In this document: positions 1 through 64,000 of the stretch, piece after piece
Layout of the letters: each line of letters begins with the position of its first letter
Numbering within the stretch: position 1 is the first letter of the stretch
NCBI GenBank assembly: GCA_016191145.1
Contig: JACPPD010000003.1
Coordinates: 124,001 to 188,000, forward strand
DNA: 64,000 nucleotides
Reading direction: 5' to 3'
DNA from: Ignavibacteria bacterium
GTDB lineage: Bacteria > Bacteroidota > Ignavibacteria > Kapaibacteriales > Kapaibacteriaceae
Notes under the pieces: model-generated
Told to the model about the DNA's origin: nothing
Database searches by the model: none
Seen by the model: only the letters and a program-made list of their open reading frames with translations
Translations under genes and position numbers: made by a program

Positions 1-1
1 A

Positions 2-346
2 CTTGCAATAGTTACTTTAATTGTAGGTGTAATACTTATACCTTCGCTGCATGCCATGGGAGCAGTTATCACTAAAATTGTATCAGTCGGAATAGCATTT
101 GTAGTTGCTGTTCGGGCATTATATACCGTCCTGAAGAAATCAGTTGATATGCTGTTTCTTATAGGACTTCTCGCGTCGACATCCGTTGGAATTATATGTG
201 CATTCTATTTTCCATCAATATTGTCTATGTGGTGGTCGGCTCTGGCAAGTGTAACTGCGGTAATCATGTCGCTTCTCGTCACAAGGCTGCTGAAGTTTTC
301 TGATGTTCGTTTGTGGATGAACATAATTCGGGCCAGGAATGCCTGA
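2..346 (+). CDS. C-terminal end of a polysaccharide flippase-like membrane protein (partial)
   Basis: The reading frame is open to the left edge of the window, so the true start lies outside. The visible 114 residues are almost entirely hydrophobic, with roughly three membrane segments and a short basic tail (RLWMNIIRARNA). The LHAMGAVITKIVS stretch resembles the last helices of Wzx/MATE-type lipid-linked oligosaccharide flippases. That assignment rests mostly on context: the next genes are an initiating sugar transferase and two GT2 enzymes, and the following start codon overlaps this stop by 8 bases. Another polytopic protein of the same locus cannot be excluded. Confidence 0.5.
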   Translation, partial: LAIVTLIVGVILIPSLHAMGAVITKIVSVGIAFVVAVRALYTVLKKSVDMLFLIGLLASTSVGIICAFYFPSILSMWWSALASVTAVIMSLLVTRLLKFSDVRLWMNIIRARNA

Positions 347-1772
347 CACAGCACTCACGATATCTGCGAGTAATCCGAGGCTGCTGCGTCCGCGCACACT
401 GCAGTTATATGCCGACGTAGTTGCTTTCGTCTCCGGATTTCTTACCTATCAGTGGGTGCGCATCGCAGCGCTGCCGGAAGTGAGGTGGTTTTCATTTGAA
501 GATACACTCGTTGTAAGCACAGTTGTTTGTGTTTATTGGATATGCGTGTTCTGGTTAGGGGGCTTGTATAAGGATCAATACGTTCAGTCGCCGTTCGACG
601 AATTTTTTAAAGTCATCCGTCAGACGTTTTTTGGATCTGCAGTCTTCTTCATTTTTATTTATTTATCCAGCAGTCCAAATTATCAGAAAAGTCCACGTTT
701 CATTTTTGCATTGTACTGGGTGCTGTTGTGCGGTTTTGTGTGTATTGGACGGCTAACGGCACGGCAAACACAGCGTAGTCTGAGAGAGCGCGGCATCATT
801 CGGATACCGGCTTTACTTATCTGCTCAAACAGTCGTGTGCATGCTCTTCTTGATGATCTGAAAAAGGAAAAGGCATGGGGCTATGTTGTCCGAGGCATCG
901 TCCTCATCGATCAAACAAATCCAATGGAATCGATACGTTCAGTTCCTGTGCTAGGATATAACACTTCGTTGCCAGAGGTTTTACATGAAACGAACCCGGC
1001 AGAAGTGTTGGTATCTGTTGATCAGGCAGATCACAGTGAGCTTCTCACCATTGTTGCACAAGCGGCAGATGCCGGGTGCAAGGTGCGGATTGTACCCGAC
1101 ATGTACGAAATCGTAAGCGGACAGGCGAGAACGCAGCAGATGTATGGTTCGCCGCTAATCGATGTGAATCCCGAACTGATGCAGCCATGGGAAGAGTTTG
1201 CAAAACGCACACTCGATATTCTTGTAAGTCTCATCATCCTGCTGACGGGATTGCCCGTATGGGTGCTCATCGGAATCGTCATTAAGCTCACATCGCGAGG
1301 TCCAGTGTTCTATACACAACCCAGGATCGGTAAAAATGGCCATACATATAACATGATCAAGTTCAGATCAATGTATTTTAAACAACATGATGAACCAACC
1401 TGGACACTGCATAATGATCCTCGCGTAACTCCGATTGGAAAGTTCATCCGAGCTACTCATCTCGATGAGATTCCGCAGATGTGGAATGTGTTAAGGGGCG
1501 AGATGAGCCTGGTTGGACCACGACCCGAGCAGCCGTTCTATGTCGATAAATTCACCGAGATGCTGCCTTACTACAGACGTCGGCTAAAGGTCAGACCCGG
1601 AATTACAGGCTGGTGGCAGGTTAAAGCAAAATCGAATCCTGAATCGCTCGAAGAAATTGAACAGCGGTTGAGATACGATTTTTTTTATATCGAGAATATG
1701 AGTTTCAAACTCGACCTTGAAATACTTGTCAGAACCGTGTTTGTGATGTTACAAGGGCACGGACGCGCATGA
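339..1772 (+). CDS. Initiating sugar-phosphate transferase (polyprenyl glycosylphosphotransferase, WbaP/WcaJ type)
   Basis: This enzyme would move a hexose-1-phosphate from a nucleotide sugar to undecaprenyl phosphate at the inner membrane, the first step of surface-polysaccharide repeat-unit assembly. The N-terminal half (about residues 20-140) has four hydrophobic segments, followed by a Rossmann-like CoA-binding-type domain (about 155-250). The C-terminal bacterial sugar-transferase domain has a membrane hairpin (about 290-316), GPVFY (321-325), KFRSM (341-345), the catalytic Asp-Glu pair in HLDEIPQ (D376, E377) and VGPRPE (392-397). All expected catalytic elements are present and the 477-residue length is normal. 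The start overlaps the upstream gene by 8 bases and the stop overlaps the next start by 4, so the genes are probably co-transcribed. Confidence 0.9.
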   Translation: MPDTALTISASNPRLLRPRTLQLYADVVAFVSGFLTYQWVRIAALPEVRWFSFEDTLVVSTVVCVYWICVFWLGGLYKDQYVQSPFDEFFKVIRQTFFGSAVFFIFIYLSSSPNYQKSPRFIFALYWVLLCGFVCIGRLTARQTQRSLRERGIIRIPALLICSNSRVHALLDDLKKEKAWGYVVRGIVLIDQTNPMESIRSVPVLGYNTSLPEVLHETNPAEVLVSVDQADHSELLTIVAQAADAGCKVRIVPDMYEIVSGQARTQQMYGSPLIDVNPELMQPWEEFAKRTLDILVSLIILLTGLPVWVLIGIVIKLTSRGPVFYTQPRIGKNGHTYNMIKFRSMYFKQHDEPTWTLHNDPRVTPIGKFIRATHLDEIPQMWNVLRGEMSLVGPRPEQPFYVDKFTEMLPYYRRRLKVRPGITGWWQVKAKSNPESLEEIEQRLRYDFFYIENMSFKLDLEILVRTVFVMLQGHGRA

Positions 1773-2488
1773 AAAGCATCGTATGCATTCCAACATACAA
1801 CGAGCGTGAAAATATCGTTGCCTTGTTCAGCGCAATTCATTCGTATATACCAGAGCTGCATATCCTGGTAATTGACGACGGATCGCCGGATAAAACGGCT
1901 GATCTTGTCCGCCAACAGATGGCAGTAGATGACCGAATACATCTCATCGTTCGCGACGCAAAGCGTGGTTTAGGTACAGCCTACTGCGCCGGATTTCGAT
2001 ATGCAATTGATCGTGGATTTGAATACATTTATCAGATGGATGCAGACTTCTCTCACGATCCGAAGGATCTTCTGCGGTTTCGCCACGAGGTTGCTCACGC
2101 CGACCTTGTTATCGGATCCCGATATGTGTCGGGTGTGAACGTTATCAACTGGCCAATGAGCAGACTCCTTTTGAGCTGGTTTGCAAATCTGTATACAAGA
2201 GTTATCACGGGAATGCCGATTGCCGATGCAACGGGCGGCTATAAATGCTTTCGCGCCGAAGTTTTAAAGAGAATCGATCTGGAGCGAATTCGATCAAATG
2301 GTTATGCATTTCAGATTGAAATGAACTATAAGACGTGGATGTTGGGAGCTCGTGTCAGGGAGATTCCAATCGTATTCACAGACAGAGTAACGGGTGAATC
2401 GAAAATGAGCAAAAACATCATCTTCGAAGCTGCATTCCTTGTCTGGAAACTAAAGTTTGCTACCATATTCTCGTTTGGAAAAAGGTAA
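1769..2488 (+). CDS. Polyprenol-phosphate mannosyltransferase-like GT2 glycosyltransferase
   Basis: A single-domain GT-A enzyme of 239 residues, like dolichyl/polyprenol-phosphate mannose synthases (DPM1/Ppm1). These transfer a sugar from GDP- or UDP-sugar to a lipid phosphate. The N-terminus has the family signature CIPTYNERENI, then VIDDGSPDKT and the DxD-type QMDADFSHDP metal site. GSRYVSG and DATGGYKCFR are also typical of the family. No membrane anchor is visible, as in the short DPM1 form. The start overlaps the sugar-transferase stop (ATGA) and the next gene begins 1 base after this stop. The mannose assignment is from family resemblance; the actual sugar could differ. Confidence 0.85.
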   Translation: MKSIVCIPTYNERENIVALFSAIHSYIPELHILVIDDGSPDKTADLVRQQMAVDDRIHLIVRDAKRGLGTAYCAGFRYAIDRGFEYIYQMDADFSHDPKDLLRFRHEVAHADLVIGSRYVSGVNVINWPMSRLLLSWFANLYTRVITGMPIADATGGYKCFRAEVLKRIDLERIRSNGYAFQIEMNYKTWMLGARVREIPIVFTDRVTGESKMSKNIIFEAAFLVWKLKFATIFSFGKR

Positions 2489-2489
2489 G

Positions 2490-4481
2490 ATGATCGGAGA
2501 CCTGCAGATCCAGGAACAGCAGCCCGACGTAAGCGTGCTCATCGTCAACTATAACGTTAAAGATTATTTACTTCAGTGTCTGCGTTCCGTTAAAGCATCC
2601 GAAGGTACTGCCTCGATTGAAATAATTGTTGTCGATAATGCATCTTCAGATAACTCCATTAGTGAATTGCGCGAACTTTTCCCCGATGTAGTCTGGGTTG
2701 AGCTTCCGGAGAATATTGGATTTGGCAGAGGCAACAATGTTGGACTGAAACACTGTAAAGGTAAATATGTTTTGTTTCTCAATCCGGATACGTTAATCGC
2801 TCATAATACCGTCCAGACAATGGTCGACTATCTCGAAGCACATTCCGATGTTGGCCTTGCCGGCTGCAAGGTATTGAACGCCGACGGAACGTTTCAGTTA
2901 GCGTGCCGCAGAGGGCTGCCTACACCCTGGGCTTCGTTCTGTAAACTGTTTGGTTTACAGGCGCTGTTCCCAAACTCTCCGCTGTTCGCCCGTTACAACC
3001 TCACCTATAAATCGGTTGATGAAACCTACGACGTCGATGCACTCATTGGAGCTTTCATGATGGGTCGGCTGGAAGTTGTTAGAAGCGTAAACGGCTTCGA
3101 TCCGGAATTTTTTATGTACGGCGAGGATTTAGACCTGTGTTATCGGATACAGAAGCGCGGTCTTCACGTTAGATATGTGCATACCACCAGCATCGTTCAT
3201 TTCAAGGGGGAGAGCACCAGACGCAGCTCGATAGACGAAGTTCAAATATTTTACAATGCAATGCGAATTTTTGCCAGAAAACATTTTGGCAGATCTACAT
3301 TGTTCCTGGGACTGATGGCCGTTGGAATAACCGTCAGATCCGTGGTGGAGCGAACGGTAAAGAAGAAGCGCGATATTATTCTATTCCTGGCCGATTTACT
3401 AAGTATTAACATTTCTCTGATGGCTGCAACTGCAGTGAGGTTTGCAAGCCCCCTTGGATTTCCCGACTACGCCTATCCCACAGTGTTCATCGTTGTTACA
3501 GTTGTTGTTGCGCTTGCTCTGTTCAGCCTAGGTGAATATGTGGAGTATAAACCCTCAATCAGGCGATCGGTAGTTGGCTTGCTGATAGCATTCTTCCTAT
3601 TAAGCTCGTTGACATATTTCTTTAAAGAATATGCGTTTTCGCGTGGTGTAGTATTAATGACGATTGGCTTTAGCGCCGCCTTGTTTTCCCTTATCCGGGG
3701 CATCAACGCATGGTTCGATGCTACAAAGGGCGATGCGAGCATTCGGAGGATTGTGATTGTTGGGCTCACGGACAGTGCAAAGAGAATTATCGGGGCATTG
3801 CAAACAGCAGAACGCAGGAACGCAGAGATTGTAGGAGTAGTGAGTGTTGGTTCTCTGCACTCAGATACTTTTCATGGTATTCGCGTGCTGGGAACAACAG
3901 AGTATCTCGACAAAATTGCGCGCGAAAACGAGGTTCACGAAGTCATTGTTGCCGACCCTCAGATAAAGAAGTCTCAGGTAATGGACCTCATGTCGAAATG
4001 CTCGGATTCAAAGGCCCGCTTTCACATTGCTTCTGAATATGATGACATCGTAATTGCTCGGGTAATCAACGAAGTCTCTGGCATCGAGCCAACTGTGCCT
4101 ATGCCTCCCATTCTGCGTTTCAGAAACCGAGTCCTGAAAAGGTTGATTGATGTTGCGGCGACATTTTGTATTATGCCATTTCTAGCCATAAGTCTATTTT
4201 TGGGTAAATCGAAACGCAAGACGGATTGGCAGTCTTGGTTATCCGTCCTCAGGGGAGAAAAAAGTCTTGTAGGGTTATACCCCGACACACGCCGGAGGAG
4301 CTTTTCAAAACTAGGTAACACCAGCCTTGTTCACATCAGTCAACCAGATACACTTTCAACCCAGGCAGTGGAGAATTTGAATGACTATTACGTCGACCAC
4401 TACTCTCTCTCACTCGACGTTGAGATATTACTCAAACAATTTCTGAAACGAAGTGGCAAGCACACCACCATTGGATTTTGA
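2490..4481 (+). CDS. Fusion of GT2 glycosyltransferase with membrane/Rossmann/degenerate sugar-transferase region
   Basis: The first 270 residues are a rhamnosyltransferase-type GT2 domain ([44 protein letters not shown]). Next come about four membrane segments (about 310-400), a Rossmann-like domain ([16 protein letters not shown]), and a tail resembling bacterial sugar transferases: [10 protein letters not shown] and, near residue 586, [10 protein letters not shown], then [17 protein letters not shown]. The tail lacks the GPVFY, KFRSM and Asp-Glu catalytic segments, so it looks catalytically dead. ATG at 2490 is preferred over an upstream in-frame start at 2457: it sits 1 base after the previous stop with AAAAGG just upstream. 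The acceptor sugar is unknown. Confidence 0.8.
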
Positions 4482-5406
4482 AAGGCCAGTCGTAGAACTC
4501 GAGCAGAAAATTCTCGAGATGAGAGCGCTGTCCGATACACTGGATATCCAACCCCAGATCGATGAGCTGCAGGCCCAAATTGAAAAATTACGCGCCGAAA
4601 TCTACCGGAATCTTACTCGTTGGCAGCGCGTTCAGATTGCAAGGCATCCCGAAAGGCCTTATACACTCGACTATGCAACACATTGTTTTGAGGACTTTGT
4701 GGAATTGCACGGCGACAGGACGTTTCGAGACGACCCTGCAATTGTAGGTGGGCTAGCTTCCATTGGCAGCAATCGTGTGATGATTGTTGGGCATCAGAAA
4801 GGGCGCGACACAAAGACAAACCTTTATCGCAATTTTGGAATGCCCAATCCCGAGGGCTACCGAAAGGCGCACCGATTATTTTTATTGGCGGAGAAATTTT
4901 CACTTCCTGTTGTATGTTTCCTCGATACACCCGGAGCCTATCCGGGTATCGAGGCGGAAGAACGAGGTCAGGCTGAGGCAATTGCCCAAAACCTGCTGTT
5001 AATGTCGAAATTGAAAACACCAATTCTAATTATTGTTATTGGGGAAGGGGCTTCTGGAGGCGCACTGGGAATTGGAATCGGCGATCGGATACTGATGCTG
5101 GAAAATGCATGGTATTCCGTGATTGCACCCGAATCGTGCTCATCGATTCTATGGCGTAGCTGGGATTATAAGGAACAGGCTGCAGAAGCATTGAAGCTCA
5201 CGGCAGATGACCTTGTAGGTGTTGGCATCGTTGATAGAATTGTTCAGGAACCTATTGGAGGAGTCCAGCGCGCACCGCAGCAAATGTTTGAACAAATGCG
5301 CTCCATCATAATCGAGGAATTGGGTTCTCTTACGGCGATTGATCACGATACACTTGTTCGAAACCGACGCGAAAAATTTTATCGGATGGGCGTTTGGACC
5401 GGATGA
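4453..5406 (+). CDS. accA: Acetyl-CoA carboxylase carboxyltransferase subunit alpha
   Basis: The alpha subunit of the ACC carboxyltransferase passes the carboxyl group from carboxybiotin to acetyl-CoA to make malonyl-CoA for fatty-acid synthesis, in the cytosol with AccD. The 317-residue length is normal. The N-terminal [14 protein letters not shown] helix matches family members, and the crotonase-fold core has [29 protein letters not shown] and [16 protein letters not shown] start at 4453 overlaps the upstream glycosyltransferase by 29 bases and gives the standard N-terminus. accB, accC and accD are not in the window, so the gene is separated from its partners. Confidence 0.95.
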
Positions 5407-5440
5407 AAGTATTGGTTTTTGACACTTACTAAATTTGCTT

Positions 5441-6898
5441 ATGGACCAGGAAGGTCCCAAACGGAACAACGACGAGTCGAAAGAATCTTCAAAGCCATCC
5501 TGGTGGCAGGACGACTTTGAAGATGATGACAGTCAATTGAAGTTCTTCGGTCCGGACGGCAAGAGAACTCGCAGACCGCAGCAGCCATCTGAACCACGCA
5601 GAGGTGCGCCTCAGCGACAGCCTCAGCAGCAGAGAAATTACAAGCCCCCTTACAGACAACAACATTCCAGACCTCAACAGCAAGGGCAGGCAGACCCGAG
5701 GCAGCAGCGAACTGGGCAGCGGCAGCAAGGACAGGAACAACCCAGGCAGCAACGCACCGGGTATCGGCAGCAAGGACAGGAACAACCGAGACAGCATCGG
5801 ACAGGACATCAGCACCCCGGACAACAACAGCCACGGCAATTTCGCCCTGCACCTAAACCTGAATGGACCGGTGTTCAGGATCAGCAAACTGAACGCAGAT
5901 TTCGATCCAGAGTACATTCTAAAAATATTGATCATCGAACCCGTCGAAGCGAACAGGACGATAGGTATCAGCCGCTGTCTGAAGGCAAGAGGCGTTTTGA
6001 TCCGAACAGAAAGCCGAGATATGAACGGGGCGACGTTGACGCGCGCACCGTAGCAGGCCTGGAACGCCCGCAACGGCAGGCTCCGCGGCGTATTCCCGGA
6101 ACTACTCTTGTAAAAGCGTTGGTCTCGTATCAGTTTGCATCCAGACGTATTTCTCTGGCTGCCATCGAACAGGGTCGCGTAACAGTGAACGACGTAACTA
6201 CAACTGAACCAAATTCACATGTAAAGCTCGACAAGGATTTCGTTGCTGTAGATGGAATACTGCTTCAGAGAAAATCAATTAAGCCAATGACTGCTGTTTT
6301 TCACAAACCACATGGATTAATTGGAAGCAGAGAGGAGTATAGACTATCGCTTTACAGCAGTCTGGCGAACAAACGGAATTGGTACGTGCCCTCGGGTGCT
6401 TTGGTGAAATCGGCAGCGGGTATTGTGATAGTATCAAACGATAGAAAACATGCTAACTACGAAACAAGTATTATCAGAGCATTTACCCAGGATCTCTGTG
6501 TTAAGGTGAATAGGAGAGTCACTGCCGAGGAAGTTGCATCGCTGAAAGAATTACTTCTCGCACAATTGCCAGAGGACAAGGATGTACTTGAAGTTGTAAA
6601 GGGGCAGGATAATGCGCGCTCAAGCTGGATTTGGATTACATGCAGGTCGGGCAACTTCCATGGTATTGCAGTAGCGCTCAAGTCTCTTGGACTCGAAGTT
6701 CTCAGCGAGGAGCGGAAGCGTCTGGGTCCTTTCAGCACTGCAGACTTGCAGCCAGGCGCATGGTATAGGCTCAGCGATCAGGAAGTAGTTGCTTTGGATG
6801 AATTGGCAACGGGCGCAATGCCGGAGACCACTCCGCTGAAGGTAGTGTGGGATAACATCGCAACACGGTTATTTGACCAGCAGGGCGAGTCTAGCTAA
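5441..6898 (+). CDS. RsuA/RluB-family pseudouridine synthase homologue lacking the catalytic Asp, with Q/R-rich N-terminal tail
   Basis: The first 215 residues are low complexity, rich in Gln, Arg and Pro, with a roughly 20-residue tandem repeat (QGQEQPRQQRTGYRQ and variants, about 82-125), probably disordered and RNA-binding. From about 220 an S4-like domain follows (LVKALVSYQFASRRISLAAIEQGRVTVN), then the RsuA/RluB/E/F fold, ending with the typical RLGPFSTADLQPGAWYRLS. The active-site motif GRLDxxTxGLLLLTND aligns without gaps to GALVKSAAGIVIVSND (319-334), so the catalytic Asp is Val322 and the neighbouring Arg is Ala. The protein is probably not an active pseudouridine synthase. ATG 5441 is preferred to TTG 5435. 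Its end overlaps the convergent ABC gene by 8 bases. Confidence 0.8.
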   Translation: MDQEGPKRNNDESKESSKPSWWQDDFEDDDSQLKFFGPDGKRTRRPQQPSEPRRGAPQRQPQQQRNYKPPYRQQHSRPQQQGQADPRQQRTGQRQQGQEQPRQQRTGYRQQGQEQPRQHRTGHQHPGQQQPRQFRPAPKPEWTGVQDQQTERRFRSRVHSKNIDHRTRRSEQDDRYQPLSEGKRRFDPNRKPRYERGDVDARTVAGLERPQRQAPRRIPGTTLVKALVSYQFASRRISLAAIEQGRVTVNDVTTTEPNSHVKLDKDFVAVDGILLQRKSIKPMTAVFHKPHGLIGSREEYRLSLYSSLANKRNWYVPSGALVKSAAGIVIVSNDRKHANYETSIIRAFTQDLCVKVNRRVTAEEVASLKELLLAQLPEDKDVLEVVKGQDNARSSWIWITCRSGNFHGIAVALKSLGLEVLSEERKRLGPFSTADLQPGAWYRLSDQEVVALDELATGAMPETTPLKVVWDNIATRLFDQQGESS

Positions 6899-8663
6899 CG
6901 CTGGCATGAGCAAACTGAAGCCGATGGAGCTTGGCATAAAGTCCGTCCTTCTTCAATAATTCTTTATGTGTGCCCATCTCGGCAACGCCGCCATGATGCA
7001 TCACCACAATTCGATCTGCCCGCTGAATTGTTGATAACCTATGCGCAATTACAATGCTGGTGCGCCCCCTTAACAATGTTGATATTGAATGTTCAATAAT
7101 TTTTTCCGTTTCGGAATCGATGTTCGACGTGGCCTCATCGAGGATGAGAATATCCGGATCGGTAACCAATGCTCTGCAGAATGAAACAAGCTGCTTCTGT
7201 CCGGAGCTGAGAATTGCTCCGCGTTCCCGAACATTTGTTTCATAACCGTGCGGAAGGCTTGCAATAAAATCGTGTGCTCCGAGCGCCTTGGCGGCAGCTT
7301 CGACGTCGGCCGCAGAAATATGACTCCTATCGAGTGTAATATTCTCGCGAATACTTCTCGAAAACAGAAACACATCCTGCAATACGATTGCGGTTCGCGC
7401 CCGCAGTGTTTCCTGTTTGTATTGCCTGATACTATGGCCGTCGATTAGGATGTCGCCGCGTTGAAATTCATAAAACCGACACAGTAAATTGATGATGCTG
7501 CTTTTACCGGCGCCCGTGGCTCCCACAAGGGCAACGGTTTCACCACGGTGTACATCAAAACTTACATCGTGCAAGATATCCCTAGAGTTATCGTAGCTGA
7601 ATCCCACACCCCTCAGCGAAATACCTTCACGAAGTTTAGTAAATGGAACAGCATCATGCCTGTCGGGTATAACTTCCTTCAGATCGAGGAGAGAAAATAT
7701 TCGCTCCGAAGCCACAGCGCTGGACTGCAGCGTGTTGTACTTTTCGGTTAGGTCTCTGATGGGTCTGAAAAACATTTCGGTGAATTGTGTGAACGCAACA
7801 AGAATACCCACCGTCATTTCACCGCCTAGTATCGTCCGAGCAGCATACCACATAATAATGCACAATGCAATCATGCTCAGGAATTCTACAACTGGGTAAA
7901 ACGTGGCGTAGTAGACAATCGACTGATCCTGGAGCCTTCTGTGCTCCTTATTAATCTCTCCGAAGCGCCCAGACATGCGGCCTTCCTGCCGAAACAACTG
8001 TACAACTCCAATGCCTGTGATGAATTCATTCATGAATGCATTCATGAGAGCAACCTGACGTCGGATCTTATCATAAACTTTGCGCACCTTCATTCTGAAG
8101 ATGATAGATGCAAGCAACAGAAACGGAAGGATCACAATCGTCAGCAGTGTTAGCGTTACCGACGTCTGCAGCATGAACACTAAAATCCACACGATGACCA
8201 TGAAATCGGAAATCATCATCACAACGCCGGATGAAAACAGTTCGTTAAGAACTTCAACATCGTTGGTTACGCGTGTTACAATTCTGCCAACAGGTGTGGT
8301 GTCGTAAAACCGAATTGCAAGCCCCTGTACATGTCGGTAAAGTGTAACCCGAATGTCAAGCAGAACGCGTTGTCCTACCCAAGACATAAGCATGCTCAGC
8401 AAGTATTGCAGCGCCCCCTGCATCAGCAATGCAGCAACGATGATACCTACCAACAGCGCAAGGCCGGGAACATCGCCAGTTACGATGTGATCGTCGATGG
8501 CAATTTGTGTAAGCTTCGGCCTCAGCGGTCCAAGCGCCGATGCCGTCAGCGTTAATACAACTGCTCCTGCTATTTGTATTCGGTAGGGTCTGAGGAAGGA
8601 CAGAAGGCGCCGCAAAAGGCTGTAATCAATGCGCTTTTTGTCTTCTTCACGTTCTTGATTCAT
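6891..8663 (-). CDS. ABC exporter half-transporter, permease fused to ATPase (MsbA/multidrug type)
   Basis: A 590-residue type IV ABC exporter subunit in the inner membrane, working as a homodimer or with an unlinked partner. The N-terminal ABC transmembrane domain (about 25-310) has six hydrophobic segments. The ATPase domain carries Walker A GATGAGKSS, Q-loop VLQDVFLFS, signature LSSGQKQ, Walker B ILILDEATS and the H-loop IAHRLST, so it should hydrolyse ATP. It resembles MsbA/YheH-type exporters, whose substrates are lipids, drugs or peptides; no substrate can be assigned here. ATG at 8661-8663 is the only plausible start. Intergenic DNA separates it from the divergent RNase-like gene. Confidence 0.9.
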   Translation of the reverse strand: MNQEREEDKKRIDYSLLRRLLSFLRPYRIQIAGAVVLTLTASALGPLRPKLTQIAIDDHIVTGDVPGLALLVGIIVAALLMQGALQYLLSMLMSWVGQRVLLDIRVTLYRHVQGLAIRFYDTTPVGRIVTRVTNDVEVLNELFSSGVVMMISDFMVIVWILVFMLQTSVTLTLLTIVILPFLLLASIIFRMKVRKVYDKIRRQVALMNAFMNEFITGIGVVQLFRQEGRMSGRFGEINKEHRRLQDQSIVYYATFYPVVEFLSMIALCIIMWYAARTILGGEMTVGILVAFTQFTEMFFRPIRDLTEKYNTLQSSAVASERIFSLLDLKEVIPDRHDAVPFTKLREGISLRGVGFSYDNSRDILHDVSFDVHRGETVALVGATGAGKSSIINLLCRFYEFQRGDILIDGHSIRQYKQETLRARTAIVLQDVFLFSRSIRENITLDRSHISAADVEAAAKALGAHDFIASLPHGYETNVRERGAILSSGQKQLVSFCRALVTDPDILILDEATSNIDSETEKIIEHSISTLLRGRTSIVIAHRLSTIQRADRIVVMHHGGVAEMGTHKELLKKDGLYAKLHRLQFAHASVS

Positions 8664-8735
8664 GGTACGAAACTAAGCAGTGGCATGTGTCTCGAAGAGA
8701 TGTGAGCCAACGACGTATGAAAAACGTGAGATTGT

Positions 8736-8741
8736 TATAAT
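8736..8741 (+). promoter_or_regulatory. Possible -10 element upstream of the beta-CASP gene
   Basis: A perfect TATAAT hexamer lies about 55 bases before the ATG at 8797, in the 133-base divergent gap. No convincing -35 hexamer is visible at the usual spacing, and promoter consensus may differ in this phylum, so this is only a candidate. Confidence 0.25.
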
Positions 8742-8796
8742 GACCTTGATAACGGAAGATGTATGATCTCCCATCGACAGTTTTCTATATTGGAAG

Positions 8797-10197
8797 ATGA
8801 TTACCATTACTCCGTACGGCGCAGCAGGCGATGTAACCGGATCGGCCTATCTGGTTGAGACCGAAAACGCAAACGTGCTTGTCGACTTTGGAATGTTTCA
8901 GGGAGACAAAGACGACGAAGGTCGAAACGTTATTCCCGGCAGAATTCATCGGATGAAGATCGATGCTGTAATTCTCACTCATGCTCATCTAGATCATTGC
9001 GGCAGACTTCCTTTACTTGTGCGCGAGGGGTATCGGGGCGCCATACGCGCCACTGCGGCTACAAAGGATTTGGCGGGAATAATTCTTCGCGATGCAGCAC
9101 ACATTCAGGAAGGTGATTACAAACGTCGGTTACGTCATGCGCAAAAACGCGGACACAAAGTCAGCCGTTCCGACGAACCACTGTTTGATTCCGAAGACGT
9201 AGACCGCACGATGAATCTCTTTCGCGAAGTCGGATATAATCACACAACAAACATTGCATCGGGCATCACAGCAGTCTTCAGGGAGGCAGGCCACATGCTT
9301 GGGTCAACATCGGTGGAGTTGTATGTTGGAGAAAGGAAGATCGTTTTTTCGGGAGATGTTGGACCTCCCAATCTTCCATTCCTGAAAGATCCCGATCCAC
9401 CAACCAGCGCCGACGTTGTGTTTCTCGAAAGCACCTACGGCGACAGAGATCACAAGTCGTTAACCGCTACTCTCGACGAATTTGCAAATGTATTAAGCAC
9501 TGCAATCAAGGTAGGGGGCAAGGTATTCATTCCGTCATTTGCAATCGGACGCTCGCAGCAAATTCTGTTTCACCTTGCAGAATTTATACGCGAGGGCAGA
9601 ATTCCTCGAATACCAATCTTCCTCGACAGCCCGATGGCCATCAGTGCTTCCCTGGTGTACGACGATCACACAAAGCTGTACGATACCGAGAGCTCCGAAC
9701 TATCAAAACAAAAACAATGGGATGCCGACCTGGAAACACTAAGATATTGTGAGACTGCCGATGAGAGCAGGGCTATCAACGATCTCAGTGGACCCTTTGT
9801 GGTGATTGCAGGAGCGGGCATGTGTAATGCAGGAAGAATTCTGCATCATCTTCGTAAAAATATTGATGATCCTACGGCACATATCGTCATTGTTGGGTAC
9901 CAGAGCAGAGGCTCGCTCGGCAGGTACCTTGTCGACGGAGCCCAGACCGTAACCATCATGGGCGAACGCAAACAAGTTCAGGCCAGGATTCATACTCTGG
10001 GTGGATTTTCCGCACATGCCGGCCAAACAGATCTGCTTACATGGCTTGCTCCAATGGTTCACTCCAAGCCCCAGATCTATTTAACCCATGGCGAAGACGA
10101 CGCACGAACAATCTTACAACAGCAAATACAGGAGCGGTTCAACTGTTCTTCGTACCTACCTGTATACGCCGAACATCTTGCAGTGGATAAAGAGTAA
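8797..10197 (+). CDS. Metallo-beta-lactamase/beta-CASP ribonuclease-like protein (CPSF/Ysh1 type)
   Basis: A 466-residue enzyme of the MBL-fold RNA-processing family, with a metallo-beta-lactamase core, an inserted beta-CASP domain and a C-terminal RNA-specificity segment. The zinc motif is HAHLDHCG (H62, H64, D66, H67); AGHMLGS and FSGDVG supply further ligands. The beta-CASP domain shows IPSFAIGRSQQIL, DSPMA and GAGMCNAGRI, and the C-terminus has GGFSAHAGQTDLL and THGEDDA. All ligand motifs are intact, so endo- or exoribonuclease activity is likely; the RNA target is unknown. Such genes occur widely in bacteria as YsiA/YsiB-like or archaeal CPSF-like proteins. It is transcribed divergently from the ABC exporter. 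Confidence 0.88.
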   Translation: MITITPYGAAGDVTGSAYLVETENANVLVDFGMFQGDKDDEGRNVIPGRIHRMKIDAVILTHAHLDHCGRLPLLVREGYRGAIRATAATKDLAGIILRDAAHIQEGDYKRRLRHAQKRGHKVSRSDEPLFDSEDVDRTMNLFREVGYNHTTNIASGITAVFREAGHMLGSTSVELYVGERKIVFSGDVGPPNLPFLKDPDPPTSADVVFLESTYGDRDHKSLTATLDEFANVLSTAIKVGGKVFIPSFAIGRSQQILFHLAEFIREGRIPRIPIFLDSPMAISASLVYDDHTKLYDTESSELSKQKQWDADLETLRYCETADESRAINDLSGPFVVIAGAGMCNAGRILHHLRKNIDDPTAHIVIVGYQSRGSLGRYLVDGAQTVTIMGERKQVQARIHTLGGFSAHAGQTDLLTWLAPMVHSKPQIYLTHGEDDARTILQQQIQERFNCSSYLPVYAEHLAVDKE

Positions 10198-10261
10198 GAA
10201 TGGGCCACCGGATTACGCCACAATCGTTATCCGGTATTTGGAGAATTTGGCGCATGGATTC

Positions 10262-10867
10262 TTACATAATCGTTGTCCGTCGGCCCTGGAACCTGGCGCT
10301 GTGCAGAACAGCATACTTCACAGACCCCTGCTTCAACGATTCGAATAACTCCACTGATGAGACGCGCATCCTTAATGACAATGGAACATTGACGTCGGCT
10401 GTGCTACGCATGCGCTCACCCAATCCTTTGAGTCGGGCAATCGTAATGTGAGGAAGAAACCGTCTACTCGAATCAGCACGTATGGCAGTGATAAGCGCGT
10501 CATCGTTCCGAGCAATACCATCTGCTGCCCGCAGTGCTTTGACGAGTGACAAGCGAAGAGTAATCAATTCGGCGGAAGGAGTACATTCAATCCATAGATA
10601 ACGTCTGTGAACCTCATCCGGTCCGTACGTCAGTTTCCTAAGCTCGAGATAGAACGGGTGCACGTCCCTCACAGAAACATCAATATGTTTAGTGATGGAC
10701 ATCACGTCTATTGTTTTCCAAGGTGCAATCAGTGTCAGATGAAGGTCGTGCAACGAAACCAATCCAGTGGGTAGGTTTCCCGCTTGAGACTAAAGCTTTA
10801 CGCATTCCTGAGCGACATCATGGGACAACTTAATGCCGACAAACACTCGCTTTGAATTTTGAATCAT
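10262..10867 (-). pseudogene. thpR: RNA 2',3'-cyclic phosphodiesterase (ThpR/LigT) interrupted by an in-frame amber codon
   Basis: This 2H-phosphoesterase family opens 2',3'-cyclic phosphate ends of RNA. The frame from ATG 10867 encodes MIQNSKRVFVGIKL..., the expected first beta strand, runs 25 codons to a TAG at 10790-10792, then continues in the same frame (SQAGNLPTG...) through both catalytic motifs, HLTL (H43) and HITI (H140). Without the TAG the product would be about 200 residues, the usual family length. A single C-to-T change of a CAG Gln codon would explain the stop. Translation from TTG 10762 would give 166 residues lacking the first strand, probably misfolded. A recent nonsense mutation or sequence error is likeliest. 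Confidence 0.8.
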
Positions 10868-10885
10868 TTGCAAATATTACGTCGG

Positions 10886-10994
10886 ACCTGGCACGTAGCA
10901 CCTGGCACCCTCACTACTTAGCACCTGGCACCTGACACCCGGCACTACTTAGCACCTGGCACCCGGCACTACTTAGCACCTGGCACCTGGCACT
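10886..10994. repeat. Imperfect tandem repeat, unit around actacttagcacctggcac
   Basis: About 110 bases made of repeated tagcacctggcacc-type units. Three longer units of roughly 31, 24 and 24 bases each start with actacttagcacctggcac, and shorter half-units lie at the left end. The right end forms the TAG stop (10993-10995 on the minus strand) of the nuclease-like gene. The array fills the gap between thpR and that gene. No ORF or RNA structure is apparent. Confidence 0.75.
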
Positions 10995-12234
10995 ATTTCG
11001 CAATCTTCTCCATAATCAGATGGCTTTCACCGAACTTACACAGCGCATCGCAATGGCTTCGCAATTCAGAAAATAGGATATACTTAATTGCAACATTGTT
11101 TTGTCGGATTGCGGGGCGCGACAACTGCAGTTTGACATCTCGTTCTCTCGTATCCGGTACAATCAGATAGAACACCTCGTCACCATCTGCCATAGAAAAA
11201 CTAAGATCTGCCAGGCGTAAAATGCCAGAGTAGATACTCGTACTCTTTTCAACCTCGAATGCGGCCACAACGTTGTTTGTGCCCTTCTGGAACCACAGAA
11301 CATCAATTAACTTAACGGTATTTAGCGTTTCCCGATCTACGTTGATTTCTGGAAAAACTTGCAAGCACATTGATGAAAAGCTAATACCACCATGCGATTT
11401 TGAACGGTCATTCGAGGCAGCAATTACATCATATCCCAGGGCTTTGCCAATTTTTAGTAAATGATATTGCATTTCAGAATGCGAATCCTCTTCATTGTGT
11501 TCTTCCTGCACTTCCTTACGTCGTCTTACAATTGTTTTCTCCAGCCTTATTCGTTCGTCTTCGGAAAGATATCCATCTCCATTAAGTATAAGTTTTAGCG
11601 ATCCAATTTCGAACAGCAGGCCCGCAATTGCTCCCAGATCTGACGACAATTCGGAGCGAAACCGGGTATTGGTATCAATCATTACCTCTCTCAGCTTCAA
11701 ATACTCATTCCAACTCCCCAGTTTCTTTCTGTCATTAAACAATGAATTAAAACCGTTTATGATGGCTGTATTAAACGGAGGGATAATTGTAGGATGCAAA
11801 AAATACAGGATGCTGGCAACTGCAGGTCCAAGCCCCTTAACCTTCAAATCATCCAGTTTGATGATTTCTTTAATAACCTGATCTTCCGTTTTTGCATTCT
11901 GGCACGATTCGAGGAATTGTCCAAAGGCCTGTTTATTAGCTTCATTTTCATAAATATCTGGAATACGCAGTTTCGGTTTCCAGTAAAAGGGATGAGCGGC
12001 GCCTTCAAACACCTGTTTTTGCTCGGTGATGCAGGTGAGCACAAATTCTAACGACGATTCTCGAAAATCGTTGGGGAACGTCTCGTTTTTAATATCACTT
12101 ACTACCTGTGCAACACCACGTCGAATCGAACGGAATGCCTTCAGGCGATCATCGTTATTAACAAACCATGTGTTGTAAACAAATTCTTTGTCAGACTTGT
12201 ATTGTCGGATTAATTCCGTGAAATCAGCATTCAT
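10993..12234 (-). CDS. Putative PD-(D/E)XK nuclease with N-terminal helix-hairpin-helix-like region
   Basis: Not a gene I can name. The 413-residue product has an HhH-like turn in its N-terminal half ([12 protein letters not shown], about 130-141), of the kind used by DNA-repair and restriction proteins to grip the DNA backbone. The C-terminal part has a likely restriction-endonuclease fold: LIDVLWF (D311), then [18 protein letters not shown] (E327, E329, K330), a pattern seen in Mrr/type II-like nucleases. A charged linker (about 225-255, [14 protein letters not shown]) joins the halves. No methyltransferase or helicase is adjacent, so it is a solitary candidate defence or repair enzyme. The region is A+T-richer than its neighbours and lies between repeats, suggesting acquisition. 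Confidence 0.6.
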
Positions 12235-12264
12235 TACAGAAAGTTACTCATTTCACCGTACATG

Positions 12265-12292
12265 ATGCCGGGTATCAGGAGATACCCGGCAT
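12265..12292. repeat. Palindromic REP-like element, copy 1
   Basis: A perfect 12-base-pair stem, ATGCCGGGTATC / GATACCCGGCAT, with an AGGA loop. The same stem occurs twice more at 32271-32350 in unrelated context, so it is a dispersed element. Here it lies upstream of the minus-strand nuclease gene, so it is not that gene's terminator. Confidence 0.85.
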
Positions 12293-12363
12293 GGTGATAT
12301 TTCATCTTCAGTTTCCGCAGTAACGTTTCTCCCGGCGTTTCTCCCGGCAACTCTCATATTTGT

Positions 12364-12446
12364 TTTGTAACTCACCCCGCCCCTGCGGGGCACCCCTCTC
12401 CTCACGGAGAGGGGGCTGGGGGTGAGTTCCTATACGCGAAGCCCCC
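12364..12446. repeat. Left copy of an 83-base direct repeat flanking the RHS module
   Basis: The first 59 bases (12364-12422) are identical to 15091-15149, and the next 24 differ at four positions. The copies are 2,727 bases apart in the same orientation and enclose the RHS tip, metalloprotease and lipoprotein genes. The repeat contains internal inverted repeats (ccgcccctgcgggg and ccctctcctcacggagaggg). Confidence 0.85.
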
Positions 12447-12650
12447 ATTGATTCTCACATAAGGACTGACCTTGTTGATATGACAGATGACAAAAAACGA
12501 GCGGTACAATGTTCAGCAACTCGTCATCATTGGTGAGTATAGGTGCAAGTCTATGTAACACAAATTCCGGTATATTTCATGATACATGCGAATCGCTTAG
12601 CATTTGTCTGTTACAACCGGATTCTTTATCATCACTAAGTTTAATAATTG

Positions 12651-13205
12651 ATGTATTCGCCGCGGCGGAACCCCTACACCATTCCCGGCAACGTCTTCGC
12701 CGATCGCGCTGCCTGCTACCGCTCCGGCGCCGCTGGCACACTCCTAATCCATGAATGGTCCATCAATTCTACGGGTCGCATCGGCGTGAGTCGAGCTACA
12801 GATTTTGCAACAGGCGGCAATGTTCATCTGCGTCATATTGGTAAAAAAATATACAATCTCACCGATCACCTGGGATCGGTGAAGGCACTGGTCAGCGATG
12901 TTCTTGTGGAAGGGGGCACGCAGGCAGAAATCATCGGCACAAACGATTTCGATCCGTATGGCGGCAGGCGTCTCGGCAGGAACATCGTGACGGAGCAGCC
13001 CTACCGCTATGGATTCCAGGGCATGCGGCTGGTGGATGGGCTGGAGAAGTCGTCGGATTATCTAACGATGTTTAGGTTGTACAATGTGAGGACGGGGAGC
13101 TGGGGAAGGAGAGATCCGGTACTAGTTTCTGACGGATCCGCTATAGTTCTATGGGTGGTGCTCCGAATATCAATGTGGATCCATTTGGTGCAGATTACTT
13201 TGTAA
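12651..13205 (+). pseudogene. Orphan RHS-repeat core tip, 5'-truncated and frameshifted
   Basis: This encodes only the C-terminal end of an RHS/YD-repeat protein: LTDHLGSVKALVSD, DFDPYGGRR, YRYGFQGM and YLTMFRLYNVRTGSWGRRDP, the conserved RHS-associated core that precedes a variable toxin. An in-frame stop lies directly upstream (12645-12647), so the thousand-odd residues of beta-shell expected in a working RHS protein are absent. RHS similarity ends at about 13141. There the sense continues in another frame as YSSMGGAPNINVDPFG, the normal hinge into a toxin domain. The remaining residues up to 13205 are out-of-frame read-through. One missing base at about 13139-13142 would restore the fusion. 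Confidence 0.8.
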
Positions 13206-13933
13206 GCAGAAAAGGGAATCGGATCACTATTAAAGTCGTCATAAAAATATTCAGCAATCGAGCGTCAAAGGCACGCGCGGAAATAATTCGGAAGGAGCTT
13301 TTAAAGAAATGGGATAAACGGGATGGCTGGAAGGTGAAGGACTCCAAGGGAAATCGCGTCGTTGTCCACTTTGAATTCGATGTTTCGCTTTTTAATGATG
13401 ATAATCCAAGCGCAGAACCAGCGGACGAGCAAAATGGAAAACGTGACGGTACAAATTTTGTCAAATTCACGGACGATTTAGCTCCTGCGGGATCAGATCC
13501 AATTGTGAGTAAGCTCAACGCACAGGAGACCGAGAAACCGATAGCAGGAAATCGAAGTTGGGTGGATGGAAAATCACCAAATTTTGGTGTTTGGGCCGGA
13601 AACTATGTTAACAAAGGTACATATGCTCACGAGCTTGGTCATCTTCTTGGACTAGAGGATCGGTATGAGGAGTATACATATTTTTCCATTCTCGACTTCC
13701 ATCACCGAGGTGAGAAGGAAGGATTGAAGGATGCTGATACTGATTACAGTCCTCATGCAGGATGGGAAAAGAATATCATGGGCAATTTTTCTGAATCGGT
13801 TAACCTGCGTAATATACAGCAGATGATAGGCACCTTGCCGACGGGAACATTTGATGGTGCATTGATCAGAGCTGTTATTCCTAATGGGGGTTTAAACAAA
13901 CCTAAATTGAACAACCCTCTAAATCCTAATTAG
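13142..13933 (+). CDS. RHS-linked metalloprotease (zincin) domain, candidate polymorphic toxin
   Basis: The frame opens with the RHS-to-toxin junction (SSMGGAPNINVDPFG) and continues with a roughly 245-residue variable domain. Counting from ATG 13151, it holds HELGHLLGLED (H160, E161, H164, G167, D170), a HExxHxxGxxD zinc site like that of snapalysin-type metzincins, and NIMGN (M210), a plausible Met-turn. It should therefore be a zinc endopeptidase. ATG 13151 has no visible ribosome-binding site, which suggests the domain was once translated as the tail of the RHS protein. The lipoprotein gene follows after 3 bases, or 30 from its preferred start. Toxin function is inferred from the architecture; the substrate is unknown. 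Confidence 0.7.
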   Translation, partial: YSSMGGAPNINVDPFGADYFVSRKGNRITIKVVIKIFSNRASKARAEIIRKELLKKWDKRDGWKVKDSKGNRVVVHFEFDVSLFNDDNPSAEPADEQNGKRDGTNFVKFTDDLAPAGSDPIVSKLNAQETEKPIAGNRSWVDGKSPNFGVWAGNYVNKGTYAHELGHLLGLEDRYEEYTYFSILDFHHRGEKEGLKDADTDYSPHAGWEKNIMGNFSESVNLRNIQQMIGTLPTGTFDGALIRAVIPNGGLNKPKLNNPLNPN

Positions 13934-13963
13934 AAAGTGCTTGTAAAGTTATATAATGTGTTT

Positions 13964-14923
13964 ATGAACATCAAGTGCGTGACCGTGCGAGCCTCGGTGT
14001 TAAATTTACTCTGTATAGCTGTGATAGCTTCTGCGTGTAATTATCAGAAGCAAGAAGATTCTCAAACATTGAATGTCATTAACTATTGTGATACTATTTC
14101 ATTTACTTATTGTTATATAGGTAATCAATGGGAGTACATAAGTGCATCTCGTATAAAAGCGGTAGCCAGTGATATTAAAGCAATATATATTGATGGATTT
14201 GGTGGTAAATATTTTGAACACGAATTGCTGAATGCGATGGTCAGCCTGGAAGAGGTACGGATAGGTTCTGTACCTATGATTGGTAATCGAGTGAATGTTT
14301 GCATGGACAGCAACACTATCGCAGATATTTTTTATGCTCTTTCTAAGCAGCCAAAGCTTGCAACACTTGAGATTCACGGTGTTGTGGTCCCTTCAGGAAT
14401 ACTGCAATATGTTAAACGACTCAGGCATCTGACGACACTTACAATACAGACACTGTTCGTGGATGCTGGCTCAGGATTTGATGTGGATTCAACTCTCCGG
14501 TTTTTAAGCTTTTCTGCCTTGTGTGATTGGAAGAGATTGCATTTCGAGAGGCTTCATGCTATTGAGGAGTTGCACATCGACCTTCTTAGTGACAGTGCTG
14601 AAGTTGTTCTGAAGCAGATTGCGTTGGTAAACAAACTCAAAAATATACGATTGGGTATAGGTGGCCGTAAAGACACAACGACCAAGATTGCACTGCCGTC
14701 AAGTTATTATTCGATGCACTTGGAAAGTTTCGAAATCTATGCACCAGACCTCTATTTCGATATTGACATAAAAAAAATGAGCTCAATAATGACCCTAAAG
14801 AGTCTTTGTATAAGGACCAGAACGTCGGAGGAAAATAAATCCTATAGCCGCCATGTCAGGCGATTGATGCGTAACAGACCGGATGTTTTAGTGGAAATAA
14901 ACAACTGTAATCCTTGGATGTAG
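13964..14923 (+). CDS. Leucine-rich-repeat-like lipoprotein, candidate immunity partner
   Basis: The preferred ATG at 13964 gives a 319-residue protein with a lipoprotein signal peptide: basic start, hydrophobic core and lipobox VIASAC with the modified Cys at residue 25. An upstream in-frame start at 13937 would add nine residues. The rest shows degenerate leucine-rich repeats (YVKRLRHLTTLTIQTL, HFERLHAIEELHIDLL, LVNKLKNIRLGIG, SYYSMHLESFEIYAP, SSIMTLKSLCI), so a curved solenoid displayed in the periplasm or on the outer membrane is likely. It sits directly downstream of the metalloprotease domain, on the same strand and equally A+T-rich. An immunity role is inferred from position only; I recognise no family. 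Confidence 0.6.
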   Translation: MNIKCVTVRASVLNLLCIAVIASACNYQKQEDSQTLNVINYCDTISFTYCYIGNQWEYISASRIKAVASDIKAIYIDGFGGKYFEHELLNAMVSLEEVRIGSVPMIGNRVNVCMDSNTIADIFYALSKQPKLATLEIHGVVVPSGILQYVKRLRHLTTLTIQTLFVDAGSGFDVDSTLRFLSFSALCDWKRLHFERLHAIEELHIDLLSDSAEVVLKQIALVNKLKNIRLGIGGRKDTTTKIALPSSYYSMHLESFEIYAPDLYFDIDIKKMSSIMTLKSLCIRTRTSEENKSYSRHVRRLMRNRPDVLVEINNCNPWM

Positions 14924-15090
14924 TTTATACTGAGTCGAGCGGATTTATAGACCAGTTACGTTTTTCAAAGTTGTGGCTAAGGATCTTCGTTCCCGTGTGC
15001 TGCAGATGGTTTATGATGTTCAGTACATTGTAAAATAGATAATAAAAATGTATAAGAAGATTATTTGAGTGTGTCTCTCAATTGATTTGA

Positions 15091-15173
15091 TTTGTAACTC
15101 ACCCCGCCCCTGCGGGGCACCCCTCTCCTCACGGAGAGGGGGCTGGGGGCGAGGTCCGATACGCGAAGCTCCC
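15091..15173. repeat. Right copy of the 83-base direct repeat
   Basis: Matches 12364-12446 with 79 of 83 positions identical and is joined directly to the tandem array to its right. It ends about 215 bases short of tRNA-Lys. Confidence 0.85.
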
Positions 15174-15345
15174 TCTCCGTGAGGAGAGGGGCTGGGGTGA
15201 GGTCGGATACCCCCTCTCCGTGAGGAGAGGGGCTGGGGGCGAGGTCGGATACCCCCTCTCCGTGAGGAGAGGGGGCTGGGGGCGAGTTCTTAAACACGAA
15301 TCCCCATCTCCGTGAGCAGCGGGAGTTGGGGGCGAGTTCCAATCA
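15171..15345. repeat. Tandem GC-rich repeat array built on ccctctccgtgaggagaggg
   Basis: Four units begin near 15171, 15212, 15254 and 15303, spaced 41, 42 and 49 bases apart. Each has the inverted repeat ccctctccgtgaggagaggg followed by gctgggggcgaggtcggatac or a variant. The last unit is the most diverged. The array lies immediately downstream of tRNA-Lys, which reads leftwards, so its hairpins could influence transcript ends. Confidence 0.8.
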
Positions 15346-15388
15346 ACGAAATAAAAATGTAGGCGTATGTAGATCGCCCAGCTCATTG

Positions 15389-15461
15389 TGATCTCGCAGG
15401 GACTCGAACCCTGGACCCTGTGATTAAAAGTCACATGCTCTACCAGCTGAGCTACGAGATC
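15389..15461 (-). tRNA. tRNA-Lys (anticodon TTT)
   Basis: On the minus strand the acceptor arms GATCTCG and CGAGATC pair over 7 bases with discriminator A. The D arm is GCTCAGCTGGTAGAGC, the anticodon stem TGTGA/TCACA encloses loop CTTTTAA (anticodon TTT), and the T arm is CAGGG-TTCGAGT-CCCTG. The 3' CCA is not encoded. Confidence 0.95.
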
Positions 15462-15473
15462 AGAACGGCTAAA

Positions 15474-17408
15474 TTACGAATTGCGGATTACTGATCTCAG
15501 AACGGATTCGCTAAGGAAGTCCTTTACAACATGAACGATGCCCTCGGCGTCGAGCTGTAATTCGTGGTGGAGTTCTTCCTGTGTGCCGTGGTCGATAAAC
15601 TTGTCGGGAATGCCGTGGATGCGCAGGTCGGCCGAAAGGGGATGACGCTGTGTAAGGTATTCGGCGACAGCGCTGCCAAAGCCCCCTGCCACCTGACCGT
15701 CTTCGAGGGTTACAATGCGGCCAATGCGCGTTACGATGTCGTCGATCATGTTTGCGTCAAGGGGCTTCACAAAACGTGCATTGATGACTTCACACTCAAT
15801 GCCCTCTGCGGATAGCTGCTCCGCTGCTTGTACTGCATAGGATACCATCTTGCCGAGAGCAAGTATTGCAACGTCCCCGCCTGACCGAAGGGTTTCGCTT
15901 GTTCCGATCCCGATTGGCTTCATCGGGCGTATGGGCGTGCCTATGCCAGAGCCGCGTGGATAACGTATGGCAATGGGTCCATCGGTGTATGAATGTATTG
16001 CCGTGTATAACATGTCGCGCAGTTCCTGCTCGTCCTTGGGCGCCATTACAACCATGCCCTGGATGATGCGCAAATAGGCGAGATCGAGGACTCCGTGGTG
16101 CGTGGGACCATCGGCGCCAACAAGACCCGACCTGTCCAGACAGAACACAACATGTAAATGCTGGAGAGCAACGTCGTGCACAATGTGGTCGAATGCTCTT
16201 TGTAAAAATGTTGAGTATATTGCCACAACGGGAATGATGCCCTGCGTGGCAAGACCGCCGGCAAAGGTTACGGCATGCCCTTCGGCAATGCCGACGTCGA
16301 ACACACGGTCAGGAAATTCCTTTTGGACAACGTCGAGCCCTGTTCCGTCAGGCATCGCCGCTGTGATTCCTAACACTTTTCGATTGGTTGCCATGATTTC
16401 AACCATGGCCTCGGCAAACACTTTCTGGTAGGTGGGAGCCGGTTTTTTAACCTCGCTCCGGACGACTACATCGGCGCCCTGTCCGGATGTCTTGGCTTCG
16501 ACTTTTCCAATGGCATGCAGGAACTGTTTGTCTGCCTCGGCAGGACCATAGCCCTTGCCCTTTTGTGTAATTGTGTGCAGGAGGACTGGCCCTTTGATTT
16601 CGCGTATTGCCTTGAGCATCTTTACAAGCTGCTCAATGTTGTGTCCATTCACGGGTCCGAAATACCGAAAGCCGAGCGCTTCGAATAACATGCCGGGTGT
16701 GAGAATGGCTTTAACGCCTCCTTCGATACGGTGTACGGTTTTCCGAATGCGGTCGCCGAAATCGTCGAGGCCGTGTGTAAGATTATAAATTCTATTACGA
16801 AGATTCTGCGCCGTTGGCGAGGCAAACAGTTCGCTGAAGTAATTCGAGAGCGCCCAAACGTTTGGAGCGATGGACATGTTGTTGTCGTTGAGGATAACAA
16901 GAATGTCTGTCTTGTGAACACCGCAGTTATTCATGGCTTCGTAAGCAAGCCCGCCCGTCATGGCCCCGTCGCCAATAACGGAAACAACTTTAAAGTCTTC
17001 TTTCAGCAAGTCTCGTGCAATGGCCATGCCCAGGGCAGCCGAGATGGATGTTGTGGCATGCCCGGCGCCAAAATCGTCGTACTCACTTTCTGACCGTTTT
17101 AAGAATCCCGACAGGCCGCCCTGCTGACGAATAGTTTGCAGCAGGTCCTTGCGTCCCGTAAGAATTTTATGCGGATAGGCCTGATGGCCAGTGTCCCAAA
17201 CAATTTTATCATACGGTGTATTAAACACGTAGTGTAGGGCTACCGTTAGCTCTACTGTGCCAAGCCCTGCTCCAAAGTGCCCGCCAACACGCGTGATGGT
17301 GCTGATGAGGAAATCACGCACCTCGTCGCTGACCTGACGGAGCTCCTCTTCCCTGAGCTTTCTAAGGTCGAACGGGAAGTTAATATTGTTTAACAGTTCA
17401 CTATTCAC
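15474..17408 (-). CDS. dxs: 1-deoxy-D-xylulose-5-phosphate synthase
   Basis: A thiamine-diphosphate enzyme that condenses pyruvate with glyceraldehyde 3-phosphate, the entry step of the MEP isoprenoid pathway. The 644-residue length is standard. Visible motifs are the substrate-site GHQAYPHKILTGR, the ThDP/Mg site GDGAMTGGLAYEAMNN...LNDNNMSI, and in the pyrimidine-binding domain FDVGIAEGHAVTFAGGLA, RSGLVGADGPTHHG and AIRYPRGSG. A GTG start at 17408 gives the expected N-terminus. It is followed by tRNA-Lys on the same strand and preceded by an OmpA-domain gene 48 bases upstream. No other MEP genes are nearby. Confidence 0.96.
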   Translation of the reverse strand: MNSELLNNINFPFDLRKLREEELRQVSDEVRDFLISTITRVGGHFGAGLGTVELTVALHYVFNTPYDKIVWDTGHQAYPHKILTGRKDLLQTIRQQGGLSGFLKRSESEYDDFGAGHATTSISAALGMAIARDLLKEDFKVVSVIGDGAMTGGLAYEAMNNCGVHKTDILVILNDNNMSIAPNVWALSNYFSELFASPTAQNLRNRIYNLTHGLDDFGDRIRKTVHRIEGGVKAILTPGMLFEALGFRYFGPVNGHNIEQLVKMLKAIREIKGPVLLHTITQKGKGYGPAEADKQFLHAIGKVEAKTSGQGADVVVRSEVKKPAPTYQKVFAEAMVEIMATNRKVLGITAAMPDGTGLDVVQKEFPDRVFDVGIAEGHAVTFAGGLATQGIIPVVAIYSTFLQRAFDHIVHDVALQHLHVVFCLDRSGLVGADGPTHHGVLDLAYLRIIQGMVVMAPKDEQELRDMLYTAIHSYTDGPIAIRYPRGSGIGTPIRPMKPIGIGTSETLRSGGDVAILALGKMVSYAVQAAEQLSAEGIECEVINARFVKPLDANMIDDIVTRIGRIVTLEDGQVAGGFGSAVAEYLTQRHPLSADLRIHGIPDKFIDHGTQEELHHELQLDAEGIVHVVKDFLSESVLRSVIRNS

Positions 17409-17456
17409 GGTCTAAACTCATGTAGTTCTTTTCGTTGTTTCTGCTCTCTACACAAT

Positions 17457-19466
17457 CTATCTCCGCTCCGTCTCTACAACAATCTGCACCGTCCTGGACA
17501 ATTGTCTTCCAATTGGACTTGCATTGGTAAAGATCTCAGACGTTTCACCTACGCCGCTCGCTGAATATTTTGCATCGCGTGCACGCGACGAAAGAAATTC
17601 CTTTACAGTGTTAGCCCGATCCGTTGAGAGCCTGAGATTGTGTTCTGCAGTTCCAATACGGTCGGTGTATCCAACAATCGTAACCTTGCTGTTAACCTTG
17701 ATTGAGGGCAGCACCATTTGTTCGAGAACGCGGCTGTTGTCGTCGTTGAGTGTTGCCTTGTCGAAGTCAAAGAGAATGAGTGAATACTTGTCTATCGTTC
17801 TGTCTGGCAGATTCTCAGTTCGTTTACGAACGCTGCTAAAGTAGTCTACCGGTACGCTTCCCGAAGCCTGTACGGTATCGGCGTTCTCGATGCCTGCAAC
17901 GGCAGCAAACTCATAGTCAACGGGAACCTGCGCCGTTGAAAGTTCGTTTGGTTTTATCGACCAAGTAATGCGTGATGGACGCCCCTTTCCATGAAAATCT
18001 CTCAACGATTTGCCTGCCTGCATCACTGTAAGTGTCCACTCCGTGATGGTATCGGCATTATCTACCACTGGATGAAACATTACAAGGTTGGGTGTGGCTA
18101 TTCGCTGGTTTTCGGCGGTGATGGTAAGGGGCTGAAGAATATCGGGCACGTTGCTGAAGAATTCTACGCGTCGGTTCTCTGCCACACCATCGGTATCGCC
18201 TGCTGCTGATGGCCGATCCGGCGTCGGAGTTGTCCGAATGGAAATGCGCTGCGGCTCAATTGTAAAATTATTTACAAGATAATCTTTTGCCCACTGAGCG
18301 CGTTTCTGCGGCAAGTCTGGAATCGCTGATTCTTCTTTTCCATCAGTTGTTCCAGTAATCGTAAGCGTTGCGTGCTGTGTGGCGCGCATCCGTGTTCCAA
18401 TGATGTTGAGCGTGTTTCTGTTGACTGCGACGGCATCGAGCGGCAACGTCTGCGGACTGAAATCTCCGGACTCCGGGTGTACATCGACCGACTGAAGGTC
18501 TGCAGTGGTTGTGCCGCTTCCCTGCGGATAAAACACATAGGGAACGATGGGGAACATCTCTGTGTAAGCGACGTCTTCGATGTCGAGCGACGATACTTCG
18601 ATTTCACGACCATCTTTATCGAACGTAGTAAGCCTGTTGAACCGGGCGCTTGGCTTCATTCGTTCGGGAGGAGGCGCTGGAGCAGCCTCGGAAATGCTGA
18701 ATGTGAGATTCACACCCAGGCGTAGTTGCCCAACCATCCATGGAGAATAAGCAGCGTTACTGGATACTTGTGTAAGGGGCAAACGGTACGTCAGCTCAGG
18801 CTGCAGCCACACGGATTCCGTCAGCCTCAGCGAATAGCCACCGCCGATAATGAAGGCTGCCCGTACATCAACGTCGGATATTTTGGCTGGACCTGTAGTA
18901 ACTTCCTGTGCTTGATAAACATTGTTAACAAGCAGATCGGTTGTCTGTTTGCGAGATGTTGAGAGCGGGATTCCGAATTCCAGGCCCCCTAACAAATAAA
19001 TAGGCAGTGCGCCAAACAGACCGTGAAATTCAATGCCCGGAGAAAGATCCAAATACACGGCTGAAGATGAGAGGGAGTGATTCAGAACCGAATCCGACGT
19101 GATGCGCTGTTGCGCTTCGTTCGAAGAGGTAAGCCAGTTTACGCCCAGACGTCCCGTAAAATGAATCATCCGGTTCAATGGTATTCCCACCAGACCGCCG
19201 CCAACAAAGGTGATGGTTGTGGAACCATCGGTGTACATGAGAGAGTCGGTTGCATACTTTGATAAGAAGGGACTTGACGTTGCAGATGTTTGCCATACCT
19301 TAATCTCGCCGTTAGAGAAATTAAAGGCGCCGGCTCCGTACAAGCCGATTCGTGTTGGAGGCACAACACTATCGGCAAATTCTGCGGCTGGAGTTACGGT
19401 TTCTGCTGCTTCGAGTGAAAACTGGGCATAACAGATAATCAGAGAGGTCAGGATGAATCGGATCAT
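17457..19466 (-). CDS. Outer-membrane protein with N-terminal beta-barrel-like region and two OmpA-like domains
   Basis: Signal peptide at residues 1-20 (ending SLEAAE), then about 230 residues of alternating hydrophobic strands typical of a small outer-membrane barrel, then a proline-rich linker (APAPPPERMKP). A first, degenerate OmpA-like domain carries LTITGTTDGKEES and ENRRVEFF. A final canonical OmpA/MotB domain carries LFDFDKATLNDDN, IVGYTDRIGTAEHNLRLSTDRANTVKEFL and the SRTVQIVV end. The last domain probably binds peptidoglycan and tethers the outer membrane. A paralogue with the same domain order lies at 22598-24595. Precise function unknown. Confidence 0.8.
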   Translation of the reverse strand: MIRFILTSLIICYAQFSLEAAETVTPAAEFADSVVPPTRIGLYGAGAFNFSNGEIKVWQTSATSSPFLSKYATDSLMYTDGSTTITFVGGGLVGIPLNRMIHFTGRLGVNWLTSSNEAQQRITSDSVLNHSLSSSAVYLDLSPGIEFHGLFGALPIYLLGGLEFGIPLSTSRKQTTDLLVNNVYQAQEVTTGPAKISDVDVRAAFIIGGGYSLRLTESVWLQPELTYRLPLTQVSSNAAYSPWMVGQLRLGVNLTFSISEAAPAPPPERMKPSARFNRLTTFDKDGREIEVSSLDIEDVAYTEMFPIVPYVFYPQGSGTTTADLQSVDVHPESGDFSPQTLPLDAVAVNRNTLNIIGTRMRATQHATLTITGTTDGKEESAIPDLPQKRAQWAKDYLVNNFTIEPQRISIRTTPTPDRPSAAGDTDGVAENRRVEFFSNVPDILQPLTITAENQRIATPNLVMFHPVVDNADTITEWTLTVMQAGKSLRDFHGKGRPSRITWSIKPNELSTAQVPVDYEFAAVAGIENADTVQASGSVPVDYFSSVRKRTENLPDRTIDKYSLILFDFDKATLNDDNSRVLEQMVLPSIKVNSKVTIVGYTDRIGTAEHNLRLSTDRANTVKEFLSSRARDAKYSASGVGETSEIFTNASPIGRQLSRTVQIVVETERR

Positions 19467-19665
19467 GTTGTCGGTGGTGTTTGAAAAGGCAAAACTACCA
19501 TTTTTGTCAGAGCTGATGGTTGATGTAAAATTGAAGCAGCGGCGATATATTGACGCCTTGTCTGCGGCAGGAAAAAACTTGTAACGAACAATTTAATTGT
19601 AAAGTGAGAAGCAAAAGTAATTGTTGGAATGATGTTCTTAACTGAATTTACACTGGGAGGTTTGT

Positions 19666-20325
19666 ATGACTCGTTTAGTAGTATTATTTAGTGTATTGAT
19701 GATTGCAGGCGCTTCGGTATATGCTGAAGACGGTTCGAAGGAAGGACTACAACTGGGCTTCATGTTTGGTCCGGCAATTCCTAACGAATCGATATCCGAT
19801 GTTTACGATCTTGTGGGAGACCAGAGTGTGGGGTATGCGTACGATGTTGCGTCGAGCCTCGGCTACGATCTTGCCGGCAAGGTGCGATTCGGATTATCGG
19901 ACAATCTGAGCTTCAGCGGAGGTGTGATGTTTGCTTCTTTTCCCAATCAATCCCTTGTGCTTAAGGATTCTCTTGGTAGGTCGTACAATCTGCAGACTAC
20001 AACTAACATCATCCCGATCTCTGCAGGAGTTGCATGGATACCGGTCAAATCGCTTGTAACGCCTTTTATTGGAGCGCACATCCTGTATTCGTTTCGTAGT
20101 ACTACGGTGAGTGACGGCAATGTTGTTAAGAATATCCTTTCGCCAGGTCAGGAAGTAGAACCGCAGGTTTCGCGGATGGGAGCTTCCTTGAATGCAGGCC
20201 TGGAGTTTAATGTGGGAATCAAACCCTTTATTGACTTCTCGTATGTCTGGAGCAATCTGATTGGCAACGATGCGGGCCAGGCAGTACGCGCATTCCTTAC
20301 CGTAAACGTCGGCTTGATGTTCTAA
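19666..20325 (+). CDS. Outer-membrane beta-barrel protein, small porin-like
   Basis: A 219-residue secreted protein with a clean signal peptide (MTRLVVLFSVLMIAGASVYAED) and a body of amphipathic strands ending in an aromatic residue (LTVNVGLMF), the signature of BAM-inserted barrels. Phrases such as LQLGFMFGPAIPNES and GASLNAGLEFNVGIKPFIDFSYVW fit the OmpW/outer-membrane-beta-barrel superfamily. A strong ribosome-binding site (GGGAGG at about 19651-19656) precedes ATG. Its end overlaps the convergent transporter gene by 29 bases. No substrate can be inferred. Confidence 0.7.
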   Translation: MTRLVVLFSVLMIAGASVYAEDGSKEGLQLGFMFGPAIPNESISDVYDLVGDQSVGYAYDVASSLGYDLAGKVRFGLSDNLSFSGGVMFASFPNQSLVLKDSLGRSYNLQTTTNIIPISAGVAWIPVKSLVTPFIGAHILYSFRSTTVSDGNVVKNILSPGQEVEPQVSRMGASLNAGLEFNVGIKPFIDFSYVWSNLIGNDAGQAVRAFLTVNVGLMF

Positions 20326-21751
20326 AGAACAAATATCCGGGTATTGCCGTGGCGAGGATGAAGAGACCATACACAGAGTTTATCACTCTGTCTTCGCCGT
20401 GTGCTTTTGCTTCCAGGTAGGTCTGTATGTCGGTAAACAGAGAGAAGATCAGGAAGAAGCCGGCAAAGACAACAAAAGTCACTGGTACTGTTGGGTAACC
20501 CCACACGCGGTAGGGTCGGGGAGCATCGGGCATACGCTTTCTGAGCAGAAAAACACCGAATGCAGCAAGACCATAAAATGCCCATGAAACGAAGATCAGC
20601 ATCTCCGTTAGCATATCGAATGTACCGCTGAATACTAACAGGCACGACCATGCCCCCTGCCATATCAGTGCGGTGTAGGGCGTGTGAAATTTTGTGCTGA
20701 CGCGTTTCATGCCTTTGAAGAACAATTTATCGACGGACATTGCATAGAATATCCGTGCACTCTGAAGTATTGTCCCGTTGGAAGTGCCCATGGTTGAAAT
20801 CATCACGGCCACAGCTACAAATGTGAGACCAATTGGTCCAAACGCAATACCGGCAACATCTGCTGCAACGGAATCCGACGCAGCGACTTTATCGATATCG
20901 AGAACGAACAGATAGGCAAGGTTGATAAGTAAGTAGATAATGAGAATTGAAATCGACCCCAACATCAGCGCCCTCGGAATCGTCCGCTGAGGCTCATGTG
21001 TTTCGCCTGCAATAGCAGTAACAGTGTTCCATCCATCGTATGCCCACAGTGCTTTGTTCATGGTAAGCACAATTGCAGATACAAGTGCCATTCCGGTTGG
21101 TACACCCTTCAATGAATCTGCTGTAAAGTTTACGGTGTTGCCAGTGCCAAAAAAGAATGCTCCAATAATCAATGCAACGATTGCGGAAACTTTAGAAACC
21201 GTGAGAATATTTTGCAGGCGTCCGCCTTCTTTAACGCCGACAATATTGATAACAGTCAGCAGAACGATTACACTACTCGTTGCGATTTTAATTCCAATTT
21301 CGTTGAGCGGATAGATAGTGCCAAATGGTAATGGAATAGCAAACGATTGCCACGTGGACTCCGGAAGAGTCCACAACGGGACAATCGAGTCGAGGTAGTA
21401 GGAGAAGACGTAGGTAATACTTGCAATCGATCCGGTTTGAATTACAAAGAAGAGAGACCAGCCGTAAACAAATGCCGTTTGGTCGCCATATATTTTTCTA
21501 AAGTATTCGTATTGTCCTCCAGTTGCAGGAATCACCGATGCTATTTCTGCAATGGTCAGCGCACCAAACAACGTCACCACTCCCGCGCCCACCCACACCA
21601 GCATGAGAATCTCCGGTGACCCAACAAGTGCAGCCATCGAAGATGGATTTTTGAAGATACCGGAACCAACTACGCTACCAATAACAAGCATTGTTACGGT
21701 AAACAATCCGAGAGCCTTTACGAGACCTACAGAATTCTGATTTTCAGCCAT
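20297..21751 (-). CDS. APC-superfamily amino-acid permease
   Basis: A polytopic inner-membrane transporter with about 12 predicted helices. The first helix has the APC substrate-site motif VIGSVVGSGIF (compare GxGIF), and later segments include WAYDGWNTVTAIAGETHEPQRTIPRA, typical of LAT/YfnA-like permeases. It likely imports or exchanges amino acids using a cation gradient; specificity is not predictable. ATG 21751 (MAENQNSVGLVKALG) is preferred over an upstream start at 21787 because it fits the usual short cytosolic N-terminus. It is divergent from the LysE-type exporter with a gap of about 90 bases, an amino-acid importer/exporter pair by position. Confidence 0.88.
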   Translation of the reverse strand: MAENQNSVGLVKALGLFTVTMLVIGSVVGSGIFKNPSSMAALVGSPEILMLVWVGAGVVTLFGALTIAEIASVIPATGGQYEYFRKIYGDQTAFVYGWSLFFVIQTGSIASITYVFSYYLDSIVPLWTLPESTWQSFAIPLPFGTIYPLNEIGIKIATSSVIVLLTVINIVGVKEGGRLQNILTVSKVSAIVALIIGAFFFGTGNTVNFTADSLKGVPTGMALVSAIVLTMNKALWAYDGWNTVTAIAGETHEPQRTIPRALMLGSISILIIYLLINLAYLFVLDIDKVAASDSVAADVAGIAFGPIGLTFVAVAVMISTMGTSNGTILQSARIFYAMSVDKLFFKGMKRVSTKFHTPYTALIWQGAWSCLLVFSGTFDMLTEMLIFVSWAFYGLAAFGVFLLRKRMPDAPRPYRVWGYPTVPVTFVVFAGFFLIFSLFTDIQTYLEAKAHGEDRVINSVYGLFILATAIPGYLFFRTSSRRLR

Positions 21752-21841
21752 TAAGTAATCAAATCCTCGCTTCGAAATGTATTTCAACCAAAACTATTTC
21801 GGCAAGTTTACATTAATGAAAGCTTCGTAGCTTGCAGGCGG

Positions 21842-22555
21842 ATGATTTCAGCAATATTAGTAGGGATGGCCGTAGGCTTTGTACTGGCAATACCGCCAGG
21901 GCCTATCGGGATGGCTGCCATCAGAACCGGAATCAGGGACGGGTGGAAGGCTGCGCTAAAGTTAGGCGCCGGCGCCAGCATGTTCGACGTGCTGTACAGC
22001 GGACTGGCAATGCTTGCCACGTCGGCCATTGTTGCAGTACTTCATGGTCTCGAGGAAACGTCGCCCCTTCCCACAATAATCATTCAGTTTACAATCGTTG
22101 GCGTTATGATTGCCTTTGGCATCATGCAAATCCGCGAGCGTCCATACAAGACCGATGCACAGCCGCAGAAAAAGCCATCCGGTTTTATTGAATGGATAAG
22201 GGGCCACGGACCGTTTTTGGTTGGCTCTGGTTTTGCCATCGCTAATCTTGCAAATCCAACATTTATCCCTTCGCTTGCAGCGCTCACAACTTTTATCCAG
22301 AAGCTGGAGGTGTTTGAAGCTACCGTTGTAAACGACCTTACGTTTGCTGTTGGATTTGGCGCAGGTAATATGTTGTGGCTGCTTGTTCTTGTGCGTTTAG
22401 TGGTAGCAAACAAGCACAGGATGACTCCGACATTTATCAAGCGCATTCAACAACTTTCGGGAGTTACGCTCATCGGCTTTGGTACGTTCTATGGGATTAG
22501 AATTCTAGCCGTAACAAAATGGGCAGAAGTGCTTCGCATCATATTTGCGGCATAG
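21842..22555 (+). CDS. LysE-family translocator
   Basis: A 237-residue membrane protein with about six hydrophobic segments and the LysE/RhtB hallmark near the start (VGFVLAIPPGPIGMAAIRTGIRDG). Members export amino acids or small metabolites from the cytosol. A long middle loop (RERPYKTDAQPQKKPSGF) is as in this family. Start ATG 21842 gives the first helix directly. It is divergent from the APC permease; downstream, an OmpA-domain gene begins after 42 bases. Confidence 0.82.
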   Translation: MISAILVGMAVGFVLAIPPGPIGMAAIRTGIRDGWKAALKLGAGASMFDVLYSGLAMLATSAIVAVLHGLEETSPLPTIIIQFTIVGVMIAFGIMQIRERPYKTDAQPQKKPSGFIEWIRGHGPFLVGSGFAIANLANPTFIPSLAALTTFIQKLEVFEATVVNDLTFAVGFGAGNMLWLLVLVRLVVANKHRMTPTFIKRIQQLSGVTLIGFGTFYGIRILAVTKWAEVLRIIFAA

Positions 22556-22597
22556 ACATTGTAACGAAGAAGTGTAAAGAGGAATTATTGCTGGCTA

Positions 22598-24595
22598 ATG
22601 GTACGCGTTCGTATTTCTTTCATGATCGCATTACTTGTTGCCGCCACTTGCAAATCGATAGCACAGCCTTCAGTCGGGATTAAGGGTGGTGCTCTGTATG
22701 ACTGGAATACGTCTACGATTTCTGTGATTCGTGGCTGTAATGACTGCGGTACGTTTTCTGATGGGACCTCGATTGGATACTTTGGAGGTTTTACCGGAGA
22801 ATATGCGCTATTCGGAGATGTTCTTGAACTTTCCGGCGCAGTTCTGTATGCAATGCGTCCAGCGCGGTTGGTAACACAAAGCAACGACAATTTTCAGGTC
22901 CTCGACCCTGCAACAAATTCCTATGTGCCACTAAGGCGGGAACACGTCCTGCAGGCTTCACTGGGTTATGTGACGGTAGAAGCAGGGTTGCGTTCTCGCC
23001 CCCTTCCATCAGTCCCTGTTTACATCAGAGCGGTGTTTGATGCAGGCAATCCCATTGTGGATGCAACGTACACGCAAACAGAACAGATTATGAGCCCGGA
23101 GGGTGTGATGTTCCCCGACGGCACACAGCGGCGCACAACGGGTTCGGGAGAATTCCCGGGACTTGGTACATCGTATGGTATTGCAGGGGGCTTGGGTGTG
23201 GTGCTCCCATTGTCAAAATATTTAGAATTGAATCCAGAAGTGGGATTCCGATACGGATTGAATTCTCTTTCATCAAACGAAGAGTGGAAACAGTCTTATG
23301 CAACAGCAGGACTGCAGCTCAGGTATCGATTCCTGGACGAAGCTCCTCCGCCAGCTCCTCAACCAGTGCCACCCTTAATTCCCGTACCGGTTCCAGAGGT
23401 TGCTGTTGAAAAACCCGTTCCGATTCCCGCTCCGGTTACCATTGTATCGCTTACCAGCGCTCCGCTGGAGATTAACGAGACAGTTGTAACGCAGACGTTT
23501 CCGTTGCTTCCCTACATCTTCTTCGATTCCGCCTCTGCAGCACTTAGAGAACGATACACATCGAACCAGCCGAGCATTGCGTTTCGCGAGGCTGAATTGC
23601 CAAAGGAAACACTACCCATCTACTATAAACTGCTCGACATCGTTGGAAGCAGGATGAAACAGAACGGAAGCTCTGTTTTAGTTGTTAACGGTACGTCGGA
23701 TGGTAGGGAAGAAGCAGATGGCAAGAAGAGAGAATCCTCTGGCGGACTCAGCAGACAGCGTGCAGAGGTTGTTGTTGAATACTTGAAACGTCGGTGGAAT
23801 TTATCAAACGATAGATTTGAAGTGCGCAGCATAGAAAAGCCAGCTCTTGCCAGTAACGAGCGATATGCCGAAGGCATGCAAGAGAACAGACGTGTTGAGC
23901 TGACTTCGGCCGACGCTCGTATCCTGGCGCCGATTGTTCATTCAAAATTTAATGAGTATGTGGCAACACAACCCACGCACGATTTCAGCATCAGCGTATC
24001 AAACAAAGATTTGTCAAGGGATTGGATGCTCGGCGTTACACACACAGGCCGAACCGTAGGCGAAAAAGCGGGTCCAAACGCTCCGCCTGCAACTGTGTCG
24101 TTCAATCTCGACGAGGAGATGACGAACCAACTAGGTCCCGTAGTTGGAAACACCGACACTCTCGATGCAAGGATTCGCATTAATCAACAAAATGAACAAT
24201 CGGTTACGGCTTCGACGCGATTCCCGATTGTAAAAAAAGTCAGCAACTACGAAGTCAGCAGATTGTCGCTCATTGTGTTTGATTACGACAGGTCTGACAT
24301 TTCCGAATCCAACCGCGAAATGATGAAGAGCGTCATCTCTGCGGCAGTTCGCAGAGGATCGGCAGCCACCATCATCGGATCTACCGACCGGCTCGGCGAA
24401 ATGGACCACAACATGCAGTTGTCTGCAGATCGAGCGCAGGCCATAGAACGGTTTACCCGCACAATTGCCCCCTCGCTGAATATCGGAGAAGTGAGGGGAG
24501 TTGGACCTTCTACACTTCCGTACGATAACAACCTGCCCGAAGGCCGCTTCTATTGCAGAACAGTAACACTGACAATCACGACACCGCTGAGGTAA
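22598..24595 (+). CDS. Outer-membrane protein with barrel-like region and two OmpA-like domains (paralogue of 17457-19466)
   Basis: Signal peptide (about 1-23, ending KSIAQP), a barrel-like region to about residue 245, and a striking proline-rich linker (PPPAPQPVPPLIPVPVPEV). A first OmpA-like domain has LVVNGTSDGREEAD and ENRRVELTS, and a final OmpA domain has LIVFDYDRSDISESNREMM, IIGSTDRLGEMDHNMQLSADRAQAIERF. It matches the 17457-19466 protein in domain order and motifs, so the two are probable paralogues. It likely links outer membrane and peptidoglycan. The DUF1800 gene starts 2 bases after its stop, suggesting co-expression. Confidence 0.8.
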   Translation: MVRVRISFMIALLVAATCKSIAQPSVGIKGGALYDWNTSTISVIRGCNDCGTFSDGTSIGYFGGFTGEYALFGDVLELSGAVLYAMRPARLVTQSNDNFQVLDPATNSYVPLRREHVLQASLGYVTVEAGLRSRPLPSVPVYIRAVFDAGNPIVDATYTQTEQIMSPEGVMFPDGTQRRTTGSGEFPGLGTSYGIAGGLGVVLPLSKYLELNPEVGFRYGLNSLSSNEEWKQSYATAGLQLRYRFLDEAPPPAPQPVPPLIPVPVPEVAVEKPVPIPAPVTIVSLTSAPLEINETVVTQTFPLLPYIFFDSASAALRERYTSNQPSIAFREAELPKETLPIYYKLLDIVGSRMKQNGSSVLVVNGTSDGREEADGKKRESSGGLSRQRAEVVVEYLKRRWNLSNDRFEVRSIEKPALASNERYAEGMQENRRVELTSADARILAPIVHSKFNEYVATQPTHDFSISVSNKDLSRDWMLGVTHTGRTVGEKAGPNAPPATVSFNLDEEMTNQLGPVVGNTDTLDARIRINQQNEQSVTASTRFPIVKKVSNYEVSRLSLIVFDYDRSDISESNREMMKSVISAAVRRGSAATIIGSTDRLGEMDHNMQLSADRAQAIERFTRTIAPSLNIGEVRGVGPSTLPYDNNLPEGRFYCRTVTLTITTPLR

Positions 24596-24597
24596 TC

Positions 24598-26160
24598 ATG
24601 GACCGACGAGACCTTCTCTCAAATTTCTTCCGACTGGGTGTGCGAGACAATTCGCCTCAGGTACTTGAGATGCCCGTAACAGGGGGCGTGGAATTGCACA
24701 CGGATCCTCTAACTCTTAACGATGTTTACCATCTGCTGCGCCGAATCGGTTTCGGCGCAACGGTGGTTCAGGCAAAGTCCTATGTAGGCAAAACTGCTTC
24801 GGAAGTCGTCGATGAATTGCTGGGATCAGCATCGGAGACAGCACCGGAGTCTCCCGGGACGTGGGTAGACGTGATTAACGAAGACCCCGAGGGCGCCGAC
24901 CTGCAAACGCGCGGCGCCATTTACAATCAGTGGGAAATCAACATGGGCAAGCTTGCCACCTGGTGGATCGATCTTATGCGAACAGATCCGAAAGCTGTTG
25001 AAAAGCTCACCTTGTTCTGGTCTGGCCATTGGACGTCGGAGTTCACCTTCGATATCAAATATTCTATTCCGCAGACTCTCTACCGACAGTACCTCATGTT
25101 GCGTTCGCACCGTATCGGCGACATGAAGCAAATGGCCCTCGACGTCACTCTCGATAATGCAATGCTTTATTATCTCGGGGGAACACTCAATGATGCAGGG
25201 AAGCCCAACGAAAATTATGGACGCGAGCTGCAAGAGCTGTTCCTGCTGGGTATTGGCTGGTATACGGAGGGTGATGTAAAGGAAGCCGCTCGCGTGCTAA
25301 CAGGATGGAAGTCGCAGCGCTATGTAGAAGAACCAGCTCCTAATGGAATTTACAATTCATGGTTTGAAGCGGCAAAGCACGACACCGGCGCAAAGCAGTA
25401 CCTGGGTCAGACAATTCCCGCCCGTACACCAGACAACAACACTGAGTATCAGGTTAAGAACGAAGAAGTATTCGAACTAATCAAGATCATCTTTCGCGAG
25501 CGTCCGGAGGCAGCAAGCAGGTTTCTTGCAACCAAGGCATATAAGTTTTTTGTTTACAGTTCTCCTCTGGACGTGGATCCTATCTTTATTGAGGATCTCG
25601 CATCTGCTTTCAGGAATGCCAACTTCGACCTCAAAGTTTTGTTTAAGACAATGCTCACGAGCAAGCACTTCTTCGATCCTGCCATTAGGGGAGCGCAAAT
25701 CAAGACTCCACTGGAGCTTGTTGTTGGCCTGATGCGTCAGCTTGGACAGGTAGATTCCCAAGCATACGGATGGGGGATAAAAATGGATCAGACCCTAATG
25801 GATACGCCCGACGTCAGCGGATGGCCAGGCTACAGATCGTGGATCAGTACGAACACCTATCCGCAGCGGCGGAGTTTTGCTTCGAAACTGGTTGAATCAA
25901 TGTCGGACAGCCGCGTGAATGAATTCATCAGGGAGTTCGACGATTACACCGACATCGTAAAACTCACAACAAATATTGTGGATTACCTGTTACCGGCGCC
26001 CGTAACAACAGAACGTTTAGATTATTATGTGCAGACTGTAATTCAGGGAGCGCCCACGTATGAATGGCCGGGAATTCTCGGCAATCCAACAACGGCAGCG
26101 GCTCGTGTGCGAAATCTCCTTTTAAGCATTTCCAAAGCGCCGGATTTTCAACTGTGCTGA
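24598..26160 (+). CDS. DUF1800 family protein
   Basis: The 520-residue product starts MDRRDLLSNFFRLG, an RR-containing N-terminus without an obvious long hydrophobic core. The DUF1800 pattern follows: LLRRIGFGATVVQAKSY, LTLFWSGHWTSEF, NYGRELQELFLLGIGWYTEGDVKEAARVLTGW and HFFDPAIRGAQIKTPLELVVGLMRQLG. The biochemical role of DUF1800 is unknown, but it is routinely found beside DUF1501 proteins, as here (next gene after 40 bases). ATG 24598, 2 bases after the OmpA stop, is chosen over an in-frame TTG at 24553 inside the upstream gene. Confidence 0.88.
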   Translation: MDRRDLLSNFFRLGVRDNSPQVLEMPVTGGVELHTDPLTLNDVYHLLRRIGFGATVVQAKSYVGKTASEVVDELLGSASETAPESPGTWVDVINEDPEGADLQTRGAIYNQWEINMGKLATWWIDLMRTDPKAVEKLTLFWSGHWTSEFTFDIKYSIPQTLYRQYLMLRSHRIGDMKQMALDVTLDNAMLYYLGGTLNDAGKPNENYGRELQELFLLGIGWYTEGDVKEAARVLTGWKSQRYVEEPAPNGIYNSWFEAAKHDTGAKQYLGQTIPARTPDNNTEYQVKNEEVFELIKIIFRERPEAASRFLATKAYKFFVYSSPLDVDPIFIEDLASAFRNANFDLKVLFKTMLTSKHFFDPAIRGAQIKTPLELVVGLMRQLGQVDSQAYGWGIKMDQTLMDTPDVSGWPGYRSWISTNTYPQRRSFASKLVESMSDSRVNEFIREFDDYTDIVKLTTNIVDYLLPAPVTTERLDYYVQTVIQGAPTYEWPGILGNPTTAAARVRNLLLSISKAPDFQLC

Positions 26161-26200
26161 GTTGTTATTCTAACATCGAAAACGAATCACAGGCATCAAC

Positions 26201-27769
26201 ATGAAACGTCGAAACTTTATTGCAACAACAACTGCCGCAGCGGTTGGAACCAACATTCTTGGTGGCGTTCGTCTAAAGGCATTCAATCCCGATCACCTGA
26301 TGAATATTCAGGCGGATGACGACAGGATTCTGATTGTGATTCAGATGTTCGGAGGAAACGATGGACTGAACACCATCATCCCCGTGGACGCATCCGAGTA
26401 TTACGATTTTCGGCCTAACATTGCAGTGAAAAAATCGTCGGCAGTGAACGTCCTTTCACAGATTTATATGCATCCGGCGCTCGATACTCCAAAGTATCCC
26501 TCTGCATATAACCTGCGGCGCATGATGGAGGACGGACGCCTTGCAATTGTACAGGGAGTCGGATACGAAAACCCCAATCTTTCGCACTTCAGGTCCACCG
26601 ACATTTGGCTGAGTGGATTCAACACGTCAGACCCCGAAGCGCGGCTGGTTAATGGATGGCTTGGACGGTTTTGGTCTGAAAAGATTCAGGGATTTCCACA
26701 AAGTCTGCCTGCTCATCCTACCGCTGTTCAAATCGGCGGTTCGCTCTCAATGCTTCTCAGAAGTCCAAAGGGCGACGTAGGCATTGCTCTTACCGATCCT
26801 AATAAGTTTTTTGAATTAGGGCAGGGTTTGTCACCCGATCTGGATCCGATGCCCGAAGACACGCGATACGGAAGAGAATTCAATTTTGTGAGACTTGTGG
26901 CCGAGCAATCGGACTTGTATTCATCGGTTGTTAAACAAGCTTATGATGCGGGACGGAATATGATTTCGTATCCCGACAATGCTTTTGTCAGGCAGATGCA
27001 GTTGGTAGCAAGGCTCATCAGCGGCGGATTGAAATCAAAGGTTTTCTTAGTGTATATGAATGGTTTCGATACACACGTACAGCAGCAAAATTCCGATGAG
27101 TCGGGTTTGCACCCATATCTGCTTGAATCGTTAAGCGCTGGCGTCGGTGCGTTCATGCAGGATGCACTGCAGCAGGGATTTGCCGACAGGGTAGTGGGTA
27201 TGACCGTTTCCGAATTCGGAAGACGTCCATTTGAAAACGGAAGCAACGGTACAGATCACGGCGCTTCGTCTGTTCAGTTCGTTTGGGGTAACAAGGTTCG
27301 AGCAGGCGTGTATGGAACCACACCAGACTTAGTAAATCTTAATAGTAACGGCGATCTTCGATACCAGTGGGATTTCCGTCGGGTTTATGCCGACGTGATG
27401 GAATATTGGTTCGGCGGTACTCCGGAAGAAACAGAAACAGTTCTTCAGGAGCGGGTATTGCCACTTGGTGTATTACAAAGACCAACAAGTGTAGACGATG
27501 CGTTTTCGGGTCGCTTTCGTGTGGGCATAAAAGCATTCCCGAACCCATTTTCTACAAGTACAACTCTGGAGTGGATGCAGGAATCGCCAGCCTCAGTTAC
27601 GATTGATTTGTATTCAACTGCCGGGCGCTTTGTTGAAACCATATACGCTGGCAGTGTTCAGCCGGGACTTGTGAGAATTCCCATAGTACCATCGGCATCC
27701 GGCGCCTACATCTGCAATGTTTCCGTCAACGGTATTAACAATCCGGTATCGCTGCAATGTCTTCGATAA
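26201..27769 (+). CDS. DUF1501 family protein with Tat-like signal and T9SS-type C-terminal sorting domain
   Basis: The start (MKRRNFIATTTAAAVGTNILG) resembles a twin-arginine signal, and the DUF1501 body includes VIQMFGGNDGLNTIIPVD, NLSHFRSTDIWLSG, YMNGFDTHVQQ and VSEFGRRPFENGSNGTDHG. DUF1501 belongs to the alkaline-phosphatase/sulfatase-like fold. The last 80 residues (AFPNPFSTSTTLEW..., YSTAGRFVETIYAG..., SGAYICNVSV) form a type IX-like sorting domain, implying transport across the outer membrane and surface anchoring. Substrate unknown. It lies between the DUF1800 gene and a terminator. Confidence 0.88.
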   Translation: MKRRNFIATTTAAAVGTNILGGVRLKAFNPDHLMNIQADDDRILIVIQMFGGNDGLNTIIPVDASEYYDFRPNIAVKKSSAVNVLSQIYMHPALDTPKYPSAYNLRRMMEDGRLAIVQGVGYENPNLSHFRSTDIWLSGFNTSDPEARLVNGWLGRFWSEKIQGFPQSLPAHPTAVQIGGSLSMLLRSPKGDVGIALTDPNKFFELGQGLSPDLDPMPEDTRYGREFNFVRLVAEQSDLYSSVVKQAYDAGRNMISYPDNAFVRQMQLVARLISGGLKSKVFLVYMNGFDTHVQQQNSDESGLHPYLLESLSAGVGAFMQDALQQGFADRVVGMTVSEFGRRPFENGSNGTDHGASSVQFVWGNKVRAGVYGTTPDLVNLNSNGDLRYQWDFRRVYADVMEYWFGGTPEETETVLQERVLPLGVLQRPTSVDDAFSGRFRVGIKAFPNPFSTSTTLEWMQESPASVTIDLYSTAGRFVETIYAGSVQPGLVRIPIVPSASGAYICNVSVNGINNPVSLQCLR

Positions 27770-27815
27770 ACATCGCGTATTGACCATTGCTCAGTGTGAC
27801 GTAATTTTAATATCC

Positions 27816-27841
27816 AAGGGCATCCCGAGGGGTGCCCTTTT
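27816..27841 (+). terminator. Rho-independent-like terminator after the DUF1501 gene
   Basis: AAGGGCA (27816-27822) pairs with TGCCCTT (from 27833), with an inner CCC/GGG pair around a GA turn, followed by a short T run. It lies between the DUF1501 stop and the FAD-oxidoreductase start. Confidence 0.7.
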
Positions 27842-27863
27842 GCATAGATAAACAGGGGATTTG

Positions 27864-29414
27864 GTGTCGAGCCGCAGAGATTTCCTTCGACTGATCATGC
27901 TGGGATCCGGAGCCGTTTATGCTGTAGAGCTGGGCGGCTGCAAGAAGCCATCGGAGATTCGTCTGCTGAATGCGCCGAGGCGCACGTATTCAACGCCAAA
28001 ATTTCGCATTGCGCACTCATACATGCGCGATGGAGCGCCCCTTCCCAACATCTCAAGAACAGAGTCGTGCAACGTTGTTGTAATCGGTACAGGTATTTCG
28101 GGATTGACGGCAGCCTTGACATTACAGCAGGCTGGTAAACACGTTATTCTGGTAGAGTCTGAGCCGCAGCCGGGCGGCTCGGGCAGGAGCGCTCCGCTGG
28201 GAGGCGGAAAGGCTCCGCTGGGCAGCGTCTACTTTGTTGAACGCACTGCAGAACTTGATAATCTTCTGCGTTTCGCAAACGTGGAACCGCAGGTGTGTCC
28301 GGCAGATGGATATCAATTTGAAAGGGGCACTGTAGTACGCGAATTGTGGAATGATTCAACGCTCGACGCTGTTGTGCGAAGCGGGCCAGAGCGCGATGGT
28401 ATGAAGCGGTTCAGAGACTACATGCTGGCGCTTGGAGACGAACTGCCGTTGTATCCGCTGGCTGATGAAGTGACGCCGCAAATTTTATCGCTTGATGTTT
28501 CCGCCGAGGATTGGATAAAAAGTTTTGGGTCGCAGACGTTACTCACAGTACTCAATGCGTATTCACGTTCTTCGATGGGAGCATTGTTATCGCGCACAAA
28601 CGTGTACTGTCTTCAGAATTTTTATGCTTCAGAATTTGGTCCTTCTCTAAGCACGCCTCGGATGACGATTGCCGGAGGTATCGGCAGACTCACTGCGCAG
28701 GCTGCAAAAAAGTTCAGCGATGTACGGATGGATCATCTGGCCGTGCGTGTGCAGAACACGCGCCAGGGCGTCAGCGTCGATACCATTAACGATGAGGGCG
28801 AAGTTGTGCGTTTCAATGCATCGCATGTTATTGTGGCTTCTCAGAAATTTCAGGCGGCGCATCTGATTCCCGATCTACCAACGGCTCAGGCGCGTGCCAG
28901 TAAGATGCTTTCCTATGCCCCTTACATGACTCTTCACATAGTATCCGACGTACCGCTAATGGAAGCCGACATATACGATACATGGAATTTGACAAGCGAA
29001 TTCGAAACGGACGTTATCAATCCACGCAGCGTTGAAGGTACATCATTTAGTAAATATGTTTCAAGTCTATATCTGCCAATGGATCAGTTTGCAAGGGGGC
29101 AATTGCAAGATGCGGAGTTATTTGCGCGCAGAGCCACCGACGTTGTCGATCGGTTTCTTACGTCGTACTCCGAAGAGCAGCAGGCATCCGTTCGAGAAAT
29201 ATATTGTTGGGGGTGGGGACACAGCATGGTGATACCTACGCCGGGTTCTCATAGCGGTCCGGCGCAGGCGGCCTGCCGAACATTCGGCAATATTGTGTTC
29301 GCAAATACCGATTGCGATGCCGCGCCTGCAATCGAGAATGCAGCTTACCATGGTTCCCGTGCCGCGGTAGAAATTCTTGAACCCAGACATATTGGAACCA
29401 CAGTCCAACTGTAA
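27864..29414 (+). CDS. FAD-dependent oxidoreductase (amine-oxidase type), exported
   Basis: The N-terminus has a twin-arginine-like motif (SSRRDFLRLIMLGSG) and a possible lipobox (LGGC), pointing to export in folded form with cofactor. The Rossmann FAD site is VVVIGTGISGLTAALTLQQAG with the acidic end VILVESE, then GGSGRSAPLGGGKAPLGS. The C-terminal FAD-contact segment is GNIVFANTDCDAAPAIENAAYHG. The protein fits the flavin-containing amine oxidoreductase superfamily; the substrate is unknown. A GTG at 27864, about 6 bases after AGGGG, is favoured over TTG 27861. Its position behind DUF1800 and DUF1501 suggests a shared pathway, though a terminator intervenes. Confidence 0.8.
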   Translation: MSSRRDFLRLIMLGSGAVYAVELGGCKKPSEIRLLNAPRRTYSTPKFRIAHSYMRDGAPLPNISRTESCNVVVIGTGISGLTAALTLQQAGKHVILVESEPQPGGSGRSAPLGGGKAPLGSVYFVERTAELDNLLRFANVEPQVCPADGYQFERGTVVRELWNDSTLDAVVRSGPERDGMKRFRDYMLALGDELPLYPLADEVTPQILSLDVSAEDWIKSFGSQTLLTVLNAYSRSSMGALLSRTNVYCLQNFYASEFGPSLSTPRMTIAGGIGRLTAQAAKKFSDVRMDHLAVRVQNTRQGVSVDTINDEGEVVRFNASHVIVASQKFQAAHLIPDLPTAQARASKMLSYAPYMTLHIVSDVPLMEADIYDTWNLTSEFETDVINPRSVEGTSFSKYVSSLYLPMDQFARGQLQDAELFARRATDVVDRFLTSYSEEQQASVREIYCWGWGHSMVIPTPGSHSGPAQAACRTFGNIVFANTDCDAAPAIENAAYHGSRAAVEILEPRHIGTTVQL

Positions 29415-29459
29415 GAGTCTGAATCGGGTTCATGAAAATTCGACATTTAGGGAGGCGGC

Positions 29460-29981
29460 ATGAAAATCAGCTGTGCATTGCGGACAATCTGTTTAGCAGT
29501 AATTGTTGCTATCGCAAGTCAAAGCGGTAATGCGCAAGGTCCGCGCGGAAAGGAATTTGGTTTTGGAATTATTCTTGGCGACCCATTAGGACTAACTGGA
29601 AAGTATTGGGTGTCGAACGAAAATGCAATGATGTTTGATTTTGGTGCGTCATACTTTGGCTCGCCGCGAATACAGTTTGACTATGTATGGCACTTAGATG
29701 TCTTCAAGTCTCAAATAGTCAAGCTGTACGCAGGTCCTGGACTCGGACTCGGATTTGGCCAACCCGGCTACAGTGTTTGGTACGCGGGCAGAAGATACCG
29801 CGAGTATTGGTATTACAGAGATAGCGGACTGGGTGTTGCCGTTCGAGTCATCGTTGGCGTTAACGTCATCCCCAGGGCAACTCCCCTTGAAATTTTCCTA
29901 GAACTTGGACCCAACATCGGCATCGTACCCGGATTCGGAGCCGCACTCGATGCAGCTGTTGGAATCAGATTCTATCCATAG
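29460..29981 (+). CDS. Small outer-membrane beta-barrel-like protein
   Basis: A 173-residue product with signal peptide (MKISCALRTICLAVIVAIASQSGNAQ). The body has many glycines and aromatics in alternating strands (EFGFGIILGDPLGLTGKYW, KLYAGPGLGLGFG, LELGPNIGIVPGFGAALDA) and an aromatic end (IRFYP). That resembles short outer-membrane barrels or DUF3996-like proteins. A good ribosome-binding site (GGGAGG) precedes the start. The gene is 45 bases downstream of the oxidoreductase. No function can be given. Confidence 0.65.
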   Translation: MKISCALRTICLAVIVAIASQSGNAQGPRGKEFGFGIILGDPLGLTGKYWVSNENAMMFDFGASYFGSPRIQFDYVWHLDVFKSQIVKLYAGPGLGLGFGQPGYSVWYAGRRYREYWYYRDSGLGVAVRVIVGVNVIPRATPLEIFLELGPNIGIVPGFGAALDAAVGIRFYP

Positions 29982-30047
29982 CATTGGTGTGAGGCACACA
30001 CGGCTTATCCAGTAAATAAAATGAACAATCACATATTCGGAGGAACA

Positions 30048-30788
30048 ATGAAATCTCAACTGAAGATCCTTACAGGATTTATTGCACTGGCGCTCATTGT
30101 AGCGTCGTGCTCAGAAAACACTAACAATCCCACAACGAACGGCTCGTATCTGCAGATGAAAACTGCAATGACGAACCAAACCATCACGTCGAACTTTGCA
30201 AAGTCGGGCGATGCAGTTCAAAACGGAAGCGGGATAGACTCCATTCGCGTAGACAGCGTGCGGATTCTTATCAAGCGCATCAAACTTCTCCGCTCCGAAG
30301 ACGACACAACGGGCGAAGGCGAAGAAGTGAAGATTGGGCCGACCGTTATTCATTTCAACAGCGACACGGCTGACACTCACACACTCGTATTCACCAAGGC
30401 GATACCTGTTGGATCTTACCGCAAGATGAAGATGGAAATGCACCGGTTCACTCCTGGCGAGGCAGCCGATTATGCTGCTGATCCGGAATTCGGACCATTT
30501 GCGTTCCCGGATCGGCTGACCATTATCGTTGACGGTACCGTATACGCCGACAGTGCTTCGCGCCCCTTCCAATTCACTCAAGACTGGACGGAAAACTTCT
30601 GGTTTGAATTCGATCCGTTCCTTGACATCACGGAAGGTACAACTGCAATCGAATGGACGTTCGATGCATCGAGAGTCTTTAAGGGAGCAGACAGATTATT
30701 GGATCCGGACGACGAGAACGACCACGGCAGCATCGGCGATGGACTTAAGAAGAGCTGGAAGGTGTTAAAGAAGTGGCACCGCGACTAA
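30048..30788 (+). CDS. Lipoprotein of unknown function
   Basis: A 246-residue lipoprotein: signal MKSQLKILTGFIALALIVASC with lipobox VASC, then an Asn/Thr-rich linker and a beta-rich domain (SIRVDSVRILIKRIKLL, VGSYRKMKMEMHRF, DRLTIIVDGTVYADSA, IEWTFDASRVF) reminiscent of DUF4382-like periplasmic domains. The C-terminus is charged (DPDDENDHG, then KKSWKVLKKWHRD). GGAGG at 30039-30043 fixes the start at 30048 rather than the in-frame ATG at 30021. A strong hairpin terminator follows. Confidence 0.7.
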   Translation: MKSQLKILTGFIALALIVASCSENTNNPTTNGSYLQMKTAMTNQTITSNFAKSGDAVQNGSGIDSIRVDSVRILIKRIKLLRSEDDTTGEGEEVKIGPTVIHFNSDTADTHTLVFTKAIPVGSYRKMKMEMHRFTPGEAADYAADPEFGPFAFPDRLTIIVDGTVYADSASRPFQFTQDWTENFWFEFDPFLDITEGTTAIEWTFDASRVFKGADRLLDPDDENDHGSIGDGLKKSWKVLKKWHRD

Positions 30789-30845
30789 TGCAGCAATGTA
30801 GCTGAATCTGTTTGGAGGCGGACAGAGTTCGCAGATGCCGAAGAG

Positions 30846-30875
30846 AAGGCTGTCTTAAAGGACAGCCTTTTTTTT
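30846..30875. terminator. Bidirectional hairpin terminator
   Basis: AAGGCTGTC pairs perfectly with GACAGCCTT around a TTAAAG loop, followed by a run of T on the plus strand. It lies between the lipoprotein gene and the convergent hxlR-type gene and overlaps the latter's stop region, so it may serve both. Confidence 0.85.
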
Positions 30876-31247
30876 GTTCGGGTGCTCCAGCCCTACAGCC
30901 GACATCGGCAACGAGTCTGCATCATCTGCCCATTGTGTACCCCAATTGCACGCCAACTGTAAAATAGGTCTCAGTGTCTCGCCCCTTCTGGTCAATGAAT
31001 ACTCAACCTTCGGAGGAATCTGCCGAAAAATTTTGCGTTTAACAATTCCATCGCGTTCGAGTTCGCGCAACTGATGGGTAAGCATCCGCTGAGTGCATTT
31101 GGGTAATAGTTTTTTCAACTCTCCAAACCGTTTTTTACCATCCAGAAGATACCAAAGGATCAGCGTTTTCCATTTGCCGCCGATGAGGTCAAGAGTGAGG
31201 GCAATATGGCAGTCGTAGGTCTTGTCGCGAACAACAAAAGTTGCCAT
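30855..31247 (-). CDS. HxlR-family winged-helix transcriptional regulator
   Basis: A 130-residue single-domain DNA-binding protein. The family pattern is clear: CHIALTLDLIGGKWKTLILWYLLDGKKRFGELKKLL, then TQRMLTHQLRELERDGIVKRKIF, and the wing VEYSLTRRGETLRPIL. The start carries one Cys (C13 in YDCHIALTL), the position used for redox or aldehyde sensing in HxlR/YodB members. It is transcribed away from the PAS-protein gene across a 240-base gap, so that gene is a candidate target. Confidence 0.9.
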   Translation of the reverse strand: MATFVVRDKTYDCHIALTLDLIGGKWKTLILWYLLDGKKRFGELKKLLPKCTQRMLTHQLRELERDGIVKRKIFRQIPPKVEYSLTRRGETLRPILQLACNWGTQWADDADSLPMSAVGLEHPNKKKAVL

Positions 31248-31487
31248 TTACAGACGCACAGCGCAGAGTGATTGATGAGCTGAAAACTTACAACTTATTC
31301 GAAAAATAATCTGCACCATCTTTGATCGACGCCCAGTATTTGGGGTATTACAGGCTCATCGATGCTGGTTATACTGCCTGAAATAGCCATTGGTATATGT
31401 TTCGATACTATCGAACAATTCTGTGCGTACTTGAAATCGCTGAGCTGTTTTTCTATTGTTGCTGTGTAAAAAATTAAAGAAAGTATC

Positions 31488-31874
31488 ATGGACGAACACA
31501 AGCATCACGTAGAGATATTGCACAGTTTCTTTCACGAACAGCAGCAAATATTCGACGCATCGGGTCAGGCCATTTATGCGTTTCTTGATGATGGATGCAT
31601 CGTCTGCAACAAGAAGTTTGCAACGCTGCTTGGGTACTCCTCACCCGAGGAATGGGCCAAGGTTCCGGAGACATTTACAGAGGCATTCGTTGCTCCGAAC
31701 AGTCGGGCAACTTTAGTAAATGCATATCGAAACGCCATGGAATCAATGGTTGGCTCAACCATACAGATTTCGTGGAAGAAAAAATCCGGCGGAACAGTCG
31801 ACGCAAATGTGATGCTGGTTCCGATCTGTCACCAAGGCCATGTATTTGCCTTTCATTTCATTTCTCAACATTAA
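31488..31874 (+). CDS. Single PAS-domain protein
   Basis: A 128-residue protein that is mostly one PAS fold: IFDASGQAIYAFLDDGCIVCNKKFATLLGYSSPEEW, then the helix/strand segment ending SWKKKSGGTVDANVMLVPICHQGHVFAFHFI. No kinase or output domain is present, so it is a stand-alone sensor or adaptor. Cys and His residues (C38, C114, H115) could bind a ligand or metal, but no cofactor can be assigned. It is followed after 28 bases by a cupin gene and is divergent from the HxlR regulator. Confidence 0.7.
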   Translation: MDEHKHHVEILHSFFHEQQQIFDASGQAIYAFLDDGCIVCNKKFATLLGYSSPEEWAKVPETFTEAFVAPNSRATLVNAYRNAMESMVGSTIQISWKKKSGGTVDANVMLVPICHQGHVFAFHFISQH

Positions 31875-31902
31875 TCATCGTTAGGAAAGGGGCTTAGCAA
31901 AT

Positions 31903-32262
31903 ATGAAGCATGCACATCTTAAGACCTTCGACAAACCCGATGAAGTTCGGGAATTCCCTCATGGGCGGTTGGAACTGGTGAATATCGACGGTGCAACCAT
32001 CGGCCGTGCCGTGTTTGAGCCCGGTTGGCGATGGTCGGAGTCAGTGCAGCCTCTGGCAAAGACTAAAAGCTGCGAAGCGCCGCATTTTCAGTATCACATC
32101 TCAGGTGTTCTGCGAATCCTCATGGACGACGGAGATGAATTCGACTGTGTGCCCGGAGACGTCTCAGTGCTGCCATCGGGTCACGACGCCTGGGTAGTGG
32201 GCGATGAAGACGCCGTAGTGGTGGACTGGCATGGCATGATTGACTATGCAAAGGGGAAGTAG
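31903..32262 (+). CDS. Cupin-domain protein
   Basis: A 119-residue single cupin barrel. The first motif region contains EAPHFQYHISGVLRILMDDGDEFDCVPGDVSVLPSGHDAWVVGDEDAVVVDW, with His residues positioned to bind a metal. The sequence FEPGWRWSESVQPLAKTKSCEAPHFQYH resembles cupins near light- or stress-responsive genes. GGAAAGGGG lies upstream of ATG 31903. Likely co-transcribed with the PAS gene. Enzymatic role, if any, unknown. Confidence 0.78.
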   Translation: MKHAHLKTFDKPDEVREFPHGRLELVNIDGATIGRAVFEPGWRWSESVQPLAKTKSCEAPHFQYHISGVLRILMDDGDEFDCVPGDVSVLPSGHDAWVVGDEDAVVVDWHGMIDYAKGK

Positions 32263-32270
32263 CCGAAAAA

Positions 32271-32310
32271 ACCACCATGCCGGGTATCTCTTGATACCCG
32301 GCATGGTGGT
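32271..32310. repeat. Long palindromic REP-like element, copy 2
   Basis: A perfect 18-base-pair stem (ACCACCATGCCGGGTATC / GATACCCGGCATGGTGGT) with a TCTT loop. It lies 8 bases after the cupin stop and downstream of the minus-strand tRNA-Leu, so it could terminate both. Its loop is the reverse complement of copy 3's, so the two are in opposite orientation. Confidence 0.9.
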
Positions 32311-32322
32311 AATAAAACAGTG

Positions 32323-32350
32323 ATGCCGGGTATCAAGAGATACCCGGCAT
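32323..32350. repeat. Palindromic REP-like element, copy 3
   Basis: The same 12-base-pair stem as copy 1 with an AAGA loop, 12 bases from copy 2 in inverted orientation. The pair resembles BIME-type units. Confidence 0.9.
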
Positions 32351-32377
32351 GGTTTTCTGCGAACTGACCGCTTTTTG

Positions 32378-32461
32378 TGCGGAAGAGGGGACTTGAACCC
32401 CTATGCCCTTGCGAGCGCCACCCCCTCAAGATGGTGCGTCTACCAATTTCGCCACTTCCGC
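32378..32461 (-). tRNA. tRNA-Leu (anticodon GAG)
   Basis: On the minus strand the acceptor GCGGAAG pairs with CTTCCGC and the discriminator is A. The anticodon stem CCATC/GGTGG encloses TTGAGGG (anticodon GAG), a long variable arm (about CGCTCGCAAGGGCAT) marks a class II tRNA, and the T arm is AGGGG-TTCAAGT-CCCCT. Length is 84 bases, and CCA is not encoded. Confidence 0.94.
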
Positions 32462-32536
32462 ATTCGACAAAAATATGAGAAATCGTGCAGATGGAATGGA
32501 ATATGCTTACCATTCAATTGCCTCTTAGTACCTCTG

Positions 32537-34771
32537 CTACTTCACCATCACTTTCCCCAATGAGCTCTCTCCGGTCGTAGCACTCTTTACAACAACAAGG
32601 TAGACGCCTGGCGGAACATAATTTCCGTGAATATCCCTGCCGTCCCACAATGCCTGTCGGCCACGCGTTTGCATAGCCCCTACCATGAAGCCGCCGACAG
32701 TGAGTATTCGTACATCCGAATCCTCTGCTAGTCCATCCAAGATGAGTTCGCCGTCAGTCTGCGGAGTGAATGGCTGCGGACGGAAGCTGAGCGCATATTT
32801 TTCTAACGGACGTATCGATGAGCTTTGCGCTACACTGCATCCAAATGCAGTTCCGAAGTATGCGATGCCAGTGTTTATATCAACGGCAACGCTTCTGATA
32901 TTGTCATCAAGTAAGGGGGCGTTACTACGCGTTATCGATGCAAGAACCTCGGTGCCATCCTCGTTTAGCACATAGACTCCTCCTGTAGTGGCAATCCATT
33001 TGTAATTCAATGCGTCAACATAAATATCATTAACAATGGCATTCCCAAGCGCCGGAATTCGCCTCAAATAGGGAAGTGTTGTATTGGTAACTGCCCAGGG
33101 TGAGGAAATAACTGCGGCGCCCTTTGGAGTTCCAATCCACAACGCTCCTGTACGGTCGGTTTTCAGCGCCGAGATTAAATTGTCCGGGATCTGGGAATTG
33201 GCCAGCTGAACCGAATTACAGATATCGTCAGATGAAGTACTCGGATCCTTTTCATTGAAAACAGTTATGCCATTACTGATGTACGAACCAACCCATTTAT
33301 TGCCTGCTTCGTCGACGGCGATGGTGCGGTAGGCAGTGTTCCCCGGATCGGCGCAGTTGTAATAACCCACAGAACTTCCATCAGTGTTGATGCTTATCAT
33401 CAATTGGTTCGACGACTGCTCGTTTACCATCCATGCTACACCCTTGTTGTCGAGAACAACATCTGCGCTGAGTACATACTTCGGGTCAATAGTTATCCCC
33501 TGTAAGGCCGAATTGTTGTTGTCGAGGCGCTTGACTTCCGGAATCGTGTCGGTGAGTTTGATTTCTAATGCGCCGCCACCCCATGTGCCTATGTACACCT
33601 TGCCGTTCGATAGTGCAGAAACCCGATAACATGCATCGGTTTTTAGCTCTGGTGTATTGGCTGTTGTGTAATTCGTCCACGTAGCGCCGTTGAAGTACGA
33701 TACTCCCAACCCTGTGCGAGGAGGGTCGACGTCGGTTGCAACCCACACACCTCCGTTGATATCAACATCGATGCCGGCGAACTGACTTGAAATAGGAGAG
33801 TTGATTGAAATGAGTTCGAGTTCGGCGCCGTCCCAAATCTGCATTGCCTTGTATTTAACAAATCCTATTATCACAATATTTTCATTTTGAACAATACTGG
33901 CATGACCTGTTAAGGGGCCTGTAAACGGAATCTGCAGTTGTTCAGTTGCTGTTAGGACTCCTGCCGAAGTAGATGCATACACATTTGAATTCGAAATTGA
34001 AAGGCCATTTATCAACGAAGGCGCTTCGAACAGCCTCACGAACGATGCGCCATTCCAGGTGTAGACAGAACTCCCTTCGGCAATGGTGAGCGTAGATCCG
34101 TCGGTATGGATAAAGCCAACGAGCGGATTAACCTTATCGCCAATTGTGCTGATAACAAACCATTCAGAAGGCAATCGCAGAGTTGCAACAGCCAGAGGGG
34201 CGACGGCAACGCCGGCATCTGTAGCCACCCAAATGCTATCTCGGAAGATAACGACACCATTAACTCTTGTCTTTTCCTGCAATGAACCGATTCTGTCTAT
34301 TGTTTCGATGAAGAGTTCTTTTGCGATGCTAAGAGTGACTACGCCAAAGTCTGTAGCGATAATTAGCGTGTCGCCTCGGGAAATCATATCGTTAATTCCG
34401 CGTTTCGGATATTCATTTGCACGAACGATATCTGTAATGTTTGTCCAGGTACTATCTTCGTTTACAATATCAAGCGCTCCATTGCCCCCTCCCACATACA
34501 CTTTCCCTTCGGGCGCACCATACACAGTTCTTGCATCCAGCGATTGAAGTGCGTTGATATTTCTGTACTCAGTAACACTACGAGATTCCGGATGAACTCT
34601 GAACACACCTCCCGAAGTTGCTGCCCACAGGTTTCCCTTCGAATCCAGCGATACATCGCGAACGGTCTGCAGAGACGATAGCGTAGACCAGTTCGTTAGA
34701 ACAACCGATTGCGAGTAGGAGAGGTTAGTAAGCAAGAGACTGCAAAGAAGAAACGCTGAGAGCTTAGGCAT
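32537..34771 (-). CDS. Secreted beta-propeller protein with T9SS-type C-terminal domain
   Basis: From ATG 34771 the product is 744 residues with a signal peptide (MPKLSAFLLCSLLLTNLSYSQ). The body has repeated propeller blades of the two-component-regulator type (GNLWAATSGGVFRV, GVWVATDVDP, NKWVGSYISNGITVF, GALWIGTPKGAAVI, YKWIATTGGVYVL). The last 85 residues (FRPQPFTPQTDGEL, RILTVGGFMVGAM, WDGRDIHGNYVPPGVYLVVV) are a FlgD/T9SS-like sorting region. It is probably a surface or secreted protein. The start overlaps ribH by 8 bases; an upstream start at 34795 or 34960 would run through ribH. Confidence 0.8.
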   Translation of the reverse strand: MPKLSAFLLCSLLLTNLSYSQSVVLTNWSTLSSLQTVRDVSLDSKGNLWAATSGGVFRVHPESRSVTEYRNINALQSLDARTVYGAPEGKVYVGGGNGALDIVNEDSTWTNITDIVRANEYPKRGINDMISRGDTLIIATDFGVVTLSIAKELFIETIDRIGSLQEKTRVNGVVIFRDSIWVATDAGVAVAPLAVATLRLPSEWFVISTIGDKVNPLVGFIHTDGSTLTIAEGSSVYTWNGASFVRLFEAPSLINGLSISNSNVYASTSAGVLTATEQLQIPFTGPLTGHASIVQNENIVIIGFVKYKAMQIWDGAELELISINSPISSQFAGIDVDINGGVWVATDVDPPRTGLGVSYFNGATWTNYTTANTPELKTDACYRVSALSNGKVYIGTWGGGALEIKLTDTIPEVKRLDNNNSALQGITIDPKYVLSADVVLDNKGVAWMVNEQSSNQLMISINTDGSSVGYYNCADPGNTAYRTIAVDEAGNKWVGSYISNGITVFNEKDPSTSSDDICNSVQLANSQIPDNLISALKTDRTGALWIGTPKGAAVISSPWAVTNTTLPYLRRIPALGNAIVNDIYVDALNYKWIATTGGVYVLNEDGTEVLASITRSNAPLLDDNIRSVAVDINTGIAYFGTAFGCSVAQSSSIRPLEKYALSFRPQPFTPQTDGELILDGLAEDSDVRILTVGGFMVGAMQTRGRQALWDGRDIHGNYVPPGVYLVVVKSATTGESSLGKVMVK

Positions 34772-35273
34772 GGTGCAGACCCGAATGAATTTCATGGAGA
34801 ACAGACGACATTTCGAGTGCCACATACGCGGCTTCAACACCTTTATTGCCCACACGGCCTCCGCTGCGCTCCCGTGCCTGCTCTTCTGTGTCCGTAGTGA
34901 GTACTCCAAAGACGCAGGGTATTTCCTCGTCGATTGCGATGGATTGAAGAGAGTTGGCAACAGGGCCTGCTATAAATTCGAAATGGGCGGTTTCGCCGCG
35001 AATAACAATTCCCAAAGCAATGACTGCATCGAACCGGTGCGTGCGTGCAAGCGCTGCAACTGTTACGGGGATTTCGAATGCTCCGGGGACGCGAATAACC
35101 TCGATATCACGGTCTCTTGTGCCACATGAAATAAGTGTGGTAACTGCAGCTTCGACTAACGAATTAGCGAGTTCTTCGTGCCATCTGGAGGCGACGATTG
35201 CAATGCGCTTATCCTTGCCGTTTGGATGCACAGCATACAGCGGCATGTTTTGTGTTGCCATATCATTTCCCAT
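34764..35273 (-). CDS. ribH: 6,7-dimethyl-8-ribityllumazine synthase
   Basis: Condenses 5-amino-6-ribitylaminouracil with dihydroxybutanone phosphate in the penultimate step of riboflavin synthesis, as an oligomeric shell. Motifs: RIAIVASRWHEEL (substrate Trp/Phe site), VPGAFEIPV, GIVIRGETAHFEFI with the catalytic His, and FGVLTTDTEEQARERSGG. ATG 35273 overlaps the PHP gene by 11 bases; ATG 35261 is an alternative that removes four residues. No FMN riboswitch is upstream, as expected for a gene inside an operon. ribA, ribB, ribD and ribE are not in the window. Confidence 0.94.
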   Translation of the reverse strand: MGNDMATQNMPLYAVHPNGKDKRIAIVASRWHEELANSLVEAAVTTLISCGTRDRDIEVIRVPGAFEIPVTVAALARTHRFDAVIALGIVIRGETAHFEFIAGPVANSLQSIAIDEEIPCVFGVLTTDTEEQARERSGGRVGNKGVEAAYVALEMSSVLHEIHSGLHHA

Positions 35274-36111
35274 GAAGTCTGCGTTGAATTGCTTTCGTAT
35301 GTATAGCTTCAGTTATTTCTTCTGTTGCTCCGAACAGACCGAAATTCTTTTCGTCGTAATCCCGGGAACCGTGAAAATCCGATCCGCCGGTAATGAGTAA
35401 GCCATGCTTCACTGCCAACATGCGATAGTATTCCCGGGTTACAGACCAGTGCGATGGATGATAAACTTCGATACCATCAATACCGGAAGCAACGAGCGAT
35501 AGAAACATCCGCGGATCCATGTATGTTCGTGCCGGGTGGGCTACAATGGCTACGCCCCCTGCATTCCGCACAAGCGTTACGGCCTGCCTGACGGTGAATG
35601 TTGGGCGCGGAACGTATGCGGGGCGTGAGCTGTCGAGGTAGCTGTCGAATGCTTTTTGAATCGACGAAACAGCACCGTTGCGCACCATCGCGGCGGCAAT
35701 GTGAGGCCGCCCGATGGTTGCTCCCGATGCAATCAATGTTACCTCGTCGAACGAAATCGGAATTTTCAGAGCGTTCAATTTCTCAACCATTTGTTTTGCT
35801 CTGTTGATCCGTTCATCTCGTTTCTCTGCTTCGTAGGCGTGCAGCTCATCGTTATCTGGATCTAAATGGTATCCCAGGATATGGATTTCCCTGCCCCCTT
35901 CAGAACATGAAATTTCGATACCTTCGATCACTCGGATATCGTGGGTTGCATTCATCTGCCGAATCAATCGGTGCGCCTGCATAGTATCGTGGTCGGTAAT
36001 TGCAATAGCCTGCAATCCAATGCTCCTTGCCTTGGTAAGCAACTGCTCGGGCGATAATAGCCCGTCGGAACATGTTGTATGTGAATGCAAATCAGCGTAG
36101 TGTTCTGTCAC
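35263..36111 (-). CDS. PHP-domain phosphoesterase (RNase AM/YciV type)
   Basis: A 282-residue PHP metal-dependent phosphoesterase. Members hydrolyse 3',5'-nucleoside bisphosphates or act as 5'-3' exoribonucleases. Metal-ligand motifs are visible: ADLHSHTTCSDG, ITDHDT, EGIEISC, GRPHIA, IVAHPARTY and GGSDFHG. The length matches family members. It lies between holA (9 bases upstream) and ribH (overlapping) in one minus-strand operon; the context says little about its substrate. Confidence 0.88.
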   Translation of the reverse strand: MTEHYADLHSHTTCSDGLLSPEQLLTKARSIGLQAIAITDHDTMQAHRLIRQMNATHDIRVIEGIEISCSEGGREIHILGYHLDPDNDELHAYEAEKRDERINRAKQMVEKLNALKIPISFDEVTLIASGATIGRPHIAAAMVRNGAVSSIQKAFDSYLDSSRPAYVPRPTFTVRQAVTLVRNAGGVAIVAHPARTYMDPRMFLSLVASGIDGIEVYHPSHWSVTREYYRMLAVKHGLLITGGSDFHGSRDYDEKNFGLFGATEEITEAIHTKAIQRRLHGK

Positions 36112-36120
36112 AAGCGTGTT

Positions 36121-37179
36121 TCAGTTTATCGTTTCTTCAAACATGCGCACAATCATGGTCTGCAGGATAATCGTTGGATCGGTTGATGAACTCTTTATTT
36201 CAGCTTCTGCCCGACGTAGCTCAAACAATGCACGATCGATCATGTTGGTTCCCAGATGATCGGCCGCACTTAAATATTCTCCAACAGCAAACAGGGGAAT
36301 TCCGGCTATGCGGGCAATTTCTGTATTGCTTGAAAGCGATCGGCATTCGACGATTTTGAACAATGAAAAAAAGTACCTCGTAAGCATTGTGATGATGAGA
36401 AGTTCCTGCCGGCTCGACTCTAACATCTTCATCATGATCTTCATGGCAAGAGCTACATCGCGCTTGCCGATGGATCTCTGAAGCTCGAAAACATTGTACT
36501 GCCTTCCGGTACCAACAACTTCGAGAACATCATCTTCGGTAACTACATCGCGGCCTCCCAGGTATTCGCTGAGCTTAGAGAGCTCCATGTCGAGATCTCT
36601 GAGCGATATCCCAACCTGTGCTATCAAACTTTCTGTTACCGTAGATGTAAGCCTTAGCCCCCTACCAGTAGCTCGCTTTGTAAGCCATGATGCAACCTGA
36701 GGCTCGCGCATCTGGGGAAATTCTATCCACGAGGTCTTTGAAAGCAATACGTTCGTGGGATACTTCATCGATGTGATTTTCTTTTTTGCAGCTGCTTCAT
36801 TTTTCTTCATCGACGCATGTATGCCGTTTGCAGATGGGATGGAAGATGTAAGAATCAGTATGGTCGACGCCATTGGATCCGACAAATATTCCGTAAGCTT
36901 ATCTGCCCCTTTTCGCTCTCGTGGCGTGTGTACCTTATCGAAATGCTTTACCCAGAGAATCCTTCGTTCAGACAGCATAGGGAACGACTTTGCAGTAGAG
37001 AGAATTGCGTCGATGGATATGCCATCTCCATCAATGATTTCCGAATTCATCCCCGATGGATCGAGCTGCGCCGCTGCCTCAAAGATCTGTGCGGCCGACT
37101 CCTCAACCAGCAGGTCCTCTTCGCCAAAGAAAAGCAGTACGGGCGGAAATGTACCTTTTTTTAGTATTGAATCAATCAT
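36121..37179 (-). CDS. holA: DNA polymerase III subunit delta
   Basis: The clamp-loader delta subunit, which opens the beta sliding clamp. The N-terminal segment VLLFFGEEDLLVEESAAQIF and central LTSSIPSANGIHASMKKNEAAAKKK, followed by VASWLTKRATGRGL and LSKLSEYLGGRDVVTEDDV, fit HolA, with the C-terminal helical domain to residue 352. Normal length. The start overlaps oppC by 4 bases (ATGA), giving translational coupling. The mixture of replication, transport and vitamin genes in one operon reflects compact layout rather than common function. Confidence 0.9.
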   Translation of the reverse strand: MIDSILKKGTFPPVLLFFGEEDLLVEESAAQIFEAAAQLDPSGMNSEIIDGDGISIDAILSTAKSFPMLSERRILWVKHFDKVHTPRERKGADKLTEYLSDPMASTILILTSSIPSANGIHASMKKNEAAAKKKITSMKYPTNVLLSKTSWIEFPQMREPQVASWLTKRATGRGLRLTSTVTESLIAQVGISLRDLDMELSKLSEYLGGRDVVTEDDVLEVVGTGRQYNVFELQRSIGKRDVALAMKIMMKMLESSRQELLIITMLTRYFFSLFKIVECRSLSSNTEIARIAGIPLFAVGEYLSAADHLGTNMIDRALFELRRAEAEIKSSSTDPTIILQTMIVRMFEETIN

Positions 37180-38213
37180 CGCTGTGATGTCTTCGGATCA
37201 AGCGCATCGCGAAGTCCGTCTCCAAACAAGTTCAGCGCTATCACCGCTATCGCCATTGCAAAGCTGGGGAATAACGTCATGCCCCAATTGGTTCCCAATG
37301 CAATGTATCCATAACCATCCTTAATCATCTGACCCCAAGATGGTGTAGGGGGCTGAACACCAAGTCCGATAAACGATAGCGAAGCTTCGGCAATGATCGC
37401 AGTAGCAAACCCTGCAGTCGCCAGAACAATAACGGGTCCGGCAGCATTGGGAAGCATGTGACGGAATATCGTCCTGAGCGAACCGTAACCCAGAGCCCGT
37501 GTTGCCTCAATGTATTCTTGTTCACGAATGCTGAAGAACTGTCCGCGAACGATGCGTGCAATGTCTACCCACGACGAAATGCCAATTGCTATGAACGTCT
37601 GCCAATATCCCTTTCCAAGGATAACGCTGAATGCTACAACGAGCAGAAGCGTTGGGAACGACCAAACAACATTCACAAGCCACATGATAACGTCATCAAT
37701 CCAGCCTCGGAAGAATCCTGCCAGCGAACCGAGTATGATGCCAATAAGTAATGCTATCGATTGTGAGATGACGCCAACCGTCAGCGAGATGCGCATGCCG
37801 TACACAAGGCGTGTAAACATGTCGCGCCCAAACCTGTCGGTACCCAGCAGGAACAGCGGTCTGTCCGACCATTCGTCCTCGGTTGCCCCTTGCAGTTTTG
37901 AAATGTGAATGCGGTATGGTTCTCCTGCAGGGTCCTTATACAAAATGCTGTCGCCATGTATAACGTATGAATCAACGGCGAGAATTACCGGACGTGATTC
38001 ATCAGATGGATTCGATTTGTAGATTACCGTTCCACGGAAACCAGCAGGCTTTACAGAATACTCAAGAATTTGAACATCCGGGTCGAACGGAGTAATTAAT
38101 GGCGCAGCAATGGCCATCACAATCATCACAATTAAGACAGCCAGGCCAATCATCGAACCCTTGTTCTTGCGCAAGCGTTTCCATGCAATCAGCCACAATC
38201 CTTCTCCGTTCAT
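37176..38213 (-). CDS. Oligopeptide/dipeptide ABC transporter permease, OppC/DppC type
   Basis: A 345-residue inner-membrane permease, the second half of a type I ABC importer channel. An N-terminal helix (about 22-45) is followed by a soluble insertion of about 75 residues (about 50-125), longer than in Escherichia coli OppC. Five more helices follow. The EAA loop is RALGYGSLRTIFRHMLPNAAGPVIV, and SFIGLGVQPPTPSWGQMI is a strong OppC/DppC signature. It overlaps OppB by 4 bases. No binding protein or ATPase gene is adjacent, so those must be encoded elsewhere. Confidence 0.92.
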   Translation of the reverse strand: MNGEGLWLIAWKRLRKNKGSMIGLAVLIVMIVMAIAAPLITPFDPDVQILEYSVKPAGFRGTVIYKSNPSDESRPVILAVDSYVIHGDSILYKDPAGEPYRIHISKLQGATEDEWSDRPLFLLGTDRFGRDMFTRLVYGMRISLTVGVISQSIALLIGIILGSLAGFFRGWIDDVIMWLVNVVWSFPTLLLVVAFSVILGKGYWQTFIAIGISSWVDIARIVRGQFFSIREQEYIEATRALGYGSLRTIFRHMLPNAAGPVIVLATAGFATAIIAEASLSFIGLGVQPPTPSWGQMIKDGYGYIALGTNWGMTLFPSFAMAIAVIALNLFGDGLRDALDPKTSQR

Positions 38214-39163
38214 TTCACTCTCACTTTCGGATCGAGGATGGCATACATTGCGTCGGCAATCAAATTTGTGAGGACGAAGATGACTGCAGTCAATAAAACT
38301 GTGCCCTGTATTACAGGGAAGTCAAGTTTTTCGATTGCGTTAAATGCGGCCAGGCCAATGCCTGGCCAATTAAAAATGTATTCAATAAAGTAGGTGCCTG
38401 CCAGAAGCCCGGCAAACCATGCGCTCACTGTTGTAACAACTGGGTTCAATGCGTTGCGAAGAGCATGCTTAAAAAACACCGACGTATAACCAAGTCCCTT
38501 TGCTCTGGCCGTTCTTACATAATCCTGACCTAATACATCAAGCATGCTGCTGCGGGTAACACGGGCAATGATTGATAGGGGGCGAATAGCAAGTGTAACC
38601 ATTGGCAGCACCAGATATTCAGCCCCTCTGTCCATGTAGCCGCTGTTGGGGAACCATTCCAATACGACTCCGAACAGCAGCACAAACAATAAACCGACTA
38701 CAAACGCTGGTACCGATATGCCGAGCAACGAAGTCGTCATGGTAAACGAATCAATCCACGTATTCGCACGCCATGCAGCAATAACGCCCAACAAAATGCC
38801 AAGAACCGTAGCAATAGCAATTGATGAAGCTGCCAGTATTGCAGTAGCTGGTAATCGTTCCTTAAGAGTTTCAATAACAGGACGGTTGGTAGCAATCGAC
38901 CGACCTAAATCGCCTTTGATAAGATTTGTTACATAGATCCATATCTGAACAGGAACCGGCTTGTCGAGTCCAAGCTGCTGCCTCATTGCCTCCACCGACG
39001 CTGAATCGGCTCTCTGTCCCAGCAGCACTCGTGCAGGGTCGCCCGGCGGCCTGATAAAAAAAGTTATAACGACCACTCCGATCAGAACCAATACCGTATA
39101 GCCAAGTTTTCGCGGAGAAAATATCTCAAGCAGCAGCGGAATTATTCTTGACGAGCTACTCAT
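38210..39163 (-). CDS. Oligopeptide/dipeptide ABC transporter permease, OppB/DppB type
   Basis: A 317-residue permease with six hydrophobic segments. Signatures include FFIRPPGDPARVLLGQ near the N-terminus, LGLDKPVPVQIWIYV, the EAA loop RAKGLGYTSVFFKHALRNALNPVVT and the end YAILDPKVRVK, all typical of OppB/DppB. It pairs with the downstream OppC-type permease to form the translocation pore for peptides or related solutes. Its start and stop overlap murI and oppC by 4 bases each. Confidence 0.92.
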   Translation of the reverse strand: MSSSSRIIPLLLEIFSPRKLGYTVLVLIGVVVITFFIRPPGDPARVLLGQRADSASVEAMRQQLGLDKPVPVQIWIYVTNLIKGDLGRSIATNRPVIETLKERLPATAILAASSIAIATVLGILLGVIAAWRANTWIDSFTMTTSLLGISVPAFVVGLLFVLLFGVVLEWFPNSGYMDRGAEYLVLPMVTLAIRPLSIIARVTRSSMLDVLGQDYVRTARAKGLGYTSVFFKHALRNALNPVVTTVSAWFAGLLAGTYFIEYIFNWPGIGLAAFNAIEKLDFPVIQGTVLLTAVIFVLTNLIADAMYAILDPKVRVK

Positions 39164-40011
39164 AATGACGTCTCGAAATGAGCGGGATCCAGCGTAACAC
39201 GAACGGGATCGTCGACGGGCATTCCCAGGAACTGCCTTGCCAGCATACCGAATGCCGGAGTGATGTCGGTTACATACAAGTCGATGTTCGTTCTGTGCAG
39301 ACCTTCACTCTGTTGTGCATCTACAATGTGCGCCGCCTCGACTGCAGTGCAGGCGCCGCAATCAACCAATGCAACGTTTGGCATTAGTTCATTCAGAAGC
39401 GGCGTCAGCACCGGATAGTGCGTACAGCCTAACACAAGCGTGTCAATTTCTTGTGCTATGAGCGGACGAAGGTATTCTTCGGCAATCAACCTTGTTGCAC
39501 GTGTATCAGTCCATCCTTCTTCGACAAGCGGAACAAACAGCGGACATGCACGACTGTGAATTGAAAGTTCTTTACCATTCGAGATTCTGCGCATGGCAAT
39601 AGCATAGGCATCCGATGCAATCGTGGCACGTGTGCCAATAACTCCGATGCGTCCGCTCACCGAAGTACTCACGGCTGCTCGCGCGGCGGGATCGATGACT
39701 CCAATGACGGATGTTCTGTTATGCGTTCCGCCTAAAGTTGTCAGATAGTGTTCGATGGTATCGAGTGCAACCGCAGAAACAGTATTGCATGCAACCACCA
39801 TCATCTTCACATTGTGGTGAGCAAGAAACCGAGCGCATTCTTGGGCATAGGTGCGGACGGTGTCTGCAGATCGGTTACCATACGGGACACGTGCAGTATC
39901 GCCGAGATAAATGAAATGCTCGTCTGGCATCACCTTTGTAAGGTGTTTTAACACCGTTAGTCCGCCGATACCTGAATCGAAAACACCTATAGGGCGTGTG
40001 TGAGACGTCAT
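39160..40011 (-). CDS. murI: Glutamate racemase
   Basis: Converts L- to D-glutamate for peptidoglycan precursors. The two catalytic cysteines are in VACNTVSAVAL and VLGCTHYPVL. The N-terminal GVFDSGIGGLTVLKHL and LGDTARVPYGNRS, and the RLIAEEYLRPL helix, are standard, as is the 283-residue length. It is the first gene of the seven-gene minus-strand operon and is divergent from the histidine-kinase gene with only 39 bases between starts, so their promoters must overlap or extend into coding sequence. Confidence 0.95.
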   Translation of the reverse strand: MTSHTRPIGVFDSGIGGLTVLKHLTKVMPDEHFIYLGDTARVPYGNRSADTVRTYAQECARFLAHHNVKMMVVACNTVSAVALDTIEHYLTTLGGTHNRTSVIGVIDPAARAAVSTSVSGRIGVIGTRATIASDAYAIAMRRISNGKELSIHSRACPLFVPLVEEGWTDTRATRLIAEEYLRPLIAQEIDTLVLGCTHYPVLTPLLNELMPNVALVDCGACTAVEAAHIVDAQQSEGLHRTNIDLYVTDITPAFGMLARQFLGMPVDDPVRVTLDPAHFETSL

Positions 40012-40050
40012 GCCGCAAAGATAGAGAACGGTTGAAGCCCACCGCTCCGT

Positions 40051-41583
40051 ATGTTCGTCGGCGTGAGGTTTACGCTCCGCACAAGACTTGCTTTGATGTA
40101 TGGCGCCCTGGTTGCATTAACCACGGTGGTATTTGCCGTTATTGCCTACCTCACAGTATCGAATGAGTTGTATCAGAATCTCGATGCATCGCTATATAGG
40201 GCTACAAGTTCGTTACTTGCCGTAATCCGCAAGGAACAGCAGCAAGTACAAAAGCCGTTAACACCTGTGCGCAGAGGATCGAGGAGCAGTAAGCAGGCAG
40301 ACATTTTTGAGTTTCTGCGCAGGAGCTCGATGCGCAACTTTGTAGGGCCGATACGTGTGCCCGATTCTGTTGCCGAAGACGTTGAAGATCCCGTGTGGAC
40401 AGCAGTGTATGAACACGTTCTGCTGAACTCCTCCACGTACGTGCTGCAGGTTGTGAATAAAACCGGAAGCATCGTTTGGCGATCCGACAATTTGCTTCTC
40501 GACAGTCTGCCGCGTTTTTCCTGGTTTGAAAGTCACGGTGGTAAAATTCAGGACGACCGCATCCTAACAAACTATACAGTTCGAGGCACACGTTACCGAC
40601 TGGTAGTGATGAACGGCGATGTGGCAGAGGTTGCAGCGGCCTATCCTGTGGCAGAAGTCGACGCCACACTACGGCGTCTGTTTGCCCTGATGCTGTACTC
40701 AATTCCACTCGTCATCATTTTCTCCGTAGTGGTTGGGTGGTTTCTTTCCCGACGTTCTCTAAAACCCGTCGACACAATTACGCGCTTGGCGCAGCGTATC
40801 ACTGCACAGCGGTTGTCGGAGAGACTGCCCGTTGCAAATTCCAACGATGAAATCACGCGGTTGAGCGCAATGTTCAACGACATGATTGCACGTCTTGAAC
40901 GCTCGTTTGAACAAGTAAAACAATTTACATCCGATGCTTCTCACGAACTGAAGACGCCGCTGGCAATTCTCATGGGAGAACTCGAGCTTGCGCTTCGGAA
41001 GCCCCTTACAGAAGAAAGCGTGAGAGCCACACTGGAGAGTTGTCTCGAAGAAGTTGAGAGACTCAACATAGTTGTACAGGGTTTGCTCGAGATATCGTAT
41101 TCGGAATCCGGTCAGGCTTCGATGGATACCGAGCTTTGCGATATGAGTCAGCTAGTTGCCGATGTCTGTACGGACATGACGCTGATGGCAGAGCAGAAGC
41201 ATATCGAGCTTCGGTATGCAATCAACAATAATTTATTTGTTGTGGGAGACAAGATTCGGCTGCATCAGATGTGTTTAAACGTTATAGAAAACGCCATCAA
41301 GTATACAGGCGATGGCGGTTGGATAAATGTAATACTCGACCAGAACGATGAATACATAGTGTTGTCGGTTGCCGACAACGGAGTTGGGATTTCGCAGGAT
41401 CAACTTCCATTCATATACGACCGATTCTACCGTGTAGACAAAGCCCGCTCGAAGAGCATTCCCGGCAGCGGTCTTGGTTTGTCGATTGTTCGGTGGATTG
41501 TAGAAGCGCACAAGGGAACAATCGAAGCATCGAGTGAAGAAGGCAAGGGCACAACGTTCGTCATCAGCATTCCACGTGCGTAG
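40051..41583 (+). CDS. Membrane sensor histidine kinase
   Basis: A 510-residue kinase with two membrane helices (about 13-35 and 210-232) around a periplasmic sensor of about 175 residues. HAMP domain (SRRSLKPVDTITRLAQRITAQRLSERL), HisKA with the phospho-acceptor His in SDASHELKTPLAILMGELELAL, and ATPase N-box NVIENAIKYTGDG, G1 VADNGVGIS, F-box FIYDRFYRVDKARS and G2 GSGLGLSIV. All catalytic boxes are intact. It resembles heavy-metal/phosphate-type OmpR-class kinases, but no response-regulator gene is adjacent, so its partner is encoded elsewhere. ileS follows after 33 bases. Confidence 0.92.
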   Translation: MFVGVRFTLRTRLALMYGALVALTTVVFAVIAYLTVSNELYQNLDASLYRATSSLLAVIRKEQQQVQKPLTPVRRGSRSSKQADIFEFLRRSSMRNFVGPIRVPDSVAEDVEDPVWTAVYEHVLLNSSTYVLQVVNKTGSIVWRSDNLLLDSLPRFSWFESHGGKIQDDRILTNYTVRGTRYRLVVMNGDVAEVAAAYPVAEVDATLRRLFALMLYSIPLVIIFSVVVGWFLSRRSLKPVDTITRLAQRITAQRLSERLPVANSNDEITRLSAMFNDMIARLERSFEQVKQFTSDASHELKTPLAILMGELELALRKPLTEESVRATLESCLEEVERLNIVVQGLLEISYSESGQASMDTELCDMSQLVADVCTDMTLMAEQKHIELRYAINNNLFVVGDKIRLHQMCLNVIENAIKYTGDGGWINVILDQNDEYIVLSVADNGVGISQDQLPFIYDRFYRVDKARSKSIPGSGLGLSIVRWIVEAHKGTIEASSEEGKGTTFVISIPRA

Positions 41584-41616
41584 ATTTGCACGATAGGCAT
41601 ACCACTAAAGCAGCAC

Positions 41617-44600
41617 ATGTTCGAGCAATTTCCGGAAGATTCGTCTACTCCGCGCAACGAAGAAAACATACTTGATTATTGGGAACGATCCGACGTATTT
41701 CAAAAGTCGATCGAAGCTCGAGTCGGTGCACCCCGTTTCACATTTTACGAAGGTCCTCCAACAGTAAATGGCAAACCGGGTATACACCATGTTTTGGCCC
41801 GCACAATCAAGGATGTGATTTGCCGGTACAAAACCATGCGCGGATTTCAGGTCAGACGCCAGGCTGGCTGGGACACACACGGTCTTCCCATAGAAATAGA
41901 AGCAGAGAAGCGATTAGGAATTACCGACAAATCGCAAATCGAGCAGTTTGGTGTTGCACGCTTTAACGCTGAGTGCAGAGCAATCGTTGACGAAAACATC
42001 GGCATGACGGAAGGGTGGAGAACCTTTTCCCGACGTATGGCATATTGGCTCGATTACAACGAAGCATATATCACATGTTCCAATGAATACATCGAATCCG
42101 TATGGTGGGCATTAAAACAATTTTTTGATAAGGGGCTTATTGTTCGCGGCTTCAAGGTAATCCCGATGTCGCCTACGCTTGGAACGCCCCTTTCATCACA
42201 TGAACTCTCGCTGAATTACAAGGACGTCAGAGACCCAAACGTATACGTGAAGCTTCGCATCACTGCCTCGGCAAAACGTGAATTGGTTGGGAGCGAGATT
42301 TTAGTTTGGACAACAACTCCGTGGACGTTGTTTGCCAATGTTGCTCTTGCTGTTGGACCAGACATCGACTATGTCCTGGTTTCTGTGCGTGCCGAGAATG
42401 CAGACAATGCACAGCAGTTGTTACTGGCTGAGCAACGTTTGGAAGTTCTCAATGGAGAATATCAGATTCTGCATCGCTATAAGGGTAGTGAACTAGTTGG
42501 CAGCAGATATGAGCAGCTATTTCCATACATCGTTCTCGATGCCGAACTGCATCCGAATGTATTGTCGGTATTGCCTGGCAACTTCGTCACCACAGAAGAT
42601 GGATCCGGCATTGTGCACATGGCTCCTGCATTTGGGCAGGACGACTTTGAGATGTCGAAGCAATTCAATCTTCCGCTAGTACAGCCCGTATCGCCTGTTG
42701 GGCGTTTCACCGAAGACATTACAGAGTTCGCCGGGCGCACGGTAAAAACATTTACCTATTCAGACCACACCGAAGAGGGTGCCGACCGCGATATCGTAAA
42801 AGCATTGAAGCGGGCCAACAAGATTTACAAAGCATCATTCGATTACCTGCATAGTTACCCTCATTGTTGGAGAACCGACAATCCCGTCATTTACTACGCT
42901 CGGGAATCGTGGTTCATTACTTCGCCGACATATCGCAATGAGCTCATTGCATTGAACAACACCATTAGTTGGACTCCTCCGGAGATTGGAGAAGGAAGAT
43001 TTGGCAACTGGCTCGAAGACGTTAAGGAGTGGGCGCTTTCGCGAGACAGGTACTGGGGAACACCATTACCGATTTGGGTTAACGACGATGGTGAGTCGTT
43101 TGCCATTGGATCTGTAGATGAGCTTCTTACAGGTGTATACGAAACGGAAGAAGGCAGGCAGGTTCCGGCATCGCAATGCGGAGAGAAGATTGATCTTCAT
43201 CGGCCATTCGTAGACAAGATTGTTTTTGTGCGCGGCGGCAAACATTACCGTAGGACAAAGGAAGTCATCGACGTTTGGTTCGACTCCGGTTCCGTTCCAT
43301 TTGCACAGTTTCATTATCCGTTTGAGAACAAGGAAGAATTTGAAAAAAGTTTTCCTGCAGACTTTGTAGCCGAGGGAGTAGATCAGACGCGCGGCTGGTT
43401 CTACACGATGCACAATATTGCAACAGCGCTATTTGGCAGCGTTGCATACAAGAGTGTAGTTGTAAATGATTTGCTACTCGATAAAGCGGGACAGAAAATG
43501 TCGAAGTCGCGCGGCAACACCGTCGACCCATTTGTATTATTCAACACATACGGAGCCGATGCAATACGTTGGTATTTGATGGCTTCATCGCCTGTGTGGA
43601 AAACTAAATTGTTTAATGAAGAGGACATTTCAAGAACCGTAATCGCCGATCTGTTTCGTTCAATCACAAATACCTATGCATTTTTTGCAATGTATGCGAA
43701 CGTTGATCAGTTCGAAATTGAGCATCAGGAAGTGCCCTTTGCAAAGCGTCCGGAGATAGACCAATGGATACTTTCGAGACTTAATACAATACTAAAAAAG
43801 TATATAGAGTTCATGGAAGACTTCGATATTACGGGAGCCTGCAGGGAAGTACAGGAGTTTTTTATTGAAGATGTTTCTAACTGGTATGTGCGTCGGAACC
43901 GTCGGCGTTTTTGGAAAGGCGAGTATGATTCAGATAAGATGGCAGCCTATCAAACACTACACGAAGTGATGCTTGTTGTTGCGCAGATGATGGCGCCGGT
44001 AGTTCCATTTCTTGCAGAACAACTCTTTCTTCGATTACGCAAAAACGAAAACGAAAACAGCATTCATTGTATTATATTGCAACAACCGAATGATTCAAGA
44101 ATTGATGTAGAACTTGAACATCGGATGAGGCAGGCCCAACACATCGTTTCGCTTGTCCGTTCTTTGAGAGAAAAAGCAAGGATCAAAACGCGTCAGCCAC
44201 TGCGGCGCATTTTACTTCCGGTTGACAGTCCGAAAACGCGGCGTGAGATACAAACAGTTGAGGACATCATTTTGGAAGAGATCAATGTGAGATCAATCGA
44301 GTATGTATCCGATGATATAAACATTGTTCGAAGAAGCGCCCGGCCAAACTTTAAAGTGATTGGCAAAAAGTATGGTGCTCAAACGCAGCAAGTGTCGAAT
44401 GCGATAAAATCCTTGTCTAACGAACAGGTAAGAAAGCTGGAGCAGTCTTCCGTTCTTGCAATCAACGTCGGAGAGTCGACCATACAAGTTGATTATGAAG
44501 ATGTTGAGATAGTAAGCGAAGACATTGAAGGGTGGCTTGTTGCTTCAGAACATGGAATGACAGTTGCTTTAGATACGGAAATCGACGAAGGGTTGGAACG

Positions 44601-44847
44601 AGAAGGATTAGCACGTGAGTTCGTTAGTAGGGTTCAGAAAATCCGTAAGGATTCCGGGTATGAAGTAACCGATCGTATTTCGTTGCATTACAGCAGCGAT
44701 GATTCGACTTCGGAAGCTCTTGAAGCCTTACGGTCGTACATTGTAATGGAAACGCTGGCGATAACGCTCGAGCGGGGGGAACGGTCCAATGGGACCGATC
44801 TCGAGATCAACGGGCGTCACGTCAACGTGCGCGTAAAGCGCGTGTGA
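41617..44847 (+). CDS. ileS: Isoleucyl-tRNA synthetase
   Basis: Charges tRNA-Ile and edits misactivated valine. The class I signature appears as PTVNGKPGIHHVLARTIKD (HIGH variant) and KMSKSRGN. The CP1 editing domain includes WTTTPWTLFANVALAVGP and GSGIVHMAPAFGQDDFE. GVDQTRGWFYTMHNIATALFG precedes KMSKS. At 1,076 residues without a C-terminal Zn-finger of CxxC type, it looks like the eukaryote-like type 2 enzyme, a class linked in the literature to lower mupirocin sensitivity (inference here). The stop overlaps the GTG of the following reading frame; the basic protein probably starts 60 bases later. Confidence 0.95.
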   Translation: MFEQFPEDSSTPRNEENILDYWERSDVFQKSIEARVGAPRFTFYEGPPTVNGKPGIHHVLARTIKDVICRYKTMRGFQVRRQAGWDTHGLPIEIEAEKRLGITDKSQIEQFGVARFNAECRAIVDENIGMTEGWRTFSRRMAYWLDYNEAYITCSNEYIESVWWALKQFFDKGLIVRGFKVIPMSPTLGTPLSSHELSLNYKDVRDPNVYVKLRITASAKRELVGSEILVWTTTPWTLFANVALAVGPDIDYVLVSVRAENADNAQQLLLAEQRLEVLNGEYQILHRYKGSELVGSRYEQLFPYIVLDAELHPNVLSVLPGNFVTTEDGSGIVHMAPAFGQDDFEMSKQFNLPLVQPVSPVGRFTEDITEFAGRTVKTFTYSDHTEEGADRDIVKALKRANKIYKASFDYLHSYPHCWRTDNPVIYYARESWFITSPTYRNELIALNNTISWTPPEIGEGRFGNWLEDVKEWALSRDRYWGTPLPIWVNDDGESFAIGSVDELLTGVYETEEGRQVPASQCGEKIDLHRPFVDKIVFVRGGKHYRRTKEVIDVWFDSGSVPFAQFHYPFENKEEFEKSFPADFVAEGVDQTRGWFYTMHNIATALFGSVAYKSVVVNDLLLDKAGQKMSKSRGNTVDPFVLFNTYGADAIRWYLMASSPVWKTKLFNEEDISRTVIADLFRSITNTYAFFAMYANVDQFEIEHQEVPFAKRPEIDQWILSRLNTILKKYIEFMEDFDITGACREVQEFFIEDVSNWYVRRNRRRFWKGEYDSDKMAAYQTLHEVMLVVAQMMAPVVPFLAEQLFLRLRKNENENSIHCIILQQPNDSRIDVELEHRMRQAQHIVSLVRSLREKARIKTRQPLRRILLPVDSPKTRREIQTVEDIILEEINVRSIEYVSDDINIVRRSARPNFKVIGKKYGAQTQQVSNAIKSLSNEQVRKLEQSSVLAINVGESTIQVDYEDVEIVSEDIEGWLVASEHGMTVALDTEIDEGLEREGLAREFVSRVQKIRKDSGYEVTDRISLHYSSDDSTSEALEALRSYIVMETLAITLERGERSNGTDLEINGRHVNVRVKRV

Positions 44848-44853
44848 AGTGGT

Positions 44854-44878
44854 GTGCGCCAAAACGGCGCATGCGTTT
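44854..44878 (+). terminator. Possible attenuator hairpin between ileS and the basic-protein gene
   Basis: GTGCGCC (44854-44860) and GGCGCAT (44866-44872) pair over seven positions with an AAAAC loop, followed by a weak GCGTTTT. Six bases after the ileS stop; could lower read-through into the next gene. Confidence 0.35.
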
Positions 44879-44906
44879 TCATTCATTATCATGTGAGGTT
44901 CGTTCT

Positions 44907-45122
44907 ATGGCAGCAGCCAAGAAGGCGACCAAGAAGGCCGCTAAACCGGCTAAGAAGGCGGCAAAAAAGGCCGCTAAGAAACCGGCGAAGAAGGCCGCAA
45001 AGAAGGCGACCAAGAAGGCCGCCAAGAAGGGCGCAGCGAAGAAAGCCGCAAAGAAGCCGGCGGCAAAAAAGCCGGCTAAAAAGGCAGCTCGCAAGCCCGC
45101 AGCAAAAAAAAAAGCCAGCTAA
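44907..45122 (+). CDS. Histone H1-like Lys/Ala-rich DNA-binding protein
   Basis: The 71-residue product is almost only Ala, Lys, Pro and Thr (MAAAKKATKKAAKPAKKAA, then many KKAAKK and KKPAKK units), like the basic tails of bacterial H1/Hc-type nucleoid proteins. ATG 44907 with TGAGG nearby is preferred to a GTG at 44844 that overlaps ileS. A run of ten A residues at 45104-45113 sits near the 3' end. Loss of one A would change the last three residues (KAS to KPAKATP) and move the stop to 45133. Function inferred: compaction of DNA or RNA binding. Confidence 0.65.
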   Translation: MAAAKKATKKAAKPAKKAAKKAAKKPAKKAAKKATKKAAKKGAAKKAAKKPAAKKPAKKAARKPAAKKKAS

Positions 45123-45136
45123 GGCAACCCCCTAGC

Positions 45137-45838
45137 GTGGCTTTAGGCCCGAAGACTTCTCAAAGGCGGACTTCACCGGCAGTTGCAAATGTTATAAACA
45201 CAAGCACTGCAGCGTCGAAACGTAGTTCGGAAAATAACACAACGATAACGGCCAAAGCAGCAAAAGGCAAGGAAGTGACGAAGAAGTCCACAAAGTCTTC
45301 CGGGATAAACGAAAAGTCTGCTCCGGTAGCATCAAAAGCCGCCGGAGCAGCTTCTGTTTCAGCTCCCTCTAAACCGAAGGGTCCAATCCTTCCTATTCCA
45401 CCGAAACCGGGACTGCGGTATTCGGATAAAGATCTTACAGCATTTCGAGCAACGATCGAACGATCGAAAGAAGATGCTATCGAAGAATTGAGGATGCTTA
45501 AAGAACGCCTCGAAGATCTCACTAATAGCGAGACGGCGGAAGAAAGTGCCATCTATTCGATGCACATGGCTGAACAGGGGAGCGAAGCCATTGAGAAAGA
45601 AAAGACGTATGCCCAAATTCAGCGCATTCAGGACTACCTGCGCAAGCTGGATGAAGCGCTGCAACGCATTGATGATAAAACATACGGCATCTGCCGCATG
45701 TGCGGAATACTGATTGCAAAAGAACGTCTGCTGGCTGTTCCGATTACTACTCTTTCTGCATCGTATAAAATTCATCAGAGATGTCCGGACGACGGGATTG
45801 ATCGCATTGTAGCGAAAAATCCTGATGCGTTGAAATAA
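45137..45838 (+). CDS. DksA/TraR-family protein with atypical zinc site and Lys/Ser/Ala-rich N-terminal tail
   Basis: The family acts at the secondary channel of RNA polymerase, often with ppGpp. Residues 1-90 are low complexity (Ala, Lys, Ser, Thr). From about 95 a coiled coil follows (LTAFRATIERSKEDAIEELRMLKERLEDL) and then the finger: YGICRMCGILIAKERLLAVPITTL. The first CxxC is present, but where relatives have a second CxxC (TLCxxC) this protein has TLSASY; a later HQRC may substitute. The usual acidic tip is not obvious. GTG 45137 is the probable start; its stop overlaps lspA (TAATG), indicating coupling. Confidence 0.78.
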   Translation: MALGPKTSQRRTSPAVANVINTSTAASKRSSENNTTITAKAAKGKEVTKKSTKSSGINEKSAPVASKAAGAASVSAPSKPKGPILPIPPKPGLRYSDKDLTAFRATIERSKEDAIEELRMLKERLEDLTNSETAEESAIYSMHMAEQGSEAIEKEKTYAQIQRIQDYLRKLDEALQRIDDKTYGICRMCGILIAKERLLAVPITTLSASYKIHQRCPDDGIDRIVAKNPDALK

Positions 45839-46380
45839 TGCGGTATCACCTAATTGCCCTCGTCGTTGTCTGCCTCGATCAACTCACCAAGGTGATGGTG
45901 AAGGGGTTCTCGCTCCTGGGATACCATCATGAAGGTATGTACCTCGGACAAAGCTTTCCGTTAATTGGCGACGTTGTGCGCGTAACATATGTCGAAAATG
46001 CCGGTATGGCATTTGGCATTTCATGGGGCGAAGCAAAGGTAGTTCTCACGATTATAACAATACTTATCGCCGGCTTCCTGGGATATTATCTATATAAAAT
46101 CAAGCCTTCTCCGCTGATTACACGCATTTCGATAACGCTGCTATTTGCAGGCGCTGTCGGAAATTTGATCGACCGAGCACTATATGGTGTGATATATGGA
46201 GAAGCGGGATTATTTATGGGACGTGTTGTAGATTTCATCCAGGTTGATATCCCCGATGTAACATGGTTCGGAAATACCTATACTCACTGGCCAGTGTTCA
46301 ACGTTGCGGATTCATGTGTATTCATCGGCATTGTATTGCTGTTGCTTACCGGTGGGAGAACACACCGTGAGCGGGCATGA
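45838..46380 (+). CDS. lspA: Lipoprotein signal peptidase (signal peptidase II)
   Basis: Cleaves prolipoproteins after diacylglycerol modification, in the inner membrane. A 180-residue protein with four hydrophobic helices. Catalytic Asp motifs are GNLIDRALYG and FNVADSCVFIGI; VENAGMAFGI is the conserved ENxGxAF box. Start ATG overlaps the DksA stop and the pseudouridine synthase start lies inside its 3' end. The window encodes several predicted lipoproteins that would be its substrates. Confidence 0.95.
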   Translation: MRYHLIALVVVCLDQLTKVMVKGFSLLGYHHEGMYLGQSFPLIGDVVRVTYVENAGMAFGISWGEAKVVLTIITILIAGFLGYYLYKIKPSPLITRISITLLFAGAVGNLIDRALYGVIYGEAGLFMGRVVDFIQVDIPDVTWFGNTYTHWPVFNVADSCVFIGIVLLLLTGGRTHRERA

Positions 46381-47437
46381 GTACCAGGAACATGAATTTG
46401 AATTTGTTATTCCTGGCCGACAAAACCCTGAGCGCCTCGACGCTTTTATAACGCGCAGCATCGAACATGCAACGCGCACGCGCGTTCAGGCAGCAATTGA
46501 AGTTGGCCGCGTTACCGTTAACGGTATTGCAAGCAAGTCGAATTATAAAATCAAACCCGGCGATGTAATTCGGGTTCGCGTTACCAAGCCCCCTCCCATT
46601 CAGTTAATACCACAGGATATCCCGTTGGATGTTTTGTTTGAAGACGCCGACGTTATCGTAGTCAACAAGGCATCGGGCATGCCTGTGCATCCGGGATTCG
46701 GAAACCGCGATGGAACACTGGTGAATGCTGTGCTGTGGCACATGGGGCAGAGAGATGCCATCGAAGTTCTTGGCAACAGAGATGTGTGGAATAGCGACGA
46801 CGTAATTCAGGCAATGAACTCAAACGAGATCAGACCAGGTATTGTGCACCGACTTGATAAAGACACGTCGGGCGTGATGGTCGTCGGTAAAACGTATGCA
46901 GCAACTCTCGCCTTAACGTCTCAGTTTGCAATGCGTACTGTTCAAAGAGAATACACGGCTCTCACATGGGGTGTTATTAAAGATGACAAGCGTTTGATTG
47001 TTGGTGATATCGGACATTCAACGCGAGACAGAAAACTCATGGCAGTTGTTCAGCGAGGGGGCAAGTTTGCCGCAACAGAAGTAACAGTTGTGGAACGATA
47101 CGATTGCACAACGCTGGCAACGTGTAGGCTAAAAACTGGAAGAACACATCAGATTCGCGTTCATCTTGCGCACATACGTCACCCAGTGTTTGCAGATCCG
47201 GATTACGGCGGACGCGAAGCTGCTCTAAACGGTGTTCATCATTTGTACAAACGAGATGCACAGCAGGCTCTCTCTGTTCTCCACCGCCAGGCGCTGCATG
47301 CGCGGCTGCTGGGATTCGTGCATCCGCGAACGATGGAACTCATGCAGTTCGAAACACCTGTTCCCGCAGACATAATGCGGGCTGTTTCGATTCTGCGGCC
47401 TACTTCGGAATTGCTACTCCCATCCGTCCTTCAATAA
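46367..47437 (+). CDS. RluD/RluA-family pseudouridine synthase
   Basis: Isomerises uridines in 23S rRNA. An S4 domain (RLDAFITRSIEHATRTRVQAAIEVGRVTVNG) is followed by the catalytic domain with GIVHRLDKDTSGVMVVGKT, whose Asp is intact, and the C-terminal RTHQIRVHLAHIRHPVFADPDYGG. This organisation and the 356-residue length fit RluD, which makes pseudouridines in helix 69. GTG 46367 with GGGAG upstream is preferred to a start at 46304 deep inside lspA. The end overlaps the convergent mtgA by 38 bases. Confidence 0.9.
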   Translation: MSGHEYQEHEFEFVIPGRQNPERLDAFITRSIEHATRTRVQAAIEVGRVTVNGIASKSNYKIKPGDVIRVRVTKPPPIQLIPQDIPLDVLFEDADVIVVNKASGMPVHPGFGNRDGTLVNAVLWHMGQRDAIEVLGNRDVWNSDDVIQAMNSNEIRPGIVHRLDKDTSGVMVVGKTYAATLALTSQFAMRTVQREYTALTWGVIKDDKRLIVGDIGHSTRDRKLMAVVQRGGKFAATEVTVVERYDCTTLATCRLKTGRTHQIRVHLAHIRHPVFADPDYGGREAALNGVHHLYKRDAQQALSVLHRQALHARLLGFVHPRTMELMQFETPVPADIMRAVSILRPTSELLLPSVLQ

Positions 47438-48092
47438 ATTCTGTTCTGCGTCTGACGTAATTACTTGGTGCGTCGACGCGAAATTTCCGTGGGTTGGGAA
47501 TCACTGCGGCCAGACGTGCCGCCTCGGAACGAGTAAGCTGGCTCGCATCCTTTCCAAAATATTTCCGTGATGCAGCCTGCACACCATACACTCCGTTACC
47601 CCATTCAATCGAGTTCACATACACTTCGAGAATTCGTTTCTTGCCCCAAATAAATTCGATGCCATACGTAAAGCCAACTTCGAACGCCTTGCGGATCATC
47701 GATCGGATTGGAAAGAGAAATACATTTTTAGCTGTCTGCATAGAAAGAGTACTTGCGCCCAGTGGAGGCCTGCCTCGCTTCTGGCGCCACTCGTTAACGC
47801 GCTGAGCGTTCCTAACGGCATTCCAATCAACACCGTTGTGAGAAAGAAACCGTCCGTCTTCGGCGGCAATAATTGCTCTATATACCCATGGCGAAACATC
47901 TCCGTACGAAACCCACCGCCGATTAATAAATGGGCTTGATTGTTCGAAGGAGGCTTCCGCAACGCGCTGAACCATTAATGGCGTAAGACTCGTTGGGACA
48001 ACTCTGAATATCAACAATATCAATAGTGTGCAAAGAAAAAATGCCACTGCTGATCTGAGTGACCAAACAAGAATATTTTTCAACATTGACAT
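47400..48092 (-). CDS. mtgA: Monofunctional biosynthetic peptidoglycan transglycosylase
   Basis: Polymerises lipid II into glycan strands in the periplasm. A 230-residue GT51 protein with one N-terminal membrane anchor (about 7-30). Conserved elements: AIIAAEDGRFLSHNGVDW with the catalytic Glu, GASTLSMQTAKNVFL, KKRILEVYVNSIEWGNGVYGVQAASRKYFGK and SEAARLAAVIPNP. Full length with key residues intact. It is divergent from the Lrp-type regulator over a gap of less than 60 bases. Confidence 0.94.
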   Translation of the reverse strand: MSMLKNILVWSLRSAVAFFLCTLLILLIFRVVPTSLTPLMVQRVAEASFEQSSPFINRRWVSYGDVSPWVYRAIIAAEDGRFLSHNGVDWNAVRNAQRVNEWRQKRGRPPLGASTLSMQTAKNVFLFPIRSMIRKAFEVGFTYGIEFIWGKKRILEVYVNSIEWGNGVYGVQAASRKYFGKDASQLTRSEAARLAAVIPNPRKFRVDAPSNYVRRRTEFIEGRMGVAIPK

Positions 48093-48149
48093 AGCTTTAC
48101 ATTACTATCGTTAAATTTGCTCGCCATTAACTTAACAAACCTAAAGGCC

Positions 48150-48608
48150 ATGCTCAAGTCTCTCGACGTCGACATCCTCAATCATCTTCAGGACGATGCG
48201 CGTTTAAGTTTAAGCGAGATTGCCGAGCGAGTTGGATCTTCCGTCCCAACAGTTAGCGATCACGTTAGAAAACTTGAAGCAAACGGCACAATCAAGGAGT
48301 ATGCAACAATCATTGATCCTCTTGCGGCGGGGCTCGATGTTACGGCATTCATTTTTGTTAGTATGGAGTCGAGCGCCAATTACGATTCGTTTCGAAGGAA
48401 TTGCAGATCGCGGCGAGATGTTCTTGAATGTCACGCAATTACCGGCACAGCTTCGCACCTTGTTAAGGTTCGGGTTAAAAATACTGCGGCGCTGGAACAA
48501 CTGCTCAGTGCAATGCAGCAGTGGAAGGGTGTATCGGCTACACTCACAAGCGTAGTGCTCAGCACTCACAAGGAAACTCTCACAATCCCTTTGCAAATCA
48601 ATCATTGA
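48150..48608 (+). CDS. Lrp/AsnC-family transcriptional regulator
   Basis: A 152-residue regulator with an N-terminal winged helix (LDVDILNHLQDDARLSLSEIAERVGSSVPTVSDHVRKLEANGTIKEY) and a C-terminal RAM ligand-sensing domain (AFIFVSMESS, VLECHAITGTASHLVKVRVKNTAALEQLL). These proteins assemble as octamers and respond to amino acids. ATG 48150 is preferred; a TTG at 48117 would add 11 residues. The glutamine-synthetase gene follows after 27 bases on the same strand, so control of nitrogen assimilation is a likely role. Confidence 0.9.
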   Translation: MLKSLDVDILNHLQDDARLSLSEIAERVGSSVPTVSDHVRKLEANGTIKEYATIIDPLAAGLDVTAFIFVSMESSANYDSFRRNCRSRRDVLECHAITGTASHLVKVRVKNTAALEQLLSAMQQWKGVSATLTSVVLSTHKETLTIPLQINH

Positions 48609-48635
48609 ATCAGAACAATTATCCCCGAGTAAGAT

Positions 48636-50795
48636 ATGCAGCATGAATTCGACGTCATTTCAGCAGCGCGCAACTGGAGATTCAATGGCATAGCCGCGCC
48701 TACACCCACGGACATGGTGACGGAGGTTTTCGCCACCGATGTGCTCACGATGGAGCAGCTACGCCTGCGGCTGAGCAAACCGGTATGGCATTCCCTCAAC
48801 GCTACCATCGAGCGAAGTCATGCAATCGATCCGTCAATTGCAGACACCGTTGCACTTGCAATAAAAACGTGGGCGATGGAGAAGGGGGCTACCCACTACA
48901 CACATTGGTTCCAGCCCCTTACAGGGTCGACAGCAGAAAAACACGAATCGTTTGTAATGCCAACACCCGATGGATCTGCGATATCGCAGTTCACCGGACG
49001 AGAGCTCATACAAGGTGAACCCGACGCATCATCGTTCCCCAGCGGTGGGCTGCGAGCCACATTCGAAGCGCGGGGTTATACAGCGTGGGATCCAACATCG
49101 CCGGCATTTATCATGCATCACCACAATGGTGCAACGTTGTGTATACCAACAGCCTTTGCATCGTGGACAGGTGAAGCGCTCGATTTAAAAACGCCTCTCT
49201 TACGGTCGATGGATGCGCTGAACACTTCGGCGCTGCGTGCGTTGCGGTTGTTTGGCGACCTTGACGTACAGAAGGTGGGCAGCACTGTTGGAGCTGAACA
49301 AGAGTATTTTCTTGTCGACGAAGAATTCGCCTACCGCCGCCCGGATCTTGTGATGACGGGGCGCACACTATTTGGCGCCAGGCCGCCGCGCGGGCAGGAG
49401 TTAGAGGACCACTACTTTGGTTCTATCCCGTCCAGGATATTAACTTTTATGACTGAAGCAGAAAATCAGTTATATGCGTTGGGAATTCCTGTAAAGACGC
49501 GGCACAACGAAGTTGCGCCAGGCCAATATGAGATTGCGCCCATGTTTGAGCAATCCAACGTAGCTGCAGATCATCAGCAGCTTGTGATGCAGGTACTCAG
49601 GAACACGGCGCGCCGGTATGGTCTGATGTGCTTAGTGCACGAAAAGCCCTTTGCAGGCATCAACGGATCAGGCAAGCACGTCAATTGGTCGATGAGCACC
49701 AACACCGGAATGAATCTCCTCGATCCGGGAGACACACCTCACGAAAACATGCTCTTCCTGTTTTTCTGTTCTGCAGTAATCCGCGCAGTAAACGTTCATC
49801 AGGATCTGCTGCGGATATCTGTAGCATCAGCATCCAACGATCATCGCCTGGGTGCGAATGAGGCGCCCCCTGCCATTATGAGCATCTTTCTCGGCGACGA
49901 TCTTTCGGGCGTGTTCGACAGACTTGTGGATGGTTCGAAAAGCAGCGTAAAGAAGCGGTCGGGGTTGCTTGGGCTTGGAACACCTGTGCTTCCTACGCTG
50001 CCGCAGCATGCATCGGACAGAAACAGAACATCGCCGTTTGCATTCACGGGAAACAAATTTGAGTTCAGAGCTGTTGGCGCTTCGCAGTCAATCTCGTTTC
50101 CGATTACAGTGCTGAACACAATTGTAGCCGAATCTGTAGATGTGTTGACCACTGCCATTGAAACAAGGATGAAGAAAAAGCAGACGTTTGAGGCGGCATT
50201 ACAAACAGTTCTAAAGGAAACTTATGCCGCAAACAGAGTAATTGTTTTTAATGGCGATGGGTACTCGGATAAATGGCAGAAAGAAGCTGCAAAACGAGGA
50301 TTGTTAAATCTGAAATCGGCAGTCGATGCGTTTGAACAACTTACCTCTGAACAGAATTCTGAATTGTTTTCTCGAAATAGTGTGCTCACTCACAGAGAAT
50401 TGGAAGCCCGCCAGGAAGTTATGTTCGACCAGTACTTCAAAACCATCAATATCGAAGCCGAGACAACGGAATGGATTGCTCAAACACAGCTTCTGCCGGG
50501 AATCATTCGGTACCTTTCTGATCTCAACAGGTCGGCAGCTGGTCTCGAAGCTGTAGGTAATCTGAAGGATGAAATAGAAAATAAAGTTAGCACTCTCTAC
50601 CAGGCGCTGAGCGTACTCCGTGCTAAAAACGCGGAGCTAGGCGGCGATAATGTGCACAGTAAGAGCCTGCACATGCGCGATAATGTACTGCCTGCGATGA
50701 CGTCCGTGCGGCAGGCTGCAGATGCGCTCGAAAAAATTTGTTCATACGAGCATTGGCCGCTGCCGGGGTACAGGGAGATGCTGTTCATCAAGTGA
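48636..50795 (+). CDS. glnN: Glutamine synthetase type III
   Basis: ATP-dependent synthesis of glutamine from glutamate and ammonia. The 719-residue length and motifs mark the GSIII class: [67 protein letters not shown] and [26 protein letters not shown] enzymes are common in Bacteroidota and Cyanobacteria. It follows an Lrp/AsnC gene in the same direction. A small direct repeat of atcaagtgatgaggat-like units lies after the stop (about 50787-50837). Confidence 0.95.
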
Positions 50796-50881
50796 TGCAA
50801 ATCAAGTGATGAGGATTAAATGATGAGGATCAAGTGATACAGACTGTGAGATAAAGGCTGCAGTGCGGATTCTGGCTGCGG

Positions 50882-52972
50882 CTAGGGAACGATTATCGAC
50901 GAGTAAAACACAATGCCTGATGCGTCGATTATCACAACTCCAAGTGCCTGATTTGCAGCACGGAGGGATTCAATTATTGAGCGGACGGATTGCTCAGTAA
51001 CGTCCTTGTGTGTCCCGTCGTAAATGATGCTGCCCTGCAGTGTGCTGATAACAACACGTGCCTGTACTGTGTTAAAAGATACGGTCCGAAAGGGAAGTGC
51101 GCACCCTCGAATTGCAACCGATCCATCACGGTGGAAGAAATACGTTGGCGGACCCGCCGACATGCGCTCGCTGGAAACTGTTACCAGAGTTTGAAACGGT
51201 GTGCTTAACAACGCTATGCCATTTAATAGAACGGCGCGTTTGCGCGGCGAAGACCGTGTTGTAATCTCAACTGTCCTGGCGTCTGCCAACGAGGAAACTT
51301 CCGTGAACCGTGCTCCGGTAATATTCTTTAGTTCATAAATATTTGGATTAAATGTCAGATGAAACACGATATCGGCATCGCGCACAGTATTCGTGTCGGT
51401 CTGATAAATGGTAACCGGAAGATCGACAAATGCGCCTGCATCGACAACGGTATCAGCAACGATGATATACGTGGTATCGGTAGGGGGCTCACCAACTGCA
51501 TTGCCGGAATAGATACACGTTAATGTATCGTAGCAGGCCTCGCTTCGCACAACGAATTGTATTGTCCCGGAGAACACACCAGGTACTGGCTGTACAATTG
51601 TTGCGTAAAAGAATGCCGACGACCCAACAAGAATGTATTCTGGCAGAACATTCGAAATTGTGATGCTGGCAGGCGTCAGAACTTCAATAACACTGATATC
51701 AGTCGTGCCAAGATTATCGACCTGCACAACAGCCGTGGTTGGCACTCCTGTGGCTACATCGCCATAGATCAGGTTTGTTACCGTGGCAACAATTGGATCG
51801 CCAATTGTAACAGTCTTCCAAGCTGTATCAATACAGCCGTTGACCGTGGTTCCGATAACGTAATATGTGCCCGACGTTACATTAAATATCATTGGAGTTG
51901 TTTCGCCGGTGCTCCACTTCCAAAGCAGTACGTCATTTGCAATGCTCGATGCAGTAAGTGTTACAGGCGATGAACCGCAAACAACATCGGGACCTTGTAT
52001 GGTGACATCCGGATTGGGATACATAACAACCGGTAGCGAATCACTTATACCCCAGCACCCCGAAGTGTCTTCGGCCTCCACCCAATAAAGACCAGGCTGC
52101 GTAACTATAATAGTCTCTGTAGTCTGGCCGGTGCTCCAACGATACCGACTGAATCCTGGCGTAGCATCGAGTAAAATGGACTGTCCTTCGCAAAAGCTGC
52201 TTCGTGTGTATATCAGCTCTGGCTTAATACGAGAACGCACAGTTACAAATTTGGATTGAGTGAACATACACTGGCTGCTGTCCGGGCGCTGCTTTGATGC
52301 GCGGACGGTGATGCTTCCCGAACGTGTCCATGTTACGCTAACAGCCGACGTGCCCTGACCTGAAACAATTGAGCCACCATCGACAAGCCATGTGTACACG
52401 ACCGTTGGATCGGCCGGAACACTAAATATTGTTATTGAATTTCTGCACGACGTATCCGGGCCGCTGAGTAACCCCAGCGGGTTAGGAGTAACAATTACCT
52501 GGACGGTATTGGACCGGCCCTGGCAACCGTTTGAGTCAGTAACAGTAAGCCAGTAATCGCCCGTACTGTCCACAATAATCTGATTGGTTGTTTCGCCAGT
52601 GTTCCACAAATACTCGTCGTAGTACCCGGGTGGAAAAAGTTTCGCCGATTCACCTTCGCATAAGAAAATGATAGAAGAGTTTAGCAACGGCTTTGGGTTG
52701 GGCACTACCGTCACCTCAATCGATCCGGTGTCTGAGCGCAGCGAGAGATCAACAACTGTTACAGAATACAAGCCCCCTGTCGAAACCGTTATTGACTGTG
52801 TGTTTGCTCCGGTGTTCCAGTAATACGATCTCATTCCGGAAGGGGCAGACAGTGTGGTTGTTGTGCCTTCGCAAAGTTTGGACGATCCTGTAATTGGGAC
52901 CACTGCCTTCGTTTGAATGCCAACTACGGAGGCGAGAAAGAGTGAAAGCAATATCGTCCGCCAGCACAACAC
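50882..52972 (-). CDS. Secreted protein with PKD/Ig-like surface repeats
   Basis: A 696-residue exported protein (hydrophobic N-terminus LLSLFLASVVGIQTKA). It has repeated beta-sandwich modules with the pattern LCEGxxxxLSA...YxWNTGxxTxxIxVxxxGxYxVTVxD: LCEGTTTTLS, LCEGESAKLFP and FCEGQSILLD each begin a unit. Such units occur in adhesive or gliding-associated surface proteins of Bacteroidota relatives. The C-terminus (LQGSIIYDG..., ASGIVFYSSIIV) might be a degenerate sorting domain. GTG start. It follows topA by 30 bases on the same strand. Ligand unknown. Confidence 0.72.
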   Translation of the reverse strand: MLCWRTILLSLFLASVVGIQTKAVVPITGSSKLCEGTTTTLSAPSGMRSYYWNTGANTQSITVSTGGLYSVTVVDLSLRSDTGSIEVTVVPNPKPLLNSSIIFLCEGESAKLFPPGYYDEYLWNTGETTNQIIVDSTGDYWLTVTDSNGCQGRSNTVQVIVTPNPLGLLSGPDTSCRNSITIFSVPADPTVVYTWLVDGGSIVSGQGTSAVSVTWTRSGSITVRASKQRPDSSQCMFTQSKFVTVRSRIKPELIYTRSSFCEGQSILLDATPGFSRYRWSTGQTTETIIVTQPGLYWVEAEDTSGCWGISDSLPVVMYPNPDVTIQGPDVVCGSSPVTLTASSIANDVLLWKWSTGETTPMIFNVTSGTYYVIGTTVNGCIDTAWKTVTIGDPIVATVTNLIYGDVATGVPTTAVVQVDNLGTTDISVIEVLTPASITISNVLPEYILVGSSAFFYATIVQPVPGVFSGTIQFVVRSEACYDTLTCIYSGNAVGEPPTDTTYIIVADTVVDAGAFVDLPVTIYQTDTNTVRDADIVFHLTFNPNIYELKNITGARFTEVSSLADARTVEITTRSSPRKRAVLLNGIALLSTPFQTLVTVSSERMSAGPPTYFFHRDGSVAIRGCALPFRTVSFNTVQARVVISTLQGSIIYDGTHKDVTEQSVRSIIESLRAANQALGVVIIDASGIVFYSSIIVP

Positions 52973-53002
52973 TCGGTAAAAATACCAATCTATGTGCCAG
53001 AA

Positions 53003-55378
53003 TTATTTTGTTTTCTTGCGCGCTGTACGTTTCGGTTTCTTTTTGGCAACTGCAGAAGATTCGTCGGCGGGGGATTTCTTCTTGCGCTTGGCTGTTGCAT
53101 CGGGTGACGGAGCGGAAACGCTTCCCAGTGCAAGGCATTCATCGAGCGTAAGAGCAGCGGCATCGACGTCTTTTGGTATTCTGATGTTGTTAGTACCGAT
53201 TTTTAAGAACGGGCCCCATCTGCCCTTGAGAATCCGAACATCCGGATTTTCCGGGAACTCCTTTATTGTTCGCTCTGCAATAGACTTTCTTCGGGCTTCA
53301 ATTAATTCCCGTGAACGATCGGCCGAAATTGTACGCGGGTCTTCGTCCTTGGGTACCGATGCAAACGTACCATCGTGGTCGATGTAAGGTCCAAAGCGAC
53401 CGATCTTTACCACCATCGGCTTGCCCTCAAAGTCGCCAACCACTCGCGGGAATTTGAAGAGTTCAATTGCTTCCTCGAGCGTTATTGTTTCAATGGACAA
53501 ATTGCCTGGCAATCCTTTTTGCTGTTTGTCCTCATCGTCGGCGTCTCCGATTTGGGCGATGGGGCCATATCGTGCAAGCCTGACGTAAACATTTCTGCCA
53601 GTTCGAGGATCCGTGCCCAGCAAACGCTCGCCGCTCTGTCTTTCAGCAGTTTCCGATGTTTTTCTAACGTCCTGCTCGAACGGTACGTAGAAGGCTGCAA
53701 TCATCTCCTTCCATTTCAGCTTCCCTTCGGCAATTTCGTCGAACTGCTTTTCTACAGTTGCGGTGAAATTATAATCAAGGATATCGTCGAAATGTTTAAC
53801 AAGGAAGTCGGTAACAACATTACCGATGTCCGTTGGAAACAATTTAGATCGTTCAGCTCCAGTGGTTTCCGTTGTAACTGCACTAAGAATCTCATCTGAT
53901 TGCAGCTTCGCCGACCGAACCTCGCGTTGCCGTCCGTCCCTGTCTTCCTTAACAACATATTTCCGCGCCTGGATTGTCGAAATCGTGGGAGCATACGTCG
54001 AAGGCCGGCCAATGCCCAACTCCTCCAATTTCTTAACCAGCGATGCTTCAGTGAATCGGGCAGGAGGACGCTGGAATCTCTCTTGTGCAAGCATGGATAC
54101 GAAGTCGAGCGATTGTCCTACGGAAAGGGGCGGCAGCATCTTGTTGTCGTTGCCTTCAGCATCTTCGTCGGCAGACTCCATATACAAGTTCAGAAACCCA
54201 TCGAACACCAACACTTCGCCCGTGGCAGTAAGAGTTTCGGGCGTTGTTGATATGGCAATAGTGGCAATGGTGCGCTCTATCTGAGCATCGCTCATCTGTG
54301 AGGCAAGCGTGCGCTTCCAGATCAGATCGTAAAGTTTTTTATGAGCTTCGGTGGAACCGGCAACCTTTCTGGAAAAATCCGTTGGACGTATGGCTTCGTG
54401 AGCCTCCTGCGCGCTTGCCACCTTGGTAGTGAAATTTCTTGTGCTGGAATATTTCTCACCGAATTGAGAAATAATATGACTCCGAGCTTCAGATAATGCC
54501 AGATCGGACAGATTTACAGAGTCTGTCCGCATGTACGTGATATATCCTGCCTCGTAGAGATCCTGTGCAAGCTTCATCGTTCGTGAGAGTGAATATCCAA
54601 GTTTGCGTGATGCTTCCTGCTGCAACGTCGATGTAGTAAACGGCGCCGAAGGCGACTTCTTTGCAGGCTTTGTGTCCAGAGCTGTAACAGAGTAGGAAGC
54701 CCCCTTACATCTCTCCAAAAACGAGAGAGCCTGCTCCTCGGCGTCAAACTTTTGCGGCAATTCTGCAGCGAACGTTTTACCCTCGGCGATAAAGTCGGCA
54801 GTGATCTTAAAGCTGCTCGTTGCCGTGAATGCCTGAATTTCGCGTTCGCGCTCCACCACAAGTCTAACAGCCACGGACTGAACACGTCCGGCAGAGAGAT
54901 TGCGCTGCACCTTTCTCCAAAGCACCGGTGAAAGGCCATAGCCAACAAGGCGATCCAGTACTCTTCGGGCCTGCTGTGCATCAACAAGGTTTCCGTCGAT
55001 GGTCCGAGGATTATTTACCGCATAGATAATTGCAGTTTTTGTTATCTCATGAAATACAATGCGGCGTGTATTCTGCTGATTCAAATGCAAAGCTTCGTAC
55101 AGATGCCATGCAATGGCTTCTCCTTCACGGTCTTCGTCTGATGCAAGCCACACAAGATCGGATTCCTTTGCCTGCTTTGTGAGTTCAGCAACGAGTTTTT
55201 TCTTGTCGGCATTTATCTCGTAGACAGGAGTAAATCCATTCTTAACGTCGATAGCTTTATCGTTCTCCGGTAAATCGCGGATATGACCCATGCACGAGGC
55301 AACAACAAAGTCGGTGCCCAGAAACTTCTGAATCGTCTTTGCTTTTGATGGTGATTCGACTATTACAAGATTTTTCAT
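53003..55378 (-). CDS. topA: DNA topoisomerase I
   Basis: Type IA topoisomerase that relaxes negative supercoils. The toprim domain starts VIVESPSKAKTIQKFLG with ASDEDREGEAIAWHL. The catalytic Tyr is in GYITYMRTDSVNLS, and SAGRVQSVAVRLV and RPSTYAPTIST are family motifs. The C-terminal part has topoisomerase repeat domains (LGTDPRTGRNVYVRLARYGPIAQIG; FPRVVGDFEGKPMVVKIGRFGPYI) and a basic tail (KRKKKSP..., KKKPKRTARKKTK) in place of Cys-type zinc ribbons. Its start overlaps the fur-type gene by 4 bases. Confidence 0.96.
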   Translation of the reverse strand: MKNLVIVESPSKAKTIQKFLGTDFVVASCMGHIRDLPENDKAIDVKNGFTPVYEINADKKKLVAELTKQAKESDLVWLASDEDREGEAIAWHLYEALHLNQQNTRRIVFHEITKTAIIYAVNNPRTIDGNLVDAQQARRVLDRLVGYGLSPVLWRKVQRNLSAGRVQSVAVRLVVEREREIQAFTATSSFKITADFIAEGKTFAAELPQKFDAEEQALSFLERCKGASYSVTALDTKPAKKSPSAPFTTSTLQQEASRKLGYSLSRTMKLAQDLYEAGYITYMRTDSVNLSDLALSEARSHIISQFGEKYSSTRNFTTKVASAQEAHEAIRPTDFSRKVAGSTEAHKKLYDLIWKRTLASQMSDAQIERTIATIAISTTPETLTATGEVLVFDGFLNLYMESADEDAEGNDNKMLPPLSVGQSLDFVSMLAQERFQRPPARFTEASLVKKLEELGIGRPSTYAPTISTIQARKYVVKEDRDGRQREVRSAKLQSDEILSAVTTETTGAERSKLFPTDIGNVVTDFLVKHFDDILDYNFTATVEKQFDEIAEGKLKWKEMIAAFYVPFEQDVRKTSETAERQSGERLLGTDPRTGRNVYVRLARYGPIAQIGDADDEDKQQKGLPGNLSIETITLEEAIELFKFPRVVGDFEGKPMVVKIGRFGPYIDHDGTFASVPKDEDPRTISADRSRELIEARRKSIAERTIKEFPENPDVRILKGRWGPFLKIGTNNIRIPKDVDAAALTLDECLALGSVSAPSPDATAKRKKKSPADESSAVAKKKPKRTARKKTK

Positions 55379-55842
55379 TCAGCTTGATTGTATTCGCACG
55401 TTGAAGGATCGTGACATACTGCAAAAATTTGGAGTGAATGCGTCCTTGGCCGGAAACCCAGCGTATCACAAACCTGATTCCGAATTTTTTTAATCTGATC
55501 TTCTCTGAACTCCACTATTCTTCCGCACTCAGTACATATCAAATGGTCGTGATTAGGCATGCGTGAAGAAAGTTCGAAGTGAGCGCTTTCACCCTGAAAG
55601 CGATGCTTCATTAAAATATTACACTGTGTTAAAAGGTCGAGTGTGGAATACACCGTTGCACGCGACACTCTATCGCCAAGATTGTTCATGTGCATGTATA
55701 GTTCGTCGGCGGAAAAATGCCGGTCGTATTCGGCGATACGATCTAAAACACGCGAACGTTCCGGAGTGCTCCGATACTTCATTTTCCGCAGATAATCGGA
55801 GAATGTTTGCTTAACGGTTTCAATGTCTGTTTTGGCAGCCAT
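55375..55842 (-). CDS. Fur-family metalloregulator
   Basis: A 155-residue ferric-uptake-type repressor. Winged helix: YLRKMKYRSTPERSRVLDRIAEYDRHFSADELYMHM and RVSRATVYSTLDLLTQCNIL. Dimerisation/metal domain: ESAHFELSSRMPNHDHLICTECGRIVEFREDQI with the structural CxxC (CTEC), and a later CHDPSTC pair. It may be Fur, PerR or Zur; the motifs cannot settle this. ATG 55842 is favoured over TTG 55851. Its stop overlaps topA, so the regulator and topoisomerase appear to share a transcript. Confidence 0.9.
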   Translation of the reverse strand: MAAKTDIETVKQTFSDYLRKMKYRSTPERSRVLDRIAEYDRHFSADELYMHMNNLGDRVSRATVYSTLDLLTQCNILMKHRFQGESAHFELSSRMPNHDHLICTECGRIVEFREDQIKKIRNQVCDTLGFRPRTHSLQIFAVCHDPSTCEYNQAE

Positions 55843-55917
55843 AGTGGGCAAATATAGTCTTCGTAGTTTTGCACCCCTTATTATTCAACCTTTATTTCCC
55901 TTTGGAGAAAGTCGTCC

Positions 55918-57813
55918 ATGCGCAAATGGCGCGCTGAGGATTCAGCAGAATTGTACAACGTACCTGGTTGGGGGATTGGGTATTTCGGTATCAATGGTAA
56001 GGGGCATGCAGTTACCACTCCACGGAAGGCAAAGGGTCCGCACATCGACCTCAAGGAATTGATTGATGAGATTGTGTTGCGTGATGTTTCGATGCCAGTG
56101 CTGTTACGATTCCCCGACATTCTCGACGACAGAATAGAAAAAATTGCCGGATGTTTCGATAAAGCCTCCGAAGAATACCAATACACTGGCAATTACTTCT
56201 GCGTTTTTCCTATTAAGGTAAATCAGCAGCGCCACGTTGTCGAAGAATTGATGCGGCACGGGAAACGATTCAACATCGGTCTCGAAGCAGGATCGAAGCC
56301 CGAGCTGCATGCAGTGCTTGCCATCATGGATAATCCGAATGCGCTGATTATTTGCAATGGCTATAAAGATGAAGAATTCATCGAGCTGGCATTGCTTGCT
56401 CAGAAGATGGGCAAGAGAGTCTACATCGTTGTTGAAAAGCTGGCTGAATTGAAACTGATCAACAATGTTGCTCAGCGCGTTGGCGTGAGACCCAACGTTG
56501 GTATTCGCATCAAACTCAGTTCGAGCGGGAGCGGCAGGTGGGAAGAGTCTGGCGGCGACGTCAGCAAGTTCGGCTTGAATGCTTCTGAGCTGATCGAAGC
56601 AATTTCCTACGCCTCGGCAGAAAACATGCTGGATTGTATCAAGCTGATCCATTTCCACCTTGGTTCGCAAATCACCAACATCAGAAAGATCAAATCGGGG
56701 CTTCGTGAAGTGGCGCAGTTCTATGTGCAGCTTGTGAAGATTGGATGCACAATAGAATTTGTTGATATCGGCGGCGGACTTGGCGTCGACTACGATGGAT
56801 CGCGCTCAGCCGTTGCCAGCAGCATCAACTACTCCATTCAGGAGTATGCCAACGATGCGGTGTTTACGATAGTTGATGCAGCATCGAAACACAACCTGCC
56901 ACATCCCAACCTGATTACAGAAAGTGGACGCGCTCTTGCAGCACATCATTCAGTGCTGGTGTTCAATATTTTGGAAACAACGTCGGTTCCGCTGTGGACA
57001 CCTAAAGACAAGGTGACAAAAAAAGACCACGAGCTGGTTGTTGAAATGCACAGAGTGCTTTCGTCGCTGAACAATCGAAACATGCTCGAAGCCTGGCACG
57101 ATGCACAGCAAATGCGCGAAGAGGCTCTCGATAGGTTTTCGCTTGGATTAATTGACTTAAAAACACGCGCTCAGACAGAAAAACTGTATTGGTCGATTGC
57201 TCGGCAGGTAACGGAGATGATAGCAGATGTGAAGCAAATCCCCGAAGAATTCCGTCAGCTGCCAAAACTGCTGGCCGATAAATATTTCTGCAATTTTTCT
57301 CTGTTTCAATCCTTACCCGATGCATGGGCAATAGACCAACTGTTCCCAATCATGCCAATACATCGGCTGAATGAAAAGCCCACGCGCTTTGCTACGCTGC
57401 AGGATATCACGTGCGATTCCGATGGACAGGTTGATCACTTTATTGGTATTCGTGAATCCCGACAAACTCTGCCAGTTCATCAGTTCAAAGAAGGCAGTCC
57501 ATACTATTTAGCCGTGTTCCTCGTTGGTGCATACCAGGAAATCCTTGGAGATTTGCACAACCTGTTTGGCGACACAAACGCTGTACACGTTGTATGCAAG
57601 GGCGACACGTTTGAAATCGAACAAGTTATTGATGGTGAATCTGTGGCAGATGTCCTCGATTATGTGCAGTTCGACGCCAAGAAACTTGTGCGAACCATGG
57701 AAACGTGGGTTAGTGCATCGGTGAAAGACAAACGAATTACACTTCAGGAGGGTAAGGAGTTTCTCGCCATCTACCGATCGGGATTGTACGGTTATACTTA
57801 CCTTGAAGAGTGA
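55918..57813 (+). CDS. speA: Biosynthetic arginine decarboxylase
   Basis: A PLP enzyme of the alanine-racemase fold that makes agmatine from arginine, the first step of polyamine synthesis by the agmatine route. The PLP lysine motif is FCVFPIKVNQQRHVVEEL; further motifs are GLEAGSKPEL, LIHFHLGSQI, VDIGGGLGVDYDGS, LITESGRALAAHHSVLVF and LVGAYQEILGDLHNLFGD. The 631-residue length is normal for SpeA. GGAGA lies upstream of ATG 55918. It is divergent from fur with a 75-base gap. An OmpA/PD40 gene begins 3 bases after its stop. Confidence 0.95.
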   Translation: MRKWRAEDSAELYNVPGWGIGYFGINGKGHAVTTPRKAKGPHIDLKELIDEIVLRDVSMPVLLRFPDILDDRIEKIAGCFDKASEEYQYTGNYFCVFPIKVNQQRHVVEELMRHGKRFNIGLEAGSKPELHAVLAIMDNPNALIICNGYKDEEFIELALLAQKMGKRVYIVVEKLAELKLINNVAQRVGVRPNVGIRIKLSSSGSGRWEESGGDVSKFGLNASELIEAISYASAENMLDCIKLIHFHLGSQITNIRKIKSGLREVAQFYVQLVKIGCTIEFVDIGGGLGVDYDGSRSAVASSINYSIQEYANDAVFTIVDAASKHNLPHPNLITESGRALAAHHSVLVFNILETTSVPLWTPKDKVTKKDHELVVEMHRVLSSLNNRNMLEAWHDAQQMREEALDRFSLGLIDLKTRAQTEKLYWSIARQVTEMIADVKQIPEEFRQLPKLLADKYFCNFSLFQSLPDAWAIDQLFPIMPIHRLNEKPTRFATLQDITCDSDGQVDHFIGIRESRQTLPVHQFKEGSPYYLAVFLVGAYQEILGDLHNLFGDTNAVHVVCKGDTFEIEQVIDGESVADVLDYVQFDAKKLVRTMETWVSASVKDKRITLQEGKEFLAIYRSGLYGYTYLEE

Positions 57814-57816
57814 GAA

Positions 57817-59919
57817 GTGAAGAATAATTTATTTGTATCGGCATTATTTCTGTTAGTTGTTGTTTCGGCTCACGCGCAGGGATTGAAGACAATCTTTCGC
57901 GAAGATTTTGACGCCGATAATAAACAATGGGTAACAGGAGAATCTCCGGGAGCATCGGCATCCATCGGCGGAGGACTGTATAAAATTGAGCGTCGAAGTC
58001 AATATGGTTATTGGCTATTGCCTGCTCCAACAGTCTTCGTAGATTTTAACATAAATTATGATATCGAAATCCGAGCCCGATGGCTAAGCGGCACAACAAC
58101 AAACGGATATGGAATAGGCTTTGGTGGCGCCAATGAAAGGAACGTTAACGCAGTGGCGGTAGCCTCTAATGGCCAGTTCAGCGCGTTTCGGTTTGTAAAC
58201 GGCGCGTTTCAGTCGTTTCTCTCGTGGACTCCGTCTGCAGAGGTTAAAGCCGGCAGTGAGTGGAATACACTTACGCTTCAAAAGAGAGGGACGGCAATAA
58301 ACATTATTATTAATGGGACAACCGCTTCGTCGATTGTTGCTCCCGAAATGAGCGGACGCTCATTTGGAATTCTCGTTAGCCAGCAAATGTCCCTCGAAGT
58401 CGATTACTTTGAAATACGTCAAAATCTGGCGCCAATAAATCTTGCTAAGGATCATCCCATAAATGTTGAACGTGAGAATTTGGGACCGGCGATTAATTCT
58501 ATAGGCGGTGATTTGTCGCCGGTAATCAGCGCCGACGGTAAAATGCTCATCATTGGAAGGTATCCATTCAATGGTAACATCGGAGACCCAAGAAAGGAAG
58601 ACATCTGGTTCTCTGAACTGAAAGGCGAGCAAACGTGGGGGCCTATGCAGAATATTGGCCGCCCCCTGAATAACGAAGGTTCCAACTTCCTGATAAGCAT
58701 TACGCCCGACTTGAACACCGTGCTGGTGGGTAACACGTATTATCCCGATGGAAGCCCGCGCAGCGCAGGTGTATCAGTCAGTCACCGAACCGCAGACGGT
58801 TGGGAAGTTCCTACACCGGTAAATATTAGAAATTATTATAATCTTGACAGGTTTAGCGAAATGTGTCTGGATCCCAGCGGCCTTGTGCTGGTAATGGCGG
58901 TAATGCGCGACGACTCAAAAGGTGAAAAGGATCTCTATGTGTGTTTCAAGCAGCCCGATGGATCGTTCACCGTTCCGTTAAACATGGGCGATATCAACAC
59001 ATGGGGGAATGAACTGTCGCCGTTCGTTGCTGCCGATGGCAAAACCCTGTACTTTGCAACCGACGGACGTTACGGATACGGAGGAGTAGACATCTGGATG
59101 TCCAGAAGGTTAGATGATACGTGGACTAAGTGGTCTGAACCAGAAAATCTTGGACCAGTGATTAACACTCCAAAGTGGGACGCTTACTTCACAATTTCTG
59201 CAAAGGGCGATTACGCATATCTGAGCGCTTCGAACGACTCTGATGGCAGTGCAGATATTTTTCGTGTTAAGCTCACGGAAGGTGTACGCCCAAAACCTGT
59301 TGTCTTGGTTAAGGGGCATGTATTCGATGCAAAAACAAAACAGCCAATTGCTGCCCTGGTTGAATATGAAAGTCTCACCCTGAATAAAAAAGTAGGCGAA
59401 GCACGTTCTGCGCCCCGCGATGGAGCATACGGAATTGCCCTTCCCGCCGGCGACCTGTATGGCTTTCGCGCCGAGGTTAACGGTTACTATCCTGTGAGCG
59501 ACCAGCTCGATACACGCTCGCTCAGCACGTATCAGGAAATTGAGAGAGATCTGTACCTTGTGCCGCTGAAGGTTAATGAGACAATCCTTCTCAACAATTT
59601 ATTCTTTGATTTTGCACAATCGGTTCTAAGGTCGGAGTCGATTGCCGAGTTGGATAGGCTTGCACAATTGTTGCAATCGAAACTGACGTTGATTATCGAA
59701 TTGTCGGGTCATACAGATAACGTTGGCACCAATTCGGATAACGTTCACTTGTCGCAGGCGCGGGTTAATGCAGTCAAAGAATACCTGACTTCGAAAGGTA
59801 TTAAGCCGGAGAGGCTGATAGCCAGGGGCTACGGGGAGAAAAAGCCGATTGCACCGAATACAACGGAAGAAGGCCGACAAAAGAACAGAAGAGTCGAGTT
59901 TAAAATTCTAAATATTTAG
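57817..59919 (+). CDS. OmpA-family protein with PD40-type repeats
   Basis: A 700-residue exported envelope protein: signal peptide (MKNNLFVSALFLLVVVSAHAQ), a jelly-roll-like domain (about 22-200), and WD40-like PD40 repeats (LSPVISADGKMLIIGR, EDIWFSEL, LSPFVAADGKTLYFATDGR, VDIWMSRRL). A carboxypeptidase-regulatory-like region follows (KGHVFDAKTKQPIAALVEYE), then the OmpA domain (LFFDFAQSVLRSESIAELDRLAQLL, LSGHTDNVGTNSDNVHLSQARVNAVKEYL, ARGYGEKKPI, NRRVEFKIL). It resembles PorE-like T9SS-associated proteins of Bacteroidota, so a structural envelope role near T9SS is possible. GTG start at 57817. Confidence 0.85.
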   Translation: MKNNLFVSALFLLVVVSAHAQGLKTIFREDFDADNKQWVTGESPGASASIGGGLYKIERRSQYGYWLLPAPTVFVDFNINYDIEIRARWLSGTTTNGYGIGFGGANERNVNAVAVASNGQFSAFRFVNGAFQSFLSWTPSAEVKAGSEWNTLTLQKRGTAINIIINGTTASSIVAPEMSGRSFGILVSQQMSLEVDYFEIRQNLAPINLAKDHPINVERENLGPAINSIGGDLSPVISADGKMLIIGRYPFNGNIGDPRKEDIWFSELKGEQTWGPMQNIGRPLNNEGSNFLISITPDLNTVLVGNTYYPDGSPRSAGVSVSHRTADGWEVPTPVNIRNYYNLDRFSEMCLDPSGLVLVMAVMRDDSKGEKDLYVCFKQPDGSFTVPLNMGDINTWGNELSPFVAADGKTLYFATDGRYGYGGVDIWMSRRLDDTWTKWSEPENLGPVINTPKWDAYFTISAKGDYAYLSASNDSDGSADIFRVKLTEGVRPKPVVLVKGHVFDAKTKQPIAALVEYESLTLNKKVGEARSAPRDGAYGIALPAGDLYGFRAEVNGYYPVSDQLDTRSLSTYQEIERDLYLVPLKVNETILLNNLFFDFAQSVLRSESIAELDRLAQLLQSKLTLIIELSGHTDNVGTNSDNVHLSQARVNAVKEYLTSKGIKPERLIARGYGEKKPIAPNTTEEGRQKNRRVEFKILNI

Positions 59920-61382
59920 GAAGTCACTGGAAGTCCGGGTTTAACCATTATCACTTCCTCCCTGTCTAAAACAACTGCGCCAACGTTAGCCCCCTTTGGC
60001 TTCCGAACATTCTTACGCTGTGTATAAACCACGGGCGTCCACGTAGCATTACGTGAACCTGAGTACCACGCAGCTATTTCCGCTGCTCGTTCCAGAATAC
60101 GTTTCGGCGGCTTTTCTTTACCTGTACCGCCGCGCAACACTACGTGAGAGCCGCTCTCTCCGCGCGCATGAAACCACCAATCATTTTGTTTAGCAAAACG
60201 CATGGTGAGCTCGTCGTTGTTAGCGGCGTTACGCCCTACGTACACCGTGTATCCTTCGTCGATTTCAAAGACGCGATATGGCGATTCCGGCTTATGCTTC
60301 GACGTTACATCTCTTTCGAGTGTCATTCGTTCCCTTGCTGTGAATTCCGTTGTATGTTCCATTCGTTCAATTTCCGAACAAACCTCTTTCAGGCGCTTTT
60401 CTGTTGCAGGAAGTCGATGCTGTAAATCTTTCAGCGCTGCTTCCGATTTCCGCGCCTTCTCAAAATACATCTGTGAATTTTCAATCACCGTCTTGTTTGG
60501 ATCGGTTTCAACGATAATGGTTTCGCCGTTCCAGTCCGTCATCGAAATGCGATCCGTTCCAGTCTGGGCAGGATTCTCAAAAGACAGTAACAAGTGACCA
60601 ATACGCCGCTGCTCGTCTGCTTTGTTGCCAGATTCCAATTCGCGCTTCATGGCTGCAATGGAACGTTCAAGTTTTTGTCGTTCTCTGTTAAGAGATTTGT
60701 CGATGAGCGTGTGCACAGCCAAATTCTTTGTCAGATTTCGGCGGCGGGATATCGTTAATCCAATCGCGTCGAAAATATCCAGTGTGCGATGCTTAATTGT
60801 CCAACCATGCAACGGCAGCAGCGAAAACAATACCGCTCCTCCATTTTCAAGCACGTAGTACTCTTCCGAGCGTCTGCAGTCCTTAATTACATCGGACCGA
60901 AACTCAGTTTCTTTAGTATAATAACGGCCAAGAACAATTGGACTCTCGGTGAAGTCCATTTGTGTCTCTACGAGAAGCTTCTTCCCGTGCATTGCGTCTA
61001 TAACGGTGTTGTTGCGCAGCAGAACCACGTTTGCCTTCACACCAGTGAACAGCATTGCACATAATTGAAAATCTTCAAAACGAAAAATGAGAACACGATC
61101 GCCAGTGATACTGGTTACACCTGTGCATTGTAAGCCGATGATATCGCGAAACAAATCGAATGAATTACGCCGTGCCCTCTGTACGTTGTCTCTAACAGTG
61201 ACTGCGCCAAAATCCTTGTCGGTGTCGATGCAGACGATGGTTGGTTCATCCCTGTCCGTGTGTTCGAATCGCAGCAAACAAGCCCCCTTCAACTGAGTCC
61301 ATGCTTCTGTTACCACGCAGCCACAGCATAGAGCACTTAATGCACGCGCAACATGTTCAAGAGTGAGTGCGTGGCGGATCAC
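59916..61382 (-). CDS. NFACT-family ribosome quality-control protein (RqcH/Rqc2-like)
   Basis: A homologue of RqcH/Rqc2/FbpA. Bacterial RqcH binds stalled 50S subunits and adds alanine tails to incomplete chains. The NFACT-N part (residues 1-200) is followed by long coiled coils (about 220-375; RERQKLERSIAAMKRELES and AALKDLQHRLPATEKRLKEV) and NFACT-R: KQNDWWFHARGESGSHVVLR, then RKNVRKPKGANVGAVVLDREEVIMVKPG. GTG start at 61382, overlapping the upstream GND-repeat gene by 4 bases. At 488 residues it is somewhat shorter than Bacillus RqcH. Confidence 0.85.
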   Translation of the reverse strand: MIRHALTLEHVARALSALCCGCVVTEAWTQLKGACLLRFEHTDRDEPTIVCIDTDKDFGAVTVRDNVQRARRNSFDLFRDIIGLQCTGVTSITGDRVLIFRFEDFQLCAMLFTGVKANVVLLRNNTVIDAMHGKKLLVETQMDFTESPIVLGRYYTKETEFRSDVIKDCRRSEEYYVLENGGAVLFSLLPLHGWTIKHRTLDIFDAIGLTISRRRNLTKNLAVHTLIDKSLNRERQKLERSIAAMKRELESGNKADEQRRIGHLLLSFENPAQTGTDRISMTDWNGETIIVETDPNKTVIENSQMYFEKARKSEAALKDLQHRLPATEKRLKEVCSEIERMEHTTEFTARERMTLERDVTSKHKPESPYRVFEIDEGYTVYVGRNAANNDELTMRFAKQNDWWFHARGESGSHVVLRGGTGKEKPPKRILERAAEIAAWYSGSRNATWTPVVYTQRKNVRKPKGANVGAVVLDREEVIMVKPGLPVTS

Positions 61383-64000
61383 TTCTTTGTTTTCTTACGC
61401 ACTGGTTTGGCTGATAGCGCCGCTGACCAAAAATCGGAGACGGAATGCAGTGTTCTGTCGATGACAGTTTTTACACGAGGGTCGGCCGCTCCATAAAACT
61501 TTGCAAATGCCTGCGCATTCTGACTTGTTGTGTCGCACGACGTCAACAACATTGAAGAACTTGGGAACCATGGAAGTGGAACGATTTTCCAAACCGACTC
61601 GATGTCTTTGAATGAGTGGCGTGCACCGCGATTTAACCCTTCAACGGCCGAGTAACGAACCATGGCATTCCGATCTGTTAACGATGGAATCAGCACGGTA
61701 AGCGCGTTATCTCCGCCGGTTTCGCCAACTGAGTAAGCTGCCCGGGCACGTACATAGGAATTGCTATCGGAAAGAGCGGTAATCAGTTGAGGATGATATG
61801 ATGTGGCGATCTGGCCAAGGGTCTGTGCTGCAACGCGACGCTTTCTCCAAGAGCTGTCGCCAAGCATTTCTACTAACGTTGGAACAACGAACTGCGATTT
61901 CACTTTTCCGGCTAATGTTGCGCTCTGAGCAACAACATCGTAATCATTTGAGCTGAGAGTTCTAAAGAGAATACTGTCAATTGCACTTTGATAATCCTTG
62001 TACATCAATGGAAACACATACTCAAGTGTTAATCTTTCGCGCGGCATTGGTGTGCCAATGGATAATTCAAGCATCGGCAGAACTGCCATACCCATCCGTG
62101 CCAGACTGTCTCTTGCAGGCTGCACATTTGCCTGGTATTTCAGCGGAGCTGCAGACGCTTGAATAAACAGGCTGTCGGGATTCGCCGAGAGTTCCAACAA
62201 TGGCTCAGGCGCATGCTGAGGCGCCCTTACAGTATTATTCTCTGCAGAGACATCAACAAACACGCCATACGTTGATTTCGTCGTGGTTGAGTTGTTGCCC
62301 ATCAGCGTAGAGTATCGGTCTGTACCTCCGCCATCGGCAAACACACCAATCATTCCGTACCAGCGCCGAAAATCGCTGTAACCCATGGTGTTGGCGTTAT
62401 CGGAGGTACTATATAAGTCGTCGCCTTCAGCATCAATAAAAATCGAAACGGCGTTTGCATTTCCTGCTCCGAGAGAAAGACTTTCTACGATGTGTGAATC
62501 ATCGCCTGATTCATCCACCATAAGACCGAATCCAACATCATGTCCGCATCCCTGCGATACACCATGAGAAACGTAAACATCGTTACCAACTGAGTCAATC
62601 AAAACGCCTGTGGCGAAATGAATGCCGGCTCCCTGTGCGTATTGGTATGCCTGATAGTGGTCTTCACCTGCATAGTCTGCCAGTGCCCCAAGCGCAAACC
62701 AATATGCAGCACCCTGTCCATAAATATCGGTTGTATATCCGTCGTTCCCTGCCAGGTCTACAAGCAACCCAATGCCGCCGGAGGCCAACGGCCGATATCC
62801 AAGCCCTACGCCCTGGGTAAACGTTGTGTAATGTTCGTAATAACGAAGAGCATCAACAAAGGGACTCGAGGCGATGTAGTTGTCGTTGCCGATGCGATCG
62901 GCAAGAATTCCAACACCGCGCGTTGCTCCAAATCCCTGCGCTTGTGCATAGGCTTTGTAAACATCGTTACCATTAGAATCAAACAGCAATCCAATGCCAA
63001 AGATTCCGGCGCCCTGAGCGTTCTGCCCGGATGAATACACATCATCACCAGCCATGTCGTGGACGATGCCTATGCCAAACAAACCGCATCCAATGGAAAA
63101 ATTGCCGGCAGAGTATTGATCGTTTCCGGCTACATCTACAACGATACCGATACCGCCGACACCTGTGCCAATACTGAAATCACCACCGAGATAGACATCG
63201 TTGCCTTCGAGATCTATGATACAGTTCAGCGGTTGTTGAGAAGCGACAGACTTGGCAAATTCGCCGCTTGTGTTAATGCGATAGATGTCGTCGCCGCCAA
63301 CGTCAATTATGAAGGCATAGTTTCCCTCAAAGACGTCGTTACCCGGACCGCCAATGCCAATTCTGCCTATGGGTGTTTCGATTAATGTTGTTCTAACACT
63401 GTCGCTCATTAGTTCAGCAGTACCTAGAAGCGATTGAATGAGAGATACAACCCTTCCATGAAATGCAGCTCCGTATCTATACACATCCTGCAGAGATGTG
63501 GGCTCTGCCAACGAAAAGAACACCTCGGCCAGACGTCTTGTTCTTCTGTCATCGGAATACGTTTCCCATAATGTTTTTGTCTCGTCAGCGTTCGTTATCA
63601 ACCACAACGAATCGCAGTAGTCATACAACATTTGCTGCTGTCGCCATCGCTGCTGCAGTGGCCTGCAAACAAAGTACGTTTCGATAAAAGGCACGAGAAA
63701 TTGAGTGAGAATCACGGTTTCAACTAAGTTGAGTGACTTTGGCAGAGAGATCCCCGAGGGCAGCGTACCGTCAGCTTCCTTACTCGTCTTGTTGAACGTT
63801 ACAATGTGCGGCAGCCCCAGTTTCATATCGTTCATTGCCTGCGAAACAACAGATACCACGAACAGCGAGTCGCCGCGTATAATTTGCTGATATGATTGTA
63901 CCGTTTGAAATGCAGAAAATGGATTCACAAACAACGTATCGTGAAACGGAAGCCGTTGAGGATCGGCGTCGATGAGATCCGGCGGCACAGAGCAGTCCGC
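61379..64000 (-). CDS. GND-repeat beta-solenoid protein with C-terminal HEAT repeats (5' end outside window)
   Basis: The reading frame is open to the right edge (ADCSVPPDLIDADP...), so the true N-terminus is missing. After about 210 residues without recognised motifs there are about twelve repeats of around 25-40 residues with consensus GxGxxxGIGxLxDxxGNDxY (for example GIGIVVDVAGNDQY, GIGLLFDSNGNDVY). They suggest a right-handed solenoid with Asp-rich turns that may bind calcium. The last 200 residues are HEAT-like helical repeats (VPTLVEMLGDSSWRKRRVAAQTLGQI, YVRARAAYSVGETGG, AMVRYSAVEGLNRG), ending in a basic tail. Probably exported; role unknown. Overlaps the RqcH-like gene by 4 bases. 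Confidence 0.65.
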   Translation of the reverse strand, partial: ADCSVPPDLIDADPQRLPFHDTLFVNPFSAFQTVQSYQQIIRGDSLFVVSVVSQAMNDMKLGLPHIVTFNKTSKEADGTLPSGISLPKSLNLVETVILTQFLVPFIETYFVCRPLQQRWRQQQMLYDYCDSLWLITNADETKTLWETYSDDRRTRRLAEVFFSLAEPTSLQDVYRYGAAFHGRVVSLIQSLLGTAELMSDSVRTTLIETPIGRIGIGGPGNDVFEGNYAFIIDVGGDDIYRINTSGEFAKSVASQQPLNCIIDLEGNDVYLGGDFSIGTGVGGIGIVVDVAGNDQYSAGNFSIGCGLFGIGIVHDMAGDDVYSSGQNAQGAGIFGIGLLFDSNGNDVYKAYAQAQGFGATRGVGILADRIGNDNYIASSPFVDALRYYEHYTTFTQGVGLGYRPLASGGIGLLVDLAGNDGYTTDIYGQGAAYWFALGALADYAGEDHYQAYQYAQGAGIHFATGVLIDSVGNDVYVSHGVSQGCGHDVGFGLMVDESGDDSHIVESLSLGAGNANAVSIFIDAEGDDLYSTSDNANTMGYSDFRRWYGMIGVFADGGGTDRYSTLMGNNSTTTKSTYGVFVDVSAENNTVRAPQHAPEPLLELSANPDSLFIQASAAPLKYQANVQPARDSLARMGMAVLPMLELSIGTPMPRERLTLEYVFPLMYKDYQSAIDSILFRTLSSNDYDVVAQSATLAGKVKSQFVVPTLVEMLGDSSWRKRRVAAQTLGQIATSYHPQLITALSDSNSYVRARAAYSVGETGGDNALTVLIPSLTDRNAMVRYSAVEGLNRGARHSFKDIESVWKIVPLPWFPSSSMLLTSCDTTSQNAQAFAKFYGAADPRVKTVIDRTLHSVSDFWSAALSAKPVRKKTKK

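Follow-up and report, generated by a model that had tools for sequence, protein, structure and literature searches.

Organisation of the locus

The window analysed here is a stretch of 64,000 nucleotides. Within it lies a fragment of an RHS core, followed by a tip ORF with a zinc-binding motif and by a gene for a predicted lipoprotein. These genes are enclosed by a pair of direct repeats (Table 1).

Table 1 Features of the RHS locus, in window coordinates
Feature	Position	Strand	Remarks
Repeat, 5' copy	12358–12446		89 nt, GC-rich, direct orientation to the copy at 15085; the pair is 94% identical
RHS core fragment, 129 aa	12735–13121	+	Matches an RHS gene of the same genome; Rhs_assc_core (TIGR03696) E 0.01, weak and below cut-off
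Core/tip frame break	13119–13150	+	Approximate position, from three-frame translations; described, sequence left unmended
Tip ORF, 260 aa: RHS core end (...NVDPFG) and metzincin-like zinc protease	13151–13933	+	
Zinc-binding motif HELGHLLGLED (HExxHxxGxxD)	13628–13660	+	
Met-turn-like motif NIMGN	13772–13786	+	NIM common to L013 and L014 (alignment)
Candidate immunity gene: predicted LRR-like-repeat lipoprotein, 319 aa	13964–14923	+	Alternative start GTG 13937
Signal peptide and lipobox ...ASAC (Cys 25)	13964–14038	+	From sequence; heuristic lipobox call
LRR-like region of the lipoprotein	14174–14812	+	Motif residues 71, 95, 132, 156, 178, 200, 225, 253, 278
Repeat, 3' copy (89 nt)	15085–15173		More repeat units up to ~15330
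tRNA-Lys(TTT), adjoins module	15388–15461	-	

The composition is mosaic: GC3 is 0.61 in the core, 0.39 in the tip and 0.40 in the lipoprotein gene, and 0.47–0.57 in six other genes of the window. The module was not found beside tRNA-Lys in genomes G001, G003, G004 and G005; in G001, a relative, an integrase lies on the same side of the tRNA-Lys as the module does here.

The RHS core and the search for a carrier

The RHS core motifs noted in the first-pass annotation are indeed present, and are carried by the frame 12648–13205. Besides the weak match to Rhs_assc_core, residues 22–150 of the query are 31% identical to an RHS gene of the same genome (E 7.2e-15). The annotation was also right that core and tip are both present, but it missed that they are in different reading frames, so that no single open frame covers both. 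The core frame ends at the stop at 13203–13205 and the tip frame opens only past the TGA at 13130–13132, both frames being open and overlapping at 13133–13205. In the three relatives examined for this (L013, L014 and L043) core and tip share one frame; L084, from another genome, has a stop in frame close to this junction.

Neither an RHS body nor a signal peptide was found upstream of the core fragment at the locus. A large YD-repeat body with an N-terminal delivery or export domain is absent at the locus and none was found in the genome, as had been claimed of the RHS body from the sequence. What is present is the layout of an orphan rhs-CT/rhsI module, namely a 5'-truncated core, a tip and an adjoining partner gene.

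The Rhs core occurs at four places in the genome, in open frames of 185, 307, 550 and 632 aa, and RHS repeats are found only in the 632-aa frame. Rhs-core and RHS-repeat searches found no full-length RHS gene in the genome; one may be hidden in an assembly gap. The other cores are 31–34% identical to the window core at the protein level, and no DNA match to the window core was found among the compared loci, save the window's own copies. With no full-length gene found and no closer core, the suggestion that the tip recombines with a full-length RHS gene of this genome is unsupported. There is a contrast here with G004, of the same genus, which has an RHS frame of 2479 aa and seven shorter orphan cassettes at 2.499–2.516 Mb, the cassette cores being 89–93% identical to the full-length gene (DNA, over 166–323 bases). 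G004 thus has a full-length RHS gene with an array of seven cassettes, whereas the genome studied here has stranded pieces only.

The protease tip

The tip contains the HExxHxxGxx(H/D) zinc motif of metzincins, and this and NIMGN were correctly noted in the first reading. The H, E and H are invariant in the tip alignment, whose members had been selected by that motif. NIM is present in all three rows of a three-tip alignment, and is missing from the more distant rows of a nine-tip alignment. Related RHS tips share residues across most of the tip length, and on the sequence comparison the similarity exceeds chance; the tip resembles a zinc protease of the metzincin type.

Judged by the searches, the nearest relatives found for the tip are RHS tips. 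They include L013 and L014 (E 5e-14 and 8e-11, in a search among candidate stretches only) and G044/L005 (E 7.1e-9). A three-tip profile, which matches G479 at E 4.1e-10, gave 11 matches in 123 genomes of the order, eight of them RHS ORFs by their frames and core matches. The other three (G468, a second site in G453, and G435; E 7e-5 to 0.004) are by eye secreted non-RHS proteases, and four of the eight RHS matches (G445, G022, G452 and G459) score no better than G468. The grouping of the HELGH domain with RHS tips therefore holds for the strongest matches, but the secreted enzymes score like the distant RHS tips. Single-sequence searches with the tip found nothing in the genome contig collection, and its own genome only among 395 genomes of the phylum; searches of viral contigs and plasmids gave no homologue either, and there was no tip match in five genomes of the same genus.

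No Pfam family matches the tip above its cut-off or at E 0.01, and only M6 and M66 appear at E up to 1. A nine-tip profile gave 96 matches in the PDB at E up to 1 (best E 0.0015), of which the best 60 are weak matches to snapalysin, serralysins, astacins, ADAM/ADAMTS, MMPs and similar enzymes, which belong to the metzincin clan. The nine tips were our own choice from 38 aligned tips, and omit L042, which has a metzincin-type motif. The structure model of the tip is poor (mean pLDDT 39) and was uninformative as evidence for the fold: the best Z in VIA-align was 5.0, mainly over residues 14–84, with no metzincin among the matches listed.

The lipoprotein

A lipobox frame had been described 3 bases behind the tip, and this is the case if GTG 13937 is taken as the start. 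The signal peptide and lipobox (...AVIASAC) are a better fit to ATG 13964, which is 30 bases past the tip stop. The lipoprotein prediction comes from a home-made heuristic; the lipobox carries Ala at -3, which is not the commonest residue there.

The LRR-like character of the protein stands up in part. Strict L..L.[ILVF] motifs occur four times, where shuffled sequences would be expected to give 0.93 (p 0.010); a looser LRR pattern, however, shows no excess (13 against 9.9 expected, p 0.16), and the match to Pfam LRR_14 (E 0.013) is below its cut-off; the support is thus modest. The motifs that mark out the LRR-like region in Table 1 were chosen by eye for their spacing among the loose-pattern matches. 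The structure model is of low confidence (pLDDT 54), and the Foldseek matches listed for it are mostly LRR proteins (best E 2e-5).

No homologue of the lipoprotein was found in 60 relatives. A search of 395 genomes of the phylum gave, besides its own genome, three weak matches (E 0.0017–0.0097). By eye, one lies in a zinc ABC-transporter locus and the other two in genes resembling aroA and recJ, and all three are therefore attributed to chance. With these set aside, no homologue was found outside its own genome in either set, nor beside any other RHS tip. In a scan of 39 partner proteins, among them the window lipoprotein, there was no match to a Pfam LRR model at E 0.01.

Genes that follow RHS tips

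The tip relatives also have envelope-directed partners by our calls: L013 is followed by a lipoprotein, L043 by two tandem lipoproteins (the second identified by eye), and L014 by a four-TM protein. The genes behind RHS tips were counted more widely, in regions that were hand-picked rather than random and favour arrays and strong matches; the tips counted are not phylogenetically independent. Of two core HMMs, the first was seeded with one sequence and the second with 60 of its matches (this order plus L014). Signal, lipobox and TM calls were made with a home-made heuristic, not SignalP, and HExxH was identified with a regular expression. The window, with its broken core frame, is absent from all partner counts; L014 entered the first count, and was left out of the second and pooled counts.

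The first count kept 82 of 105 tips (9 dropped at a contig end, 11 with a tip <100 aa, 3 with no gene). An exported or membrane partner follows 23/24 HExxH tips and 49/58 others, against 33/132 for genes behind non-RHS ORFs. The second kept 91 of 119 core ORFs in the order (8 dropped at a contig end, 15 with a tip <60 aa, 3 with no gene, 2 duplicates), together with 59/69 and 16/31 outside it. In the regions sampled in the order the partner is exported or membrane-bound in 80/91 cases; the nulls are 12/73 for the order and 2/28 and 0/1 for the outside sets. In E. coli K-12, where six of eight were kept, the figure is 4/6, with a null of 0/3.

Pooling the counts left 162 of 166 once repeats were removed. 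Partners are exported or membrane-bound for 35/36 HExxH tips and 96/126 others (Fisher p 0.0033), and lipoprotein-type for 17/36 and 23/126, respectively (p 0.0008). Within the order alone, the difference in export is not significant (p 0.17). The HExxH partner in G022 that was scored as 'none' has, by eye, a signal-peptide-like start.

Envelope-directed partners are thus the rule behind RHS tips. In the regions sampled in this order, most RHS tips have exported or membrane partners, and nearly all of those with HExxH do, from which action of these weapons in the envelope is predicted. The expectation that a lipidated partner would be unusual is not upheld, given the 17 lipoprotein-type partners just noted and the lipoprotein immunities among the Tpe-Tpi pairs (PMC6899460, in the part used here). 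Since exported partners are common behind all RHS tips, those of E. coli K-12 included, the counts are weak evidence for this particular pair.

Proposed function of the module and alternative explanations

The best explanation, and a probable one, is that the locus is an orphan (displaced) RHS toxin/immunity module, in which the toxin would act in the envelope and the lipoprotein would be the immunity protein. The original proposal is supported as far as it concerns an orphan metalloprotease tip of RHS type and, behind it, a candidate immunity protein directed to the envelope; the relatives of the tip are RHS tips that likewise have exported or membrane genes behind them. The immunity role is suggested by the position of the gene. 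While it was still fused to a full-length RHS carrier, the tip would have reached the periplasm or surface of a neighbouring cell and cut proteins of that cell's envelope. The lipoprotein would be anchored in the envelope of the producer, and would bind and block the protease, with its LRR arc lying over the enzyme much as ribonuclease inhibitor lies over RNase.

As the sequence stands, with a frame break and no carrier found, no RHS fusion of the toxin can be produced, and the module can therefore be no more than a silent reservoir. The frame of the immunity gene is open, and its product may still give protection from relatives in which the toxin is live; the frame break could also be a sign that both genes are decaying. 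We suggest, tentatively, that the lipoprotein might be an LRR inhibitor tethered to the membrane, which closes around a metzincin toxin in the envelope: a bacterial counterpart of ribonuclease inhibitor, retained as a stand-alone shield after its own toxin lost its delivery.

On another reading, core, tip and lipoprotein would all be non-functional remains of an inserted module. We consider this rather unlikely. It would account for the 5' truncation and the broken junction, for the failure to find a full-length RHS gene in the genome, for the absence of the module beside tRNA-Lys in the four genomes named above, and for the similarly placed stop in L084. However, the 260-aa and 319-aa frames are open, with zinc motif and lipobox intact, and a cryptic orphan module elsewhere could return to use (PMC3967940, in the part used here).

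The frame break itself might be an assembly error, the real orphan tip being in one frame. Single-base errors do occur in assemblies of such a kind, and this one is in 19 contigs; we nevertheless judge it unlikely, and note that it is compatible with an orphan module; the gene would lack a body and an export signal even if the frame were mended. It is a little less likely again that tip and lipoprotein are unrelated, the latter being a surface LRR lipoprotein, an adhesin or sensor, that stands behind the tip by chance. LRR lipoproteins are known as surface proteins, and neither a homologue beside other RHS tips nor a Pfam LRR match among the 39 partners was found. Against this, the gene starts 3 to 30 bases past the tip stop, shares its low GC3 with the tip and not with the core, and is enclosed by the same repeats, and envelope-directed partners are usual behind RHS tips. 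Programmed frameshifting, which would join core and tip into a living, regulated RHS gene, is suggested by the overlap of two open frames, but is very improbable, as none of the known slippery heptamers was seen by eye in the sequence, the core is only ~150 aa with no export signal, and L013, L014 and L043 keep core and tip in one frame.

Comparison with known systems

The orphan rhs-CT/rhsI modules of enterobacteria (Poole 2011, PMC3150448; Koskiniemi 2014, PMC3967940) are, in the parts of those papers used here, likewise a 5'-truncated RHS fragment and a toxin tip followed by a small gene, with no start or export signals. An interruption of the retained core is likewise known from a Yersinia orphan module, which has an in-frame stop there (PMC3150448). 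The present locus differs in that no main rhs gene and no close core for recombination were found, and in having a metzincin-like tip and an LRR-like lipoprotein partner. A matching main rhs gene is usual for orphan modules, though not always required.

HExxH protease toxins that act in the periplasm and have an envelope-located immunity partner are also found among the Tpe-Tpi / VgrG2b-PA0261 metallopeptidase pairs; in our case both the action in the envelope and the location of the partner are predicted. The Tpe-Tpi immunities are described as periplasmic, inner-membrane or outer-membrane lipoprotein (PMC6899460, in the part used here). The VgrG2b domain is thermolysin-like and carried by VgrG, whereas here it is metzincin-like and lies behind an RHS core, with an LRR-like partner.

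HExxH domains with RHS repeats are known from Tox-MPTase1-5 and other metallopeptidase polymorphic toxins, Bacteroidetes included (Zhang 2012, PMC3482391, in the part used here). The window tip differs in having no Pfam family above cut-off; among 38 tips scanned with Pfam there are one Tox-MPTase2 and six Peptidase_M91, and the window tip is in neither. The same part of that paper lists LRR proteins and one lipoprotein family among immunity proteins: Imm-LRR adjoins T5SS toxins, and Imm65, the sole lipoprotein immunity in the collection, pairs with Tox-JAB-1. It mentions no LRR lipoprotein, whereas the predicted lipoprotein here is LRR-like.

Snapalysin (M7) is a free secreted protease. It shares HExxHxxGxxD with the tip, the aligned stretches being HETGHVLGLPD and HELGHLLGLED (profile E 0.0096 with two tips, 0.0015 with nine), but it is not an RHS tip.

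A literature search for Rhs in Kapabacteria found no paper, and one for LRR immunity listed nothing to the point, which we do not take as absence from print. The locus adds a metzincin-like RHS tip and an LRR-like lipoprotein partner to the known toxin/immunity scheme, and what looks new is limited to the LRR–lipoprotein pairing. Stranded fragments of such contact-weapon genes are known genetic spare parts; it is the shape of the probable protector that is unusual.

Organisation of the module

The module consists of an RHS core fragment, a predicted zinc-protease tip and an adjoining predicted lipoprotein with LRR-like repeats. It is an element of a known kind, an orphan RHS toxin/immunity module, here with a tip that is apparently metzincin-like and a lipoprotein partner that is LRR-like; none of the other tips examined had such a partner next to it.

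The first-pass annotation described an RHS core followed by HELGHLLGLED and NIMGN and, 3 bases on, by a further reading frame. The motifs, both within the tip ORF, and the spacing were found as described (GTG 13937 opens the next frame 3 bases past the tip stop), but core and tip lie in different frames. The core frame runs up to a stop at 13203-13205, whereas a TGA at 13130-13132 precedes the opening of the tip frame. The first residues of the tip ORF are the customary ending of an RHS core. Read from ATG 13964, the next frame gives a 319-residue protein with a predicted signal peptide and lipobox. In another genome, an RHS core (L084, G022:C66) is interrupted by an in-frame stop close to where core and tip join, at roughly the place of the frame break in the window.

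Because GC3 is high in the core (0.61) and low in the tip and lipoprotein (0.39 and 0.40), with six other window genes at 0.47-0.57, the composition is a mosaic, as would be expected if an RHS tip/immunity cassette had been added to a core.

Coordinates of the module, its surroundings and other loci (no prefix, window position; G000, the window's genome, the window itself being G000:C15:124001-188000)
Feature	Position	Remark
413-aa gene	10993-12234, strand -	upstream of module; no Pfam match
Short dispersed palindrome	12265-12292	upstream of module
Same palindrome	32277-32350	near tRNA-Leu
Same palindrome	L007:8443-8470	right at start of first C14 RHS ORF
Direct repeats	12358-12446 and 15085-15173	89 nt, 94% identical; bracket module
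GC-rich repeat units	12358-12446, 15085-15330	
RHS core stretch, short	about 12735-13121	within 12648-13205 frame
Tip ORF	13151-13933	begins MGGAPNINVDPFGADYF; frame other than core frame
tRNA-Lys	15388-15461	adjoins module
Phage-type integrase	L021:529-1878 (G001:C103)	directly adjoins same tRNA-Lys
Two tandem truncated RHS ORFs	L007:8424-12820 (G000:C14)	
RHS tip with HExxxH-like HELFSHF	L010:1402-3084 (G000:C10)	followed by 252-aa predicted lipoprotein
Full-length RHS frame and cassettes	L076 (G004:C1:2497000-2516999)	
Metzincin-type RHS tip	L031:1351-3061 (G479:C190)	
RHS core inside 9840-aa open frame	G320:C27:27457-27693	
E. coli K-12 region with the gene after rhsD	L152 (NC_000913.3 522300-530000)	

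The predicted protease tip

The tip matched no Pfam family above the cut-off, and its weak matches were to the M6 and M66 peptidases. The closest relatives found are RHS tips, from the same order (G044, E 7.1e-9, whose listed ORF is that of contig L013), from a Bacteroidales contig (L014) and from G479, the last with E 4.1e-10 against a three-tip profile. In an alignment, the window tip, L013 and L014 share residues across the N-terminal half as well as the HExxH and the NIM motif. The three-tip profile also matched three secreted non-RHS proteases over the HExxH part (E 7e-5 to 0.004). A nine-tip profile gave 96 PDB matches at E up to 1 (best E 0.0015); the 60 listed comprise snapalysin, serralysins, astacins, ADAM/ADAMTS, MMPs and similar enzymes, which belong to the metzincin clan. 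On sequence comparison the window tip appears metzincin-like. Its structure model (pLDDT 39) was too poor to use.

Genomic setting

The genus has five further genomes, and none of them holds a match to the tip. In G001, a close relative (dxs 95% identical), DNA similarity ends just beyond the same tRNA-Lys, with a phage-type integrase on that side. G003, G004 and G005 have the tRNA-dxs junction and lack the module. The site comparison covers these four genomes; G002 was left out, its contig having <300 bases past dxs. By eye, the gene accompanying the G001 integrase resembles the neighbour of the C14 integrase of G000.

The exact core of the repeat occurs 25 times in G000, in about ten clusters, two of which flank the module and one of which lies about 1.9 kb ahead of the C14 RHS pair; the seven remaining clusters were all inspected and hold no RHS core. 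The GC-rich repeat is a dispersed intergenic repeat without RHS specificity. A diverged copy lies about 180 bases downstream of the C10 RHS pair.

Other RHS loci

The G000 assembly (2.47 Mb, 19 contigs, listed completeness 99.96%) has four places with an Rhs core, in open frames of 185, 307, 550 and 632 aa. It had been suggested that the tip may recombine with a full-length RHS gene elsewhere in the genome. This was not borne out: because RHS repeats were found in the longest frame only, and the other matching cores have 31% and 34% protein identity, the module has no visible recombination partner in G000.

In G004, of the same genus and a single contig, a 2479-aa RHS frame is followed by seven shorter orphan cassettes (2.499-2.516 Mb), whose cores are 89-93% identical in DNA to that of the full-length gene. 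One study reports that, in Salmonella, a main rhs gene recombined with an orphan (PMC3967940).

Of the two C14 ORFs, one carries an Lnb_N-like tip (E 0.0019, not reaching the cut-off), and the gene behind it encodes a small exported protein that contains Cys. The other carries a DUF3238 tip, and its neighbour encodes a four-TM protein. At a distance of about 4 kb there is an integrase/HTH pair.

The lipoprotein

The lipoprotein has no Pfam match above cut-off and no homologue in 60 relatives. Three weak matches in 395 phylum genomes were rejected, as they sit in housekeeping-type genes. Loose LRR-like motifs lie at residues 71, 95, 132, 156, 178, 200, 225, 253 and 278, nine positions chosen by eye for spacing; the mature part has 13 loose matches in all. 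The loose motif is not in excess over shuffles (p 0.16); the strict motif is (4 vs 0.93, p 0.010). Among 39 partner proteins the window lipoprotein has the strongest strict-motif excess (p 0.0115; next 0.05), and at E 0.01 no Pfam LRR family was matched by any of the 39, the window lipoprotein among them. With its single-sequence model (pLDDT 54), the 50 Foldseek rows listed are mostly, judged by title, LRR proteins (best E 2e-5), including NLR proteins, Skp2, TLR13, a Legionella LRR protein and ribonuclease inhibitor.

Proposed function

We hypothesise that an ancestor or relative would use a full-length RHS carrier to deliver the protease, which would act in the envelope of the target cell, and that the lipoprotein, in the envelope of the producer, would bind and block it. 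In G000 the toxin looks silent. Among tested systems, VgrG2b-PA0261 (Tpe-Tpi) comes nearest. VgrG2b is a periplasmic metallopeptidase toxin, and the immunity proteins of its family are described as periplasmic, inner-membrane or outer-membrane lipoproteins (PMC6899460).

Partners of RHS tips

RHS core ORFs were taken from hand-picked regions, some within the order and others from the rest of the phylum, and a simple signal/lipobox/TM rule was used to class the next gene. Within the order, 80/91 partners are exported or membrane proteins (25/26 behind HExxH tips, 55/65 behind others), compared with 43/59 and 12/16 elsewhere and 4/6 in E. coli K-12. Genes behind non-RHS ORFs, as a null, gave 33/132 in a first count and 12/73, 2/28, 0/1 and 0/3 in a second. 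In the pooled, de-duplicated set of 162 tips, exported or membrane partners follow 35/36 HExxH tips vs 96/126 others (p 0.0033), and lipoproteins 17/36 vs 23/126 (p 0.0008). For the order alone the difference in export is not significant (25/26 vs 54/64, p 0.17) and that in lipoproteins is marginal (p 0.039). From these counts, therefore, the tips of this hand-picked sample are as a rule followed by an envelope-directed partner, and behind protease tips the partner is commonly lipidated; the first-pass view that a lipidated LRR-like immunity partner would be unusual does not, as far as lipidation goes, fit 17 of 36. Zhang 2012 calls Imm65 the sole lipoprotein immunity in its collection (PMC3482391), and our counts suggest that lipoprotein partners are much commoner in this phylum.

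Past E. coli K-12 rhsD, the gene annotated ybbC is a lipoprotein by our heuristic. In G479, two lipoprotein-like genes stand in tandem behind the metzincin-type tip, and their starts resemble each other. At two loci of G030 (L101, L102) the RHS core match breaks off after 28 HMM positions, and the next gene encodes a protein of 278 aa, with an identical listed start in both, that resembles an Rpn-type nuclease.
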